DNA from: Tricholoma matsutake
Taxonomy: Eukaryota > Basidiomycota > Agaricomycetes > Agaricales > Tricholomataceae
NCBI GenBank assembly: GCA_026075535.2
Contig: AP026547.1
Span: 3,224,001-3,288,000 of the forward strand
Reading direction: 5' to 3'
DNA length: 64,000 nt
The translations under genes were made by a program, and so were the position numbers. The notes under the pieces are model-generated. The model saw only the letters and a program-made list of their open reading frames with translations. It made no database searches and was not told where the DNA came from. This document shows positions 1 through 64,000 of this stretch, one piece after another. The number at the start of each line of letters is the position of its first letter. The first letter of the stretch is position 1.

Positions 1-6
1 GCTGTC

Positions 7-1107
7 ATGGGCATGACAACTTACCCTGTGGCATCGGTGACCCACCCCAACAACGAACACAATGTCCTTATTGGTAGTGAGGGTGATTTGTCGCATGACT
101 TGAATGACTCTGTGAGCACTCCTGTTCCCTTCTCCATCCCACATCTCATCTGGCATTGCGTGGTCGATGACCATGACCCATCCTCTTCTGTCCGTGTTCA
201 TGTTGAAGCGTTGATTGACCATGGTTCCCCTGTAGTTCTAATTGATCAACTTCTGGTGTCTCGCCTGCATCTTCGTCAAAGACTCCTGCCTCAACAGTTC
301 CCTGTGTCTGGTGCTTTCTTCAATGATTCTGTGTCACCTGCATCCATTTCTCTTACGTGCTGGGTCAAACTTAAATTACATGACCAAAATAGTTACTACT
401 CAGCCCGGACTGTACATGCTCTTGTGGCACTGAACTTGTGCCATCAAATTATACTTGGACTGCCATTTATGTACCATAATAACATTGTTGTGGATGTTCG
501 CAAAAGCACAGCTATGAATGATTCAAATTTTGACCTGCTGCACCCAACACCCCCACAATCACCCAAACTGCCTCCACCGAAACTACATGATGTCATCAAC
601 ATAAATATTGAGAATCACAAACTGTTGATGCTTGAATTGCATGATGTTTGTGAAAAGCATCGAGCTGTTATTGATGTGTCTTGCGAGATTGTGCGACCAT
701 TTGACATGGTTGTGGCTGTATGTGTGCAAATTGAGCAACTTGCTGCCCGCACTCACCTGGATAAGCTTGCAACTGATGTGAAGGAGACTTACACTGACGT
801 TTTCAAACCAATTCCACATGTCAGCAAAATGCCTGATAACATACATTGTAAAATCACACTGAAAGATGCAAACAAAACTGTTACCACTCATTCATACTCT
901 TGCCCTTGTAAATACCATGAAGCATGGTGTACCCTCATCAGCAACCACCTTGATGCTGGGCAAATTTGTCCTTCTTCTTCAGCTCACGCTTCGCCTGCCT
1001 TTCTTGTACCTAAGGCAGATAAGGAAATGCTGCCACAGTGGGTAAATGATTACCGCCAGCTGAATGCGAATACTGTCACCAACTGCCATGGGTGGATGAT
1101 ATCTTAG
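7..1107 (+). pseudogene. gypsy pol fragment: protease and start of RT
   Basis: The first 150 residues resemble a retropepsin: a hydrophobic strand around residues 67-77 reads ALIDHGSP, where an active enzyme would have D-[ST]-G. The Ser/Thr is therefore missing and the protease is probably inactive. A second strand near residue 150 reads IILGLPF, matching the ILG motif late in retropepsins. Residues 300-355 carry the start of the RT fingers, with AFLVPKADK and DYRQLN. The frame stops just as the palm begins and the next fragment continues it in another frame. Confidence 0.75.
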
Positions 1108-1736
1108 CTGATGCAGGCAAAGGGAAAATTTGGAGCAAGATTGATATGACAGATAGTTTTTTCCACACAAAAATGGACGCAGAGAGCATTCATCTCACCA
1201 CTGTGACCACACCCCTGGGGCTTTATGAGTGGCTAGTCATGCCACAGGGCTTGCGAAATGCTCTGCCTGTTCATCAATGGCAGGTAACTGAGGCTCTCCA
1301 CCCATTGCTGGCATATTTTTGTCACATATACCTTGACGACATTATCATTTGGTCTGACTCGGTTGAGGAACACATAGAGCATATCAAATTAATTATGAAT
1401 GCACTGCGCAAGGTTTGCCTATACTGCAATCCCAAAAAATCCCAGTTCTTTCTTACTGAACTGGAATTTCTTGGACACCGCATCTCGCATGATGGTATTG
1501 AGGCTTGCTCCTCAAAGGTGGACAAAATCCTCAGGTGGCCTACTGCTAAATCGGCCACAGATGTCCGCAGTTTTCTGGGCCTTGTCCGATATATTGCTGT
1601 GTTCCTGCTGAAACTTGCTGATCACACATTGGTCCTCACTCCCCTTACTATGAAAGAATGCAAAAAACAGTTTCCTGTGTGGGATACTCATCACCAAAAT
1701 GCTTTTGATGCTATCAAAGCCCTTGTCGTCAGTTGA
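1092..1736 (+). pseudogene. gypsy pol fragment: reverse transcriptase palm and thumb
   Basis: The frame carries the RT motifs KIDMTDSFF (motif A with its Asp), MPQGLRNA (motif B) and YLDDIIIWS (motif C, catalytic YLDD), followed by the LEFLGHRIS and SFLGLVRY motifs that precede RNase H in Ty3/gypsy elements. The catalytic aspartates are intact, but the motif B region is altered and the frame overlaps the previous fragment by 16 bp, which marks a frameshift. It ends at a stop before the RNase H domain. Confidence 0.85.
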
Positions 1737-1748
1737 GAATGCCTGACT

Positions 1749-2427
1749 GTGATTGATCATACAAACCCTGGTGACAATAAAATTTTTCTAACATGCAATG
1801 CGAGTGATCTACTGACTGGCACTGTACTGAGCTGGGGTCATACCTGGGAAATGGCTCAACCTGTGGCTTTTGATTCTATGCAGCTCAAAGATGCACAAAA
1901 GAACTACCCTGTCCATGAGAAAGAGATGCTGGCTAGCGTCCGTGCTCTCAAGAAATGGAGATCTGACCTGCTGGGGACAGAGATTCTCGTCTACACAGAC
2001 CATTGCACACTAGAGAACTTTGATACACAGAAAGATCTTTCATGTTGTCAGGCATGCTGGATGGAACATCTATCCCAATTTGACATGATGATCAGGTACA
2101 TTCATGGTGAGGTCCAAGGACAACACTGTGGCTGATGCCCTGTCGCGATTACTGAGCAATATGCCTGACTCAGATATTTGTTCTGACATTGAAGTCTCTG
2201 ACCCTCCTGTTCACTGGGATAACTGGCTCAGACATTGCACTGTGAATGCCATTTTAACAATCTTGGCAGACAAGTCTTTCCTACGAGATATCTCTACTGG
2301 ATACGAGCATGACGATTTTTGCAAAAAACTGTCAACTGTTGATGCTAGCATCCCAGGAATCAAATTCATCAATAAGCTGTGGTACATTGGTGATCGACTA
2401 ATAATACCACGCTATGGGACTGTCTGA
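1749..2427 (+). pseudogene. gypsy pol fragment: RNase H and tether
   Basis: Two overlapping frames cover RNase H. CNASDLLTGTVLSW, NYPVHEKEMLA and LVYTDHCTLENF are typical of the gypsy RNase H fold and contain the expected acidic residues. The second frame begins in KDNTVADALSRL, the conserved end of the domain. A frameshift near 2110 separates the two. The remaining 80 residues link to the integrase zinc domain. Confidence 0.8.
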
Positions 2428-3161
2428 GAGGACCTGTTCCGTCTTGCACATGATGCTCTGGGACATTTCAGTGCGGATAAATTGTACACCGCTATCTGTA
2501 ACTGCTATTATTGGCCCAACATGTGGCGTGACCTCGAGAATGCCTATGTCCCTGGCTGTGTGCCTTGCCAACGAAACAAGAGCCCAACTGCAAAGGCAGT
2601 AGGCCCACTTCACCCTCTCCCAATTCCTGATGGATGTGGTGACTCTGTGTGCCTCAACTCTCCCTGAAGATCATGGGTTTAATTGCATCTTGACTATCAC
2701 TGACTGCTTGGGCTCTGATGTATGGCTGATCCCCACGCAGACAGACATCACGGCCCAGAAATTGGCAACAATTTTTTTTCAATGAGCAGTACTGTGAAAA
2801 TGGCCTGCCACTCAAACTCATATCTGACCGTGATAAACTGTTTGTATTGAAGTTCTGGAAGGCACTCCATGTGTTGACTGGAGTACACTTAAAGTTGTCC
2901 ACAGCATACCACCCACAAACAGATGGTTCCAGTGAGTGCACCAACAAGATGCTCAACCAATGTATCCATTTCCATATCCAACGTAATCAGAAAGGCTGGG
3001 CTCATGCTCTGCCACTCATCCATTTCAATATCATGAACACTGTGGATGCTTCTACAGGATTTTCAGGGTTTCAACTGCGCATGGGTCGGAGCCCACACAT
3101 CTTGCCACCTTTGATCCCCTTGTCCATAATGAGACCCCCCCTTGAGGACTGCCAAGCTTGA
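2428..3161 (+). pseudogene. gypsy pol fragment: integrase
   Basis: The HHCC zinc domain is visible between about 2440 and 2580 (HDALGHF, YYWPNM, CVPCQRNK). The catalytic core follows: LTITDCLGSD near 2690 gives the first Asp, ISDRDKLF near 2825 the second, and a Glu in SSECTNKM near 2935 the third. The DDE triad is thus still recognisable, but a stop near 2665 and a frame change near 2780 break the reading frame. Confidence 0.8.
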
Positions 3162-3206
3162 GCTATCTGTGAGTGAATACTTCAGGATGAACGAGAAGCA
3201 AAGGAC

Positions 3207-3725
3207 ATGCTCTTGACCAGCAAAATCACACAGGCTTTCCACACTAACAAGAAGCAAGGTGTTGAAGATGTGTTCAATGTTGGCAACAGGGTCATGTTGG
3301 CAACACTACACTGCCGGCAAGAATACAAGGCAGGAGACAAGAACCATGTCACTAAGTTTTTCTCTAGATTTGATGGCCCGCATACCATTACAAAAGCATT
3401 CCCTGACTCTTTTGTTTACACTCTAGACCTCCCTAACTCCCCAGACATTTGCCCCACCTTTCATGCTTCGCTGCTGAAATGGTTCCATGGGAATGATGGA
3501 GTCCTTTTTCCTTCACGTGAGCATCTGATGCCTGGGCCACTGGTCACCTTGGATGGGGTCGAAGAACACATGATTGAGAAGATTGTGGATGAATGGAGAA
3601 GAGGGCGTGGGATGCAATATCTTGTGTGCTGGGTTGGCTACCCACCTGACCACAACCAATGGATGCCACACCATGACTTTGACGATTGCAAAGTGCTGGA
3701 TAACCGGTTGCAATGTAGGGTTTAG
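3207..3725 (+). pseudogene. gypsy integrase C-terminus with chromodomain
   Basis: The first half has the GNRVMLAT/RFDGPHTI pattern of the integrase C-terminal domain. Residues 118-165 form a chromodomain: IVDEWRRGRG, YLVCWVGYPP and NQWMPHHDF keep the aromatic positions that read methylated histone tails in active chromodomains. In chromoviruses this domain directs integration to heterochromatin, which fits a window packed with nested elements. The frame ends at TAG in 3723-3725. Confidence 0.85.
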
Positions 3726-3902
3726 GGTCACATGGTAGCTTTTCCCACTGGGTTTTTGATGCACCCATCATGAAGGTTGATGATGTGATTGATTGTTTTA
3801 TTTTTATTTTTTTCCTTTTCCTTTGGATTATTGCTGGATAGCTTACAGATGCACATACTTATGGACATGAACACCCCCTTTCTTTTTTAAAGAGTGGGAG
3901 GG

Positions 3903-4140
3903 TGTAAGCATGGCTTACATTATCACATTGGTGACTTGTTTGTTATCGATAAAGAACCCCCCCATCTTTCCTTCTTTTTACCTTTTCACCATCTCATCTA
4001 TGACTAGTCAGTTACTTTACTCTCTAAGGAATATTATGCTGTGTCTTGTCACTCCATGTGATTGAGAAGTGAGTTGTAATATTCCATCCTTTCTCCTTTT
4101 CTAGTGTTTTCTGTCTTCTCCTCGAAGACAGGCTTCCAGA
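3903..4140 (+). repeat. Probable 3' LTR of the gypsy element, end unclear
   Basis: The sequence starts TGTAAGC straight after a purine-rich tract, and TGTAAGC/GCTTACA form a short inverted repeat at its start. It lies directly behind the chromodomain stop. I could not place its 3' edge: no matching 5' LTR is in the window, and it runs into a tRNA-like sequence near 4146. Confidence 0.45.
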
Positions 4141-4589
4141 TAGATGGGGCCTCGAACATGGGACCTCCAGAATAATATCGCAACACTTCAGTCTACTGCT
4201 CTCCCAGCTGAGCTTAGTGTTTTAAGGTCCAGTTCAGTCCAGTTTTTCAATCTCTAAGAGGGTTAACCAGTCCAGACCATGACCCTAAGCAACATAGACC
4301 ATAACCAAACCAGTAAAAACCAGTTCTATCAGTTCAGTTACGGTCCAAAAAACCGGTTGAAACCGGTTTTCCCCCCATTTTTTCACAGCTAACTAAATTT
4401 ATTTTTGTATACAAAATAAAATAAAGACATAAACACCCTGCGAGCAGTTGCTCGCAGCGGTGCAGTGTAATTACATAGCGAATGAAAATTTGAAAATGAA
4501 AATGAAAAGAAATAACCATCTCGCATTTGTAGCGAGGGTGGGGTGCTGCTGCTCATCGCCTGTCGTTCATTAGCCTGGTTCACACCATT

Positions 4590-4830
4590 GGGCATTCCCG
4601 TTCCCCATTGTTCATTGTTCCTGTTCATTGTTCCCCATTCTTGGTCATTCCCCACCATTTGTCGTTCCCATTCCCCCCTGTTCATCGTTCCCATTCCCTG
4701 CTGTTCTTTGTCCCCTGCTGTTCTTCGTTCCCTGCCATTCTTCGTTCCCCGCCACCATCATTTCCTGCAATTTGTCATCTGTCATTTGTCAGCCTGGTTC
4801 CCCCCGTTCGTCATTCCCTGCTATTCATCA
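4590..4830. repeat. Degenerate TTC/CCC simple repeat
   Basis: Imperfect tandem words such as GTTCATTGTTCCC and TTCGTTCCC fill this stretch inside the hAT-like element. Reading frames through it are open only because the repeat lacks stops. Confidence 0.7.
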
Positions 4831-5058
4831 TAGGCACCATTCATTGTCATCAGCACCTCCATATCCCCCTATGAGCAGTGGCTCGCAGGCAGGGTGGTGG
4901 CGCTGTGTGATGTGGCATCTCCAAGTCATTGTTGTCCAGAAACAGGGTCCGTTGCAGCCCTGTGAGCAGAGGCTCACAGCGGCGGCATAGGGCACAGGTA
5001 GGGGTCATTGTTAACAGGAAAGAAGAAATATTAGTTAGTTCATTAGTAAAAGACACAG

Positions 5059-5267
5059 CTGGGGCTGGCCTGTGTTTCCCATGAAAACACAGGCCTCGGA
5101 AACATGTTTTGTGACTTTGATGTGTGTTTCCTTGAGAAACACCTTATGTAAGCACTGCCAAAAAGGTGATTACATAATGGTTATCCCAAGGAAACATGGA
5201 TTAGAGGTCACAAAACATGTTTCCGAGACCTGTGTTTCGCATGGAAACACAGGTCAGCCCCAGCTGT
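5059..5267. repeat. Foldback element inside the hAT-like element
   Basis: The two halves are inverted copies. The left half starts CAGCTGGGGCTGGCCTGTG and the right half ends with nearly the complement; both continue through a GGAAACATGTTTTGTGAC block. The arms are about 100 bp with few mismatches, so the piece could fold into one long hairpin. No target duplication could be fixed. Confidence 0.7.
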
Positions 5268-5300
5268 GAGAAAGAAATCAAATAAAAAAACATACCCAGA

Positions 5301-5333
5301 GGGCCCAAACGACGTTAGTTGGTCGTTTGGGCC
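5301..5333 (-). repeat. M1 palindrome with intron-like unit (minus copy)
   Basis: GGGCCCAAACGAC and GTCGTTTGGGCC form a perfect stem around an 8-base loop. On the minus strand the palindrome is followed within about 8 bases by GTATGTTTTTTT and, about 30 bases on, CTCACAG, the same order as in the other M1 copies listed here. Confidence 0.7.
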
Positions 5334-5842
5334 TGCTTTGTGTTTGTTGGTTTGTGTGGTCAGGTGGTGATGCAGCATCTCAAATGCCACTTTTATTTTT
5401 TGTGTAAACAAACATGTCAACATGTGATGTAAATGATGCATATGTGTTCATTTACTGTGAACAAATAAGGCAACATATAAACCCAACCAATTTGCATGGC
5501 ATCCCCCCTCATAAGTAGCTTATTATATATAATACATACATTAGTTTTATTATTTATAGGGTACATAATCTAAGTGTAAAAGACTGGTTACAACCAGTTT
5601 CAACCAGTTTTATAACGGTTTTCGAATGTTTTCAAAGCAAGTTAACTGGTAACCGAACCGCGGTTTCAGTTACCTACTATTTTCAGAAACTTGGACCAGA
5701 CCGAAGCATGGACCACGGTTCGGTCCAGTTCGGTCCTCGGTTTAGTCAACCGGACCTTAAAACACTAGCTGAGCTATGCCCCCAATCCATATAATCTAAG
5801 TTATGAGAGCTCTCTATAATACCCGTCGTAATACGTCTAGCC

Positions 5843-6852
5843 TTAGTTCTGAGGTTGTTGTTCTATAAGTATAAGTCGAGTCATTGCGGCAAACCCGCGA
5901 AGCTGTTCTGGAGCATATCGTTCATACACTGCGCATTGACCGTAAGCAATCTCGGCTACCTTTATCTAGTGCACGCATGTTAGAAAAGTTAAATACATGG
6001 GGCATCACTTACAAGAATGTCTGCAGTAAGGCCTTTAATGGACGAAGCAGAGCTTTGGAAACGATGCATGCGGTACGCAATATTATCGAGAGCTGACACG
6101 ACCAAGTCAGAAGCATTCTGCACAACCATTATTATCAACTATGACTAAAAAGGCAAATAATAAGAAATCACGTATAGTTCCGTATCGTACGGCCAGTCCT
6201 CACTCCCAAGAGCCACCAAGGGTTCACTCCGAGCTATAACTGGATCCAGAATCGCCTCCAAGGGGTGGGTAAATATCCGTGCGACTTCAGTTTGAGCAGC
6301 CTTTAGATGGTCGAGGACAGATGGGCGGATTAGGACCGCGACGACAGGAGTGACGATAAGCCGGTGAAGGGAGACGAATGGCTCGAGGAGAGCGACTGTG
6401 TGGATGTCTGGACAGTTTAAGGGAAGGCCAACTTCTTCGTAGGCTTCGCGAAACTAACATTGTATTAATATTGTCCTCAGTGGACGAAGTAGACAAGATA
6501 TCTCACTGCAGTCTCTAGAAAATCGATATCAGTGTCGTCTACCCTGCCTCCAGGAAGCGCGGTTTGCCCTGCGTGAGTCCGTAGTGCTTTGGACCGTGTG
6601 GTGAGGAGAACGCGGAGCTGTCCCGCACTCTCGTATAGGAGTACTAGGACGGCGGCAAGTTTAGAACGGGGTTGGGCCAAGTTGATGATACGAGGTTAGT
6701 CTTGTTTGTCACGAGTGATACTAAATTTGACTAACGGACAGATCATGTCGCTCTGCTCCATGCTTTAACAGTCGTTCTATGCATATACGTGTCCCTTCTG
6801 AGAAATGCTCTAGGGTTTCGTATGTTACTTGGGGAAGGTCGACGACGTTCAT
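5843..6852 (-). CDS. Nudix hydrolase, CoA diphosphatase (PCD1/NUDT7) type
   Basis: Known family role: hydrolysis of CoA or acyl-CoA to 3',5'-ADP and phosphopantetheine, often in peroxisomes. Exons on the minus strand: a tentative first exon 6852-6736 (ATG, 39 codons); one ending at 6507 with KLAAVLVLLYE, LLTTRSKALRTHAGQTALPGG; 6453-6172 with FREAYEEVGLP, LLEPFVSL and SEDWPYDTELY; 6117-6013 with YRMHRFQSS and IKGLTADIL; and 5965-5843 ending in TAA. Introns 6454-6506, 6118-6171 and 5966-6012 keep frame with GT-AG borders. The Nudix box (GGRV..REAYEEVGL) is split by the first of these and has its glutamates. No acceptor fits between 6735 and about 6680, so the first junction is unresolved. This is the only apparently intact host gene in the window, wedged between elements. 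Confidence 0.82.
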
Positions 6853-7801
6853 GTCAACTGTAAGATAGGCGTCGCACGTTTCCAGCACCCTTATGTAATT
6901 AGCTTAGTAAGCGCCAAGAGCAGCCAAATGTTGGATCCAACATCGCTCCATAGTCCACTGTGAATAGGTGATTCCAGGTCCCACTCAAAGAACTTCAATA
7001 GCAAGATGTGTCAATGTATGGATGATTGGCTGAACAAAGTGAATGTGATCGGCTCTGCGCAAGACATAGAGTGCTCCAAACTCGGCAACAAACTCGATAA
7101 GGTACTTATGAGCAAGTGGGAGTTGATCCTGTGTCCAGATACGCCGCTGGTAGATGAGATGTACACCAGCAACAAGTTTACAGTAAGATTGCCAAAACTG
7201 GTCAGGCAATACTCTGTAGAGTAGACCAGGCCCTAGCCCAAAGATATACAACAGAAACTCCCATGCCTTATAGCTGCTGTTAATTTTTTCTGCAGGATTA
7301 CATGGTGGCCTGTCAAACAAACCAGGAAGGTAGGGTGTGGATTGCCCTACATCGTTTCCATGTACATTCCATGTGTCCCCTTTTAGAACAGCCCACAGCC
7401 ACAATGTAATGGAGTCGGAGTCTTTCTCACAATCAAGTTTGCCATGCCAAAGCCCCACCATAAGGTCAGCAATGTTAAGAACAAGGTGCATGGAAACATG
7501 GTGGGGATGCCAAGATATGTCCGTTCAGGAAGGCCACTGAGGATACTTGGCTTGCAGATACCTGTCTCACAATGTAGTTTTTCGTAGTTAGACTGATTTC
7601 GTGCACTGCAGACAAATTGTAGGCTGGTCATGTAATGATCCTTATCAATGGGACAAACATCTTGAGGACAAATGTCATCATGATCGCATCCAGCAACACT
7701 ATAGTTGTCAGGCTTGGCAAGGACAGGGTAGTATATGGGTTTATTGGGTTTATGATGACCCGCAAGCCCACACCAGAGATGACATCCAATCTTTCCCAAG
7801 T

Positions 7802-7971
7802 TGTTGAAATGTTGAGCTCAGCTGTGTCAGGCTGCTCTTTGGTCCTGATGCTGTTCTGTTATCATGATCCACCTCCATTGCCTAGTTACCAGTACTTATA
7901 TATACTTCACTGTACCGTATCGTGCTCTTTGAGCACTTGTAACCCACGGGTGCTTCCCCCTTTTTGCAACA
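7802..7971 (+). repeat. 5' LTR of the gag-only element
   Basis: This copy differs from the 3' LTR at 7 of 170 positions by my hand alignment, all of them transitions. At about four places one copy has TG where the other has CG or CA, as expected if an ancestral CpG decayed independently. A TATATATA box lies near 7896. Confidence 0.93.
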
Positions 7972-8254
7972 CAAGTGCTCTTCACCCCGTGTGGCTTTAA
8001 ACTCGTGTGTCCAACATCTCTGTGGAGACTGTACTTCCACATTTTGGTTTAGCAGAGACTGTACTTCTGCCTTGCTCAGAACTTTGTGCACAGCAGTGAC
8101 TGGACCTCTGCTTTCTTACTTGTGATGTAACTTTCGGAACCTGCAGAGACGCACTTCTGCTTCAGCCTTTGTGATCTGTGCCAACTTGCATATGGCCCAT
8201 ACATTCATTCATTCCTAGTCTTATCTTCGACAATCTTTAATCTATCTTATCACA

Positions 8255-9064
8255 ATGTCTTCGGAATCTATTCGGTTCCCATCTCTCAATCACACCAACT
8301 ATGCTGAATGGGTTTTGTGGATGGAAGCAATCTTGATTCGGGGTGGCTTCTGGGGGCTAGTCACTGGGAATGAGGCATTGGGCGAGGATGAGGGGGATGA
8401 GAAGAAGAAGAAAGCTTTTGCACAGAGGCAAGCTCAGTGCCAAGCAGAGATTGTGTTGAGGGTTGAAGATTCTCAGTTACCCCATATGGCAGATCGTAAT
8501 CTGAAAGCCATTTGGAACGCTCTCGCCTCTGTTCATCGTGCTCGAGGTTTCGGTAGTCGACTCCAGCTTCGTCGCCACTTCATCACTGCCACCATGAAGA
8601 AGGACCAGTCCATGGAAGGTTGGATTGGGGAGGTATGCTCTCGTTCAAACAGACTCAAAGTCATTGATGTGTCTGTCTCCGACGAGGATATTATTGTTGT
8701 TCTCACCGCTGGGCTACCATCTTCCTATGCACCTGTCATCATTTCCCTCGATTCTGTCAAAGCTACTGAGCTCACGCTTGACTTTGTCATCACCTGGCTT
8801 CTCAATGAAGAAAGTCGCCAAGTCATCTCTTCAGAGCCCAATGTCGAGGTCAAGAAAGAAGAACCCGACAATGTAGCCATGTTATCTGCATGTAGCATTC
8901 AATGCTTCTATTGTTTGGAGAAGGGACACTTCGCCAGTGTATGCCCTCAAAAGGCAAAGGATGTCAAGGAGCGGGAGGACAAGGGTCGTCGTCAAGTTAC
9001 GAGCAATGCCCACTTTGCTTCCACAGCTGCAGATGAGTCTGATGAAGAAAACTATGCTATGTGA
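8255..9064 (+). CDS. Copia-type Gag with zinc knuckle
   Basis: The 269-residue frame is fully open. The N-terminus MSSESIRFPSLNHTNYAEW is the start typical of Ty1/copia Gag proteins (NYxxW motif of the DUF4219/UBN2 group). The middle is helical, like the UBN2 capsid region. Near residue 215 CFYCLEKGHFASVC is a canonical C-x2-C-x4-H-x4-C nucleic-acid-binding knuckle. The C-terminus is acidic. The product would form the particle shell that packages the element RNA. I chose the start because it follows the LTR leader and opens the conserved N-terminus. Confidence 0.9.
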   Translation: MSSESIRFPSLNHTNYAEWVLWMEAILIRGGFWGLVTGNEALGEDEGDEKKKKAFAQRQAQCQAEIVLRVEDSQLPHMADRNLKAIWNALASVHRARGFGSRLQLRRHFITATMKKDQSMEGWIGEVCSRSNRLKVIDVSVSDEDIIVVLTAGLPSSYAPVIISLDSVKATELTLDFVITWLLNEESRQVISSEPNVEVKKEEPDNVAMLSACSIQCFYCLEKGHFASVCPQKAKDVKEREDKGRRQVTSNAHFASTAADESDEENYAM

Positions 9065-9146
9065 TGGAATTTTTGTTCGTTTTCATTATTCATTTATTTG
9101 TATCCTTTTATGTGACTTATCTTATGGTCTTTCACTCGAGGGGGTG

Positions 9147-9316
9147 TGTTGAAATATCGAGCTCAGCTGTGTCAGGCCACTCTTTGGTCCTGATGCTGTT
9201 CTGTTATCATGATCCACCTCTGTTGCCTAGTTACCAGTACTTATATATACTTCACTGTACCGTATCGTGCTCTTTGAGCACTTGTAACCCACGGGCGCTT
9301 CCCCCTTTTTGCAACA
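9147..9316 (+). repeat. 3' LTR of the gag-only element
   Basis: Same length as the 5' copy and about 96 percent identical by eye. It begins right after the purine tract at 9133-9146 and is followed by CGAGT and then transposase coding sequence that continues the Tnp2 frame. Confidence 0.93.
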
Positions 9317-10755
9317 CGAGTGGCCAACGAGACCATTCAAATAAGCCATCCCAGGTCCATCAGCTGTCGCAAGTATGATGTACAGTCGTGACATGACCTT
9401 CTCATTATGGGAGGCATCCCAGACAGAAAGGCCACCTTCCTTGTTAAGCGCAGCAATGTGCTGAAGCCCTGGCAGTTTGAAGGACTCAACAATCTTGATC
9501 TTGTGTGGTCCAGGCATAAATACCGCCAGGGATAACATAGCGCTTCTTGTACCGTAGGTCTGGTGAAAAGTTGATGATGATCCAGACATAAATCCAGCAG
9601 TCAGAAATCTTGTTCCTGTAAAGCTGCGCACCATCGAAGGAAAGCATGAGTACTGTGTCGTGTTCACCAATGTTGCTGTTGTTGACGACCTCAAGTATAT
9701 TTGTCCCACAGACTAAATCATCGACAAGCTCGATGACACCGTTCCGTTGCTGTTCCTCTAAGAGTGAAGTAGTCCATTGCTTTCGCAGTCGTGTAGGATC
9801 TTTTGAGTGCCTGTATAGCTGGTCCAATCGGAATAGTGTAGAACTGTTGTCTCGGCTTCCCAGTGGTAGGATCAAGATGGGACTCGCCACAACGCATGCA
9901 TGTAGTTTGATCTGAAAATGGTCCAGTGTAGGCAAGGCAGGAATTCGGGCACATGTCATGTATGATTGGCATAATCCCAGTGAGATTCCTGATCTTCCGT
10001 TTGAGCTTGTCGTATGTCAGAGGATCGTCATTGGGATATCTAATAAGCATGGTCTCCCTTATGGAGTTAAATAATGTTGCAGAGTTGTTTCCACCAAGAA
10101 AAAGTCGAAGGCACATTAGAAGTTCCTCATCCTCATCCGGGTCAAGGTTGAGAGACTCCTCCGGCGGATCTAGAAGTGTTGCAATGGCATCTGCAGATAA
10201 GTCGCCGTTATACAATGTGGCATTTTTCATGGCTTCGATGAACTGCTGAGCGATTCGCACATCTTCAATCCGGCTGTAGGCTGTTGAGGGATCTTCGACA
10301 TCAGGCTCTGTGTTTACATCAGGATTTTGATCGTGAGGCTCGTGCGCCTGCTCCTCTTCTTCCTCCAGCATTTCGAGGCTTCCAGGATCTGGAGTAATTC
10401 CTTGTTGTGTTGGATTAGCTGTACATGGGTTGTTCAAGCCCTGCAGACCGTATGCTGAGTTCATGTTGCTGATAAGTACAAGAACTTACAGGAAACGAAT
10501 GGTTACTATACTATCGTATACCAGCAGTTCGTTGTCCTCATGTGGATGCTGTATGTCGTGCTCTTCATCTTGCACATGCGCACGTGTATTATTTGAGCAT
10601 TGACGGTCTTGTAGCAACTTTTCTTCGAGGATGCCTGCCTGGCGCATGGACTTTGCGTGATTGTGGTAGGTCGATCTTGGGACTTCGTGCAACCTCTTGC
10701 AGTATCGTGGACAGTCGCAAAAGTACTGCTTTTTGGGCCCAGGTTGTCGTACCAT

Positions 10756-11035
10756 GGAATTGTCAAGCAGATAGGGAGAGACAAGCAGTACGCATTGGCA
10801 AAGTTGTCAATTGATGGAGTACGGTACACAGCAAAGTCGTATACATCAAAATATCAAAGGAAAGTCATCGACTAGTCATCGATTCATCATTCAATACGTA
10901 TCGCCCAATTCAGATGAATATCCATTTTGGCCAAATTTTGGCTCAATTGGGGTGTTTTGGTACTGTTTGGCTTATTTGGGCTCATCTTGGCTCGACGGAC
11001 TTTTCACTGGGATTCAACATTCAACCATACCACAT
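10756..11035. other. No gene recognised
   Basis: This stretch lies upstream of the Tnp2 N-terminus. It is A/T-rich with repeated TTTGGC/TTTGGG words and has no convincing frame. It could include the missing end of the CACTA element, but I found no matching terminal repeat. Confidence 0.5.
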
Positions 11036-12060
11036 TGCCGCGTCCCTTCCCATAAGACCTCACCCCCTTCGTAAATGCGACCTCGACCACCACCATAGCC
11101 TCCAGGCCCTAAGTAAGTAATGTTTTTCTTACTGACAATACATTTTCTAGGTACAACGACAACGCACACGGCCCGTACACCTCCCCATTCAAATGGGATG
11201 GGTTCGTTTACGTCTAGCACGACCCCAGGCGGGTGCCGTGAGTGGGTAACCACTAGGTAAGCACCCGCTACTTCCGTATGCCCGTCATGCCACTACTACC
11301 TCGAAATAGGTAAGGAGTCCAGCACATGCTACTACCGCTGCGAGCCACTGCTCGCAGGGTGGACTGTTGGTAGACGACGGGACTGAGTGACGACAGGGAC
11401 AGGGACCACACGGCGCACAACAACAAGGAGGGAAGGACAGTACCATGACGACGACGGCCAACCGCCGCTGCGAGCAACTGCTCGCAGGGTGGGCGAGGAC
11501 AGACAACAACAACAAAACGAGGACGGGGGCGGGACGACGAGGTTCCACCACCACCACCCCACCCGCAACCGCAATCCCCGCCGCGAGCGACTGCTTGCGG
11601 GGTGGACACACGGGCAGAACAACAACAACGACGGCACAGAACGACAAAATGGGGCAGGGACATCAACGCAGACAGGGACGACCCAGCACCGCCCACCAAG
11701 CGACAACCACAACGGTGAGGAGATGACAAGGTAGGATGACGGCCACCACCACCACGCGACCCCCAACCGCCGCCCCGAGCAACCGCTCGTCGGGTGGAAA
11801 CAGGGAGAAACGAGGACAGGGACGACGGGGAGAGGGAGCAGGCGCAACAACGACGACGGCACGATGGGGAGCGGGACAAAGACGAGGGGCAACGACGACA
11901 ACGATGGCAACAGGGACGACGGCAGCCGCATCATGACCCCTAGATGGATTTGTTTTTTTTTCCTTCTCATTTTTCTTTTCAGTTTCGATTAATACTGTTG
12001 TTGCCTTGCCCCCCTCGCATTTGGATGAGGGAGGTGGTTAGTTTTTTCATGTATATAATT
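11036..12060. repeat. Cluster of palindromic modules (M2, M3 x4, M4)
   Basis: This GC-rich block shares its parts with the insides of the hAT-like elements. M2 (CAAATGGGATG ... GGTAAGCACCC) lies at about 11189-11265. Four GAGCA..TGCTC palindromes followed by a GGGTGG or GGGGTGG tail lie at about 11339, 11467, 11582 and 11774. A CCCCTCGCATTT..GAGGGAGG hairpin lies near 12010. Between them are low-complexity ACGACGACA/CAACAACAA tracts that produce long but meaningless frames. No terminal repeats were found, so it is probably an element that has lost its ends. Confidence 0.7.
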
Positions 12061-12346
12061 GTGTAGTACCTTCTCAGGTTAATTCATTTTTGTGACCCAT
12101 TTTCTTACCACTCAAAATCGTGTGGATAGTCAGAAAATAAAAACAGAGATTATATTTTTGACTTTGGGAATAACCTTTCCTTTTTTGGATGTCAGTGTGG
12201 AGGAGAGTAAGCCTGTTGCGCTGGTGTAAGCGTGAGAGGAATCACGAAGGAGTGACACAGAGTAACCCTTCGATCTCACCGATAAGAATCGTGCTATCCT
12301 AAATATCCTCGAGAAGTAGCAAGACCGACTCTATTTTCCCTCTAGA
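12061..12346. other. Upstream region of the NACHT gene
   Basis: No gene seen. The region is A/T-rich with several T runs and would contain the promoter of the downstream NACHT gene. I see no clear TATA box at a fixed distance from the start codon. Confidence 0.4.
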
Positions 12347-14042
12347 ATGACTTTTTTTCATGGGGCCAGAGGAGTGCATGTGTCTGGGGGTCAGTTCACC
12401 GGCATTGGAGGGGATCAGAACTTGATCAACTACTATGCTAACAGCTGTGAGTACTAGCTTATACGGGTACTTATCTTTCTGACATCACTTGAAACCAGTG
12501 TCCATTTTTGACATCTTGAAGGAACACACGGCCCTCAACGCTGCTTATAACTCTAGGGAACGTGAATCGGAGCATGCATCTATTTGTCAAGAGGGCACAC
12601 GCGAGAGTGTCTTAAGAACGATATCGGCATGGTGCGGGGGAAATATCGGCTATCCGGTGTGCTGGCTTGAGGGACCTGCTGCCTCGGGAAAGTCTACAAT
12701 CGCGCATACCATCGCAAAGCAGTGTGACGATCATAATCGGCTTGCCTTCAGTTTTTTCTTCTCAAGAGGCAAGCATGATCGCAGCGATACGACCAAATTT
12801 GTCCCATCATTTGCATACCAGCTTGCCAAATCCATTCCTGCAATACAACCCTCAGTGCGGCGTGCTTTAGCTGAAGATCCCTCTGCTCCTCATCTGGGTT
12901 TGCGCAATCAGATCGAAAAGCTCACTCTCCATCCCTTCCTTACCATTCCGGGACGCATCCAGCCTAAGATCGTTGTTGTTGATGGTCTCGATGAGAGTAG
13001 CGACGATGATCTTATACAGGAGCTCATCCGGCTTCTTGTTGACACCACAAATCGCCTCCCCTTTCGATTCCTCTTTACCAGCCGGCCTGAGCATCATATC
13101 CGACAAATATTCGAAACCTCCTTGGTCAAACAGAATACTTATTTTCTCTTGCTTCGTGACTTCCGTGCTCACAGTGATGTTCGGAAATACTTACAACGGC
13201 ATCTTGCAGAAATACGTGATCAGAATGATGACGTTATGCGAGATGTGGCACGTCCTTGGCCATTAGATAAAGAACTCGACAGGCTGGTACACCAATCAGA
13301 TGGTCTATTCATCTATGTGTCAACACTTGTCAAATTCATGTCTGACAAGACAGACTATCCACAAGAAAGACTCCAGACAGCCATGATGACACATAGTGGT
13401 GTCGATCCTCTCTATCATCAGGTTCTATCCGCAGCTCAAAAGTTCAAGTACTCGGAACGAGTGATTGGCACCATCATATACCTTTGATATCCCCTTATTA
13501 TCCGTGAACTGGGACAGCTCCTACAGCTACCACTTGGCTGTATTCACCTAGCATTGCGTGGATGCCAGTCTGTTTTTGTGGTTCCTGATACTGATCAGGA
13601 GTTTGTTCGCCCATATCATGCATCACTAAGAGAATTCCTCACAGATTGTAACCGGGCAGGAGAACACTTTTTTGATCCCCAAGTGTACCATGTCTCCATT
13701 TTGGTTGACTGTTTCCAATGCATTGAGAATTATAAAGGTGGTGAACATCTACTCTATGCCTGCAATAACTGGTGTCATCACCTTTCATTGGCACTTTCAT
13801 ATGGTGCAACTGTTGGATCCATGAATGCCAAATGTGATGTGGTCATGCTCATGATGAAGATGGAGCAGGAGTGGATGAGACTTTGGATGTATGGATTGGA
13901 GAATTTTGATGGTGTGGATGAGATGTGTACAGATTGTGAATCAGTAATGGTAAGAATGACAGTAAGTCTTTTTGTGGAAAATTTGGAGTATTTATTAATG
14001 TATGCTGGACAAAGGAAATGTCTGTTCAGTGGAGAGATGTAA
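12347..14042 (+). pseudogene. NACHT-domain STAND NTPase (fungal NLR-like), one in-frame TGA
   Basis: Family role: signal-transducing NTPases linked to non-self recognition and programmed cell death in fungi. Exon 1 (12347-12446) encodes HVSGGQFTGIGGDQN, a head typical of basidiomycete NACHT proteins. A 52-nt intron (12447-12498) leads to exon 2. Walker A is GPAASGKST and Walker B is KIVVVDGLDES, followed by FLFTSRPEHHIRQIF (sensor region) and the winged-helix part. At 13485-13487 a TGA interrupts the frame (IIYL-stop-YPLI), yet the same frame continues intact to 14042 through FVRPYHASLREFLTD and YACNNWCHHLSLALS. Relatives have Arg at this position, so a CGA to TGA change is likely. No C-terminal WD40, ankyrin or TPR repeats are seen. 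It could be a recent pseudogene or an allele. Confidence 0.85.
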
Positions 14043-14077
14043 TAGGAAGTTCAAAGCACATACTGAATGTGGTACAG

Positions 14078-15730
14078 GTAAATGAGCAATTATACACATT
14101 GGAGCATTCTTGTTGATTTTGTTGTGATATTTAGAAAGTAGGTGCAGTGCTGACTTGGCAGAAAATTAGCTGAATATGCTATGTTTCATATTTGCATTAG
14201 CTGGTATGTGACAAACATGCTATGGATGCATATTTTATAGCTAACAACTGATTCTGCTTAGAGGGTAAGCCATTAAATGTAATTGATGGAAGAATGACTT
14301 GAAATATAGTAAATGGTATCTTGATACAGAGTGTGAGTATATTTAATGGATGTGATAGCAAAAGCACTTGATGATAACCATGTGGCATCTGCTGCTAGAA
14401 AGTAAGTGATTTTCTTTGACATATGCAGGACCACTTGCTGAGACTTTTGTGCTATCTGCCTATCTTTAGAGAGTAAGTGATTCTGTTTGGCATGCACAGG
14501 ACCTCTTGCTGATGGTTTTGTGCCATCTGCCTGTCTTTAGGGAGTAAGTGATTCTGCTTGGCATGTGCAGGACCTCTTGCTGATGGTTTTGTGGCATCTG
14601 CCTATCTTTAGGGAGTAAGTGATTCTGTTTGGTATGTGCAGGACCTCTTGCTGATGGTTTTGTGGCATTTACCTGTCTTTAGGATGTAAGTGATTCTGTT
14701 TGGCATATGCAGGACCTCTTGCTGATAGTTTTGTGGCATCTGCCTGTCTTTAGTATGTAAGTGATTCTGTTTGGTATGTGCAGGACCTCTTGCTGATGGT
14801 TTTATGGCATCAGCCTGTCTTTAGTATGTAAGTGATTCTGTTTGGCATGTGCAGGACCTCTTTCTGATGGTTTTGTGGCATCTACCTGTCTTTAGGATGT
14901 AAGTAATTCTGTTTGGCATGTGCAGGACCTCTTGCTAATAGTTTGGTGGCATCTGCCTGTCTCTAGATAGTAAGAGATTCTATTTGCAATATTCAGCTCC
15001 TTTTATTGATGGTTTTGGGTTATCTGGTTGTCTTTAGTATGTGAGTAATTTTTTTCCACACTCCGAGAACTATTTTATGATTTATTGTGGTACTTCTTCA
15101 GATTGTAAGTGATCATATCTGATATATGGTAAACCATATATTAATATCTAGTAGGGTGTATGTGACATGTTTGAAAAATACAGCAAGTTGTCTAATAATA
15201 CAATTTACCCTTTCTATTTCAGAATGTATGTATTTTAATTTAATTAACTTTCTCTCATCATTTGTTAACTAATGATTTATGCTTAGTGGGCATGTGTCAT
15301 TATTTTGCTCTGTGTTCCTCAAGGCTTCACTAATAGCCATACTTTGCATTTGATAGAAAGTAAGGACTGTCTTTTTTTCTGCTTCTGTTATTCTGCTTAG
15401 TGCATATTTTTTTGTCTGCTCAGGATGTTAGTAAAATATGTTCCTTGATATGTTCCTTGCATTCAACTCTTACTTGCATTCAACATAGGTTGTATGTTAT
15501 TAAACTGCTTTTTGCCTTCTTATTTTCACCTCCTGACTTGCCAGATTGTATGTTGTTTTGTAACATCCATTTTGAATCCAGTACTCAATTCTTTTATAGG
15601 ATGTGGGTTGGTCTTTCTTACTTGCTGCATTTCTACTGATAATCAGCAATTTGCCTGTTTCCAGCATGTATGTATTATTTTTAATTCAGATCATGCTCAA
15701 GCAATCTTTTTTTATTAATAGTTTTTGGGT
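14078..15730 (+). other. Stack of intron-like units separated by single triplets
   Basis: Beginning 36 bp after the NACHT stop, the sequence is a series of short units that start with a GT(A/G)(A/N)GT-type donor and end in (C/T)AG, with three bases before the next donor. The donors start at 14138, 14204, 14265, 14333, 14402, then every 71 bp to 15041, then 15105, (15158), 15226, 15290 (GC donor), 15360, 15427, 15492, 15548, 15603 and 15668. The in-between triplets are AAA, CTG, AGG, AGT, AAA, AGA, GGA, GGA, GAT, TAT and so on; only the 15158 junction departs (six bases, including TAG). Many units contain CTGAT, CTAAC or CTAAT at a branch-site distance. This could be transcribed as a chain of introns with one-codon exons, or it may be a repeat that merely carries these words. 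Confidence 0.6.
14402..15041 (+). repeat. 71-bp minisatellite, about nine units
   Basis: Nine successive units have an exact 71-bp period. Each opens GTAAGTGATTCTG, has TGCAGGACCTCTTGCTGATG in the middle and ends CTGTCTTTAG plus a triplet. Units differ by a few substitutions and no indels. It is the homogenised core of the longer intron-like stack. Confidence 0.92.
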
Positions 15731-16480
15731 GAGCTATTGTCTTTTACCTTTTTGCAATGTTTAATGTGGTTTGTTTCCAACAAATCCTTAGATCACACAT
15801 GAATTATTGGCTCTTGAAAATGTTTGCCCTGCTTGGAAGATGTGTTGTTTCTTCTCATTTGCTTTACACTTTACTCATTCATTCTTTTAGATTCTTTCAG
15901 AAATACAGAATACCTCTATGCCTACATTTCTGCCCATGTTTTTCATTCTATTTTTGCTGCAGTAGCTTTTCAATACTTACAGCATTAACTGCTTTCTTAT
16001 ACTATATTACTGTTACTTTTGATTTCTAAATCCAATTAGCAATACATTCTTAGGCATAGCATGAGTGACTTGTGGATGTGTCCATTTACCAACACCAATA
16101 TATTGCCTTTATTATGTCAAGCACACATTGATATGCTTGCAGGTCATCTGAGCACTGAACCACTGAAACTAAGGCTGAACATGGTCCAGGTCACCCACAG
16201 GTACCTGTGAGTTGACCTGTGGGAATGCCAATGTGTATGCACACTCACAGCTCCAGGTCATCCATGGGAATAGATCCTTGAGGATCCAGGTATCAGTTTT
16301 TTCAGGCACAATGTAAGCATGTTGCTTACTACAAAGCCTTGAGTTGTAACATATATATTCTGTCCAATATAATCAACTAACTGTTGATTATACTGCTTTT
16401 TAGTGAAAGGGTAAGTTGTAACTTGCTGCTTGGACAGAGCTGATCATCCTTACACACAAGTACTCATGCATGAACCATTG
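15731..16480. other. T-rich region without recognised gene
   Basis: The stretch from 15731 to about 16060 is T-rich and continues the base composition of the intron-like stack, but the triplet spacing is lost. A GC-richer patch at 16150-16300 has several CAGGTCA/ACAGGT words, possibly one end of a hAT-like element. No partner end was found. Confidence 0.4.
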
Positions 16481-16509
16481 CACTGTTTGCCTGCTCTTGG
16501 AAGTTATAA

Positions 16510-17125
16510 AGATCCTGTATGGAGTGTAGAATACCAGTTTATGAAGAGAATAACTCCACCATTATTTATTTACAGTGCTGAGAGTTGCTAAGAGAAATGA
16601 GGAGGAAGAGGTGTTTACCATAAAGGAATGAGTCCACCATTCAACTAGTGCTCTAGGGAGAGTGTAGATATACAGTATGAAGTGCATAATCCAAGTTTAC
16701 AAAAAGCACAGTAGTGGCATTACTGAGTTATGTTGCTTTGGGTTTTTGGGAGGAATGCGGAGGAAGGGATGGTTGCTATAAAATAACAGCTGTACCATTC
16801 ACTAGTACTTTGGATACAGCATATATATATCATATATAATGCCAAATCCAAGTTTATGTTTATGAAAAAAACTGTCCCAGAATCATTGAGTTATGATGCT
16901 ACAGGCCTTCTAAAGGAATGAGGAGGAAGGGGTGGTTATTATAACAGCTGCACCATTAGACTAGTGCTTTAGGGACAACATACATATGCTATATACAGCA
17001 TGGAATTTCAGTTTAAGAAAGGAACCATCACATAATTGTTGAGTTATAATGCTATGGGCTTTGTAGAGGAATGAGGAGGATGGCTGATTGGTATAAAATA
17101 ATGGCTGCACTGTTCAACTAGTGCT
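16510..17125. repeat. Tandem repeat of about 158 bp, four diverged copies
   Basis: The word AATGAGGAGGAAGGGGTGGTT recurs in variant form near 16596, 16754, 16915 and 17070, each followed by ATAAAATAACAGCTGCACCATT-like and CAACTAGTGCTTTAGGG-like sequence. The copies differ by 10-20 percent with small indels. No coding sense was found. Confidence 0.75.
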
Positions 17126-17195
17126 TTGGGGGACTTGAATATATAGAATCTCTATCATGACCCTTAGCTGTCTTACACCTGGCAAGAAACCTCCC

Positions 17196-17449
17196 TCATT
17201 GTGGCAAAATCACAGGGCCATGATATAAATCATGCACAAAATCTGCAGACCTAGATCCAGCCATGGAATGAATCTGATGATCCGACAAACTCCCATCAAC
17301 AAAGTTGTTTTGAGTGCTGACACTTCCATGCCATCGATGTTTGTGGTGCCATATATAATAACACCACAACAAATGTTCACCTTCCACAGCTGGGCACCTA
17401 CAACCCACAACTTGCCATCCAATCCAGAAAAATTGTGTTGTATTACAAT
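17196..17449 (-). pseudogene. Unidentified coding fragment cut by a hAT-like insertion
   Basis: A minus-strand frame of about 88 codons is open (VVGCRCPAVEGEHLLW, DGSLSDHQIHSMAG, SADFVHDLYHGPV). If the 17450-21178 element is removed, the frame appears to continue into 21187-21230 (VIIRDRN). The composition looks like real protein, but I do not recognise the family. A plus-strand frame over the same bases is also open, so even the strand is not certain. Confidence 0.35.
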
Positions 17450-17737
17450 TAGTGATGTGCATGGCTCAGCTCAAAGCTGTAAGCCAGCCAAGCCTGGCTA
17501 GGCTACCATGGTGGCCTGCAAGGGGCTGTGGCTCAGGCCCAGACTCTGGGAAGCCATAAGCCATGGCCTGAGCCATGGCTTTCAGTGGTTGACCTCAGCA
17601 TGGACTTTCATGGTCAATAACTGTCAGTTCATAGTGTTTGTTATTGTTTAGCATATCAATGTCTCAAGATCTCAACATTCAATATGTAACATTCAATGTT
17701 CAGCCTCACTCCAAGAAGCCATGTCACATAGAAAATA

Positions 17738-17842
17738 GGCCCAAACAATGTCCATCATTGTTTGGGCCCTAGGCATGTTTTTTTCTTATCACTTTCTTGT
17801 TTTTTTTGTTCAACTAACTATTGTATCCATTTTTTATAGGTT
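17738..17842 (+). repeat. M1 palindrome with intron-like unit
   Basis: GGCCCAAACAATG pairs with CATTGTTTGGGCC around a short loop, so the inner bases differ from the CGAC/GTCG form of other copies yet still pair. GGCATGTTTTTTT follows at once, then CAACTAACT and TTTTTATAG 50-60 bp later, like a donor, branch site and acceptor. Confidence 0.65.
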
Positions 17843-17856
17843 GCAACTATTGTTAC

Positions 17857-18391
17857 AAGAGGCAGAGCAATATATCACCCTGGAGAAAATGTTGGGAATA
17901 ATGGGAGAAAAAAACACTTTTTCACTGGGGAAAAATAAAAGGAACCATCAGTAAAAATATGTTATTTTCCCACACTTTGTCCTTTTGGTTGCTGGAGGAA
18001 AATAACTAATCTGTTTCCAGGAGAAAAACTTGTGAACATTATGGGGTAAAAGGTCATTTTCCCATATATTCCCACTTTTTTCTCTGTGGAAAAATAACTA
18101 ATCTGTTTCTAGGTGAAAAAATTGTGGAAGTCAGGAGAAAAAATGTTATTTTCACCAGATAAAGAGAAAATGTGGAAAAAAAGATATATTTCCCCTCCAT
18201 TTTCACCTGATTTTCTCCTGGGAATGGATGAGTTATTTTTGCTGGGCAAGAGCAAAGAGAAAAGTGAGGGAAAAACAACATTTTTTACTGATGGTTCCTT
18301 TTATTTGTCCCCAGGGAAAAAGTGTCTTTTTTCCCTATTATTCCCAAGATATTCTCCAGGGTAATATATTGCTCTGCCTCTTGTGTGTATA
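17857..18391. repeat. Foldback (long inverted repeat) element
   Basis: The left arm beginning ACAAGAGGCAGAGCAATATA and the right arm ending in its complement are about 105 bp long and roughly 90 percent identical by eye, including the GGAACCATCAGTAAAA end. The middle is rich in GGAAAATAACTAATCTGTTTCC-like words that also occur in both orientations. It resembles a MITE, but no clear target duplication is visible. Confidence 0.72.
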
Positions 18392-19329
18392 ACCATGAGA
18401 TGGCCCCCAAAGATGGCACACCCATGCCACTGCTGTGAGAATGGGATGACAAATGGCAGGATGATGAGATGACAACCAATAGGAATGATGTGGGAGGGGG
18501 GAGAAGCAACAAACAATGAATGACAGGAACAGGGCACAAATGACGATAGACGTTGTTTGGGCCTCAGGTAAGTTTTTTTGCCTTTCTTCAAGTTTCTTTT
18601 TACTAACCAACTAATTTTTAGATTCTAAACATCTTGTAATGATGGACCCCACCCCACGCGAGGGGACAACAGAAGACAGGGAACAAACAGCATGAATGAC
18701 AGGGGACAACCCAGCACCCCAACAATGAGGGACAGGATGATGGCCACCATGACCACCATAGCACCCCCAACTGCTGCTGCAAGCAACTGCCACTGTGAGC
18801 AACTGCTTGCAGGGTGGAAATAGGGAGCAATGAGGGACTTAAAGGTGATGAACAATGGAGGGAAGGAACAGCGACAATGGAAAGGGGGACAAACAACTGG
18901 ATGTCATAGCTTTGGGTGAGTCAATTAGTTTCAGACCATATTCCTCCCAGGCTAACATCCACTTTTATGTAGTACATGAATGTATTTGTACCTCAAGAAT
19001 GTCAGTAGTATAATATATGTTCGATTCCATCAGTGTTCCAATCCCTGCTGGACTAAGGTCACCTAGTACTCCCTCACTCTTCCTCTTACACTGTATGAGC
19101 TGCAGCTTGGGCCTCAGCCAAGCCTAAGCCAGCCTGAATGTTGAAGTTGGGGCCACAGCAGTAATTTACACTCCCCCACCTATTCCGATCGGACTCTCTG
19201 GAATCCAGTTATTCCAGACTCCAAGTTATGCATGTTTAGTTTAATTAACTTACAGTATACAACAGTAGAAAGTCAAGTCAAGTCAAACTTCAAGTTCTGA
19301 AGTTCCTCAGTTGCCTACAAAATTAATTT

Positions 19330-19425
19330 GTGCAGAGCAAGGATTGAACTCAAGGCCTCATGATAAAGTAATCATGTGATAAACCAAACACTGTGCTCAA
19401 CCAGTTGAGCCACAGGAGAATTATT
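19330..19425 (-). repeat. tRNA-like sequence facing the left end
   Basis: On the minus strand TGTGGCTCAACTGGTTGAGC resembles a D arm with an A box, and TTGAGTTCAATCCTTG about 50 bases later resembles a T arm with a B box. It is nearly the same sequence as the plus-strand copy at 45157-45245 in another element. It looks like a SINE-type Pol III promoter rather than a working tRNA. Confidence 0.55.
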
Positions 19426-20248
19426 AACTAGCTATTATAAAGTTTATTTCTGACACTCAAACTCACAACTTCATTTTTTCAAAGTAGATAATTAAGATCA
19501 AATTTTTTTAATTTAAGCCCATCCCTCGCAGGGGATGATTTGATTATATATATACATAAAACTAACCCCTCGCATTCAGTGCAAGGGGGAGGTAAAAATG
19601 TCAAGAAAAAAAAAACCCTCCCCCACAGACAAAATGGGGGAGGGGGAGGTGTAATAATATTAAATAATTAAAACTACAAAAAAACCCTCCCCACGCAAAA
19701 TGTGGAGGAGGGGGAGGGGACACGGGGTGGTGTGTCGTCGTCTCCTATCCAGGTGCCTAGGCATCGTTCCACCCACGTTCCACCCCATGAGCAGTTGCTC
19801 ATGAGGCTGGGGGTGGGTGGCTTGTCATTGTTGTCATTCCACCCGCAATCCACCCCATGAGCAGTTGCTCGTGAGGCTGGGGGTGGGTGGCTTGTCATTG
19901 TTTGTCGCTGTCGTCCTCCATTTGGATTTCTGTCTTTTTTTTTTTTTTGGGGGGGGGGGGGGGGGTCAGTGCGACATGGCATGTGTACGGGGGTTGGTGG
20001 GTGCTTACTAGGCAGGTATCCCCCTTCTGGGGTCTCCTGGCATCCCTCTGCACCCACCTAGCCCATGTCGACAGCCTCACATCCCATTTGAAAGGGGAGG
20101 AGGGGATTGGGTGGCTGTGGGCATGCGTTGCGCATTTTTCATTGCAGCAGGTCGTCCCCAGTAGTATATAGCCTAAAAAGCAATAAATTACAATTAGTTG
20201 TTTGATAAAAAGAAAAAGAAAAAAGAAAAAAGAAAAAAACTTATCTAT

Positions 20249-20280
20249 GGCCCAAACGACAATTGCCGTCGTTTGGGCCC
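20249..20280 (-). repeat. M1 palindrome with intron-like unit (minus copy)
   Basis: GGCCCAAACGAC and GTCGTTTGGGCCC flank a 7-base loop. On the minus strand it is followed by ATAAGTTTTTTTC, a T/C-rich tract, AACTAAT and TTTTTAG, reproducing the donor, branch and acceptor layout of the plus copies. Confidence 0.7.
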
Positions 20281-20534
20281 ACGTTCCGTCCAGTCGGCTC
20301 ATTTGAAGGTGGTGGTGATGGAGGCAGTGGGCATGGGAATGGTGGTGGCGGGTGCACACACAGTGGTGGTGGTAGAGTGGAGAGAAGGAGGAGGCAGTGT
20401 TGATGATGGTGGTGGTGGTTGTGAGCTGGCAGTCACATGTCACATGTCATGCAATATGCATGTTTGCATATTCCGTTCATGGCTGTAACTATGCACCTTG
20501 GTTGGGTAATAAAATTATTAGATGTATTTGGGTG

Positions 20535-20612
20535 AACAATTACTTGGTAGCTCAGTGGTTAAGCATGCTGTTATGTGTGCAGACTCAAGGTCAAGTGTTC
20601 AATTCTTGTTGC
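20535..20612 (+). repeat. tRNA-like sequence facing the right end
   Basis: TTGGTAGCTCAGTGGTTAAGC matches a D arm with an A box, and GGTCAAGTGTTCAATTCTTG resembles a T arm with a B box. The spacing fits a tRNA but several stems are poorly paired. It points toward the right terminus of the 19159-20886 element. Confidence 0.55.
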
Positions 20613-21186
20613 ACATCGAAATTTTATTTGGGAAAGCACATGCATTCTGGTTATTCTGGTTATGCTCGTTGCCATGCATCTGGTTGATCCAACTGTTCCA
20701 GGTAAAAATGAGTTAGGGTAGATTCTGGGGATTCCAGAGGTAAAATTGACCCTCCAGTCCAATCAGAATTATGAATTGTGAGAAAAATATATGTAAATGG
20801 AATTCCCTGGAATTCTGGAAATTCCGATTGGAATGGGCATTCTGACTGGAATCCAACCAAAATAGGTGGAGGAGTGTAATGTACTTGGCCACAGCCACAG
20901 ACAATGATGAAGACAGAGCCCACAGTTACAGGGAAACAAATGCTCAAAGAGCACGACTATGATACTTACATGAGCTAGATATAGGGGATGGTAACTAGGG
21001 AGTGTGATCAGATGTAACTAAGCAGAAAAGGCAGTCCAATGGATCAGTATCTGGATAAGCATGACATCTCTACACTGAAGCCATAGTCATGGCTTAGGCT
21101 TGAGGTTTTCAAAGCCTAAGCCCCCAAAGCCAGGCCTAAGCCACAGCTTTGAGGCTGAGCTGAGCTATCACAACACTAATTACGAT

Positions 21187-21640
21187 CTCTGATGATTACC
21201 AATAAACATTTATCAGCCATCCCTGAGTCTCAATTGCCTGACCTCAATACATTCCACGTTTCACTAAATGTCCAGGAAGATGAGTAAGCTTCACATGAAT
21301 TGCTCAAGGACAAGGAAAGGCTGATTGAACATACATTTGTGACAGGACTAAAGAATCTTGAGAGGTCAGCTGGAAATTTGTGGAAAAAGAAAAAGAAGAG
21401 AAACAAGTGTATTCAACAGAAGCAACATTGTGCAGCAGGTGGGTCAGATTTGTGGACTTTAATAATGACTATACCATGTTTATGTTGCTGACAGGTTTAT
21501 CACCAAGTTCCTCATTGGTGACACCATTGGCAGGGGAACTTGCCTTATCTTTTCAGGAACTCAATGTGAAGTCTGCCCAATGCACACACTTGGTTGAGGA
21601 AATTCTTGAACAAGAACAGAAAGATATGGAGCAATAGGAA
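21187..21640. other. Unassigned sequence with short frames
   Basis: A plus-strand frame at 21380-21637 (LTGLSPSSSLVTPLAGELAL, then a Glu-rich end) looks protein-like but is not recognised. A minus-strand fragment at 21187-21230 may belong to the gene cut by the 17450-21178 element. Confidence 0.3.
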
Positions 21641-22973
21641 TGGTAGTCGAACTGCAAGGACAGTATGGCATGCTACACATTTTGAACATCTACAATGACT
21701 GCAAAAATAACAGCTTGCTAATGCACCTATCTGCATACATGCAAGACCATGAATGACAACAGCATGACATCAGCCTGTGAAACACCATGTGGTTGGGCAA
21801 CTTCAATCGACACCACCCAATATGGGACGAAGCCTACAGTGCACACCTCTTTACCCAGGCAAACCTCGACCTAATGCAACTGCTATTAAACATGCTAGGA
21901 CAGCACCAAATGAAAATGGCACTACCCACATTCATACCCACCCTCCAATCCCACAGCACACACAATTACACAAGAGTTGACAATGTCTTCTGCACAGAAG
22001 GAGTTCTGGATAATATCATAAAATGCAACACTGATGATGAAACCTGCCTGCCCAAAACTGACCATTTTCCAATTGTCACAGAGATTGATGTCCAGGCAGA
22101 AAAAACACAGTGGGAGCCTAGGCCAAACTTCAGACTGGCCAACTGGAACAAACTAATGAAAATCCTGAAACAAAATCTAGCTAACATCCCCCCACCCACA
22201 GAAATAGGCTCGACCAAAGAATTTGACACCAAACTCAAGGCTCTCAATGATGCAATAAGAGACGCCATTGGAAAGACCATCAAACTCACCAAGCCGAGCC
22301 CATACGCAAAGAGGTGGTGGACCATGGACCTCACTGATGTGAAAAAGAAAATGCGACAACTGGGAGCAAAGTCAAAATACCACTGACTGAACAGATGCCA
22401 CCTGATATATGAAGAGTACTGCCAGCAATGAAACCAATACTCCAAAATGATCTGCAAGGCAAAAGCAGAACACTGGACTGAATGGCTGGAAGGAATTGGT
22501 GAGTCAAGTATATGGGATGCAAGTAAACTACTAATGACACCAGCAACAGATGCAGGAAAATCACAAATCCCAACACTACAGATGAAAGACCCAATAATGA
22601 AAAAGGTAACCTGCAAAGCAACTGACAATGCAAGCAAAGGACAACTTGTCTATGAGACATTCTTCCCCACACCAAACCCAGCAATCACACCGATACCAGA
22701 GGATGTCACATACCCACCACCACGCTGGAAATTCAAGAACATCACTGACAAACAGATCCACAGAGCAATAAATAAAATGAAACCATATAAGGCATCAAAG
22801 AAGGACATGGTCCCAAATTCAGTTCTCATCCATGCAAAGGATGACTTTGTACCCCACCTAGGCCCACTCTTTAGAGCAACGAACACACTGGAATACTACC
22901 CCCAAGAATGGGCAAACACGGAAACACTAATCTTGAAAAAACCTGGAAAACCAGACTACACTGCACCATCCAC
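21640..22973 (+). pseudogene. LINE (non-LTR retrotransposon): endonuclease and start of RT
   Basis: An APE-type endonuclease C-terminal half is clear: LGNFNRHHPIWDE (normally GDFNRHHP; the catalytic Asp is Asn here), NYTRVDNVFC and KTDHFPIVTEID. After a frame break near 22386, 22447-22973 holds the linker and the RT N-terminus, with INKMKPYKASKKDMVPNSVL and NTETLILKKPGKPDY. The RT frame is cut exactly there by the LTR of a 13.2-kb gypsy element and resumes at 36184. These are jockey/Tad-like elements of the kind common in fungi; the copy is inactive. Confidence 0.83.
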
Positions 22974-24011
22974 TGATGATGCTCGACTAGGAAACCCAAA
23001 CAAAAGGGCTCAAATGGTGTAACTCTAGTTAGAGGAAGGTTGCAAGGTGGTACTAAATATCACCACTGTTATCCAAGGTTAGAAAAACAACTTTAGAGAG
23101 GGTCCAATGATGTTTGACAAGGTTTGAGAGTATATGAAGTGCTGCGATAATATTTGAGGAAAGTTTGAAGAGGTTTGAAGATCTTCAAAGAAGCTCAAAT
23201 AAGTTTGAATAAGTTCGATGGGCTTATAGAGGATGAGGATGGTTTTGACAAAGGCTGAGGATAGACTATAAAGATGTAGAAAGGCTTTGTGAAGGGGATA
23301 GATGATAGATGATTGTTTTGAGAAGCTAGTATAAGAAAAGTTCGAAGAAATTCAGCGTAAAACACTGGATTTCAGGACTGAGATGAGAGGCTTGGACTCA
23401 AGAGAATTGCTCTTAAATCAGATGATTGATGTGAGAGGACAATCTATTCTGTCTTTCTAAGTAGCTAGTACAAGGCTATATATGTTTGGAAGAGATGGTA
23501 CTTAAAAGGAAATAAAACATGAGGAATACATGAGGCAAGATATAAAACAATAAAGAACTTTGCAAATCATAAAATAAATGAAAGAAGATGAGAAGGGAAA
23601 CATATAGAGTCACAATTTATTATGGGTACCTGTCCTATTGATCCAATATATCATCAAGACATCAAAGTGCCACAATTGCATCCTAAAATCCCATTGTCAT
23701 GTCTCCTCGTGTCCGGTGGTGCTCGATATGCAATGCACTAACTCATACAAGGTGTGCTGCATGTATCTGAAGGGTGGTGTGATATGTATATGGTGGCTGA
23801 AGATGTTCGAGGTGCTGCGAAGGCATTCAAACCTGCTCGAAGTGTTGCAAAGTCATTCAAAGTCGTTCAAAATTGTTCAAAATTGTTTGAAGTAGTTTGA
23901 AGTAGTTTTGGAGCAGTCTTGTGGGGTTCATAGGGGTTCATAGCATGTGTGGTGATGTGTCGATGCATTTGGAGACATCCCCAGAGCTTAGAGCACAAGG
24001 TGGACCTATCA
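22974..24011 (-). repeat. 3' LTR of the 13.2-kb gypsy element
   Basis: About 1038 bp, matching 35168-36183 over its whole length with many transition differences and a few small indels. The divergence, mostly CA/TG versus CG, suggests the element is not young. Confidence 0.88.
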
Positions 24012-24025
24012 TCCTCCCCCTTACT
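24012..24025 (-). promoter_or_regulatory. Polypurine tract
   Basis: AGTAAGGGGGAGGA on the minus strand abuts the 3' LTR. In LTR elements this RNase H-resistant tract primes plus-strand DNA. The same 17 bases recur at 27121-27137. Confidence 0.75.
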
Positions 24026-24159
24026 GAAATCCTGACTGTCCCAGTCAGCTGATTGGAGTCACGTGCAAACTGCATGATCGTGTTGAAATTGTAAACAAAA
24101 CTTGAAAAACTTCTCGTTCTTCTTCATCACCTCTTAAACCTTCGATACTATTTCTCATC

Positions 24160-25426
24160 ATGTTTCTCCTCTCTGAACTCAACACCAAGGTCCTTGAATA
24201 TGCAAAATTGATGCCCAATCGTGGTGTCGCCAAAGATGTTGACTTCGAAGCATGGGGTAAAGGTTTTTGTGAGAAGATGGTAAGTTTCCACTTCTTATTC
24301 GATATTTGGATTCTAACACGATATGTTCAGGTGGAATACGATGAACTGGTGGATGACTTGGGTGAAGAGTGCGACTCAACTGTGCAACAGGTCATCGACG
24401 AGGTTTTTGAGCTTTTCAAACTGATGGCTCAACATGAATGGCTTTCATGGGGGGGACTTTTTGTTTGCAGATCTGAGTGAGCAGGTAGAGCGAGAGTGAA
24501 GGGAAGAGGAAGCGAGATGAGTTCGGGAGGAGGAGGAGGCTCACAGGGCAGAGGAAGATGCAAAGGAGGTGAAAATTGAGGCTTGGAGGGGGGCATTAGG
24601 AGATGCTCGAAATGCAGCTCTTGCTGCGTTTCATGCTAAAACTTTGTCAAAGGAGGAGCTACAATGACAAAATGCGGAGTTAGCAGCTGAAGTGCAAGCA
24701 ATTGAGAAGGCAGAGGCTGGAGAGGATGATGAAGATGAGGATGTAGGGGAACTCCCAGTAATTAGGATAAGAAAATGGAAGGCTGTGGAGGTCGATGCAA
24801 ACAATGATGAAGAAGACAAACTCTGTGAGGATGCAATGGAGGTGAAGTGGGCGAAGTTCACAACAGGTGAACTACTGAATTTCCAGGGTCCAGTAAGTGT
24901 TTCATTTGACTTAGAGGTTCTTTCTGACTGCTAATGATTTCGTAGTGCAATCGTTGTGCTGGGTTCAAGTCCCAGCCATCATGTGTTGTCAAGGAGGGAG
25001 CCCCAAAGTGCATGAAGTGCACTCAAGCAGCACAGGGGTGTTAATGGGAAGGGGTCTCAAGGCAGGGACTTTGCAAAGGCAAAGCAAGATGATTTGGGGT
25101 TGTGAAACAAGATTCATGCCCAAAACCAGGTACAAAAGTTATTCGAACTTGTCGAAGGCCATTCTAACTCTTTTGTTTGGATTGTTTTAGCACTCCGAAT
25201 TTGAGCTGTGGGGCCTGTTGAGACAGAGGAGATGGTTGTGGGGCCATCAAAACCATCGACACCAAAGTCGAAGCACCAGAAGCAGTCATCAAAAGGGAAG
25301 GGGAAAGGGAAGGAGGTTTGGGTGGTCGAAGAGGTTGAAGAGGCTGAGGATGAGTGGATAGTGCATCATGGTTTGATTGCGGCAAAGCTGATGCAGAAAA
25401 AGATTGAGATGGAGATATTGGGATGA
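24160..25426 (+). pseudogene. Antisense accessory gene with Zn2Cys6-like motif
   Basis: On the strand opposite to gag-pol, between integrase and the 3' LTR, lies a spliced gene. Exon 24160-24279 starts MFLLSELNTKVLEYAKLMP; a 51-nt GT-AG intron with TCTAAC (24280-24330) follows, then an acidic helical region. Further exons give a Glu/Lys-rich coiled-coil-like segment (24692-24892) and, after an intron ending TTTCGTAG, a Cys cluster CNRCAGFKSQPSCVVK and CMKCTQAAQGC, close to a fungal Zn2Cys6 pattern. A TAA follows the cluster. The last part (25208-25426) is basic then acidic. Stops and a frame break near 24475-24660 make this copy a pseudogene. It may be a DNA-binding regulator carried by the element; the function is inferred. 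Confidence 0.6.
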
Positions 25427-25749
25427 GAAATAGAGTTGTTAGAAGTTATGTTGGAAGAGTAGAGAAAAACAACTTTGTTGTATTCTTTGTTTTTAAATTT
25501 TGTGAGTCTCGAAAAGTAGCGATAAGAAAGTAAGAAAGAAAGAAAGAAGAAAAAGAGAATAAGGAAAAGGCTCAGTAGATCATCATGGCCGAAAAACCCT
25601 TTTGGAGTTTTTGTGACCATGCTATAATGTGATATCGCAACTTGTATTGTACACTAAAAGAAGCCAAAGTCATAGGTAAGTGATTACAAACAAAGAAAAG
25701 GGAATAATTATCTGTCTTTGAAGTCCAGAAGGTCTTTGGGAATATCTTC

Positions 25750-27632
25750 ATCGATGTTTGAAGTGTTTCAAAGTTTTTCGAGATGTTCTGAGTTGATATC
25801 AAGGAAGTTCAGGGGAAGTGGAATAGATTTTTGAGCAAAATAAGGGAGAAGTTGGAAAGCGGCAACTGGTCGATGAAATACTGATCCATTGAGTTTGCAG
25901 ATGATGTAGGCTCCTCCATAGTTTCAATCAATGATGATGAGGGGACCTAAATATTGATGTCGCATCTTGCAATTGAGAGATTTCTCGATTTGTGTGTTGT
26001 GAAGGAGGACCAGGTCACCTTTTTCGAAGTTGTAGTCATGCATCGTTCATTTGTGAATGAGTTCAAAATGTTTTGCGGCTTCAAGTCGAGCAGTATAGAC
26101 TTTCAAATATAGAATTTTGAGGTCAGATGATCATTTTTGTAATGCTATTGCTCTTTGAGCGATGAGATCAGTTGTCAATAATATAGAATTGGGAGGGGGT
26201 TGCAAGTATGTTGCTTTGGAGATGTCAAGCAGGATGAGGGGGTGTGAACCTGTAACTGCGAAGTAAGGAGAGCAACCCATATGTCTACAAACTGTAACTT
26301 GTTCTGCCCAAAACACAGAGTGTGCTCCAGCTGACCATTTGCTCTGATCTCCATTGACTGCTTTGAATAACGATTGTCAAATATCAAAGTGGGCTCATTC
26401 AACGATTCTGTTTGCACAAGAATTGTAACTGCTAATCCAAATGTGGTTAATGTGATATCATTTCAAAAGGTACTCCAATGCTGCAATGAAGGCTGATCCA
26501 TTATCACTCACAATTTCGTATAGGGAACCCCATCTACAAATGATATCTTCGAAGATCCAATCCCCGAGGGTAGTGGCATTTTCTCGTTGAAGATTTCACT
26601 ATTCAGGATAGGTTGTTAGCAAACATTGACCTTGTATGATATACTTGAATATGATCGAAGGAGGCATTTGCATAGTATTGATGTAGACTTTGCTGAATAA
26701 AGGTGTGGGTGTAGCAATGGTAGGTGGGATGAGGAGATTTCAAGTGTGTTGTACTTGGCAGAGGTGGCAGGTGTGAATAAACCATGTTATGTCTGCTTTC
26801 ATGTTAGGCCACCAGAATCGTAGAGAAATGACTGATTTCATTGCAAACACCATCTTGTGTCCAATATTGTCGTGAGCTGCACGAATAACTTCAAGAGGAT
26901 GTTTGGGAGTTGCGACAATTTTTTGAGCTCCATGAGAGTCCTTTCTCCAAAGCTTAACACAATCTAAGAAGAATTCAGTGTAATATTGAACAAAGGTAGC
27001 ATATTTGGAATCTGATAAATCTGGAGGTCATACCAAATACTCTAACCATTTTCAAATGCAAATTAATCTTTTGTCATCCTTTTTTGCATTGTTCATTCAT
27101 GGGACATCATGGTAGGTCAGATCCTCCCCCTTACTGAGATCTGAAGAGAGGGAGAGTGTCAAAGCTCAATAGGAAGTAAAGAGACAAGTTGTAATGGGAT
27201 TAATTTGGTGTACAAAACCATGAAGATGGTCTGTCCAGTCTCTGAAATCATTTTTGTTATCGAACTGGTCATCTTCGTCTTGTGGAGGACATCTTGAAAG
27301 TTCATCTGGACCATGATGTGTACCTGCAACATGAACTAATGTGAAGTGAAAAGTGAGAATCGGGACAATCCATCGATTGATGCTAGTGCTAGGTGCGATA
27401 TCAGGATTTGAGAGCATGCCTTTGATATACCTTGTGTTGACTTCGACGATGAGGTTTCAGACTCCTATTAGGTATAATCAAAGTGCTCTGAGAGCGTGAT
27501 ATAGACTGTAGAGCTCGAGTTTCACTTGTGAGAACCGGGATTCACAGTCGTTAAGCATGATCAAGCTGAATTGACTGTTATACCATTTTTGAGGGTTGTC
27601 GGGATTGCATTGCATGAGAAAGAACCCAATAG
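25750..27632 (-). pseudogene. gypsy RNase H and integrase, broken
   Basis: From 27632 downward: the RNase H N-terminal part AIGFFLMQCNPDNP, then SRFSQVKLELYSLYHALRAL, then after a frame break MLSNPDIAPSTSINRW, FTLVHVAGTHHGPDELS. The integrase is scattered over several frames; near 26020-25780 the C-terminal domain reads KGDLVLLHNTQIEKSLN, YLGPLIIID and PVAAFQLLPYFAQKSIP. The integrase core has many stops. Confidence 0.75.
27121..27137 (-). promoter_or_regulatory. Exact internal copy of the polypurine tract (possible central PPT)
   Basis: ATCCTCCCCCTTACTGA on the plus strand is identical over 17 bases to 24011-24027, which overlaps the 3' PPT. It lies within pol, near the RNase H-integrase junction. 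Lentiviruses and Ty1 carry such a central tract in pol; whether this element uses it is inference. Confidence 0.5.
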
Positions 27633-27894
27633 CACTGGGTGCAAGGCACAATACTTCCTGAGAAGTACTGTGAAAGTATCCTGACAGTATTCCTAATATT
27701 GTCAACATAGTTCACTAGAGGTATTTTGACAGTATTGTATTATATTTTAATAGTACTGAAGGTACTGAAGTAGTATTCTAGATTGGTATGCATACTGGCA
27801 AAATATCCCTTGGTGAGTATGGTGGCAGTATTAGGAGTACTTCCAGAATAGTGACATCATACCTTCTCAGAAGTATCTTGCTGTGCAGCCAGTG
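27633..27894. mobile_element. 262-bp CACTA-type MITE
   Basis: The left end reads CACTGGGTGCAAGGCACAAT and the complement of the right end CACTGGCTGCACAGCAAGAT; the similarity continues through ATACTTC-TGAGAAG. The flanks carry TAG on both sides (27630-27632 and 27895-27897). CACT termini with a 3-bp duplication are typical of CACTA elements. Removing it with one TAG joins the pol frame cleanly (DTSYIA to IGFFLMQ), which confirms both borders. Confidence 0.85.
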
Positions 27895-29300
27895 TAGCAA
27901 TGTATGAAGTGTCAACTGATAGGATAACTGGGGTGTCAGATGAGTAGTCAATAGCGCGAATTGCTGGAGAATTGATGAGTGCTTGCTTCAGGTCTTCCTG
28001 TGCTGCAATTTGTTTTGGTCCAAATTCAAAAGGGACATCTTTTTGTGTAAGGTGTATTAGAGCTGTAGCACATTGAGTGAAGTTTCGAATAAAGATATGA
28101 CAAACTCCAATAGTCCCTAAAAATGCCTTGACTTTGGTAAGGCTTCGACAAGGTCCCCATTTGCTAACCGCTGCAATGCAAGTGGGATCGGCCATACGAC
28201 CTTTGATATTGCATTGATGACCTAAAACAATTATTTTGGGGATGCAAAGGAAGAGTTTCGGACCAGAAAATGTTCCTCCGCAATACTTCATGCATTGGAC
28301 TATACGATTTAGATTCCCGAAATGTTCCCAAATGAAGCATCGAATGCCTGGATTATCGGCGATCATTTCGTAAGATCCTCTGATTGTTCGATATTCTGAT
28401 TTCAGACCCTTAACTGGTGGGTCATCGATGTAAGGGATGGTGATACGAGGGATTTCGGGTTGTAGGATAAATGTGATGTCATTGTGTAAGATTGGAACTG
28501 AGTTTGTCCAACCCATTGGTAGGGTGACGATTCGAAGCACTCCAAAAGGTGTCTGAAACATTGTTAGATCTCAAGATGATTCTGCAACTTTCCTTTCATC
28601 AAATGCGACATATAGGTCCAACATTCCACCACAAGCACGTCCCCCAAACTGTTCAGCTAGATGCTTGGGGATTGGGACAATGCCAGAGTGCTGAATTGTT
28701 ACTTGATTTAGTGGTTTGAGACTGGACAATTCAAAGTGATTTTGTGTCTTTCTTCACAATCCAAAACCATTGCGATTGATATGATGAGTTTGACGACTCC
28801 TATACTCCTGCTTCTATCTTCTTTTTCAGCATTTCACAGATCTGTTCATACAGACCAGGAGGTATAGGGATATTACGTTCAACCCATGGAGTGTGAGGAA
28901 TGATGGGGAATTCAATAGGAGGAAAGAAGTCAGGGTGAAAGCTTTGTTGTTCTTGTTTGGTCCATGCGAAACCTGTTTTGTGATTTCAGATAGAGTCATG
29001 CATAAGCTTTCATTCTTCTGGCCATAGGAAATTGCCAGGATGGTTTTTGTCGATAATAGCTTTGCATTCGAGTGTATATTGGGGAGAGGGGACAAATGAT
29101 GGGGGATGAGGATTGAGTTTTGGCATATTCTCGAGGGGGTCGCCAGTGATTGTTTGAATAATACAAAATCGATCAGGTAGTTCAGTAATAACTGGTTGAA
29201 CTTTCTGTGCAACTGGTTTGTATTTCTTCTTTGAGGCTGCAAAGATTGGGTATATAGAGTCAGTTGATGAGACATGGGGAGGGGAAATGATAGCAGAGTC
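27895..29300 (-). pseudogene. gypsy reverse transcriptase, 5' part broken
   Basis: 28561-27895 is open and contains PFGVLRIVTLPMGWTNSVPI, the catalytic IPYIDDPPVKG, MKYCGGTFSGPKLFLC, VLGHQCN and KVKAFLGTIGVC. Upstream, 29300-28560 carries the RT fingers in changing frames with several stops. The YIDD box is intact, but the gene cannot make a full enzyme. Confidence 0.8.
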
Positions 29301-29678
29301 ATGCATAGAGGGTGGCCATCAAGGCCAATAAGAACATTGCATACTGGTGGCTAGCCATTAAATATAAGTTCACAAGAATCAAGGAAAAGGAAAGGGTGTT
29401 CAAAGAGCTCGAGGAGTCAATATCAGGAATATTCGCAGTGTACTCAATAGTTATAGAGGAATTAGAATGGTCAAAAGAAATAGTGAGAGTGCACTGGTTA
29501 TTCTCTGAGATTTAATCCTCTAGTTGCAAAAATCCTCATGAACTACTCTTCTTCAACAATTAAATTGGGGGATAGTCAGAATAGCGCAGGATTGTGTCGA
29601 GTTTGGATCGAATATAGTTATTGTTTGTGCTTTGTTTCCATAATTTTTCACCATACTTTCTGTGAGAACGTCAAATGG

Positions 29679-30674
29679 TCATCCGAGCAGAATGTCATAG
29701 GCTGGATTGTGGATAATGTGTATTTGCATGTAGAGGGTGATGCTACCGACTTTGCAAGGTACGTTCCATGCTAAACCTAGACTCTGGTCAATACCACCAT
29801 TAGCTGATTGTAGAGGGATGTGTATCGAAGGATCGTATGTGAGACTGAGTTTGTGACAAACTTCTTCTGACATTGTGATGATCGATGAACCCGGATTGAC
29901 TACGCTTTTGACTGGATTTCTGCTGTTGATGTTCATAATGACCAACCTAATAGAGTGTGATTCCTTGGCTGCAATGAAAGGTTCGGGTGTTTCTCCAGGG
30001 AGAAGACTGCTAATATATGTTTTATAAGGGTCGTCAATTACAAAAATGTCATCATTAAGGAGATTTGTAGCATTATTTCCTCTGGGTTGCTGGATATGAT
30101 GCACAGTGACCTGTTCCTTCCATTTCATATGAACTTTGGGCGATAGCAAAAGTAATTCTTTGGGGGTTAGAGTGATAATTGGTGTTTTCATCAATTGAGT
30201 GAAGACATCTTCAGTGATTTTGTCCTTTTGAATGGGGGCTTGGTTATGGTACAATGGGCCGTCTTTTGCTTTTCCTGTCGATGTGAAGTTGCATTCGTGG
30301 GGAGGTAGATAAGAATTTTCTTTGCCACCATTGTAGGGATGTATTACCAGTTGTGATGGTTTCTTGGAGGTCAAAGATGGTGCCAAATTCGAAGTAGGTG
30401 GGTTGGTTGCTGTGGACAATATTGATGGTGCTGGTAGTTGTGGGACGAATCGTTTGACCGGTGCAGGGATTTGAGGGATTGAAGGCTGTGAGGTAGGAAC
30501 TGTTGGCACATTTGAATCAGTTTGCACAAAAGGTCTACCACTTTGTAAAGTATATATCTCTTGTTCGAGTTGTGTGATACGATCTTTGGCCATTGTGGAT
30601 AGGTCAGTAATTTGGTAGACACCTCTGGATGGTGTCGAAGAAACTGTCAAAGGTGCAATATTATACATTAGCAA
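29679..30674 (-). pseudogene. gypsy protease region
   Basis: The last third carries a retropepsin-like fold: SVVNPGSSIITMSEEVCHKL with Asn where relatives have the catalytic Asp (DPGS), then QSANGGIDQSLGLAWNVP and HIIHNPAYDILLG. A GAT to AAT (G to A) change would explain the loss. The N-terminal two thirds are a Pro/Thr-rich linker with a short coiled coil (DRITQLEQEIYTLQ). Confidence 0.75.
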
Positions 30675-30698
30675 AGGGGTAATGTTAGATGGAGGGTT

Positions 30699-31678
30699 TC
30701 ATCGAATCCATTTGTCAATCCTGTCCTTGATAAAATGACCAGGGATGTTTCGAGGAGTGAATTGACCATTTGGAAGAACAATTTTGCCTTCAGTGTTCTT
30801 CTTACACTTTCCTTCATTGATATATGACTGGCAAACCAAGCAATCACTAATTAAATGTCCTATAAGCCCACAAAAGATGCAAACTAAAGTTTCAAGTTGG
30901 TCTGAATGAAATCCACTGTTAGGTCGAGTAGTGTTCATGGTCTTCAAACCTGCTAAAGTGGTTATGAGAGTGGCTGCAAATTTCTCAAGAATTGCTGTAA
31001 GATCTTCCAATTTAATTTGAGGTGAAGATGTCAAGGTTGTTGGGATTGCTGAAGGTGCTGAAGAATGCAAACTGAGTAGTGATGTCAAATCTGAACTGAT
31101 CGATCCTGCTAAAACAAATTTTGCTGCTGCGTGAATATCATTGAGTGGGTAGGGGTCATTGGGGTAGTGATCAGGGAATTTTAGTTTGAGTCATCAAGCA
31201 ATTCTAGCCCATAAACCTGGTTGAAACCCCAAATGAAGGCTCTGCTTGGTTCAGCATCGGAAATCCTGCCTTTAGTAGATAGAAACTTTGTGATGTTATA
31301 GAATGACTGAAAATATAATCCCAAATCGCTTGCATTGTAAATACCTATGCGGAGTTGCTCACCGACAAGTTTGTCCATGTCCGAAATTGTCCATTTCTAA
31401 TCGTCTTCAGAACCAGGGTACAGTTGGTGAATAGCAATGCAAAAATTCTGGAACAAAATGCCAGCATCGTATTCTGGAATCGATTCCCAGAGTTTGGAAG
31501 TGTTGATATTGAGGTAGTGACAAGTGTGCTTCTTCATTTCTTCAGAGTTTGTGACATTGCACACTGAGAAAAGCAATTTGAGCTCGTTAAAATATCTGCA
31601 AAGTTCTTGCAGCTGGGTGGGGTCAAATTTCAGAGCCATGAAATGACCACGAGCTGGCATAGTTGCTTGTGTAGTCAT
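30699..31678 (-). pseudogene. gypsy Gag, two fragments
   Basis: 31678-31181 holds the capsid-like part (ARGHFMALKFDPTQLQELCR, LWESIPEYDAG, HQLYPGSEDD, then FIWGFNQVYGLELLDD). 31088-30699 has the zinc knuckle CIFCGLIGHLISDC (C-x2-C-x4-H-x4-C) and the CKKNTEGKIVLPNGQFTPR block that follows it in this gypsy lineage. A stop near 31397 and a break near 31180 inactivate it. Confidence 0.8.
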
Positions 31679-32303
31679 GAATGCGATGTTTCTAGAGGTA
31701 GGGGTTAAAACTTAGGTGAATGATGGTAGAGGAGTCAAAGTTGTTGGAAGGATGAATGAAGAGGTAGATGATGAAGATGAAGAAGTAGAGGATGATGTTG
31801 AAGGCAATGAGATAGGTGAAGGGAATAGTTGATGGTGACTCAGTGAGTAGATTCTGCTTCAGAAACAGGGATTAGGATATCTCCTGATTGTTCAAGAGAT
31901 TCAAAGGCATGGCGAGTGTCGATTTGAAGGTTTCTAGCTTGTGTTGGCCTAAGCTGGGAGATTCGAGATGGATTAGGTGATGAAATGATTTAGGGCCTTT
32001 TCGGTAGCTGGTTTGGGTACCCTGGGTTTGGTCAAGTTAAGCTTCCTAATATGTAAATAGCCAAGTTTTGATATTGTAACCTGACTCAAAGACCATTCGG
32101 CTGCATAAAGCCCAGGTTAGGATGTCACAAATAGTGTACACCACATTACGCATGTGTTTTCTCATCTACATCAATATAGTGTCCCTTGTGACCTCCTGCC
32201 TGTCTTTACTGCGACCTCCTGCCTGTCTTTACTCTTGTGACCTCCTGCCTGTCTTCATAGTCTCTCACTTACTTCTTATCTTTTCCTAATAACTCCTCCA
32301 AAA

Positions 32304-33432
32304 ATGCCTCCTCGAGCTGTCTGGAACATGGATTGTGACTCAATTCTTCTGGATGTTCTCATCAAACAGCGGAAAAGTGGACTGCAGACCAGCAATGGGA
32401 ACTTTCACACTTCAGCTTGGATGGAGGCTGAGAAGGCATTAGCTAAAACTGAAATGCATACTGGTGGAGCTCCCAAGTCTGTCTCGTGTTGCCAAAATCG
32501 TTGGGCTGCTGTAACTGCCATCTCTCTCTTGGACTTCTGGCATGTATACTGATATTGTTGGTTGTTCATACCTAGCTTAAGAAGGACTATGCTTCTGTGA
32601 AAAAGCTCAAGGAGATGTCAGGCTTTGGCTGGGATGACACCAAAAGGGCAGTCACTGCTCCAAATGAAGTCTGGGACAAACTTCTCGAGGTGAGTCAGAT
32701 TAAACTAATGATCTCTTTGCATTGTTATTAATTCAAGTCAACATTCTTTGTACTCAGAAGCATCCAAAGCTGGGGAAGTGGAGGTCAAAAGGTTTTCCTC
32801 TTTTCGATGACATGGCTGATCTTGTTGATGGTACCTACGCAACGGGAACCAATGTCTATCACCCTGGCCATGACAATACACCTGAGAAGTCTGATTCTGG
32901 TAGCTCTGATGATGATGGCCAACCATCGACCCAGTCCATCGATTCCACACTTACCAACAACAGTGAGGTGAGTATATTCTTGTCAGTAAAATTTGATGTT
33001 GTATTGAAACGCTGTATGAAGAGCAACACCTCTAGTGCCTCTATTGAGACATCCATCAGTACTCCCACCACAGCTTCCAGCCCAATTCCAACCTTTCTCT
33101 CACATAAATGCCAAGCTGTGCAGTCCAACACTACAGAGAGGCCTCCACCATCTGCCTGCAAGCAGTCTAGCAGTCAGGCCATCACAAGTGTTGCAGCTGC
33201 AATGACCCCTCTTGCTGGTGCCATGGCTGCTGATACTGTTGTCCCATCTCCAGAATGTAAACGCAAGGTGATTGAAGTTATCGAGGATGATGGAGACCTT
33301 TTGGAGAATGAGATGAACAAGGTATACAAGATTGTCTGTCATGACACTGCATTTGCCGATACTGTTCTTGCCATTCACAAACAGACTGCCTGCACATCTT
33401 TCATTCAGAGTGAAATTAATGACTTGGATTAA
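32304..33432 (+). CDS. Myb/SANT-like DNA-binding protein of the Harbinger element
   Basis: Exons 32304-32510, 32576-32689 and 32758-33432 join in frame over GT-AG introns of 65 and 68 nt; a third possible intron (32969-33022) may be retained. The N-terminal 110 residues form a Myb/SANT-like domain with three Trp positions: MPPRAVWNMDCDSILLDVL, FHTSAWMEAEKAL, NRWAA-LKKDYASVKKL, then SGFGWDDTKRAV and EVWDKLLEKHPKLGKWR. The rest is Ser/Thr-rich and acidic. In this superfamily the Myb-like protein binds the element ends and helps import the transposase. The frame has no stop, so it may be functional. Confidence 0.85.
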
Positions 33433-33504
33433 CTTACATATTCTGCATAGTTAACTTTCTTGATACCCATAATAGTTTGTTTGTGGCATATTCATTTTAC
33501 ATAT

Positions 33505-34967
33505 CTATAATTCAGTTACATCCATTTCTCTTTCTGCTAAAACATTTTGATAGTCCTCCCACATTGCCTTTGCAATTACATCCCGTCTTTCACTTGCACG
33601 ATTTCGTTCTGCCTGTGAGATATTGCCTCCAAGATTTTCTGGATTGATTTCATGTGAGGACTGTGGAGCTTGTGAATGGCTGCCTTCTGAATGATCATAT
33701 GATGTTGATGCATTGTCATCTGGATCATGGATACGAATGAAATTGTGTAATGCAGCCAGGGAATAGGGGATTTTAGCCTGCGTGTGGATATCATACTCAG
33801 GTGCTGCAACCATGAGTCTGAATCAACACTTGCAAATGCCAAAAATATGTTCAATGGCATTCCGAAGAGAGGCATGCCAAAGATTAAAAAGTTCCTGATG
33901 GCTAGCTGGCCTTATGAACTGTTAGAAAATTGTCCAGTAATCACAAGAGATAGTGATACCTCTGTCCACTCTGTGCCCATTCCTTGAGGTGGTATCATAC
34001 ACCATGGTAGGGCACCAACAACACATCACATAAAGGGAAACCAGCATCCCCAAGATAATAGGTCCCAGGTGGTATTTCAAAATCTGTCCTGCATGCATCA
34101 TCAAATACACGGCCATCAGCTGCACTCCCTTCCCATCCAGAGAGAAGATAACAGAAGAGAAGATTGAAGCGGCAAGCAGCAAGGAGATTTGTAGAAATGT
34201 GACATTTCCAACTGTGATACCTGGCCATGTCAATGAGAGCTACAAAAGCATCAAGTAGGGACCCATCAACTGCTCCACAGCAATCTTTAAAAAATGGATA
34301 GAAGTGAGGATTATTTTTGATCTCATCAGGAATGGTGTTTGGAGGAGGGAGAGTGACATATGCATTATAGAACTCCTTTGAAACAACCATGTTTAGAAGT
34401 CAATGAAAGCATCTGTATGATTTAAATTTCTTGAAGAACTGTGCTGGAAAGTCATATGAATCTGTTGGTCACTTACTTAGAAATTGTGTCTCCACTTCGT
34501 TGGAACCACTCTTGCATTTCCTGGTTTCCCAACCCTGTTCAAGCAATATGCAGGAAGATTGCAAGTTGTTCTTCTGATGTAACATGCTGTGTGTTGCGCA
34601 GTCCACACTTGTGTTCTAATTCACAGAGGAATTTTCGGAATACAAAGCGCTGCATTCTAAGCTGGCGCTGAAAACATGAAGGATGCCCTGTATAAGTGAT
34701 ATTTTTTTATAAATCAGATAGTATATTCAAAAAAAAGGATTCTAGCTGGCTACCTGTCAGAAGCTCATCAAGCCACCTCTGTCCTGTAAGAATTGATGTA
34801 TGCAAAGCCCATTTGTCGACATGCTGTGATGAATGAACAGCTGCTGTTACAGCACCAGCAATAGTAGCCATTACACTTGATATCTTCTTGTACTTCTGTT
34901 TTCTGATTCAATGACTAGATAAGGAGGTCTTAGTCTGCCTCTTGGAGGGACTAGCAGTGAGAACCAT
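33505..34967 (-). pseudogene. PIF/Harbinger DDE transposase, lightly damaged
   Basis: The minus strand starts at ATG 34967. A helical N-terminal domain (RMQRFVFRKFLCELEHKCGL, LAIFLHIARTGLGNQEMQEW) precedes the catalytic core: CCGAVDGSLLDAF (first Asp), LLSGWEGSAADGRVF, YYLGDAGFPLCDVLLVPYHG (second Asp) and RNAIEHIFG (Glu). The C-terminus reads DIHTQAKIPYSLAALHNFIR. Introns are likely at about 34690-34755 and 33907-33955. In-frame stops occur in the N-terminal exon, after PYHGV and after GICKC, at places where relatives have Arg or other residues; some look like CGA to TGA. The DDE residues remain. Confidence 0.83.
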
Positions 34968-35145
34968 GGTTGCGAGATGTAGAGAATGGTAATAAACAAC
35001 TAATATATATTTGGATGTCACACAGCCCAGCAGGAGTACAACACAGCTCGACTGATCAGGTTTCAGTTGGTTTTGGGACTTTCCGAAACCTGTTCCCAGC
35101 TTAACCTGCCCTACCCTAACCGGTTACTGAAAAGGCCCTTAGAAA

Positions 35146-35164
35146 GCCCTTGTGGTGGGCTCCA
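35146..35164 (-). promoter_or_regulatory. Primer binding site of the 13.2-kb gypsy element
   Basis: On the minus strand TGGAGCCCACCACAAGGGC begins about three bases after the LTR end. TGG at this position is the usual complement of a tRNA CCA tail. I cannot say which tRNA it matches. Confidence 0.55.
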
Positions 35165-35167
35165 AAA

Positions 35168-36183
35168 TGATGATGCTCAACCAGGAAACCCAAACAAAAC
35201 CCACAATAAGGGCTCAAATGGTATAACTCTAGTTAGAGGAAGGTTGCAAGGTGGTACTAAATATCACCGCTGTTATCCAAGGTTAGGGAAACAACTTTAG
35301 AGAGGGTCCAATGATGTTCAACAAGGTTCAGGAGTATATGAAGTGCTGCAATAATGTTCAAGGAAAGTTTGAAGAGGTTTGAAGATCTTTGAAGAAGCTC
35401 GAATAAGTTCAAGGGGCTTATAGAGGACAAGGATGGTTTTGACAAAGGATGAAGATAGACTATAAAGATGTAGAAAGGCTTTGTGAAGGCAATAGATGAT
35501 AGACAATTGTTTTGAGAAGCTAGTATAAGAAGTTCAAAGAAATTCAGCATAAAACACTGAATTTTGGAACTGAGACAAGAGGCTTGGACTCAAGAGAATT
35601 GCTCTTAAATCAGATGATTGATGTGAGAGGACAATCTATTCTGTCTTTCTAAGTAGCTAGTACAAGGCTATATATGTTTGGAAGAGATGGTACTTAAAAG
35701 GAAATAAAACATGAGGAATACATGAGGCAAGATATAAAACAATAAAGAACTTTGCAAATCATAAAATAAATGAAAGAAGATGAGAAGGGAAACATATAGA
35801 GTCACAATTTATTATGGGTACCTGTCCTATTGATCCAATATATCATCAAGACATCAAAGCACCACAATCGCATCCTAAAATCCCATCGTCGTGTCTCCTT
35901 GTGTCCCGTGGTGCTCGATATGCAATGCACTAACTCATACAAGGTGTGCTGCATGTATCTGAAGGGTGGTGCAATATGTATATGGTGGCCAAATATGTTT
36001 GAACCTGCTCAAAGTGTTGCAAAGTAGTTCAAAGTTGTTCAAAATCATTCAAAATCATTCAAAGTCATTTGAAGTAGTTTTTGAGCAGTCTTGTGGGGTT
36101 TGTAGGGGTTCATAGCATGTGTGGTGATGTGTCAATGCATTTGGAGACGTCCCCAGAGCTTAGAGTGCAAGGTGGACCTATCA
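35168..36183 (-). repeat. 5' LTR of the 13.2-kb gypsy element
   Basis: About 1016 bp, the partner of 22974-24011. Its outer end ends at TATCA, where the LINE RT frame resumes immediately. Confidence 0.88.
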
Positions 36184-37147
36184 CTGCATGGTGCCCCATA
36201 GTACTATCAGACAGACTAGCCCGACTACTCAACAGTTGCCAAACAGAGGACATTGTCACCATGTGTGAACAACACAACATCCTCCCAGCAAACCACTTCA
36301 GTGCAAGACCAGGGCGCACAACTACCGACTCGCTACACATGCTCATAAAGATGGTCAAAGATGCATGGAGAAAAGGGCAAGTTGTATCAGCTTTATTCCT
36401 AGATGTTAAAGGTGCTTTCCCCAGCATAGATATTAACCGGCTGATCCACAACATGAGGAAAAGGGGCATCCTGAAGGAATACACAGAATGGCTGAAGAGA
36501 CACCTCAAAAACTGAAGTACCTCCATATTCTTCAATGACTACCACACTGAATACTTCCACATGATTAATGGCCTAGATCAGGGCAATCCCATATCAGGAA
36601 TCTGCTATCTACTATACAATGCAGACATACTAAGGATAACAATAATCAGAGACGGCGAACACATTCTCCTATATGTGGATGACATACTAATACTTGTAAT
36701 AGGAAAGGACTTCCATGAGACACACAACAAAATCCAAAGCATCATGAACAGAACCGATGGAGTCTTTGCATGGGCCAAAATGCATAACTGTGAATTCAGT
36801 ATCAAAAAATTCCAACTGCTCGACATATCAAGAAAAATGATACCACATACCCTCAACCCCAAAAAAAGAATACCGCTACCATGAAGAGCACTCATACTTG
36901 GCAACCACTGCATCCCATCAGCAGACATGGCAAAATTCCTAGGAATAATTGTCAACAATAAACTCAACTGGAAAGTGCAAGGGGCTGCAGCCCTGGCAAA
37001 GGGGCAGAGTTGGATAATCCAATTTGCCAGAATGACACAGGCATCATGCAGCACCACGGCAAGGTACATATGCAAACTATACCTGACCATTGCTGTCCCA
37101 CGCATGCTATATGCCATGGACAAGTTCCTCACACCACAGGAAAAAGT
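36184..37147 (+). pseudogene. LINE reverse transcriptase, distal part
   Basis: The frame continues the RT cut at 22973: PIVLSDRLARLLN, ANHFSARPGRTTTDSLH, ALFLDVKGAFPSID (motif A), then after a stop GLDQGNPISGICYLLYNADIL (motif B, usually QGDP) and LLYVDDILILV (motif C, YVDD intact). KFLGIIVNNKLNWKVQGAAAL follows. The frame is cut again at about 37147 by the left end of a hAT-like element and its remainder is not seen. Confidence 0.83.
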
Positions 37148-37454
37148 GAGGTCTTTGTCCTCCCCCACGTATTCCTGGAGGAATCCTGGAGGATTATTGG
37201 GAACCAATGTTCCAGCCATTTGTCACTTGAGTATATATTCCTGACTCTTCCCATTCCAGGGGGATTCCTGGTTGATTCCTGGTAAATTACACACTTCCAG
37301 GAGGAATTCCTGGAGTTCCCCAGGACTCTGGTACCAGGACTCCACCAGGACTCCACCAGGACTCTACCAGGAATCCACCAGGACTCTACTGGGAATCCAC
37401 AGGGACTCCACTGGGATTTAACCAGGAGTCCTTACTATTAAAAAGTAAATGAAA

Positions 37455-37550
37455 CCAATGAGGATTGAACCCAGGACCCAGGATTAAATTAAACAGGTGC
37501 AATATACCATTATACCACAGTGTCCTTATAAAATACCACATAAGTTGATC
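37455..37550 (-). repeat. tRNA-like sequence facing the left end
   Basis: On the minus strand CACTGTGGTATAATGGTATA resembles a D arm with an A box and CCTGGGTTCAATCCTC a T arm with a B box. It points toward the left terminus at 37148, as in the other family C elements. Confidence 0.55.
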
Positions 37551-37639
37551 TAAGTACCACGTTGAGTGGCTGTGTATGACAAAGCACACAGTGGCATCTG
37601 CCAGCTCATCACCACCACTCCTTGACGATGCTGTGGCCA

Positions 37640-37772
37640 CTTCCTTCCACCACCTCCCTTCCTTCCGCCACCTCCCTTCCTTCTGCCACCTCCCTTCCTT
37701 CCACCACCTCCTTCCTTCTGCCACCTCCCTTCCTTCTGCCACCTCCTTCCTTCTGCCACCTCCCCTCCATCA
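37640..37772. repeat. Minisatellite of CCACCTCCCTTCCTTCYG units
   Basis: Seven or so imperfect 17-20 bp units of CCTTCCTTCTGCCACCTCC type occur in a row. Open frames across it on both strands are low-complexity and not taken as genes. Confidence 0.85.
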
Positions 37773-37831
37773 ATACCCACTACCACCACATTCCCGTCTA
37801 ACCCTGCTAATGGCCACACTCGCACCACTTC

Positions 37832-38444
37832 GGGCCCAAACGATGACAGATGTTGTTTTGGGCCCAGGTAATGTTTTTTTTATGTTCTTTTTTTCTTTTT
37901 CTTTCGACTAATTATTGTTTTGTCTCTTTCTTTAGGCTCTAACTAGGTTATGACAACGAGATGCCACCAACACCCTGAACTGGCCACAGCACACCCCAAT
38001 CACAATGGGCAACCCAGCAACCGACCACGACATCAACACGACGATGACCGCCATGGCTGCCAACAGCTGAGTTTGGATGCAACACGGGCCCAAACGATGC
38101 CATTGTTGTTTGGGCCCTAAGTATGTTTTTTTATGTTCTTTTTTTCTTTTTCTTTCGACTAATTATTGTTTTGTCTTGTTCTTTAGGCTCTAACTAGGTT
38201 ATGACAATGAGATGCCACCAACACCCTGAACCGGCCACAGCACACCCCAATCACTGCCACCTCCCCTCCGTCAACACCCACCACCACTATGTTCCCATAC
38301 CCCTCGTCTAACCCTGCTAACGGCCACACTCGCACCACCTCGGGCCCAAACAATGACAGATGTCGTTTTGGGCCCAGGTAATGTTTTTTTATGTTCTTTT
38401 TTTCTTTTTCTTTCAACTAATTATTGTTTTGTCTCTTTCTTTAG
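37832..38444 (+). repeat. Three M1 palindromes with intron-like units in tandem
   Basis: Copies start at about 37832, 38086 and 38342, 250-256 bp apart. In each a GGGCCCAAACRATG stem is followed by GTAATGTTTTTTT or GTATGTTTTTTT and, 66-68 bp later, CTTTAG (donors 37868, 38121, 38378; acceptors 37935, 38186, 38444). CGACTAATTATTG or AACTAATTATTG supplies a branch-like site. The sequence after the acceptor, CTCTAACTAGGTTATGACAA, is also shared. Confidence 0.75.
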
Positions 38445-39180
38445 GCTTTAACTAGGTTATGACAATGAGACACCACCAACACCCTGAACTGGCTGCAGCA
38501 CACCCAAATCATGATGGACAACCCAGCACCCAACCACGACATCAACACGACAATGACCGCTGTGGCTGCCAACAGCCGAGTTCGGATGCAACGCAGTCGT
38601 TTGGGCCCTAAGTATGTTTTTTTTTCCCTTTTTTTGTTTATATAAACTAACAAAACATATTGCTTTGTTTTTTAGCATCTAAACAATGCCACAATCCTGA
38701 CCAAGCATCCGCCCCCCTGCCTGCGAGCCCCTGCTTGTAGGGTGGATTGTGGGTGCCAGCACAGCAAACGAAATCTGCAGGCCCCAGCCCCAGCCACCAA
38801 ACGACACACCACCCGTGTCCAGTCCCATGAGTAACTGCTTGTGGGGTGGATCATGGGTGGAATGGGGCTGGTGACAACAATGAATGGGGGATGACAATGG
38901 GGGACAATGATAGCCAAACCAGGACAACGAGGACCAGGACCAGGACGACAGGCAGGGTGGATGAACCATGACCAGGGAAAGGGAAGGGGACGACAATGGG
39001 ACAGGCCCAGGAGATGCTTGTCTCCTGGGCATTTTTCATTCATTAATTTCTTTACTATTCTCTGGCCCAGGAGACACGCGTCTCCTGGACCGTTTCTATT
39101 TTTTCTTTCTTTTTTATTTATTTCTCTGGGCCCACCTACAATCAACACCACACCTACAAGCGCCTGCTCGTAGGGTGGTT

Positions 39181-39650
39181 TGATAATTGTAGTTAAGTAT
39201 ATAATTAAATAGATGTATTTTTGTTAATGAACCCCAAACGAAACACATTATGCATTTTGCATGCCATTTCGATGTTGGAATGGGACTGTCAGTGTAATGT
39301 GAAAAGTGACAGGTGTTGTCATGAGAACTTGTCCGCTGAAGTTTCTGGTATTTCATATTCATCTACTTTGTTACCTGTGGGAACAGTGTTCGTTACTTAG
39401 TTATGTATTGCCTTGCATAGCCTATGGACAACCTACTTACATATAAAAACCCTCGTATTTGTAGCTAGACTTCAGAATAACAAGTCTTGATAAACTGTCT
39501 TTCCCAGTCCGAACGTGTGTCATTACCATTTGTCATGACCATTTGTCACACTAACACTAAGTGTGGGAAGTGCCAGTGTACATCGGTACATATAGTTAGT
39601 CTTAGACAATCATCATACCACCACCACATCTGCAACATCGACACTCACCA
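39181..39650. other. No gene recognised; possible promoter or LTR remnant
   Basis: A TATAAAAA box at about 39440 and the TGTTACCTGTGGGAACAG stretch at 39370 suggest a promoter or solo LTR in front of the gene at 39653. I could not define borders. Confidence 0.35.
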
Positions 39651-39652
39651 CC

Positions 39653-42187
39653 ATGCCCACCACCTGCTCATCTGGCACCAAGACACATAGCAAGACCAAA
39701 TGAACCCAATTGCCCCCTCAATCGACAGCATTGGCTGGGCGCAAATGTTCCACATCACAGGTCAACAATGACCACAAGGCTAAGAAGAAATGGAAAGGGG
39801 GTCAGAAAGGAGCTGAGGAGGATCAAGGGGAGGCACAGACCAAGAGGAAAGGGGGCAAAGGGGGCTCTGGGAGGTGAGTATCCTCCTTCCCTGGCCATAT
39901 TTACTTATTTCTTTGCTCGTGCAGAAAAACATCGAGCGCTAAGGCTTGAGAGGATGCCTCTGCCATGGAACCTTCGAAATTGACAAAGTAAGTGTTAGTC
40001 TACTGTTTCTACTGATACTGACAACAATTTTTCCCATTTTTTTGCAGGTCTGAGCTGGCACTCGAGCAGAGCGGTGTCACCATCGCTCCACCTCCTCATG
40101 CCCGTACTAACCCTGCCATGTCACTCCCACCACCCCCTGCCATGCAGCTAAAGGGCCACTGCCGCCATTCTGAGCTCCCCAAGGACTCCAAATCTGACTC
40201 CAGCAAGGATTCCAATGACAGCAGCTCCAACAATGGGAGTGGTGACAAAAATGACAATGAAGAGGACACAGAAGGGAGCAGCAAAGACAAGGGTGGCGAC
40301 AACAGTGAAGAGGACCATGACAAACCAAAGGATGGCAAAGAAAACGACGGTGAAGAAAATGACGGCGAAGAAAACGATGGCGAAGAAAACGACAGTGAAG
40401 AAAATGACAATGAAGAAAACAAAGAAAATGACAACAAAGAAAATGACAACGAGGAAAATGATGATGAAGAAAACAATGGCCAGCAGGGGGAGAATGACGA
40501 TGGCCAGTGGGAGGGGGGTGTAAAATGCAGGGAGGACAATAAATCCAAGGGGAACAGTGGCAAAGGCAAGGGGGACAACAAATGTAAGGGGAATGACAGC
40601 AAAGGCAAGGGAAACAGCCGCGAAGGCCAGGACAATGACAAATGCAAGGGGGACAACATCGACAAATGTGAGGGGGACAACAACAAATGTGAGGGGGACA
40701 ACAACAAATGTGAGGGGGACAACAACAAATGCAAGGGGGACAACAACAAATGTGAGGGGAATGAGGGGAATGAAAGTGAAGGCCAGGGGGATGGCGACCA
40801 ACACGAGGGGGACAACAAATGCAATGGGAGCGATGACACCAGGAATGACAAACACAAACGTGACCACACTGACCTGAATGACCACACCACCCAGCCCAAT
40901 GATGGTGCTGTCATCAACCCTGATGGGAATCCTGAAGGTATCTATGTCTTTGGCTGTAATTTGATTGAACTCAAGATATAATGCTGAACAGATGTTTGTA
41001 TGATGAGCCCACCCACTAGCCCCTCCCAGAATCTTCAAGGAGCATCCCAAACCTCTGGAGGAATAATGCGTGGTAGGGCATTTGGCAACACATTCAGCCT
41101 CACAGATGCTCCTGATCTCGAGATGGATATGGATCTTATGATTTCTGTTCCTGGAAAAGTCTACCTCTATGAGTCAGTTTCTGATTCAGCCAACCTGGAT
41201 CCTGTTAATGTCAAGCCCAAATGTATACTTAAGGCTGACATGTCTCGAACTCTTGGTCCCATTCTTACTAAGTTGTCCTGCAAATATTCACCTATTCACA
41301 GTAAGTTGATAATTTCAAACTTGAATAATATTCTAACCCTGGCAATAGAACCCAACATCAGAATTCATACCTATGAGGATAGTGACTGGACTATTAAAGG
41401 CAAATATGATACTGCAGTTGGAGATGATGAGGAAATTATGTGGATGAAAATCAATAATGAGTATGTTTTACCAATGTGGCTGGTAAGTCTCATGACTTTA
41501 TTTCAAACAATATTTTAAATATATTTTGGATAGGAAAAGGATGAGCTTGAGACACCTGAATCTCTGGCTTCAACAATTTCAAATCACCATTCAGGTTCTG
41601 CAAGTCAAGGCCCAAGTCGAGGCCCATCAGTTTCAGCAGGTCGTTCTGCATCTGTTGACTCGACATCCTATTCAGCTGAGCTTATGGCTCATCTTGGTAT
41701 TCCAATCCATCTTGCAGACCATAAACAAAGATCTCTTCATCATTCTTATGCAAAGTACAAGGCCTTCCTCACAGCAATTCCAGTTTTGGACAGAAAATGG
41801 AAGGATGGTGAATTACCTTTTGAACAAAAGCCAACTCATGAGCAGGTCATTGAAACCATGCAGTCCAAGACATTCTGGTACAATTATATTCGCAAATATT
41901 TTCCATGTGTTGCAGAACATTCCCACATGGTTGCTTGGCTGGAGGATAATGAAGATGTGCCATCTGATCTTGAGGTCTGGAAAGTTGAGAAGGGGCAGTA
42001 TGGATTTGTGGATCTTCATGAAACTTTGAGGAGAGGGGGTGAAGGGATAAAGTCAGATTCAGAGGAGTTGGACAGAAAAAAGAAGAATAAAAAGGGAAAG
42101 GAGAAGGAGAAGGGATCTGGAAATTCACACAAAGGCAAGGAAAAAGGAAAGGAGAAGGAGAAGGAGAAGGAACCCAATAAATCATGA
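39653..42187 (+). pseudogene. Hypothetical gene with Lys/Glu/Asn/Asp-rich low-complexity N-terminus
   Basis: ATG 39653 opens a basic exon (KAKKKWKGGQKGAEEDQGE) with one in-frame TGA at 39701-39703. After short exons comes 40118-40936, a run of KENDGEENDGEEND-type and NKCEGDNNKCEGD repeats. A GT-AG intron (about 40937-40990) joins in frame to a folded part (SLTDAPDLEMDMDLMIS, NNEYVLPMWL), intron 41483-41533, then AELMAHLGIPIHLADHKQRS, FWYNYIRKYFPCVAEHSH and a Lys/Glu-rich tail ending at TGA 42187. I do not recognise the family. It sits directly before a KDZ-group gene in the same orientation, so it may belong to the same element. Confidence 0.55.
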
Positions 42188-43319
42188 AAGTGAGCAATTT
42201 GTATGTAGTGTACCAATTGAAGGCCAATATTCAAGTTTGGTTAGTTCAATTCAGGCCTCAATTTTTGCAATTCTCAATTCTCTTCAAGCATTGTCCATTT
42301 TGTTCTGGATTTTTGCAGCACTGGCTTTTTTGCCACAGGCTGTTGCATTACCAGACATGATACCTTTTCCAGAAACTTCGTTCACTGAATTTAGCCAATT
42401 CATCAAGGAAAACTTTGACTCCACAATCTCTTTGGCCTCTGTTCTCTGCATGGTTTTTAGTCTAACTGAAAATAAAGAGTTGCTTGCCTTGCATGCAAGG
42501 CAACAAAAAGGCCAATTTCATGGTGAAAATAGTGTTACTGTTTCAGGCTGGATGAAATGCCTATCAAGATCAATTCAAGACAAATTATGCATCAAGGGCA
42601 CAAAATTACTCAAAGAGTCAACTACACTCTCTGAGGATTTCCAGATTACCGCTCTTGGCAAACAGCTCGATGCTTTGTCCAAATTACTGGGACTACATCC
42701 TAGTAATAAATATGGCAAAGTCAAACACAAGTCCAAGCCAGTATCTTACAAGAAAATTGAAGGTGTTTGTCCTGACACCTTTCAATGTACAACCGACTCT
42801 TGTGACCCTTGATCATTACAACAAGTTACAAGACAACATGATATCCCACTGGTCACACTCATCAGAGAATTTTCTACGTATGAAGAGTGTCCAGTCCTTA
42901 CTGGCCAATGCACTCACTGTGATACCATGTATTATGCCGATCATAAACATGCACCTATTGAAAACAAGCAAACAAAACATGCTAGAGTGTATCTAAATTA
43001 TGCCAAGTATCTCAAAATTGGCCAGAATATCTGGGCAGACCAGCTGTTTGCAAATGCAGTTGTGATGGGTGTCTATCATTTTCATGCATCATTTTCTGCA
43101 TATGTAGAGTTTTGGAATGATGCCATTGGAAAACAAAGCTCAGTCAAAGTATCATGTGATCAAGTCTGGCATAGTTTTGTTGAGGAATCCATTCAATCAC
43201 TTGCAGGTTCTTCTGGTATAGATCTGGAGCTGGCAGATGGTCTTGCTCTGCATCAAGTTACAAAGCAAGCATTTGAAATTCTGGGTGAGAAAGGGAGGTC
43301 TTTACACTCCCCCACCTTT

Positions 43320-43550
43320 CCTAGTGGACTCCAACTGGAGTCCACTGGGACTGGTCACCAGCCAACTGCCTGCAAAGTTGCCAGTCCAGTCCCAGTCCAG
43401 TCCAACTGGACTCCAAGTGGAATCCACTCAAACACTGGATTCCACTTGGACTGGTCCAGTGGAGTCCAGTTGGAGTCTGGTTGGAGTCCGGTTGGAGTCC
43501 GGTTGGAGTTTGAGTGGAGTCCGAGTGGAGTCCAGTCGGATTCTGCTGAA
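43320..43550. repeat. Left subterminal GGANTCC array
   Basis: GGACTCC, GGAGTCC and GGAATCC recur every 10-15 bp, interrupted by CAGT words. GGANTCC is its own complement apart from the centre, so each is a potential dimer site. A matching array lies at the other end. Confidence 0.8.
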
Positions 43551-43554
43551 AAAG

Positions 43555-43665
43555 TGTGTAAGAAAAGGAATCGAACCCAGATCCCCATAGGTTGCTTATG
43601 TAATCAATCATGATGCACAATATAACCACAGTACCTTGTGTAAGGCATCATCTACTTGCATTAGG
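43555..43665 (-). repeat. tRNA-like sequence facing the left end
   Basis: On the minus strand GGTACTGTGGTTATATTG resembles an A-box region and CTGGGTTCGATTCC is a strong B box. It points to the left terminus. Confidence 0.55.
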
Positions 43666-43868
43666 TACTGTGGTGCGGCTGTGTATGACAAAGCATATTG
43701 CCGCGTCATCAAATGTGCCAGCTCATCACTCACCACCACCACCGTCGATGCCGCCTCCCTCCTTCCTCTCTCTACCACCACCACCACTGCATGGACACCC
43801 ACTGCCACTGCTCCCACACCCAATCCGCCATCATCACCACCCGCAAATGAGCCAAATGGATGGAACGC

Positions 43869-44131
43869 GGGCCCAAATGACGCAGATCACGTTGTTTGGG
43901 CCCTAGGTAAGTTTTTTTTTGTTTGCTTTTTGTTTTTATAAACTAACTAACCAGTTTCTTTAGTTTTCTAGGTTATAAACTACTGGTAATGACGCCACCA
44001 CCCACAAACGAGCCAACTGGATGGAATGTGGACCCAAACAATGCAGATCGCGTCGTTTGGGCCCTACGTAAGTTTTTTTCATTTGCTTTTTGTTTTTATA
44101 AACTAACTAACTCATTTCTTTTGTTTTGTAG
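43869..44131 (+). repeat. Two M1 palindromes with intron-like units
   Basis: Copies at 43869 and 44031 each have the (G)GGCCCAAA..TTTGGGCCC stem (the second begins GACCC) and then GTAAGTTTTTTT (donors 43907 and 44068). TTTTTATAAACTAACTAAC gives a branch site and CTAG or GTAG the acceptor 62-64 bp after the donor. The T-rich middle is nearly identical in both. Confidence 0.75.
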
Positions 44132-44187
44132 GTTCTACTCTACTGGTAATGACCGACGGCCGGACGCAAGACAACCCCACACACCCA

Positions 44188-44725
44188 CCCCACACCTGCA
44201 AGCCCCTGCTCGTAGGGTGGATCATGAGTGTCACCAGGACCCCCAGAACACGAAGCAATGGGGCCAATGACACACCACCTGCCTCCAGCCCCTTGAGCAA
44301 CTGCTCGGGGGGTGGATCACAGGTGGAATGGAGGTGATGATGGCAAACAACAACAGGGCAATGCTGACACCAACACGGAATGACGGGGATCAACCCAGAC
44401 CCAACGACACCCGTGCCAGCCCCCTCCTCCCCATCCAAATGGGATGTGAGGGTGTTGATAAAGGGTAGGAGATGGCAGAGGGGTAACGGGAGACCTGCGG
44501 AGCAGGATACCCACCTGGTAAGCACCCACCTACCCCCTCCCTCACATGCCACATCACTGACCCCTCCCCCCAACCCCTCCAAACTAGGAGACCTGCAAAA
44601 CTGACAACACACCCACCCCACGCCGACGAGCACCTGCTCATCGGGTGGATGGCGGGTAGACCAGGGCTACAACAACCACAGCACCCATCCCCATGCCTAT
44701 GAGCCTCTGCTCGTAGGGTGGATGA
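44188..44725. repeat. M3 palindromes and M2 block
   Basis: Four imperfect palindromes of the type GCAAGCCCCTGCTCGTAGGG lie near 44188, 44290, 44627 and 44698, all followed by GTGGAT. Between them the M2 block (CCAAATGGGATGTGAGG ... GGTAAGCACCCACCTA) matches the complement of 19965-20110 closely. Confidence 0.75.
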
Positions 44726-44809
44726 TGGGTGCGGCTTGCTATGGTGACAGACGCGTGCGAGGAGGGGTGGGCGATGACACCCACCCCAGACTGCATCCCC
44801 CAACCCCCC

Positions 44810-45055
44810 CTCCCCCACATTTTGCGTGGGGAGGGGTCTTTATTATTTTTAATTTATCTCTGCCCCCCCCTCGCACCAAATATGAGGGGTATATATATTG
44901 TAGTACTTACGAATCCCCCCCTCGTGCTGAATGCGAGGGGTTTAGTTTTTTATGTACATAGTAGTAATCCCCCCCCTCTCGCAAGATGCGAGAGGGGTTT
45001 TTTTTTGTTTATTATTATATTATACCCACTCCCTCGTGTCCTACACGAGGGATGT
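44810..45055. repeat. Ladder of five hairpins with T-runs
   Basis: Successive stems are CCCCACA..GTGGGG, CCCCTCGCA..TATGAGGGG, CCCCTCGTG..GCGAGGGG, CCCCTCTCGCA-AGA-TGCGAGAGGGG and CCCTCGTGT-CC-TACACGAGGG. Each is followed by T-rich sequence and separated by 40-60 bp. The stem bases change from one to the next while pairing is kept. They resemble bacterial terminators in shape only. Confidence 0.8.
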
Positions 45056-45156
45056 GGTTAATTAAAATTTTTTGATCTTAATTGTTTAAAAAATGCCTCC
45101 TCGAAGAATATGAAAAGTTGAGTCATAAATAAACCTTATATTGATCCCCAATAAAT

Positions 45157-45245
45157 CTCCTGTGGCTCAAGTGGTTGAGCACACTTGTTTGGTTTGTCAT
45201 GTGATTCCTTATGGTGAGGTCTTGAGTTCAATTCCTGCAGTACAC
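45157..45245 (+). repeat. tRNA-like sequence facing the right end
   Basis: TGTGGCTCAAGTGGTTGAGC forms a D arm with an A box and TTGAGTTCAATTCCTGC a B-box region. It is close to the minus-strand copy at 19330-19425 and points to the right terminus. Confidence 0.6.
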
Positions 45246-45324
45246 AAATTTATTTTGTGGGTACTTTATGAAATTCACCAAGTCCAAAGTCCTTTGAGCT
45301 CATATCTAATTGACTTATCATTTG

Positions 45325-45560
45325 GTTGCACTCGGACTCCAGTTGGACTCCAGTTGGACTCCACTCAGACTCCACTCAGACTCCACTCGGACTCCACTCG
45401 GACTCCACTCGGACTCCACTCGGACTCCAGTTGGACTCCAGTTGGACTCCAATGGGGGATTGAACTCTACATGACTTAGTGTAGTTCAATTGGACTCCAC
45501 TCGGACTCCACTCGGACTCCAGTGGACTCTGGTCAGTCCAGTCGGAGTCCACTAGGACAG
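45325..45560. repeat. Right subterminal GGANTCC array
   Basis: CGGACTCCACT and TTGGACTCCAG units of 12 bp are repeated about 14 times, partly in perfect tandem. The array mirrors 43320-43550. Confidence 0.85.
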
Positions 45561-46984
45561 GTGGGGGACTGTAAAGTACTGGAGAAAGGAATAATCAGAG
45601 CTGCAGAAAACCACCACTGCTCTGAATGCACTCAGAAATACAAAGCCCGAGCAGATACTTTCTCTTTGTATGATGCTGCAGCCACAGTTGGAGCAGATGA
45701 GAATGCCTTGGTTCCACAACTTGAAGGTGGTATTGGAGAAATCCAGGAGCTGTTAGACTCACAGCCAATACAACCATCTGGAGCAACACAAGCCTCTACT
45801 CAGACTGCTACAAATGGCAATGCTGAGGTCAGAATGATGGTACTTGATGGTATGGTTGTTGGCCCCTCTGTATGTTTTTTCAGTATTATACTGAGCAATA
45901 TTATAACTGACTTGGATATATAGTATTGTGCTTATGACAATTGTGAAAGAGAACTTGAAAATTCATGGGGAGGTGTTTTTTGTGCAGTACATCAAGAAGA
46001 GTTTGCTACAAAGTGTCATGTTTGGGATTGTACAAACACCAAAGTTACTAGGACCAAAGCTTGTCAAAGCCACCAGGATCTATGGAAAAAACATATCCAA
46101 CAACATAAATGCCAGACACTGCCTGGAGCTCGTCATATTTTTAAGCAACCAAATACCCAGCCATGGTTGCAGGCTGTTCAATCTACACACCCACATGATG
46201 AACCAGCAGAGGAACCAGAAAGAAAGAACTACTTTTCTCCTTCCTGGTTTTACTGTGTTGAAACAATCTGTGCCCCTTGTGGTGTTGTAGTTGCATGGGC
46301 CAAATTTGCCAAGTCAGAATCACCTACAAATATTCTGGCATTTTTGGAATCGGTATTTCCTACAGAAGATTCAAAGCCAGATTATATTTGCATTGACAAA
46401 ACATGTCTAGTGCTTTGTACAGCAATTGCAAATGGAAGTTGGAATCATATCTGGGAAAAGACAACCCGGTTTGTAGTGGACTCATACCACTATATCAATT
46501 ATTGGACCACCAATTACATGTGCAGAAAATGGTGCAATCCAGCACCATTGGATGGATTGGCTCCCAACTTAGTTGTTGTGGGGAAAGACAATGATGGGAA
46601 TAACTATTACAAACGTGCCTTTAATACACAGGTGATGTAAACTTTAATTTGATTGTTGTTAATTTTTTTTCTGATAGTCAACTTCTCAGGCATGTGAACA
46701 GCTCAATGCATGGCTGGGAGGATTTGAAAATATACTGAAAAGAATGGTTCCAGGTAATTTTGACTGGTTTCTCCATACTATGCTATTTTACCACACCAGA
46801 ATAGTGATTGAGAAGCAGAACAGCAAAGGAAAAAATGTTCAGCAGAGTAGTGATCCTGATATTGGCATTGATGCCTGTGACTAAGTAGTAGTTGCAATAG
46901 TTACAAGTCTTTGAAAACAGGAGAGCACAAAGGTTAAGGAGGATAGCAGTGACTCTGACAGCAGGGGTTCTGGTAGTGATGACT

Positions 46985-47594
46985 TGTTCTATAGTCTACT
47001 GCCCCCCTCTTTGGCAGGGGGGCAACTTTTTTTGTATTTAATACTACCAATAAAATGACCCCTGTCATGGGGGCATCCTTGTTTTTTTTGATGTTGAAAG
47101 TATTTTAAATAGTTAATAAATAACATAAAGTGTTTGTTTATCATTGCCTGTATGGCAGATGTTGGATTATATAATCTGTCACTGCTTAATCAGTGCTTAA
47201 CAGACCATAGTTTGCACACACACACAAGTGATGTGATAGTTGTAGCAATCTGTGTCTGGTTATATGGTATCCTTGGTCTGTTGAACCCTATAAGACCTGA
47301 TAGCTCAGTTGGTCAGAGCATCTGGTATATGTCCAGGAGGGCCTGGGTTCAATCCCAAGTCTGGTCATCTTTTCTGTTTAACATATTTGTTGTGTGATAA
47401 CATTGTTGTGACCTTGAGGTTGAGGGTTTGAGCCTGCTCTTAGTACAAAACTTTTGTGCAGCCACAGCCTTGAAAAATTCAAGTTGACATTTAATTACCT
47501 GGCATCTGTCTGTGTGGAATCTGTGTAGAGTCCTAGCTAGTCCATGCAGTCCATGTGGAGTGCACACAGACATATGGGGGAGTGTAAAGTACTG
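46985..47594. mobile_element. Family C right-end fragment
   Basis: The complement of 47575-47594 is CAGTACTTTACACTCCCCCA, a perfect family C terminus. Inward lie a few TCC words, the tRNA-like sequence 47294-47369 pointing right, and two CCCC..GGGG hairpins with T-runs (46999-47035 and 47057-47090). A left terminus was not found; it may be degenerate near 46985. Confidence 0.55.
47294..47369 (+). tRNA. tRNA-like sequence (UAU anticodon position), probably SINE-type
   Basis: The sequence folds as a near-complete cloverleaf: acceptor GACCTGA/TCTGGTC with one mismatch, D arm GCTC-AGTTGGTCA-GAGC, anticodon stem TCTGG/CCAGG, T loop TTCAATC with one stem mismatch. The anticodon triplet would be TAT, but position 33 is A instead of the invariant T, so a working tRNA is unlikely. 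It lies just inside a family C terminus and points to it. Confidence 0.5.
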
Positions 47595-49660
47595 AACATT
47601 AACTAAACAGTTCAAAGCCTGTATACAATCATGTTAGACAAACTCAGGTAGATATTCAGATGAGAACACCTGCTCACTGTTAGGATTCAACTGGGTATGA
47701 TAGCAAAGCTGTAGAAAAATACCAGATGAATCCTGTTGAGTGAAAATCTAGTCGAGTTCAATTAAATGAGAATTGTGGAAGCTCTTACAAAGCAGGTAAA
47801 TGATATTTGATAGGTGTAGCCTTGAATAACAGTACCAAAAAGGGTAAGAAGCTGAAGACAATGTAAAATGCAAAGTACTTACCTGTGTTGCTTGTGAGAG
47901 ATGTGGGAGTTGAGAAGAAGCAACACAGGACCTCCTAGTCACACTTATACCCTGGCATCTGCTAGCCCCTAGCACCATGGCATGGACCATGCAAAAAGGA
48001 GGTTTGAGCAGTGCTCCATGTGGATAGCAGTGCTAGTTGCATGATTTTGGCGCAGAGGCCTACAAAAAGGCTCCTTACCCTTGGAACCCACCTTTACAAC
48101 AAGTAATGTCTGGTGCATTTCATATAGAGGAACCCTTGATTGTGTCACACTCTAATAATGACCACATATTTTGGCTCTTATCTCAGGCTCCAAATTCACT
48201 CAATGGACTCCTGGAATGAGACCTTCTTTGACAAGGATGCACAAGCTTATGAGAGGTCAGATAACTCTGATGATTCTGACTTCAACCTGTTCAGTGTTGA
48301 TCCTGGCACTTCAGAAGAGGAAATTGATGTTGGTCCTGCCATTGAAGTCATAAACACTCAACTTTTGCATGAGTAGATGGATGGACAGATGTTGGAATAT
48401 TGATTGGGCTGTGATGCGAGCATGCACAAGGCCCTTTTTGGTAATACTTATTGTTCTCTTGTTTTCTTCATTTTTACTGCTTAATTTGTATTTCTCCATA
48501 CTTTTACTGTAGTATAGTCTGTTGTCAAGAACTGTTCCTCACCCAATTGGAACCCACATCCATCCGACCCTTTTCCACATCTCAAACCCGACATTCACCA
48601 ACTCCTTATGCTTTTGTTCCTGGTCGCCTTGCACTGCCCACACTGCTGTGCATCAGGCTGCCTTCTCAAGGCTGCTGTCTCTTTTGTAAATCTGACTACA
48701 GACTCCTGTGGGGCCCCACTAAGTAATTTATTTACACAGTTGAGACACTGCCACAGTTACTGAGATGTTCTGCTCCAATTCTGGACCCCAGTATTTAAGT
48801 GTAGTTAGTTTCAACTTGTATTCCTCAGTTTGTATATTGACAAAGACTCAATAAAGACTTAACATAAACCTGCCAATCCAATCTCATTCTACTCCTACCT
48901 CTGTCCTCTAAGAGTCTGAACTTCATTCGACTTGATCTCTAGTTCTCCCTCCAAAGTTCTGGTCTCATCCAAACTTAACCAAGTCCCTCCATACTCCTTC
49001 CCCACACTTCCCACACCTACCCACTCCTACCTCCAAACCTTCATCTTAAAATTAGGACACCAGATGAGGTGAAGGGCACAACTTCTTATAAGTTGAAGCC
49101 AAGTCCTTTCTGTTCCCCTTTCGCAGAATCTGCTATGACCCGACAACCTTCCACTATCGACACCTGCAGGGTCTGACCAGATTCTGACGTGCATTTCAGG
49201 ATCAGTTCTTAACATCTGTATAGGTAGTCTACTGATGTTGCAGTACTCATCCATTTGCCCTCTCGAGCTCACTGAGGCCAAACATCATGCATGAATTCAC
49301 CTTTTTGCTGTTCACATTCTTCTGAGGTTCTCACAGCATATTTTAACAACAGATGGTAGATAAAGTTCATGAGGTCCTCCATGTAATGGCCCAGCTTGGA
49401 ATAAATCTTGTGTTGTTCCTTGACACTGTGAGCTGGGGAAATCCTGCATGTATTGCTGATCCCAAAATACACTCTGCATGAACTGGCCTCATGAAGAGTC
49501 AGGAACTTCCTTCAATGTTACATTGATGGTGGAAACTGCCCAGACCTCCTGGTTCCTCCAATGCCAGATCAGCAGGTGCTATGGATGTGATGATGTCTTT
49601 TGCACATGAGTGCTACTTGACAGTTGTTGATAAGGAGCTGGAGAAGATGGTGCCACTTTC
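47595..49660. other. Unassigned stretch, weak coding hints only
   Basis: A plus-strand acidic segment at 48235-48374 (NSDDSDFNLFSVDPGTSEEE) looks protein-like but has no recognised family. 48440-48900 has a pyrimidine-rich tract, GTGGGGCCCCACTAAG at about 48708 and AATAAAGA near 48848, which suggests an LTR or 3' UTR. 49000-49660 is broken sequence leading into the DUF6589 remnant. Confidence 0.35.
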
Positions 49661-49679
49661 AAGTCCCCATTAGGTGATG

Positions 49680-51600
49680 ACATTGCAGAGGATCATCTGA
49701 CAGGGGTTGTCTTCATGGATCTCATCGAAGAAGTGAAAAAATGGGGGCCCTTTCTGTGGTCTATTCTCTATAGGCTTGCATGTAGGGAAGACCAACTAGT
49801 GAGAAATACTCACAAGAAACCAGACAAGGTGTGTTCACAACTTTTGGCATGACTGTCATGGATCTAACTTGGAAGGGTACAGATCATTCTTATGATTATT
49901 TCAATGCTGTCATATACTCAGAGTCACCATCGTGGATGCATTCAGAAATTATTTGCCATCTACTTCAAGTTCCATGGGCTTACAGCAAAAGGCTTTGATA
50001 CATTGCATGCTCTTGGGCTTACCATGAGCCATAAATGGACATGCAATGCTATTGGAAGAATTTCAAAGAGTTGAATGGATGAGATGCTCTGGCTAATGGA
50101 TATATATCCATGGCTTCTTACTTATGACAACTTGAATATCCCATTCCATGTTTTCTCACAACATCTGGATAATCAAGGTGATTTTGGAAGTGCAATGGTG
50201 GCAACCATATACATCAAGTGCAGCACTGTTCCTTTGTCCCAAAATGCAAATTGTTCTCTGCAAGAAACTCATACAGAAGGCCTAAAAAATTCATTGACTC
50301 CTCACAACATCATTCTTCTCTCAATAGAGGCTTATCCATGCATCCATACACACACCAAATACCAAGTGCTTTGAATTCTGCAAGATGCACCAGGTTTTGA
50401 TTTTCCTACATATGAACATTGAGGCAGCCTGCTTTTACAAGCACCCAAACCTGTCCACCAACTTCCTTGTGGCAAGCATCACATCACACTCCAATTTCTT
50501 CTCAGAACAGTCAATATTCCCAAAGCAAGCTATGAAGACAACAGTCATTTAATCAAGGAGTGGCTTTCACAGCTCAAGCTCAATTCCCCTGAAATGCAGC
50601 AAATGTTAGGGATGGAAAGGTTGATTGCATGTGTTGGAGACCAACTCACTGTTGATAGACTGCATAATCTTTTCAAGTTCCAAGCAGAGGATCTTAATTC
50701 ATTCGACAGGCTGGACTGGATATTGTTCACATTTGGATGGTTTCATCTCTTAATGGCAGCTGCAAACTCCTTTCATAGGCAGTACTTGGGCACAGCACAA
50801 GGCTGCAGCTTGAGCCAAGCTTTTTATCTGTTGGCAAAGAAGGGCTTGGGTTCAGTTTCTACCAAGGGACCTTTCTATCATGACTTGAATGAGACACTTT
50901 ACACAGTTGCAGCTGCACATTTATGTGAGGATTGGCTTCTTGTCAGTAATGCAAAATCACTGGAGGACAAAATCTGTGGAAGAGCTTGTAGCTCTGGCAG
51001 ATCAGATTGTTGAAGATTGTGCATCAAGCTCAGCACTGGAACACATTGATGCAAGACCTGAAAATCAACAGGATGAGGTCCACCATCAAACAATTATGTG
51101 GAACCACAATATTCTACAGTACATTGTACTTGATCAAGCAGTCAAGCACAGTGATGTTGGACTTATGGAAGACTCCTTGCCACATCTGTTATTTCGATTT
51201 ATTGGGGGGGGGGGGGGGGGGAAATTCCAATTACACAATTGAGGTGTTGGAACTTTTACAATCACTGCATTGAGAATGGCTACCTGAGATAAAGTAAGTA
51301 CTACTCAATTCTGTTTGGGCTCAATTTACTTAGTCTGTTTGAGTAGAGATTTCATTCAAAACCACTGTTGGTTAGCTAATAACACAGGAAAGCGCAATGA
51401 TTTCCTGCCATTTGACTAGGCACAGGAGCATAACAATCTAGACATCAAAGTGAGCATCTGTTCCTTTCCAAAGCAAGCAGTACACTCAGGTGTCCAGGTC
51501 AACTACTGTTCAGAAATGTGGCATGGTATTTGGTACAACATGGTTTGCTTGTTGTCTGGTCTATTTATCGTGAGATATTTGCCACAACAAGTTGCAGGCC
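49680..51600 (+). pseudogene. DUF6589 protein, decayed
   Basis: I recognise DUF6589, a basidiomycete family of unknown function, by its blocks. They are EEVKKWGPFLWSILYRLAC, then SQSHHRGCIQKLFAIYFKFH with AKGFDTLHALGLTMSHKW, then an in-frame TGA (50072-50074), MDIYPWLLTYDNLNIPFHVF, ACVGDQLTVDRLHNLFKF and LNSFDRLDWILFTFGWFH. These are followed by GPFYHDLNETLYTVAAAH, IMWNHNILQYIVLDQAVK, LPHLLFRFIGG, an 18-G run, NSNYTIEVLELLQSLH and LANNTGKRNDFLPFD. Frames change several times. The end is cut at 51605 by a hAT-like terminus. Confidence 0.8.
51204..51221 (+). repeat. Poly-G run of 18
   Basis: The run lies where relatives have two or three Gly codons (FRFIGG..NSNYTIE), so it looks like a slippage expansion that shifted the frame. 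Confidence 0.85.
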
Positions 51601-51605
51601 CAGAT

Positions 51606-52335
51606 TAGTGTTTGAAGGTCTGGTTCGATGAACCAGAAAAAGACCACAACTGAACTGGACCTGACCACGGTCCAGTTGCATTGCAGTTGCAGTTGCCCTC
51701 AGTTGCTTGCAGTTGCCCCACATTATATATTTAATGAAAACTACTAAAGACTGGTCCTAACCAGTTGTAACAGAGACTGCCTATGTATATATATGTATCT
51801 ATTTTGAATACATATCTAAGGAAATAAAAATAAAAGTGGGGCATGCCTGAAGAATGAAACTGAAAAGCAGGTGCTTATATAGCCTGGGCTGCGCACAGAC
51901 CACTTGGTCATGTTTGTGCATCCAAACAAAAAAGTGGTGCCACTTGAAAACACCACAATCAACAACATGTCACCACTAACCACCAACCACACGTCACCCA
52001 CCAAACACCACCATCAATGTCTGACAACAACAACTGGACAGAACAAATGCAAAAAGGGCCCAAATGATGCCAGTCATCAATTGGGCCCAGGTATGTTTTT
52101 CTTTTATTCTTATTTCTCTTTCATAAACTAATAGTTTCATTTTGAATTTATAGGTTCTTTCTTTGATGACATAATCATCCAATCACCAACCCATGGGGCT
52201 ACCACCCTGACAAAGCACCACCACCCAGCCTACAAGCCACTGCTCGTGGAGGGAGATGGGGGTGCTGACAGAGCAACAACAGGAGCCACCACTGACAATG
52301 ACAACAACATGGCAGTTGTAAGGGGACTAGGGGGG
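51606..52335. mobile_element. Family A hAT-like element, left part
   Basis: TAGTGTTTGAAGGTCTGGTT resembles the family A terminus at 4215 (TAGTGTTTTAAGGTCCAGTT). GGTCCAGTTGC-type words follow. Inside are one M1 copy (52056-52089, then GTATGTTTTTC and ATTTATAG) and one M3 palindrome (about 52231). No right terminus was found. Confidence 0.6.
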
Positions 52336-52789
52336 ACTTGGGGGGGTGCCCTGTGTGTTTCTCCTATTTTTTATGTTTGTCCTGTATTTTTCCTCACTTC
52401 ATTTCCTTCTATTCTTCATTTTCTATGATTTTTCCTTATTTTATTACTAATTTCCCTTTCTATCACATTTGTGCATGTTGACAGTTTTATATTTAGAGGT
52501 GGAGCACCCCTTCTGACATCTACCCCTTGGTATGATGTCATTCAGCGGCCTTGATCTGCCTATCTCCACCTTTTCTATTTTTAGATTATTATTTGATTTT
52601 TACAGTCTTCACATATACTGGGCATTGGCAAAGGGATCCTCAGAGTTTTCTCATCAGATTTCCCTTTGCTAGGTGCACCCCCAATCCCTGTAATATGTAG
52701 TATAATTTTAACTTCAGATTTCCCTTTGCTAGAGGCTGAGGTTGCCCTTATAGTAGAAAACTCTCCTCCCAAGGCCCGAAATCACAAAC
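52336..52789. other. No gene recognised; probable leader of the next gypsy element
   Basis: T/C-rich sequence with TCAGATTTCCCTTTGCTAG occurring twice (about 52646 and 52713). It may contain a fragment of the 5' LTR or leader, but no partner LTR was seen. Confidence 0.35.
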
Positions 52790-53890
52790 GTGCTGCCAAA
52801 GATAGGCAGGTATGGAGTGGATGATGCTTCCCAAAGCTCCACAGACTCCCTACACACCATTCCCAACAGTCCCACCTTTAGTGCGCCACCATTTTTGCCA
52901 AATGCACCCCCTAGTGACATGGACACATCAGAGTGCCTCAACACGCTTGAAAGCAACATTACTGGAATATGTGTGCAAATTGATTTGCTTAAATCTATGA
53001 TTGAAAACTTCATCAGGACCCTCCAGACTAACTCTACAACCAATATTCCCCCCATTGTGACTCCAAGTGCACCCAAGAATGATCTGCCGCCAAGCATGCC
53101 CAGATCAAACTGTCTCCCCCCACCAAATTTAATGGTGCACCTGTGCAAGGGCGTGCATTCCTTAATTCCTGTGAGTTGTACATCAATCTCAAGTCGCATC
53201 AATTCATCGATGAGGCTGCAAAAATTTATTGGGCCTTCACATACATGAAATCTGAAAGCACCTATTGACCATATTCTGCACCAAACTAAAGAGCTCAGTT
53301 CTCTACCTTTCTCCACTTGGGGTGACTTTTGAGCAGAGTTTGTATGCCACTTTTGTCCCCTCAATGAGCGCCACCAAGCAGTGACATGGCTCAAGTCATC
53401 CTCTTACCATCAGGCATGTCAATCTGTGGATGATTATATCAATGAGTTTAAGGATTTGGTGGACATGGCAGGATATGGGAGTGGGGGGCTACCAGTGGTG
53501 GTGAAGTTCCGATGGGGCCTCAATCAAGAAATTCAGGACCAGATTGCACAGATGTTGGAAGGGTGCCTGGCAGACGATGATATCTACGCTTGGTATGAAG
53601 CTGCTTCACTCTGTGATGAGAACCGACTCACAAATGCAGTGTTTAATGCTGCATTCCATGCTCCAACTACCACTCATGCACCCTACACCTTCAATCAAAC
53701 TGTTCCCTGCCATAAGCCTATTCCTGTCCATCAGACTCCCACACCAGCCATAACCAATGGATGTTGATGCAGCCCACAGCTGTGCACATAGGTTGGATCT
53801 CTGCTACCGCTGTGGGGAAATTGGGCACAAGGCCAGAGCATGTGCCTATCATCAGGATATCTGCATGCTCACTCCTGAGGGGTGAGATGA
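52790..53890 (+). pseudogene. gypsy Gag with zinc knuckle
   Basis: 53381-53767 carries the capsid-like part (YINEFKDLVDMAGYG, VVKFRWGLNQEIQDQIAQM). The knuckle CYRCGEIGHKARAC at about 53807-53848 is canonical. Frame breaks near 53250 and 53765 separate the parts. Confidence 0.78.
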
Positions 53891-54222
53891 ACTCCTCCAA
53901 GACCTGTTGGCACTTGTAGATATCAAGGAAGCAAAGGATCAGGGTGCAGAGGAGATCAAATCAGAAGTTGTAGAGGAGCAGGATTTTTCAATTTGCTGCA
54001 AGTGAATTGTATGCCCTCACTGCCTGTCCATAACCACTTTGGAGTTTTGTCAGTTGAATCCCTGGAGAGTGAATCTATTTCCATGACTGTTCCCCTCTCT
54101 GACCCTTTGAAGTTGGCTGAAGACATACCTGCTCTTCCCATCTCCCACACCCCAAAATTAAATCATGGGAGCACAAACTACCATGCAAATATATTGTTGC
54201 ATCCACTCCCTCTACACATTCC

Positions 54223-54651
54223 TTGAACCTAGCAACCAAACTACAGACTACCAACACTGGACAGATACTCGGTGTCTCTGCGCTCCTGGACTCTGGTGTG
54301 ACTGGTCTCTTCATTGATGCCCATCTTGCACAACAACATCACCTGAACACTCACTCACTCTTGTGTCCAATACCTGTTTATAATGTGGATGGGTCCCCAA
54401 ACAAAGCTGGTGCCATTCGAGAGGTTGTAGACCTGGTCCTCCATTACAAAGATCATAGTGAGTGTGCCCTTTTTGGTGTCACTCAATTGGGAAAGCAGAA
54501 GGAGATTTTGGGCTATCTGTGGCTTCAAGACCATGACCCAGAGGTCAACTGGCATACCAGGGAGGTTACAATGAGCAGGTGTCTATCCTGCTGTCGCACT
54601 TGTTTCACAGAAGCCAGACAAGAATGTCATGGACAAAGGGCCTCAATATGA
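54223..54651 (+). pseudogene. gypsy protease
   Basis: SALLDSGVTGLFIDAHLAQQ keeps the catalytic D-S-G. The downstream GKQKEILGYLWLQDHDPEVNW block matches the usual ILGxPWLxxHNPxIDW motif with changes. Confidence 0.78.
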
Positions 54652-54939
54652 TGTACTCAGAAGTGTCATCCCAGATCCCTGCCTATATCTGAAGTGGAGT
54701 TAGAAGGGGTTCCTGATCTGATGCTGGACTTGGATGATGAGGAGGAGGTGCCAGAGGAAGTGGAGGAAGGTGATCAGATCTTCTACACTGCAATTTGTCT
54801 ATTGCACGAGGTGTGTGCTACATTGAACATATCCCAACACCCCACTGGGGCCTTCCACAAAAACAATGCTGCTAAATCCTCTACTGGTTCCTTGCTTCCT
54901 CATCTCCATGAGTTTGGGGATGTGTTATCCAAGGAATCG

Positions 54940-55990
54940 TTTGACTCTCTCTCTGCGCACAAGCCATGGGATCACACAATCAAACTCACCTCTGGTGCAA
55001 CCCCTTCATCCTGCAAGGTCTATCCTCTCTCTTCTGAAGAACAGTGACAGCTTGACCAGTTCATTGACGAGCACCTGGCCTCTGGATGTATTTGACCATT
55101 GAAGTCACCCATGGCCTCTCCCTTTTTCTTTGTCAAGAAGAAGGATGGCTCACTTCAACTGGTTTAAGACTACAGAAGGCTCAATGACATCACAGTCAAA
55201 AATTGCTACCCATTACCTCTCATCTCCAAACTTGTGAACCAGCTCCATGGAGCCTGATACTTCACCAAGCTCGATGTCCATTGGGGCTACAATAATGTGA
55301 GGATAAAGGAGGGAGATGAGTGGAAGGCAGCCTTTCATACCAACCATGGTCTTTTTGAACCCCTCATCATGTTCTTTGGCCTTACTAATAGTCCTGCCAC
55401 CTTTCAGACCATGATGAACAACATCTTCCATGACCTCATCCTCGAAGGCATTGTTTGTATCTATCCTGACAACATCCTCGTCTTCACTCACATGGTGAAG
55501 AGCACCGTCGCATCATGCACCTTGTCCTAGAATGGCTTCGACAGTACAAACTCTACCTTCGTTAGGACAAGTGCAAGTTTGAGAAGACCAAGATCGAGTA
55601 CCTTGGCCTGATTATCTCAGAGGGTCAGGTGGAGATGGATCCTATCAAGGTGAATGGGGTCACAGCTTGGCTGACACCCACAAACAAGACAGAGGTGCAG
55701 TCTTTCCTGGGCTTCATCAATTTCTATCGGCATTTTATCAAGGATTTCTCACATCATGCATGACCACTGTTCGACTTGACACGAAAGGAGCAGGAGGCAT
55801 TCAAAAAGCTTAAGGAGATGGTCACTTCCACTCCAATTCTTACCTTTGCTGATGATTCACGTCCTTTTCGTGTAGAAGCCAACAGTTCTGACTTTGCAAT
55901 GGGCACTGTGTTGTCTCAGCAGTCTCTGGAGGACCAGAAGTGGCATCCTGTTGCATTCTATTCCAAAAGCCTTAATGTTGTAGAGTGAAA
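54940..55990 (+). pseudogene. gypsy reverse transcriptase with many stops
   Basis: From HKPWDHTIKLTSGATPSSCK on, the RT is traceable: FFFVKKKDGSLQLV-stop-[46 protein letters not shown] and [11 protein letters not shown]. The last is the YxDD box, here YPDN, so the active site is lost. TGA replaces Arg before QLDQF, PLKSPM, YFTKLD and PLFDL, and TAA replaces Gln in LV-DYR. Confidence 0.82.
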
Positions 55991-56757
55991 CTATGAGATC
56001 CATGACAAGGAGATGTTGGCAATAATGCATGCGCTTGAGGAGTGGCAACACTTCCTCAAGGGTGCCCAACACAAGGTGGAAATTTGGACAGATCACAAGA
56101 ATCTCGAGTACTTTATGACAGCCAAGAAATTGAACCATTGTCAAGCTTGTTGGTCCCTGTATCTATCCAGATTTGACTTCTCCTTGCACCACCATCTGGG
56201 TTGCAGCATGGGGAAGACCAATGCCCTCTCCCAACATGCAGACCATGGGGATGGCAGCCATGACAATCAAAACATTGTGTTGTTGCAGCCAGACCTGTTC
56301 ACCATTCGGGCACAGGAAGGCATTGCACCCCAGGGTGAGGAGCAGGACATCCTATGTGACATTCATTGTGCAAACCATAGCAGTTTACATGAGGATGTTG
56401 TTGCCCAAGCTGTTAAGGAACTGAGGAAGGGATCCACCCTTTCCTTGCATGCAGCAGAGTGGGCTGAAAAGGAGGACTTGTCATATCTCAGGGATCACAT
56501 CTATGTGCCCAATGACCCAGACCTTCACTTGCACATCATATCCCAACACCATGACTCACAGATTGCTGGTCATCCTGGATGCTGGAAGACCTTGGAGCTC
56601 ACCTCACGGAATTATTGGTGGCCACAAATGTCACGACTCATTGGTCAGTATTGTTGTACTTGTGACCTTTGCTTATGCACCAAGATTCCTCATCGCAAAC
56701 CCATTGGCGAGCTACACCCTCTTTCTGTTCCAGAGAGTCATTGGGATGTTGTTGTTA
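55776..56757 (+). pseudogene. gypsy RNase H and integrase zinc domain
   Basis: FRVEANSSDFAMGTVLSQ, NYEIHDKEMLAIMHALEEW, EIWTDHKNLEYFMTAKKLN give RNase H. HHDSQIAGHPGCWKTLEL, RNYWWPQM and CDLCLCTK give the HHCC domain. One TGA at 55986 breaks the frame. The copy ends where unrelated sequence starts near 56757. Confidence 0.82.
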
Positions 56758-57640
56758 GGAAACCACCCCATTACCTAATAAACTTTCATTTTTATTTTAT
56801 TATGTCGAATTACGCTATATGACGCCAAATGACGCTACATTTTGATAGCATGAGAATTTTATTTCGCACGCATCAAAATGTACGTGCATGTATGAGTGTG
56901 TCAGTAACAACAATGTACAATATATGTAACATAGTATATAAACCCTAAATATATCCCTAGGGGACCCCAGTTGTGTTCTCTTAGGTATTCCACCTACGTT
57001 TTCGGTGTGAAAGGCCTATCTCAACAAACTTACCTATTAATAACCCCTCGCATCAAAACCATCAATTTCCCCATCATGCACGCGGATCCCGCCCCCTTCT
57101 TGTAGAGAGAACCCACACGGTCTTACCTAGCAGATAGTGGGTGTCGCCCTAACAGAAGAACACAACTTCCCATATCAGTGCGCCTTCTCTTACTTGCGCA
57201 TACATCATTGTTTCACCGTGCCACATCCGATTACTCATCCTTTCAGCACAAGCCAGAAGTACTTGTATATACGTAATCTACCTTTTCTTTTGTAAGCTGA
57301 TGCCAGGCCTCACCTTACATTGCAACTGCCAGTGATCGAGAGGCAGCGCTCATCATTAGGACAGCTGCAACCAGACAACCAATCGGATCTGGTTTAGTTA
57401 CAATTTACATCACTCTATTTGGATGACTATTTTAGTTACAAGCCGAATTCAGTGATATCTCCGAGATCAGGCACTGTTGGAAGGGTTGTTGATCTGAAGT
57501 GTCAAAATAGGCGCCCGATGAACGACGAACCATTGACGAACCTCGACGAACCTTATCATGTGACCCATAGACATTTGGAGAGGTCTCGAAGTAAAATTTT
57601 GAATTTGTCGAAGAAGTGATTCATCACAGATTCTACAATT
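56758..57640. other. Probable LTR and leader of the last gypsy element
   Basis: AGTATATAAACCC near 56932 resembles a TATA box and lies in sequence unlike that on either side. CTACATTTTGATAGC (about 56839) and GCATCAAAATGTACG (about 56870) form an inverted repeat. GGCGCCCGATG near 57509 may be the primer site. The 3' LTR was lost, so borders cannot be fixed. Confidence 0.45.
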
Positions 57641-58736
57641 ATGTCCAAACCTTCAACTTCTAATCCCGGTCCTAATCCTGTTCCCATACCAGCACTAGAG
57701 GCAAAAATTGATGTGCTCACAGCGCAAATGTCGCAATTAGTGTCAGTATTGGCAGCATCACAGCCCAGACAAGTGGAAGTACAGCCAGAGACGACAGGAG
57801 AAAGAGATGATGAGATGGAGGAGATGGTGGAGTGGATATTGCAGGAGGATGAGACGGTGGAGAAATCCGGAAATGGAAAAGCGCGCTTACCTAAGTACGC
57901 GCCCCCGCAAATCTTTGACGGTACCATGGAGAATACAAAATCCTTCATCAGCTCTATAGTATTGTACATCCATGGGAGGAAGCCCGAGTTTCGTACGGCC
58001 GAGTCTAGGATTATGTTTGCTCTCTCATACATTCAGGGGGGGAAAGCACAGTTCTGGAGAAATGAGGCTATTAATCAAATTGCTGTGGGAAATAAACCAT
58101 TTGCAACCTTCAAGGAATTTCTGGAGAGATTGGAGGCACAGTTTGGAGACCCTAATCCAAAGGCAACAGCCAATGCTAAATTAAAGACCATGCACCAAGG
58201 TTCCTTAATGGCAGATGAATTTATTTTGCAGTTCAAAGCAGAAGCTTCGCAAATGGACATGGGAGAAGCTGCATTGGTAGAGTTTTTGAAAGCAGGATTA
58301 AATCCCTCTTTATTCAAGTCTATCTACTGACTACCTTCTATGCCAGAGAAATTGGACGAGTGGTATAATTGGGCAATGCACCTTGACCGGCAATATCGGC
58401 AGGAACAGGCGGAGTCAAAGTTGATGTAGAAGTAGTAAATTTGGAAAGTCATCAGGAGGAAAGTCCGAGAAAGGAAAGGCACCTCAGGCGCAAGCTCCGA
58501 GGGCACAGCCACCAGCCATGGCAGTGACACCTATAGTTACAGAGTCAGCAGCACCAGCAGAGGCAATGGAGGTTGATCAAGCAGGAAGACAAGCCCCACT
58601 TAAATGTTTTAACTGTGGGCAGTTAGGACACATTTCTAGGAATTGTAGGCAGAAAAGAAAGATTAGGGAAGCTACAATCGAGGAAGTGAAGCCGGAGGAA
58701 GGCAGGCAGAAGAATTTTGTGGAAGAGTCCCAGTGA
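57641..58736 (+). pseudogene. gypsy Gag with zinc knuckle
   Basis: MSKPSTSNPGPNPVPIPALE starts the protein. The capsid-like core has PQIFDGTMENTKSFISSIVL, AQFWRNEAINQI and FLERLEAQFGDPNPKATANA. A TGA at 58328-58330 (YLPSMPEKLDEW follows in relatives) and a frame shift precede CFNCGQLGHISRNC at about 58605-58646, a canonical knuckle. Confidence 0.83.
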
Positions 58737-58917
58737 AGGTTTCCCCATTGGTGACCCAGAATTGTTACAATGTATTAGTATCCGAGGAAACCCAGAGTAA
58801 ATCAGAAAAGGAAATTGAGGAGGAGTACAACTGTTGCGAATCACGTGACAAAGAAAATTGTCACATTTCATTTCCGAAAACCCCTAAATTCTTTATTCGC
58901 TCTGCGCGAATATAACC

Positions 58918-59578
58918 TGAAATCACCTTGACTGTGGGACTGAAGACAGTGGACATGCATGCAGCTATTGATGTGGAAGCATTGCTTGACAGTGGTGCTA
59001 CAGGATTATTTATTAATTGATCCTTAATTACCGGAAACAGTATTAACACACGCAAGCTGGTGCAACCTATAATGGTGTACAATATTGATGGAACAGTCAA
59101 TCGTGGAGGAACTATCAAGGAGGAGGTGACTATGGTACTAAAGTATCAGGAGCATCAGGAGCAAGCCATATTCAAAGCGTGCGATCTTGGGAAAACCAAT
59201 CTAATAATAGGATGTCCATGGTTATGGAAGCATAATCCCAAAATTGATTGGAAAACTGGGAAAGTACAAATGACTCATTGTCCTAAGGAATGTAATGTGT
59301 ATGGGAGGAAGATGAAGAAAGAAAAAAGGAAAAAGAAAGAGAAAGAACATCTGAGGAAGTATTCTGTTACAATGGAGGAAGTGGAGGATGAGGAAATGCC
59401 AAATGGGGAAGTTCTGATCATGATCAAGAAAGAAGAGCAGAAGCAAACCTTTAGAGCAGTTCGTGGAGGACAGTTGTGGGACAAGAATATCGTGAAGGTG
59501 GAGAAGCCAGTGGAGGAATGGGTGCCAAAAGTGTATCATGAACATTTGTCAGTGTTCCAAAAGAAGGAGTCTGAGTGA
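58918..59578 (+). pseudogene. gypsy protease
   Basis: EALLDSGATGLFIN keeps the D-S-G active site; the next codon is TGA where relatives have Arg. IIGCPWLWKHNPKIDWKTG is the usual strand motif after the flap. A Lys/Glu-rich linker leads to the RT; the stop at 59576-59578 again lies at a probable Arg codon. Confidence 0.83.
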
Positions 59579-61146
59579 ATGCCGGTGTGGAAGCCATGGG
59601 ATCATGCGATTGAGATGAAGCCAGGGTTTGTGCCGAAGAAGTTGAAGGTATATCCGTTATCTCCGATGGAACAAGAAGAAGTGGATGCATTCCTGAAGGA
59701 GCAATTGCGCAAAGGATACATACGACCTTCGAAATCACTGCAGACGTCACCAATATTCTTTGTGCCCAAAAAAGACCAAAGGAAGAGGATGTGTACCGAT
59801 TATAGGTATCTGAATGAGTGGACAGTGAAGAACGCGTACCCCCTGCCGTTGATCTCAGAAATAATTGATAAGGTGGGAAAAGCCAAGGTCTTTACAAAAT
59901 TGGATTTACGATGGGGATACAACAATGTACAAATAAAGAAAGGAGATGAGTGGAAGGCTGCATTTGCCATGTGTCGAGGATCCTTCGAGCTGCTTGTCAT
60001 GTTTTTTGGGATGACTAATAGTCCCCCGACCTTTCAAAATATGATGAACGACATTTTCAAGGACATAATAGACAAAGGCGTGGTAATAATATTTATTGAC
60101 GACATTCTGATATTCATGGAGGATGAAGAGAATCATGAAGCGATAGTGCAAGAGGTGTTATGGAGGTTGATGGAGAATGATCTATTTTTGAAACCAGAGA
60201 AGTGTGTGTTTGGGGCAAGCGAGATTGAGTTCCTAGGATTATTGATCAGCCCTGATGGGATCAAAATGGATCCAATCAAGGTATAGGCGATCACAGATTG
60301 GCCTGCACCCACCCATGTCAAGGAGGTTCAAGCCTTCTTGGGACTTGCAAATTATTATCGTCGCTTTGTGCACAATTTTTCAAAAATTGCTGCACCCTTA
60401 CATAACCTTATGCAAAAGGGAGTAGTATGGAGGTGGGGAGAGCAGCAGCAGACAGCGTTTGAGGAGTTGAAGAGGAAGTTTGTGGAGGGACCAATATTAG
60501 CACCAGTAGATTTCACATGCCCTTTGCGAGTGGAATCCGATGCATCCGATTTTGCTACTGGAGCAGTATTATCAATGCTGTGTGAAGATGACAAATGGCA
60601 TCCTTGTGCATACTTGTCAAAAGGGTTGAATGATGTGGAGAGGAATTATGATGTGCATGACAAAGAGATGTTGGGGATAATACAAGCATTGGAGGCATGG
60701 AGGCATTATTTGGAGGGATGTACGCATCAGATTGAGATCTGGACGGATCATCAAAATCTGCAATACTTCATGTCCACTAAAAAGCTTAATCACCGGCAAG
60801 CGCATTGGGCACTATTCCTATCGTGTTTCAATTTTCACTTGGTCCACAAAGCGGGAAGCTTAATGAGGAAAGCAGATGCATTATCCAGGTGTATTGATCA
60901 TAAAAGGGGGGTGGAGGAGGACAATAAAAATGTTACCTTACTCAAACCCGAATACTTTCGCATTTGTGCTATGCATCAAGGGCATCCATTAATAGATAGC
61001 TCGGAAACAGAAATGTTGTCTAAAATTAGACAATGTTTGGAAATGGACAATGAAGTAGTGGAAGCCGTGAAAGCTCTGAAGGGAGAGAAGAAAGGTAATA
61101 TCAAAGGAGACAAATGGGCTGAGGAACAAGGGTTGGTGTTGTTTTG
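59579..61146 (+). pseudogene. gypsy reverse transcriptase and RNase H
   Basis: The RT is complete: [70 protein letters not shown] and [10 protein letters not shown] with an intact IDD. One TAG at 60284-60286 precedes AITDWPAPTHVKEVQAFLGL. RNase H follows (LRVESDASDFATGAVLS, DVHDKEMLGIIQAL, EIWTDHQNLQYF, KADALSR). Confidence 0.88.
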
Positions 61147-61153
61147 AGGAAAA

Positions 61154-61880
61154 GTGTATGTACTGAAGGATCAGGATTTGCGAAGGGAGATTGTCCGGTT
61201 ACATCACAATACGCCGATTGCCAGACACCCAGGAAGATGGAAGATGTTGGAATTAGTAATGAGAAATTATTGGTGGCCTGGAATTTTGAAGTATGTGTTG
61301 GGGTATGTGGATGGATGTGATACGTGCATGAGGGGGAAGAAATTTCCAGAGAAACCTGCAGGAAAATTAATGCCGAACCATATACCTAAAGCGCCGTGGC
61401 GAGATATATCTGTGGATTTTATTACCGGATTACCCGAGGCTCAAGGGTACGATGCAATATTCGTAGTATGCAACCGCTTTACAAAGGAGGTCCATATTAT
61501 TCCTACTACTACAGAAACCTCATCATTGGGCTTGGCATGCCTCTATCTAAATCAGGTATGGTGGTTACATGGGTTACCCAATACCGTTATCTCCGATCGT
61601 GGACCACAATTTGCTTCCGCGTTTATGCGAGAACTAAACAACATATTGGGAATTCAAACTAAATTATCTACGGCATATCACCCGCAGACTGATGGGCAGA
61701 CAGAGAGAATGAATCAGGAGTTGGAGCAGTACCTACATATGTTTGTCAACTACCGACAAACCAACTGGCCCAAATGGTTGGCAATTGCCAAATTTTCCCA
61801 CAATAACAAATTCCATTTGGCTACTCATATGTCACCCTTTTTCGCAAATTATGGATATCATCTGTTGAAATTAATCCCAG
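61154..61880 (+). pseudogene. gypsy integrase, C-terminus lost
   Basis: The HHCC domain (LHHNTPIARHPGRWKMLEL, YWWPGI, CDTCMRGK) and all three catalytic residues are there: ISVDFITGLP (Asp), VISDRGPQFAS (Asp), TERMNQELEQYL (Glu). The frame runs into the copia LTR, so later residues are not integrase. Confidence 0.87.
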
Positions 61881-62136
61881 TGATGCATGCTGTATACATG
61901 AGGCAATACATGCAGCATACGCATGTTACTGCACTTACTGTGCATACATGCGGTAAACACATTCCTGAGTCATGTGACGTCCTTATTATTATGTATATAA
62001 GGAGAACCTGTACTGTAGTAGGAATACAGTGTTCTTACCTCTGCTAACCCTAGCTGTAAGTCTAAGTAAACCCCAGGTAGGTTGTAAGGAACATGTTGTC
62101 TCTTCCACTGTGCAGCGTATATAGTCTGCTCCAACA
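61881..62136 (+). repeat. Probable 5' LTR of the copia element
   Basis: Starts TGATGCATGCTG and ends GCTCCAACA just before the primer-site-like GGTTATGG. The borders rest on TG/CA ends and on where the gypsy protein stops making sense. Confidence 0.6.
61992..62002 (+). promoter_or_regulatory. TATA box of the copia LTR
   Basis: TGTATATAAGG lies in the LTR upstream of the leader, a fitting place for the Pol II start that would produce the genomic RNA. Confidence 0.6.
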
Positions 62137-62385
62137 GGTTATGGGCCCTGCTGGGCACGTCGCGAACGCGCCTTAATTGGCTGCGAACGACGTTGACTTC
62201 ATCGTCTCCAAATTATAACCTTGCGCTCTTCGTGAGCTGCATTGTGCTCCCTGCGAGCTGCACATAAAACCTAGGTTGACTAGGGTTAACCACTCTGAAG
62301 GAGTGTTTTCTCCTGAGAACGTTAAACATGTTTTATTGAGTAAAAAGACTGATTGAGCGCTTTTAACAGCTGCCACCACAAAATC

Positions 62386-64000
62386 ATGTCTTCAACTCTT
62401 GAGAAACTCATTCAAACTTTCGACGGATCAAATTACATTCAATGGGCTGACTCAATGAAGGCGTGGCTCAGGTCTCAGGGCCTCTGGCAAATAACTAGCG
62501 GGGTGGAGCAAAAACCGCCCCCGGCGCCTCCCTTGACGGCGACAAACGCTACTTTGGTAGCGGATGCTAATGCCAAGCTCCAGACCTGGAGCAACAAAAA
62601 TGACCAGGCCATTGGTAGCCTAGTGCTCTGCCTGGCCCCCTCCATTCGGCAGCGTGCCAACTCAAAGCACACTGCTGAGGAGGTGTGGGATCTCATCCGC
62701 ACCGATTATGGTGTGGACGGCCCCTCCCAAGTCTTCGCGGACTTTAGGTCTGCAATAGCGATCAAGATCCCGGCTGCAAACCCTGCACCAGAGATTGCTA
62801 GAATGGCAGACAAATTTGAGCGCCTTATGGCTGCTAACGTCGCCATCCCCGAGCTAGTGCAAGCAATGATTCTACTTGCTGTGATGCCGCACGAGTACGA
62901 TTCCTTGTCTGCAACGGTCCTTAACATGACCGCTACTAGCACCTTGACATTTAAACATGTCAAGGACTCCATTGTCGCTGAAGCCTCAAGGCGCACAGCA
63001 GTAGGAAAGCCCGCTGGCCAGCCTCAGGCCAACAAACTTTCTGCTGTTAAGCACAAAGGGGGAAACCCCAAATGGCAGCCCAAAGAAGGGCAAAACAGCA
63101 ATGGAGACTCGTCCCGAAAGCGTGGACGACGTGGGGACAGAAAGACTAAGGAGGAGAAGCCGAAGGATAAACATACCCACCTCACCTCCAAAGCCTATAC
63201 CACCATAAATGGTAATGGCACCATCATACCGCCGATGCCGCTTATACAGCACATCGAAAGACGCAAACACACTCCCACAAGGGATCCTCGCCGCCGACTG
63301 CCTGCACAGGCATATACGGGCGCGGCCTCTACCTCTCGTTCGGTTTATGCCAAATATCAGCAAGCTCGAGACACCCTTGAGCAAATGCAACTTCCGTGCA
63401 GCGCAAAAAATCTGCGACCGCTGGAAGAGCACCTGACAGTGCGAGAAGGAAAGAGAAGAAGGATAGAACCAGAACCCGAGTCTAGGATCGAGGAGGTAGA
63501 AGACGATACCGTCTCCCTCGGATCTGAACCTCCGGTGTCTGATGAGGAAGTGTGGAAAGCCATCGATGAACCCCTTGATACAGGGGTGTATGATGACAGG
63601 TCAGTCCTTTTCCCTGCCACAAGCACTAAGATTAATATTCCTATGAATACAGCGAACTTTTCATGTGAAATTTTACCGCTATTAAATGTATCATGGAATT
63701 ATTTAGATCTTAATATATGTGCTATGTGTGCAAAGGGAGATTGTAAGAAAGGTGCCGACTGGATCATGGATTCAGGCGCATCAAAACACTTCACTGGTGA
63801 AATAAAAGATTTCGCTTCTTACGAGCCTTTACCGAGAAAGGACTCTACCTTGGTCCAAACGGCCACTGGTACTACTCATATAGTAGGAAAAGGAGCAGTC
63901 TTCATTAAACACCAGGTAGTATGTCATGGGAAGTCAGAGACACGTGAAACGCGGTTATACCCCGTCTACTACATACCCGACATTAATACTCGATTGATGT
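62386..64000 (+). CDS. Copia Gag-Pol polyprotein, N-terminal 538 codons
   Basis: ATG 62386 opens MSSTLEKLIQTFDGSNYIQW, the usual copia Gag start. A helical capsid-like region follows (LIRTDYGVDGPSQVFADFRS, MILLAVMPHEYDSL), then a basic stretch (SRKRGRRGDRKTKEEKPKD) where a CCHC knuckle would normally lie; I see no canonical one, only CAMCAKGDC much later. WIMDSGASKHFTG near residue 463 is the copia protease active site (D-S-G). Integrase, RT and RNase H lie past the window end. The frame has no stop or frameshift in the 1615 bases visible. Confidence 0.87.
   Translation, partial: MSSTLEKLIQTFDGSNYIQWADSMKAWLRSQGLWQITSGVEQKPPPAPPLTATNATLVADANAKLQTWSNKNDQAIGSLVLCLAPSIRQRANSKHTAEEVWDLIRTDYGVDGPSQVFADFRSAIAIKIPAANPAPEIARMADKFERLMAANVAIPELVQAMILLAVMPHEYDSLSATVLNMTATSTLTFKHVKDSIVAEASRRTAVGKPAGQPQANKLSAVKHKGGNPKWQPKEGQNSNGDSSRKRGRRGDRKTKEEKPKDKHTHLTSKAYTTINGNGTIIPPMPLIQHIERRKHTPTRDPRRRLPAQAYTGAASTSRSVYAKYQQARDTLEQMQLPCSAKNLRPLEEHLTVREGKRRRIEPEPESRIEEVEDDTVSLGSEPPVSDEEVWKAIDEPLDTGVYDDRSVLFPATSTKINIPMNTANFSCEILPLLNVSWNYLDLNICAMCAKGDCKKGADWIMDSGASKHFTGEIKDFASYEPLPRKDSTLVQTATGTTHIVGKGAVFIKHQVVCHGKSETRETRLYPVYYIPDINTRLM

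What the first reader, a model, noticed from the sequence alone, without database searches (positions are those of the whole stretch)
14078..15730. A run of about 24 intron-like units separated by exactly one triplet
Behind the NACHT gene, AG-NNN-GT junctions follow one another at 55-71 bp. The donors are GTAAGT, GTATGT, GTGAGT, GTAGGT, GTTAGT, GTGGGT and one GC (15290). Nine consecutive units are homogeneous at 71 bp, but the flanking ones have diverged so far that little besides donor, branch-like CTGAT/CTAAC and AG is alike, and the triplet spacing still holds. A plain repeat losing function should lose those signals at the same rate as the rest. If transcribed, it would be a chain of minimal introns with one-codon exons, or a recursive-splicing or intron-birth array. 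I know of no described example of this length.
Basis: seen in the sequence. Interest (0 to 1): 0.92.

Follow-up and report, generated by a model that had tools for sequence, protein, structure and literature searches.

The report
Immune-like gene built from one-codon exons
In the matsutake mushroom, the end of an immune-receptor-like gene appears to be cut into dozens of single-codon exons separated by tiny introns, with codons that vary far more than the introns, which looks like a way to diversify the receptor's tail; a similar layout has been reported in truffles.

Summary
In detail: window 14078-15721 is a chain of 24 AG-NNN-GT/GC junctions on one strand. Best reading: 24 one-codon exons between minimal introns at the 3' end of a NACHT (NLR-type) gene of Tricholoma matsutake. 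The triplets continue the frame of the preceding exon and run into a 7-nt exon and a terminal exon with a stop. Eleven related genes carry 5 to 63 such units; their ends spell KLRSK and Y(I/L)GxW(K/E)x(V/L)IDH with few changes. One metagenomic NACHT protein has a matching contiguous tail. Over 22 loci 1 of 567 triplets is a stop, 32.5 expected from position shuffles. Splice sites are more conserved than intron interiors; core codons are about five times more variable than introns. Arrays of the same layout lie in other NACHT genes and beside HET-like ORFs. No RNA was seen. Not without precedent: Tuber melanosporum NACHT-ANK genes are reported to carry dozens of alternatively spliced 3-bp exons. 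The window copy has an in-frame stop in its NACHT exon.

The parts
12347..12446 (+). exon 1 of the NACHT gene (conceptual model)
   Evidence: in frame with the later exons, GT-AG intron of 52 nt behind it; same N-terminus as the public T. matsutake model P0006
12499..13961 (+). exon 2, NPHP3_N/NACHT domain exon
   Evidence: Pfam PF24883 and PF05729 on the paralogues L015 and L017; PF24883 match of the window copy itself at G000:C10:3236618-3237085
13485..13487 (+). in-frame TGA inside exon 2: the window copy is broken in this assembly
   Evidence: P0006, 98% identical (491 of 501 aligned residues), is annotated without it
14015..14077 (+). exon 3, encodes EMSVQWRDVIGSSKHILNVVQ, phase 0 at its end
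   Evidence: 12 copies of it in the genome; same start in the public models P0002, P0004, P0006; the acceptor is taken from those models
14078..14398 (+). 5' conserved part of the array: introns with one-codon exons 14135-14137 AAA(K), 14201-14203 CTG(L), 14262-14264 AGG(R), 14330-14332 AGT(S)
14399..15037 (+). core of nine 71-bp units: one-codon exons starting 14399 AAA(K), 14470 AGA(R), 14541 GGA(G), 14612 GGA(G), 14683 GAT(D), 14754 TAT(Y), 14825 TAT(Y), 14896 GAT(D), 14967 ATA(I), each followed by a 68-nt intron
15038..15721 (+). 3' conserved part: one-codon exons starting 15038 TAT(Y), 15102 ATT(I), 15155 GGT(G), 15223 AAT(N), 15287 TGG(W), 15357 AAA(K), 15424 GAT(D), 15489 GTT(V), 15545 ATT(I), 15600 GAT(D), 15665 CAT(H), with introns of 50-67 nt
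   Evidence: matching tail in P0063
15290..15295 (+). GC donor (GCATGT) behind the TGG exon
   Evidence: GCATGT in 8 of 8 copies that hold the 3' end
15722..15728 (+). 7-nt exon TTTTTGG, donor GTGAGC
   Evidence: 7-nt exon in 8 of 8 copies
15792..15802 (+). terminal exon ATCACACATGA, stop codon 15800-15802
   Evidence: 8 of 8 copies end (F/I)(F/L)DH(M/T/I)-stop

Best explanation
The array is the 3' part of a NACHT (STAND/NLR-type) gene. Its pre-mRNA is spliced, probably one intron after another, by intron definition across 50-68-nt introns; 24 successive internal exons are single phase-0 codons, so each unit adds one amino acid to a C-terminal tail. Because these exons are 3 nt, skipping or gaining any number of units keeps the frame. 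The conserved ends (KLRSK and Y(I/L)GxW(K/E)x(V/L)IDH, then (F/I)(F/L)DH) frame a core whose units multiply by tandem duplication, with recombination that reshuffles codon and intron variants, and whose codons diversify much faster than the introns. The likely use is diversification of the receptor tail in single-codon steps. Shown: anatomy, frame, copy comparison, stop avoidance, matching contiguous peptide, splice-site conservation. Inferred: that splicing occurs at all of these sites, its order, the recombination, and the recognition function.
For: 24 of 24 window triplets are in phase 0 between a conserved exon and an in-frame terminal exon. Stops: 1 of 567 triplets at 22 loci against 32.5 +- 4.1 (minimum 18 in 5000 position shuffles); with repeated triplets of a locus removed, 1 of 267 against 11.6 (minimum 2). 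TAA is 0 against 16.9 expected while GAA, CAA and AAA, which I take to be alike for splicing, are 34, 31 and 32. The tail of P0063 (IGNWKSLVDHFFEH) matches the spelled peptide: score 63-69 for 6 of 7 tails, none of 5000 shuffles of each as good. At 15 flanking unit positions the 124 introns examined sit between 3-nt exons although their lengths vary from 50 to 72 nt (the parser looks for 3-nt exons only, but a lost junction would have shown as a gap). The terminal exon is kept in 8 of 8 copies. Core codons: heterozygosity 0.556 against 0.118 in the intron interior (131 units); no 3-nt stretch of the intron reaches the triplet's value in any of 6 array groups (two of these groups hold only 5 and 9 units).
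Against: No RNA was available: splicing is inferred. No second protein with a matching tail was found in two tail searches, and P0063's record does not say whether it comes from a transcript. No contiguous copy of the spelled peptide was found in the genome. The window copy carries an in-frame stop. Flanking triplets vary as much as intron interiors. Several other codons (CGT, GTA, CTA, TTA) are also rarer than base composition predicts, so not all codon bias is stop avoidance. A few junctions are missing (gaps of 134-142 bp in L010, L017, L027). The units are related by duplication, so counts are not independent.
Confidence: 0.86

Rival explanations
1. The array is one long intron (first donor to last acceptor); the inner sites are a decaying intron minisatellite or decoys.
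For: Homogeneous 71-bp core; the five public T. matsutake models read do not contain the inner exons beyond the first.
Against: Stop avoidance, a spelled peptide that matches P0063, conserved inner donors and acceptors at 15 diverged unit positions, exactly 3 nt at 24 window junctions.
Confidence: 0.07
2. Not exclusive with the best reading: the one-codon exons are real but only a subset is joined in any one transcript, so that one gene gives a family of tails, as reported for Tuber nank genes.
For: These exons are in-frame single codons, so every subset is translatable; precedent in Tuber as cited in papers read in passages.
Against: Nothing here shows skipping; the framing codons are conserved as if always joined.
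Confidence: 0.4
3. The triplets are variable because of a local mutational process (triplet-targeted change) rather than selection on the protein.
For: Unit pairs of family A with introns differing at 0-2 of 68 sites: 775 of 904 differ in the triplet, 213 of them at all three bases; in family A codon identity hardly depends on intron similarity (0.147 at 0-1 differences, 0.088 at 12 or more).
Against: Stops are avoided and changes are almost all amino-acid-changing (773 against 2 pairs in A; pairs not independent, and the third base in the core is always A or T). Recombination among units can give the same decoupling without hypermutation. In the HET-linked family near-identical introns do share codons more often (11 of 20 pairs at 0-1 differences, 56 of 438 at 12 or more).
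Confidence: 0.15
4. A non-coding tandem repeat with a variable triplet and no link to splicing.
For: Tandem structure; the core is called as a 9.3-copy, 71-bp repeat.
Against: Flanking units outside the repeat keep the same register and signals; 28 of 28 introns of the model have GT/GC-AG.
Confidence: 0.02

Closest known systems
Tuber melanosporum NACHT-ANK (nank) genes with 3-bp microexons (Iotti et al. 2012)
   Same: NACHT gene, dozens of codon-sized exons, proposed to diversify the C-terminal recognition part (as stated in PMC4986451, PMC3689799, PMC10197012, PMC9815663: passages read)
   Different: Ascomycete; ANK repeats in the protein; alternative splicing reported there. Here an agaric; no ANK found by Pfam in the NACHT exon of two paralogues; near-identical introns with hypervariable codons shown. 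Whether the truffle arrays share that I could not see: the paper is not held.
Schistosoma micro-exon genes (MEG)
   Same: Genes of short exons that vary the protein; exons of 3-81 bp (PMC10526429, abstract and passages read)
   Different: Mixed exon sizes, introns up to 5 kb, secreted proteins (same abstract); tandem intron+codon units are not mentioned in what I read
Podospora HNWD/HET-E WD-repeat NLRs
   Same: High-identity tandem units with few highly variable positions in fungal NLR C-termini (PMC9815663 and PMC4986451, passages read)
   Different: Units are protein repeats of about 42 residues, not an intron plus one codon
Introner-like elements and intron gain by tandem duplication
   Same: Multiplying short introns (starts of abstracts seen)
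   Different: Introners insert copies in many genes; here introns are head to tail with exactly one codon between them
One-nucleotide exon of Fusarium CYP621A
   Same: Extremely short exon in a fungal gene (PMC12940212, abstract read)
   Different: A single exon, not an array

Membership tests
NACHT/STAND NLR-type gene | NACHT/NPHP3_N nucleotide-binding domain | tested here: met
   PF24883 E 1.6e-27 and PF05729 E 7.5e-12 on the paralogue L015; PF24883 on the window copy
NACHT/STAND NLR-type gene | C-terminal repeat (WD, ANK, TPR) domain | tested here: not met
   no repeat family matched in the large exon of L015 or L017; the tail is the one-codon array instead. So I call it NACHT-type, not a complete tripartite NLR.
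Tuber-type codon-sized exon arrays | many 3-nt exons behind a NACHT exon | tested here: met
   24 in the window, up to 63 in L015, as sequence anatomy; splicing itself not observed
Tuber-type codon-sized exon arrays | alternative splicing of these exons | not testable with these tools
   no RNA data
Tuber-type codon-sized exon arrays | common descent with the truffle arrays | not tested
   no Tuber sequence was compared
Spliceosomal introns | GT/GC-AG borders, donor +5 G | tested here: met
   28 of 28 introns of the window model have GT/GC-AG borders; all 24 array donors listed for L009 have G at +5
Spliceosomal introns | branch-site word | tested here: inconclusive
   YTRAY in most copies at 13 of 15 flanking unit positions, in none at two; no chance control
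Introner-like elements | dispersed copies in many unrelated genes | tested here: not met
   107 matches of the core word TTTAGNNNGTAAGTGAT; the 100 listed all lie in this NACHT family. Only this word was tested.

The most novel reading that the evidence does not exclude
One-codon exon arrays are a recurrent diversification device of non-self-recognition type genes in this agaric: six array groups were seen (NACHT families A, B, C, D, a HET-linked family and the C9 array), in all of which the codon is the most variable part of the unit. In the largest, family A, codons have been turned over and recombined almost independently of the introns around them, so that a receptor tail changes by single codons under selection. 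Together with the truffle case this means that the device arose more than once or is ancient in fungi.
Probability: 0.45. Interest if true: 0.92.

Novelty: new variant of a known kind. Interest (0 to 1): 0.8.

Why it matters
It would make dozens of one-codon exons in a row an output of the spliceosome of a basidiomycete as well as of a truffle, and a test bed for the lower limit of exon size and for splicing order. The pattern of near-constant introns around hypervariable codons makes it possible to ask how a genome diversifies an immune-type protein one residue at a time. Public gene models of this family are probably cut short: 4 of the 5 T. matsutake models that I read end by reading into the second intron of the array, and the fifth is marked partial.

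Tried and rejected
Rejected: chance; antisense reading (longest antisense chain 4, at L031, and 1 or 2 at the other 34 loci scanned); the TAA triplets in my first listing, which are 4-bp offset artefacts of ACA or GCA followed by GTAAGT and vanish in the chained parse.

Exon-length control (0 to 9 nt) at 21 loci with arrays: 3 nt gives the longest or joint longest chain at 18. The 7-nt register, which I take for an artefact (3+4 from donors like GTAAGT), is longer at L017, L027 and L032 and equal at L021, L028 and L033; 5 nt gives 26 at L030 and 30 at L037 (GTGTGT donors).

A contiguous genomic copy of the spelled tail was sought and not found (besides 12 matches to exon 3 one weak match, E 0.4, which I took for chance after reading that locus for a chain). 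Two tail searches for more proteins like P0063 found none. A genome-wide pattern control with a 4-nt exon was asked six times and never answered; the tool's own backwards control gave 0 against 107, 1, 23 and 37. Of 97 NPHP3_N matches I looked behind 14 more with long ORFs, in stretches of 3 kb (L041 only 1361 bases): one clear array (L037, 34 junctions), one degraded chain (L040, 10), 12 without (chains of 0-3). The other matches outside the loaded loci were not examined.

Rows dropped: I left out leading or trailing junctions that I judged doubtful (2 each in L025, L027, L031, L011; 5 in L028; 3 each in L029, L030; 1 each in L037, L020, L021); none of them is a stop in the listings. In one search I used 8 of 8 copies with a 3' end, and 9 of 12 genes for the 5' units (left out: L017, which lacks one junction there, the truncated L020, and L021, whose first units differ). 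In one search seven tails were scored, not L015's; L013's tail scored 48 against a shuffle maximum of 49, and I had typed two of its letters wrongly (one search gives ILDHT).

Full report
WHERE IT IS. The window is part of contig 10 of a 161,040,721-base, 13-contig genome. Total and contig lengths equal those of the telomere-to-telomere assembly of Tricholoma matsutake (PMC10211490, passages read), and the closest public proteins with a name are T. matsutake models. P0006 is 98% identical to the window's conceptual protein (491 of 501 aligned residues).

THE OBSERVATION. The chain of 24 AG-NNN-GT/GC junctions is there. It is far beyond chance and the only long chain on either strand of the window. 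The core is a 71-bp repeat. The flanks are not part of that repeat, but keep donor, acceptor and the 3-nt step.

GENE MODEL. Exon 1 (12347-12446), exon 2 with the NACHT domain (12499-13961), exon 3 (14015-14077), 24 one-codon exons, a 7-nt exon (15722-15728) and a terminal exon (15792-15802) join into one frame that ends in a stop; all 28 introns are GT/GC-AG, 50-68 nt long. One in-frame TGA at 13485-13487 breaks the window copy; other copies (L012, L015, L017) have an open NACHT exon, and the public model P0006 is annotated through this place. The acceptor of exon 3 follows the public models and is not proven.

COPIES. Searches of the genome with this locus point to 12 related genes, three of them split by inserted sequence (C10:4.67 Mb in the array; C13:5.65 Mb and C13:5.73 Mb in the NACHT exon; my reading of the coordinates). 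All 12 carry at least part of the array. In the seven genes whose array runs from the 5' to the 3' conserved end without an insert, chained parsing gives 18, 21, 24, 27, 32, 40 and 63 one-codon exons (the 40 of L010 include one 142-bp gap where a junction is lost). The parser looks for 3-nt exons only. The ends spell KLRSK and Y(I/L)GxW(K/E)x(V/L)IDH with few changes (L013 has H for Y and ends IDD; L016 begins T); the middle differs in length and character: QHQHQQYGYSS in L013, E-rich in L014, R/D-rich in L015, GY-rich in L010. All 8 copies that hold the 3' end finish (F/I)(F/L)DH(M/T/I)-stop.

IS IT TRANSLATED? Three lines say so. First, stops: 1 of 567 triplets over 22 loci (21 genes if L011 and L012 are two halves of one, as their positions suggest) against 32.5 expected from shuffling codon positions within each locus. 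Second, P0063, a metagenomic NACHT protein 52% identical to the query, reads through the positions of the introns on both sides of exon 3 and ends in a tail that aligns with the spelled peptide; its record does not say whether its contig is a transcript, but it behaves like a spliced one. Third, splice sites evolve more slowly than intron interiors, and exon length stays while intron length changes. Against a simple picture: the flanking triplets themselves are as variable as intron interiors (0.113 against 0.117), so it is the signals and the step, not each codon, that are held.

VARIABLE CODONS. In 131 units of exactly 71 bp, mean heterozygosity is 0.56 at the triplet, 0.12 in the intron interior, 0.08 at the donor and 0.01 at the acceptor. 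The other large groups are similar: HET-linked 0.63 against 0.17, NACHT B 0.60 against 0.09, C9 0.55 against 0.13. In family A, pairs of units with introns that differ at 0-1 sites share the triplet in 53 of 361 pairs, little more than distant pairs (119 of 1356), and intron similarity does not fall with distance along the array. This decoupling is not general: in the HET-linked family 11 of 20 close pairs share the triplet (56 of 438 distant ones), in B 32 of 174 (0 of 117), in C9 2 of 9 (4 of 58), and in B neighbouring introns are more alike than distant ones (3.2 against 8.3 differences). In L015 all six CCA units have the donor GTATGT, and there are higher-order repeats (CCA-CCA-GAT). I read this as tandem duplication plus, in family A, frequent short recombination between units, with selection for change at the codon; a triplet-directed mutational process is not excluded.

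BEYOND THE FAMILY. Pattern and DNA searches and a look behind further NACHT matches found more arrays: a HET-linked family with 67-bp units (L025, L027, L028; PF06985 in the ORF behind L028's array, E 1.3e-8; no Pfam match in the three ORFs tested at L025 and L027), NACHT family B (L029, L030, L037), a C9 array without an identified gene (L031), and arrays behind NACHT exons on C6 (L032) and C13 (L033). Intron consensus sequences of A, HET, B and C9 are weakly alike in some pairings (z 4 to 7 against shuffled interiors; A with B only 2 to 3, B with C9 about 1), those of C and D resemble none clearly (z 3.2 or less). So either several origins or old, diverged descent. Arrays are not universal among NACHT genes here: 12 of 14 additional loci had none in the stretch read.

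MECHANISM. Short introns favour recognition across the intron, so a 3-nt exon need not be defined by itself. Since U1 at a donor would overlap the acceptor only 3 nt upstream, I expect stepwise splicing: each event fuses a codon to the growing upstream exon and exposes the next donor. This is inference from general knowledge, not shown.

KNOWN OR NEW. Published papers describe the truffle NACHT-ANK family with tens of alternatively spliced codon-sized exons, citing Iotti et al. 2012 (passages read in PMC4986451, PMC3689799, PMC10197012, PMC9815663; the original was not held). So the principle is known. New here, as far as ten literature searches show (listings only, apart from the papers named), are its presence in a basidiomycete, several array groups including one at HET-like genes, and the contrast of near-constant introns with hypervariable codons. 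Word searches for exon and NACHT inside three Tricholoma genome papers found no occurrence, and for intron only reference-list entries. The open-access library lacks most subscription journals, so this is not a proof of absence.

On going back to the calls I corrected counts and added results that cut against generality (HET-linked coupling, flanking triplets, missing junctions, exon-length ties).

Noticed in passing
L025 (G000:C1:2360500-2370400) 4333-5871; L027; L028: HET-linked family of one-codon exon arrays, 67-bp units, triplets spelling for example WTFFQWQIPIQLIPIPIPPQQIQN, upstream of a HET-like ORF on the same strand.
   Followed up: partly
L031 (G000:C9:2670500-2680000) 2504-5401: Array of 42 one-codon units, mostly of 72 bp, with no identified host gene; an ORF upstream looks integrase-like to my eye (no search made).
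   Followed up: partly
L032 and L033: NACHT exons followed by arrays with introns unlike those of the window family.
   Followed up: partly
L029, junction reading TGA: The only stop triplet among 567; other units of the same array carry CGA.
   Followed up: no
G000:C10:4670700-4676400 (L011, L012): A family-A array appears interrupted by a Copia-like element (polyprotein ORFs in L011, my reading, no search), which splits one gene in two.
   Followed up: no
window 32185-32255: A 23-bp repeat holds CTGCCTGTCTTTA, as at the 3' end of the array's intron, but ends in C instead of G and shows no AG-NNN-GT step; origin unclear.
   Followed up: partly
window 11330-11800: GC-rich stretch with repeated inverted words like GCGAGCNACTGCTCGC (by eye); a word of similar type lies in the repeat at 19767-19902.
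   Followed up: no
G000, 97 PF24883 matches: Large NPHP3_N/NACHT repertoire in this genome (some matches are pieces of one locus); many lie in ORFs near 198 aa and look like a separate subfamily.
   Followed up: no
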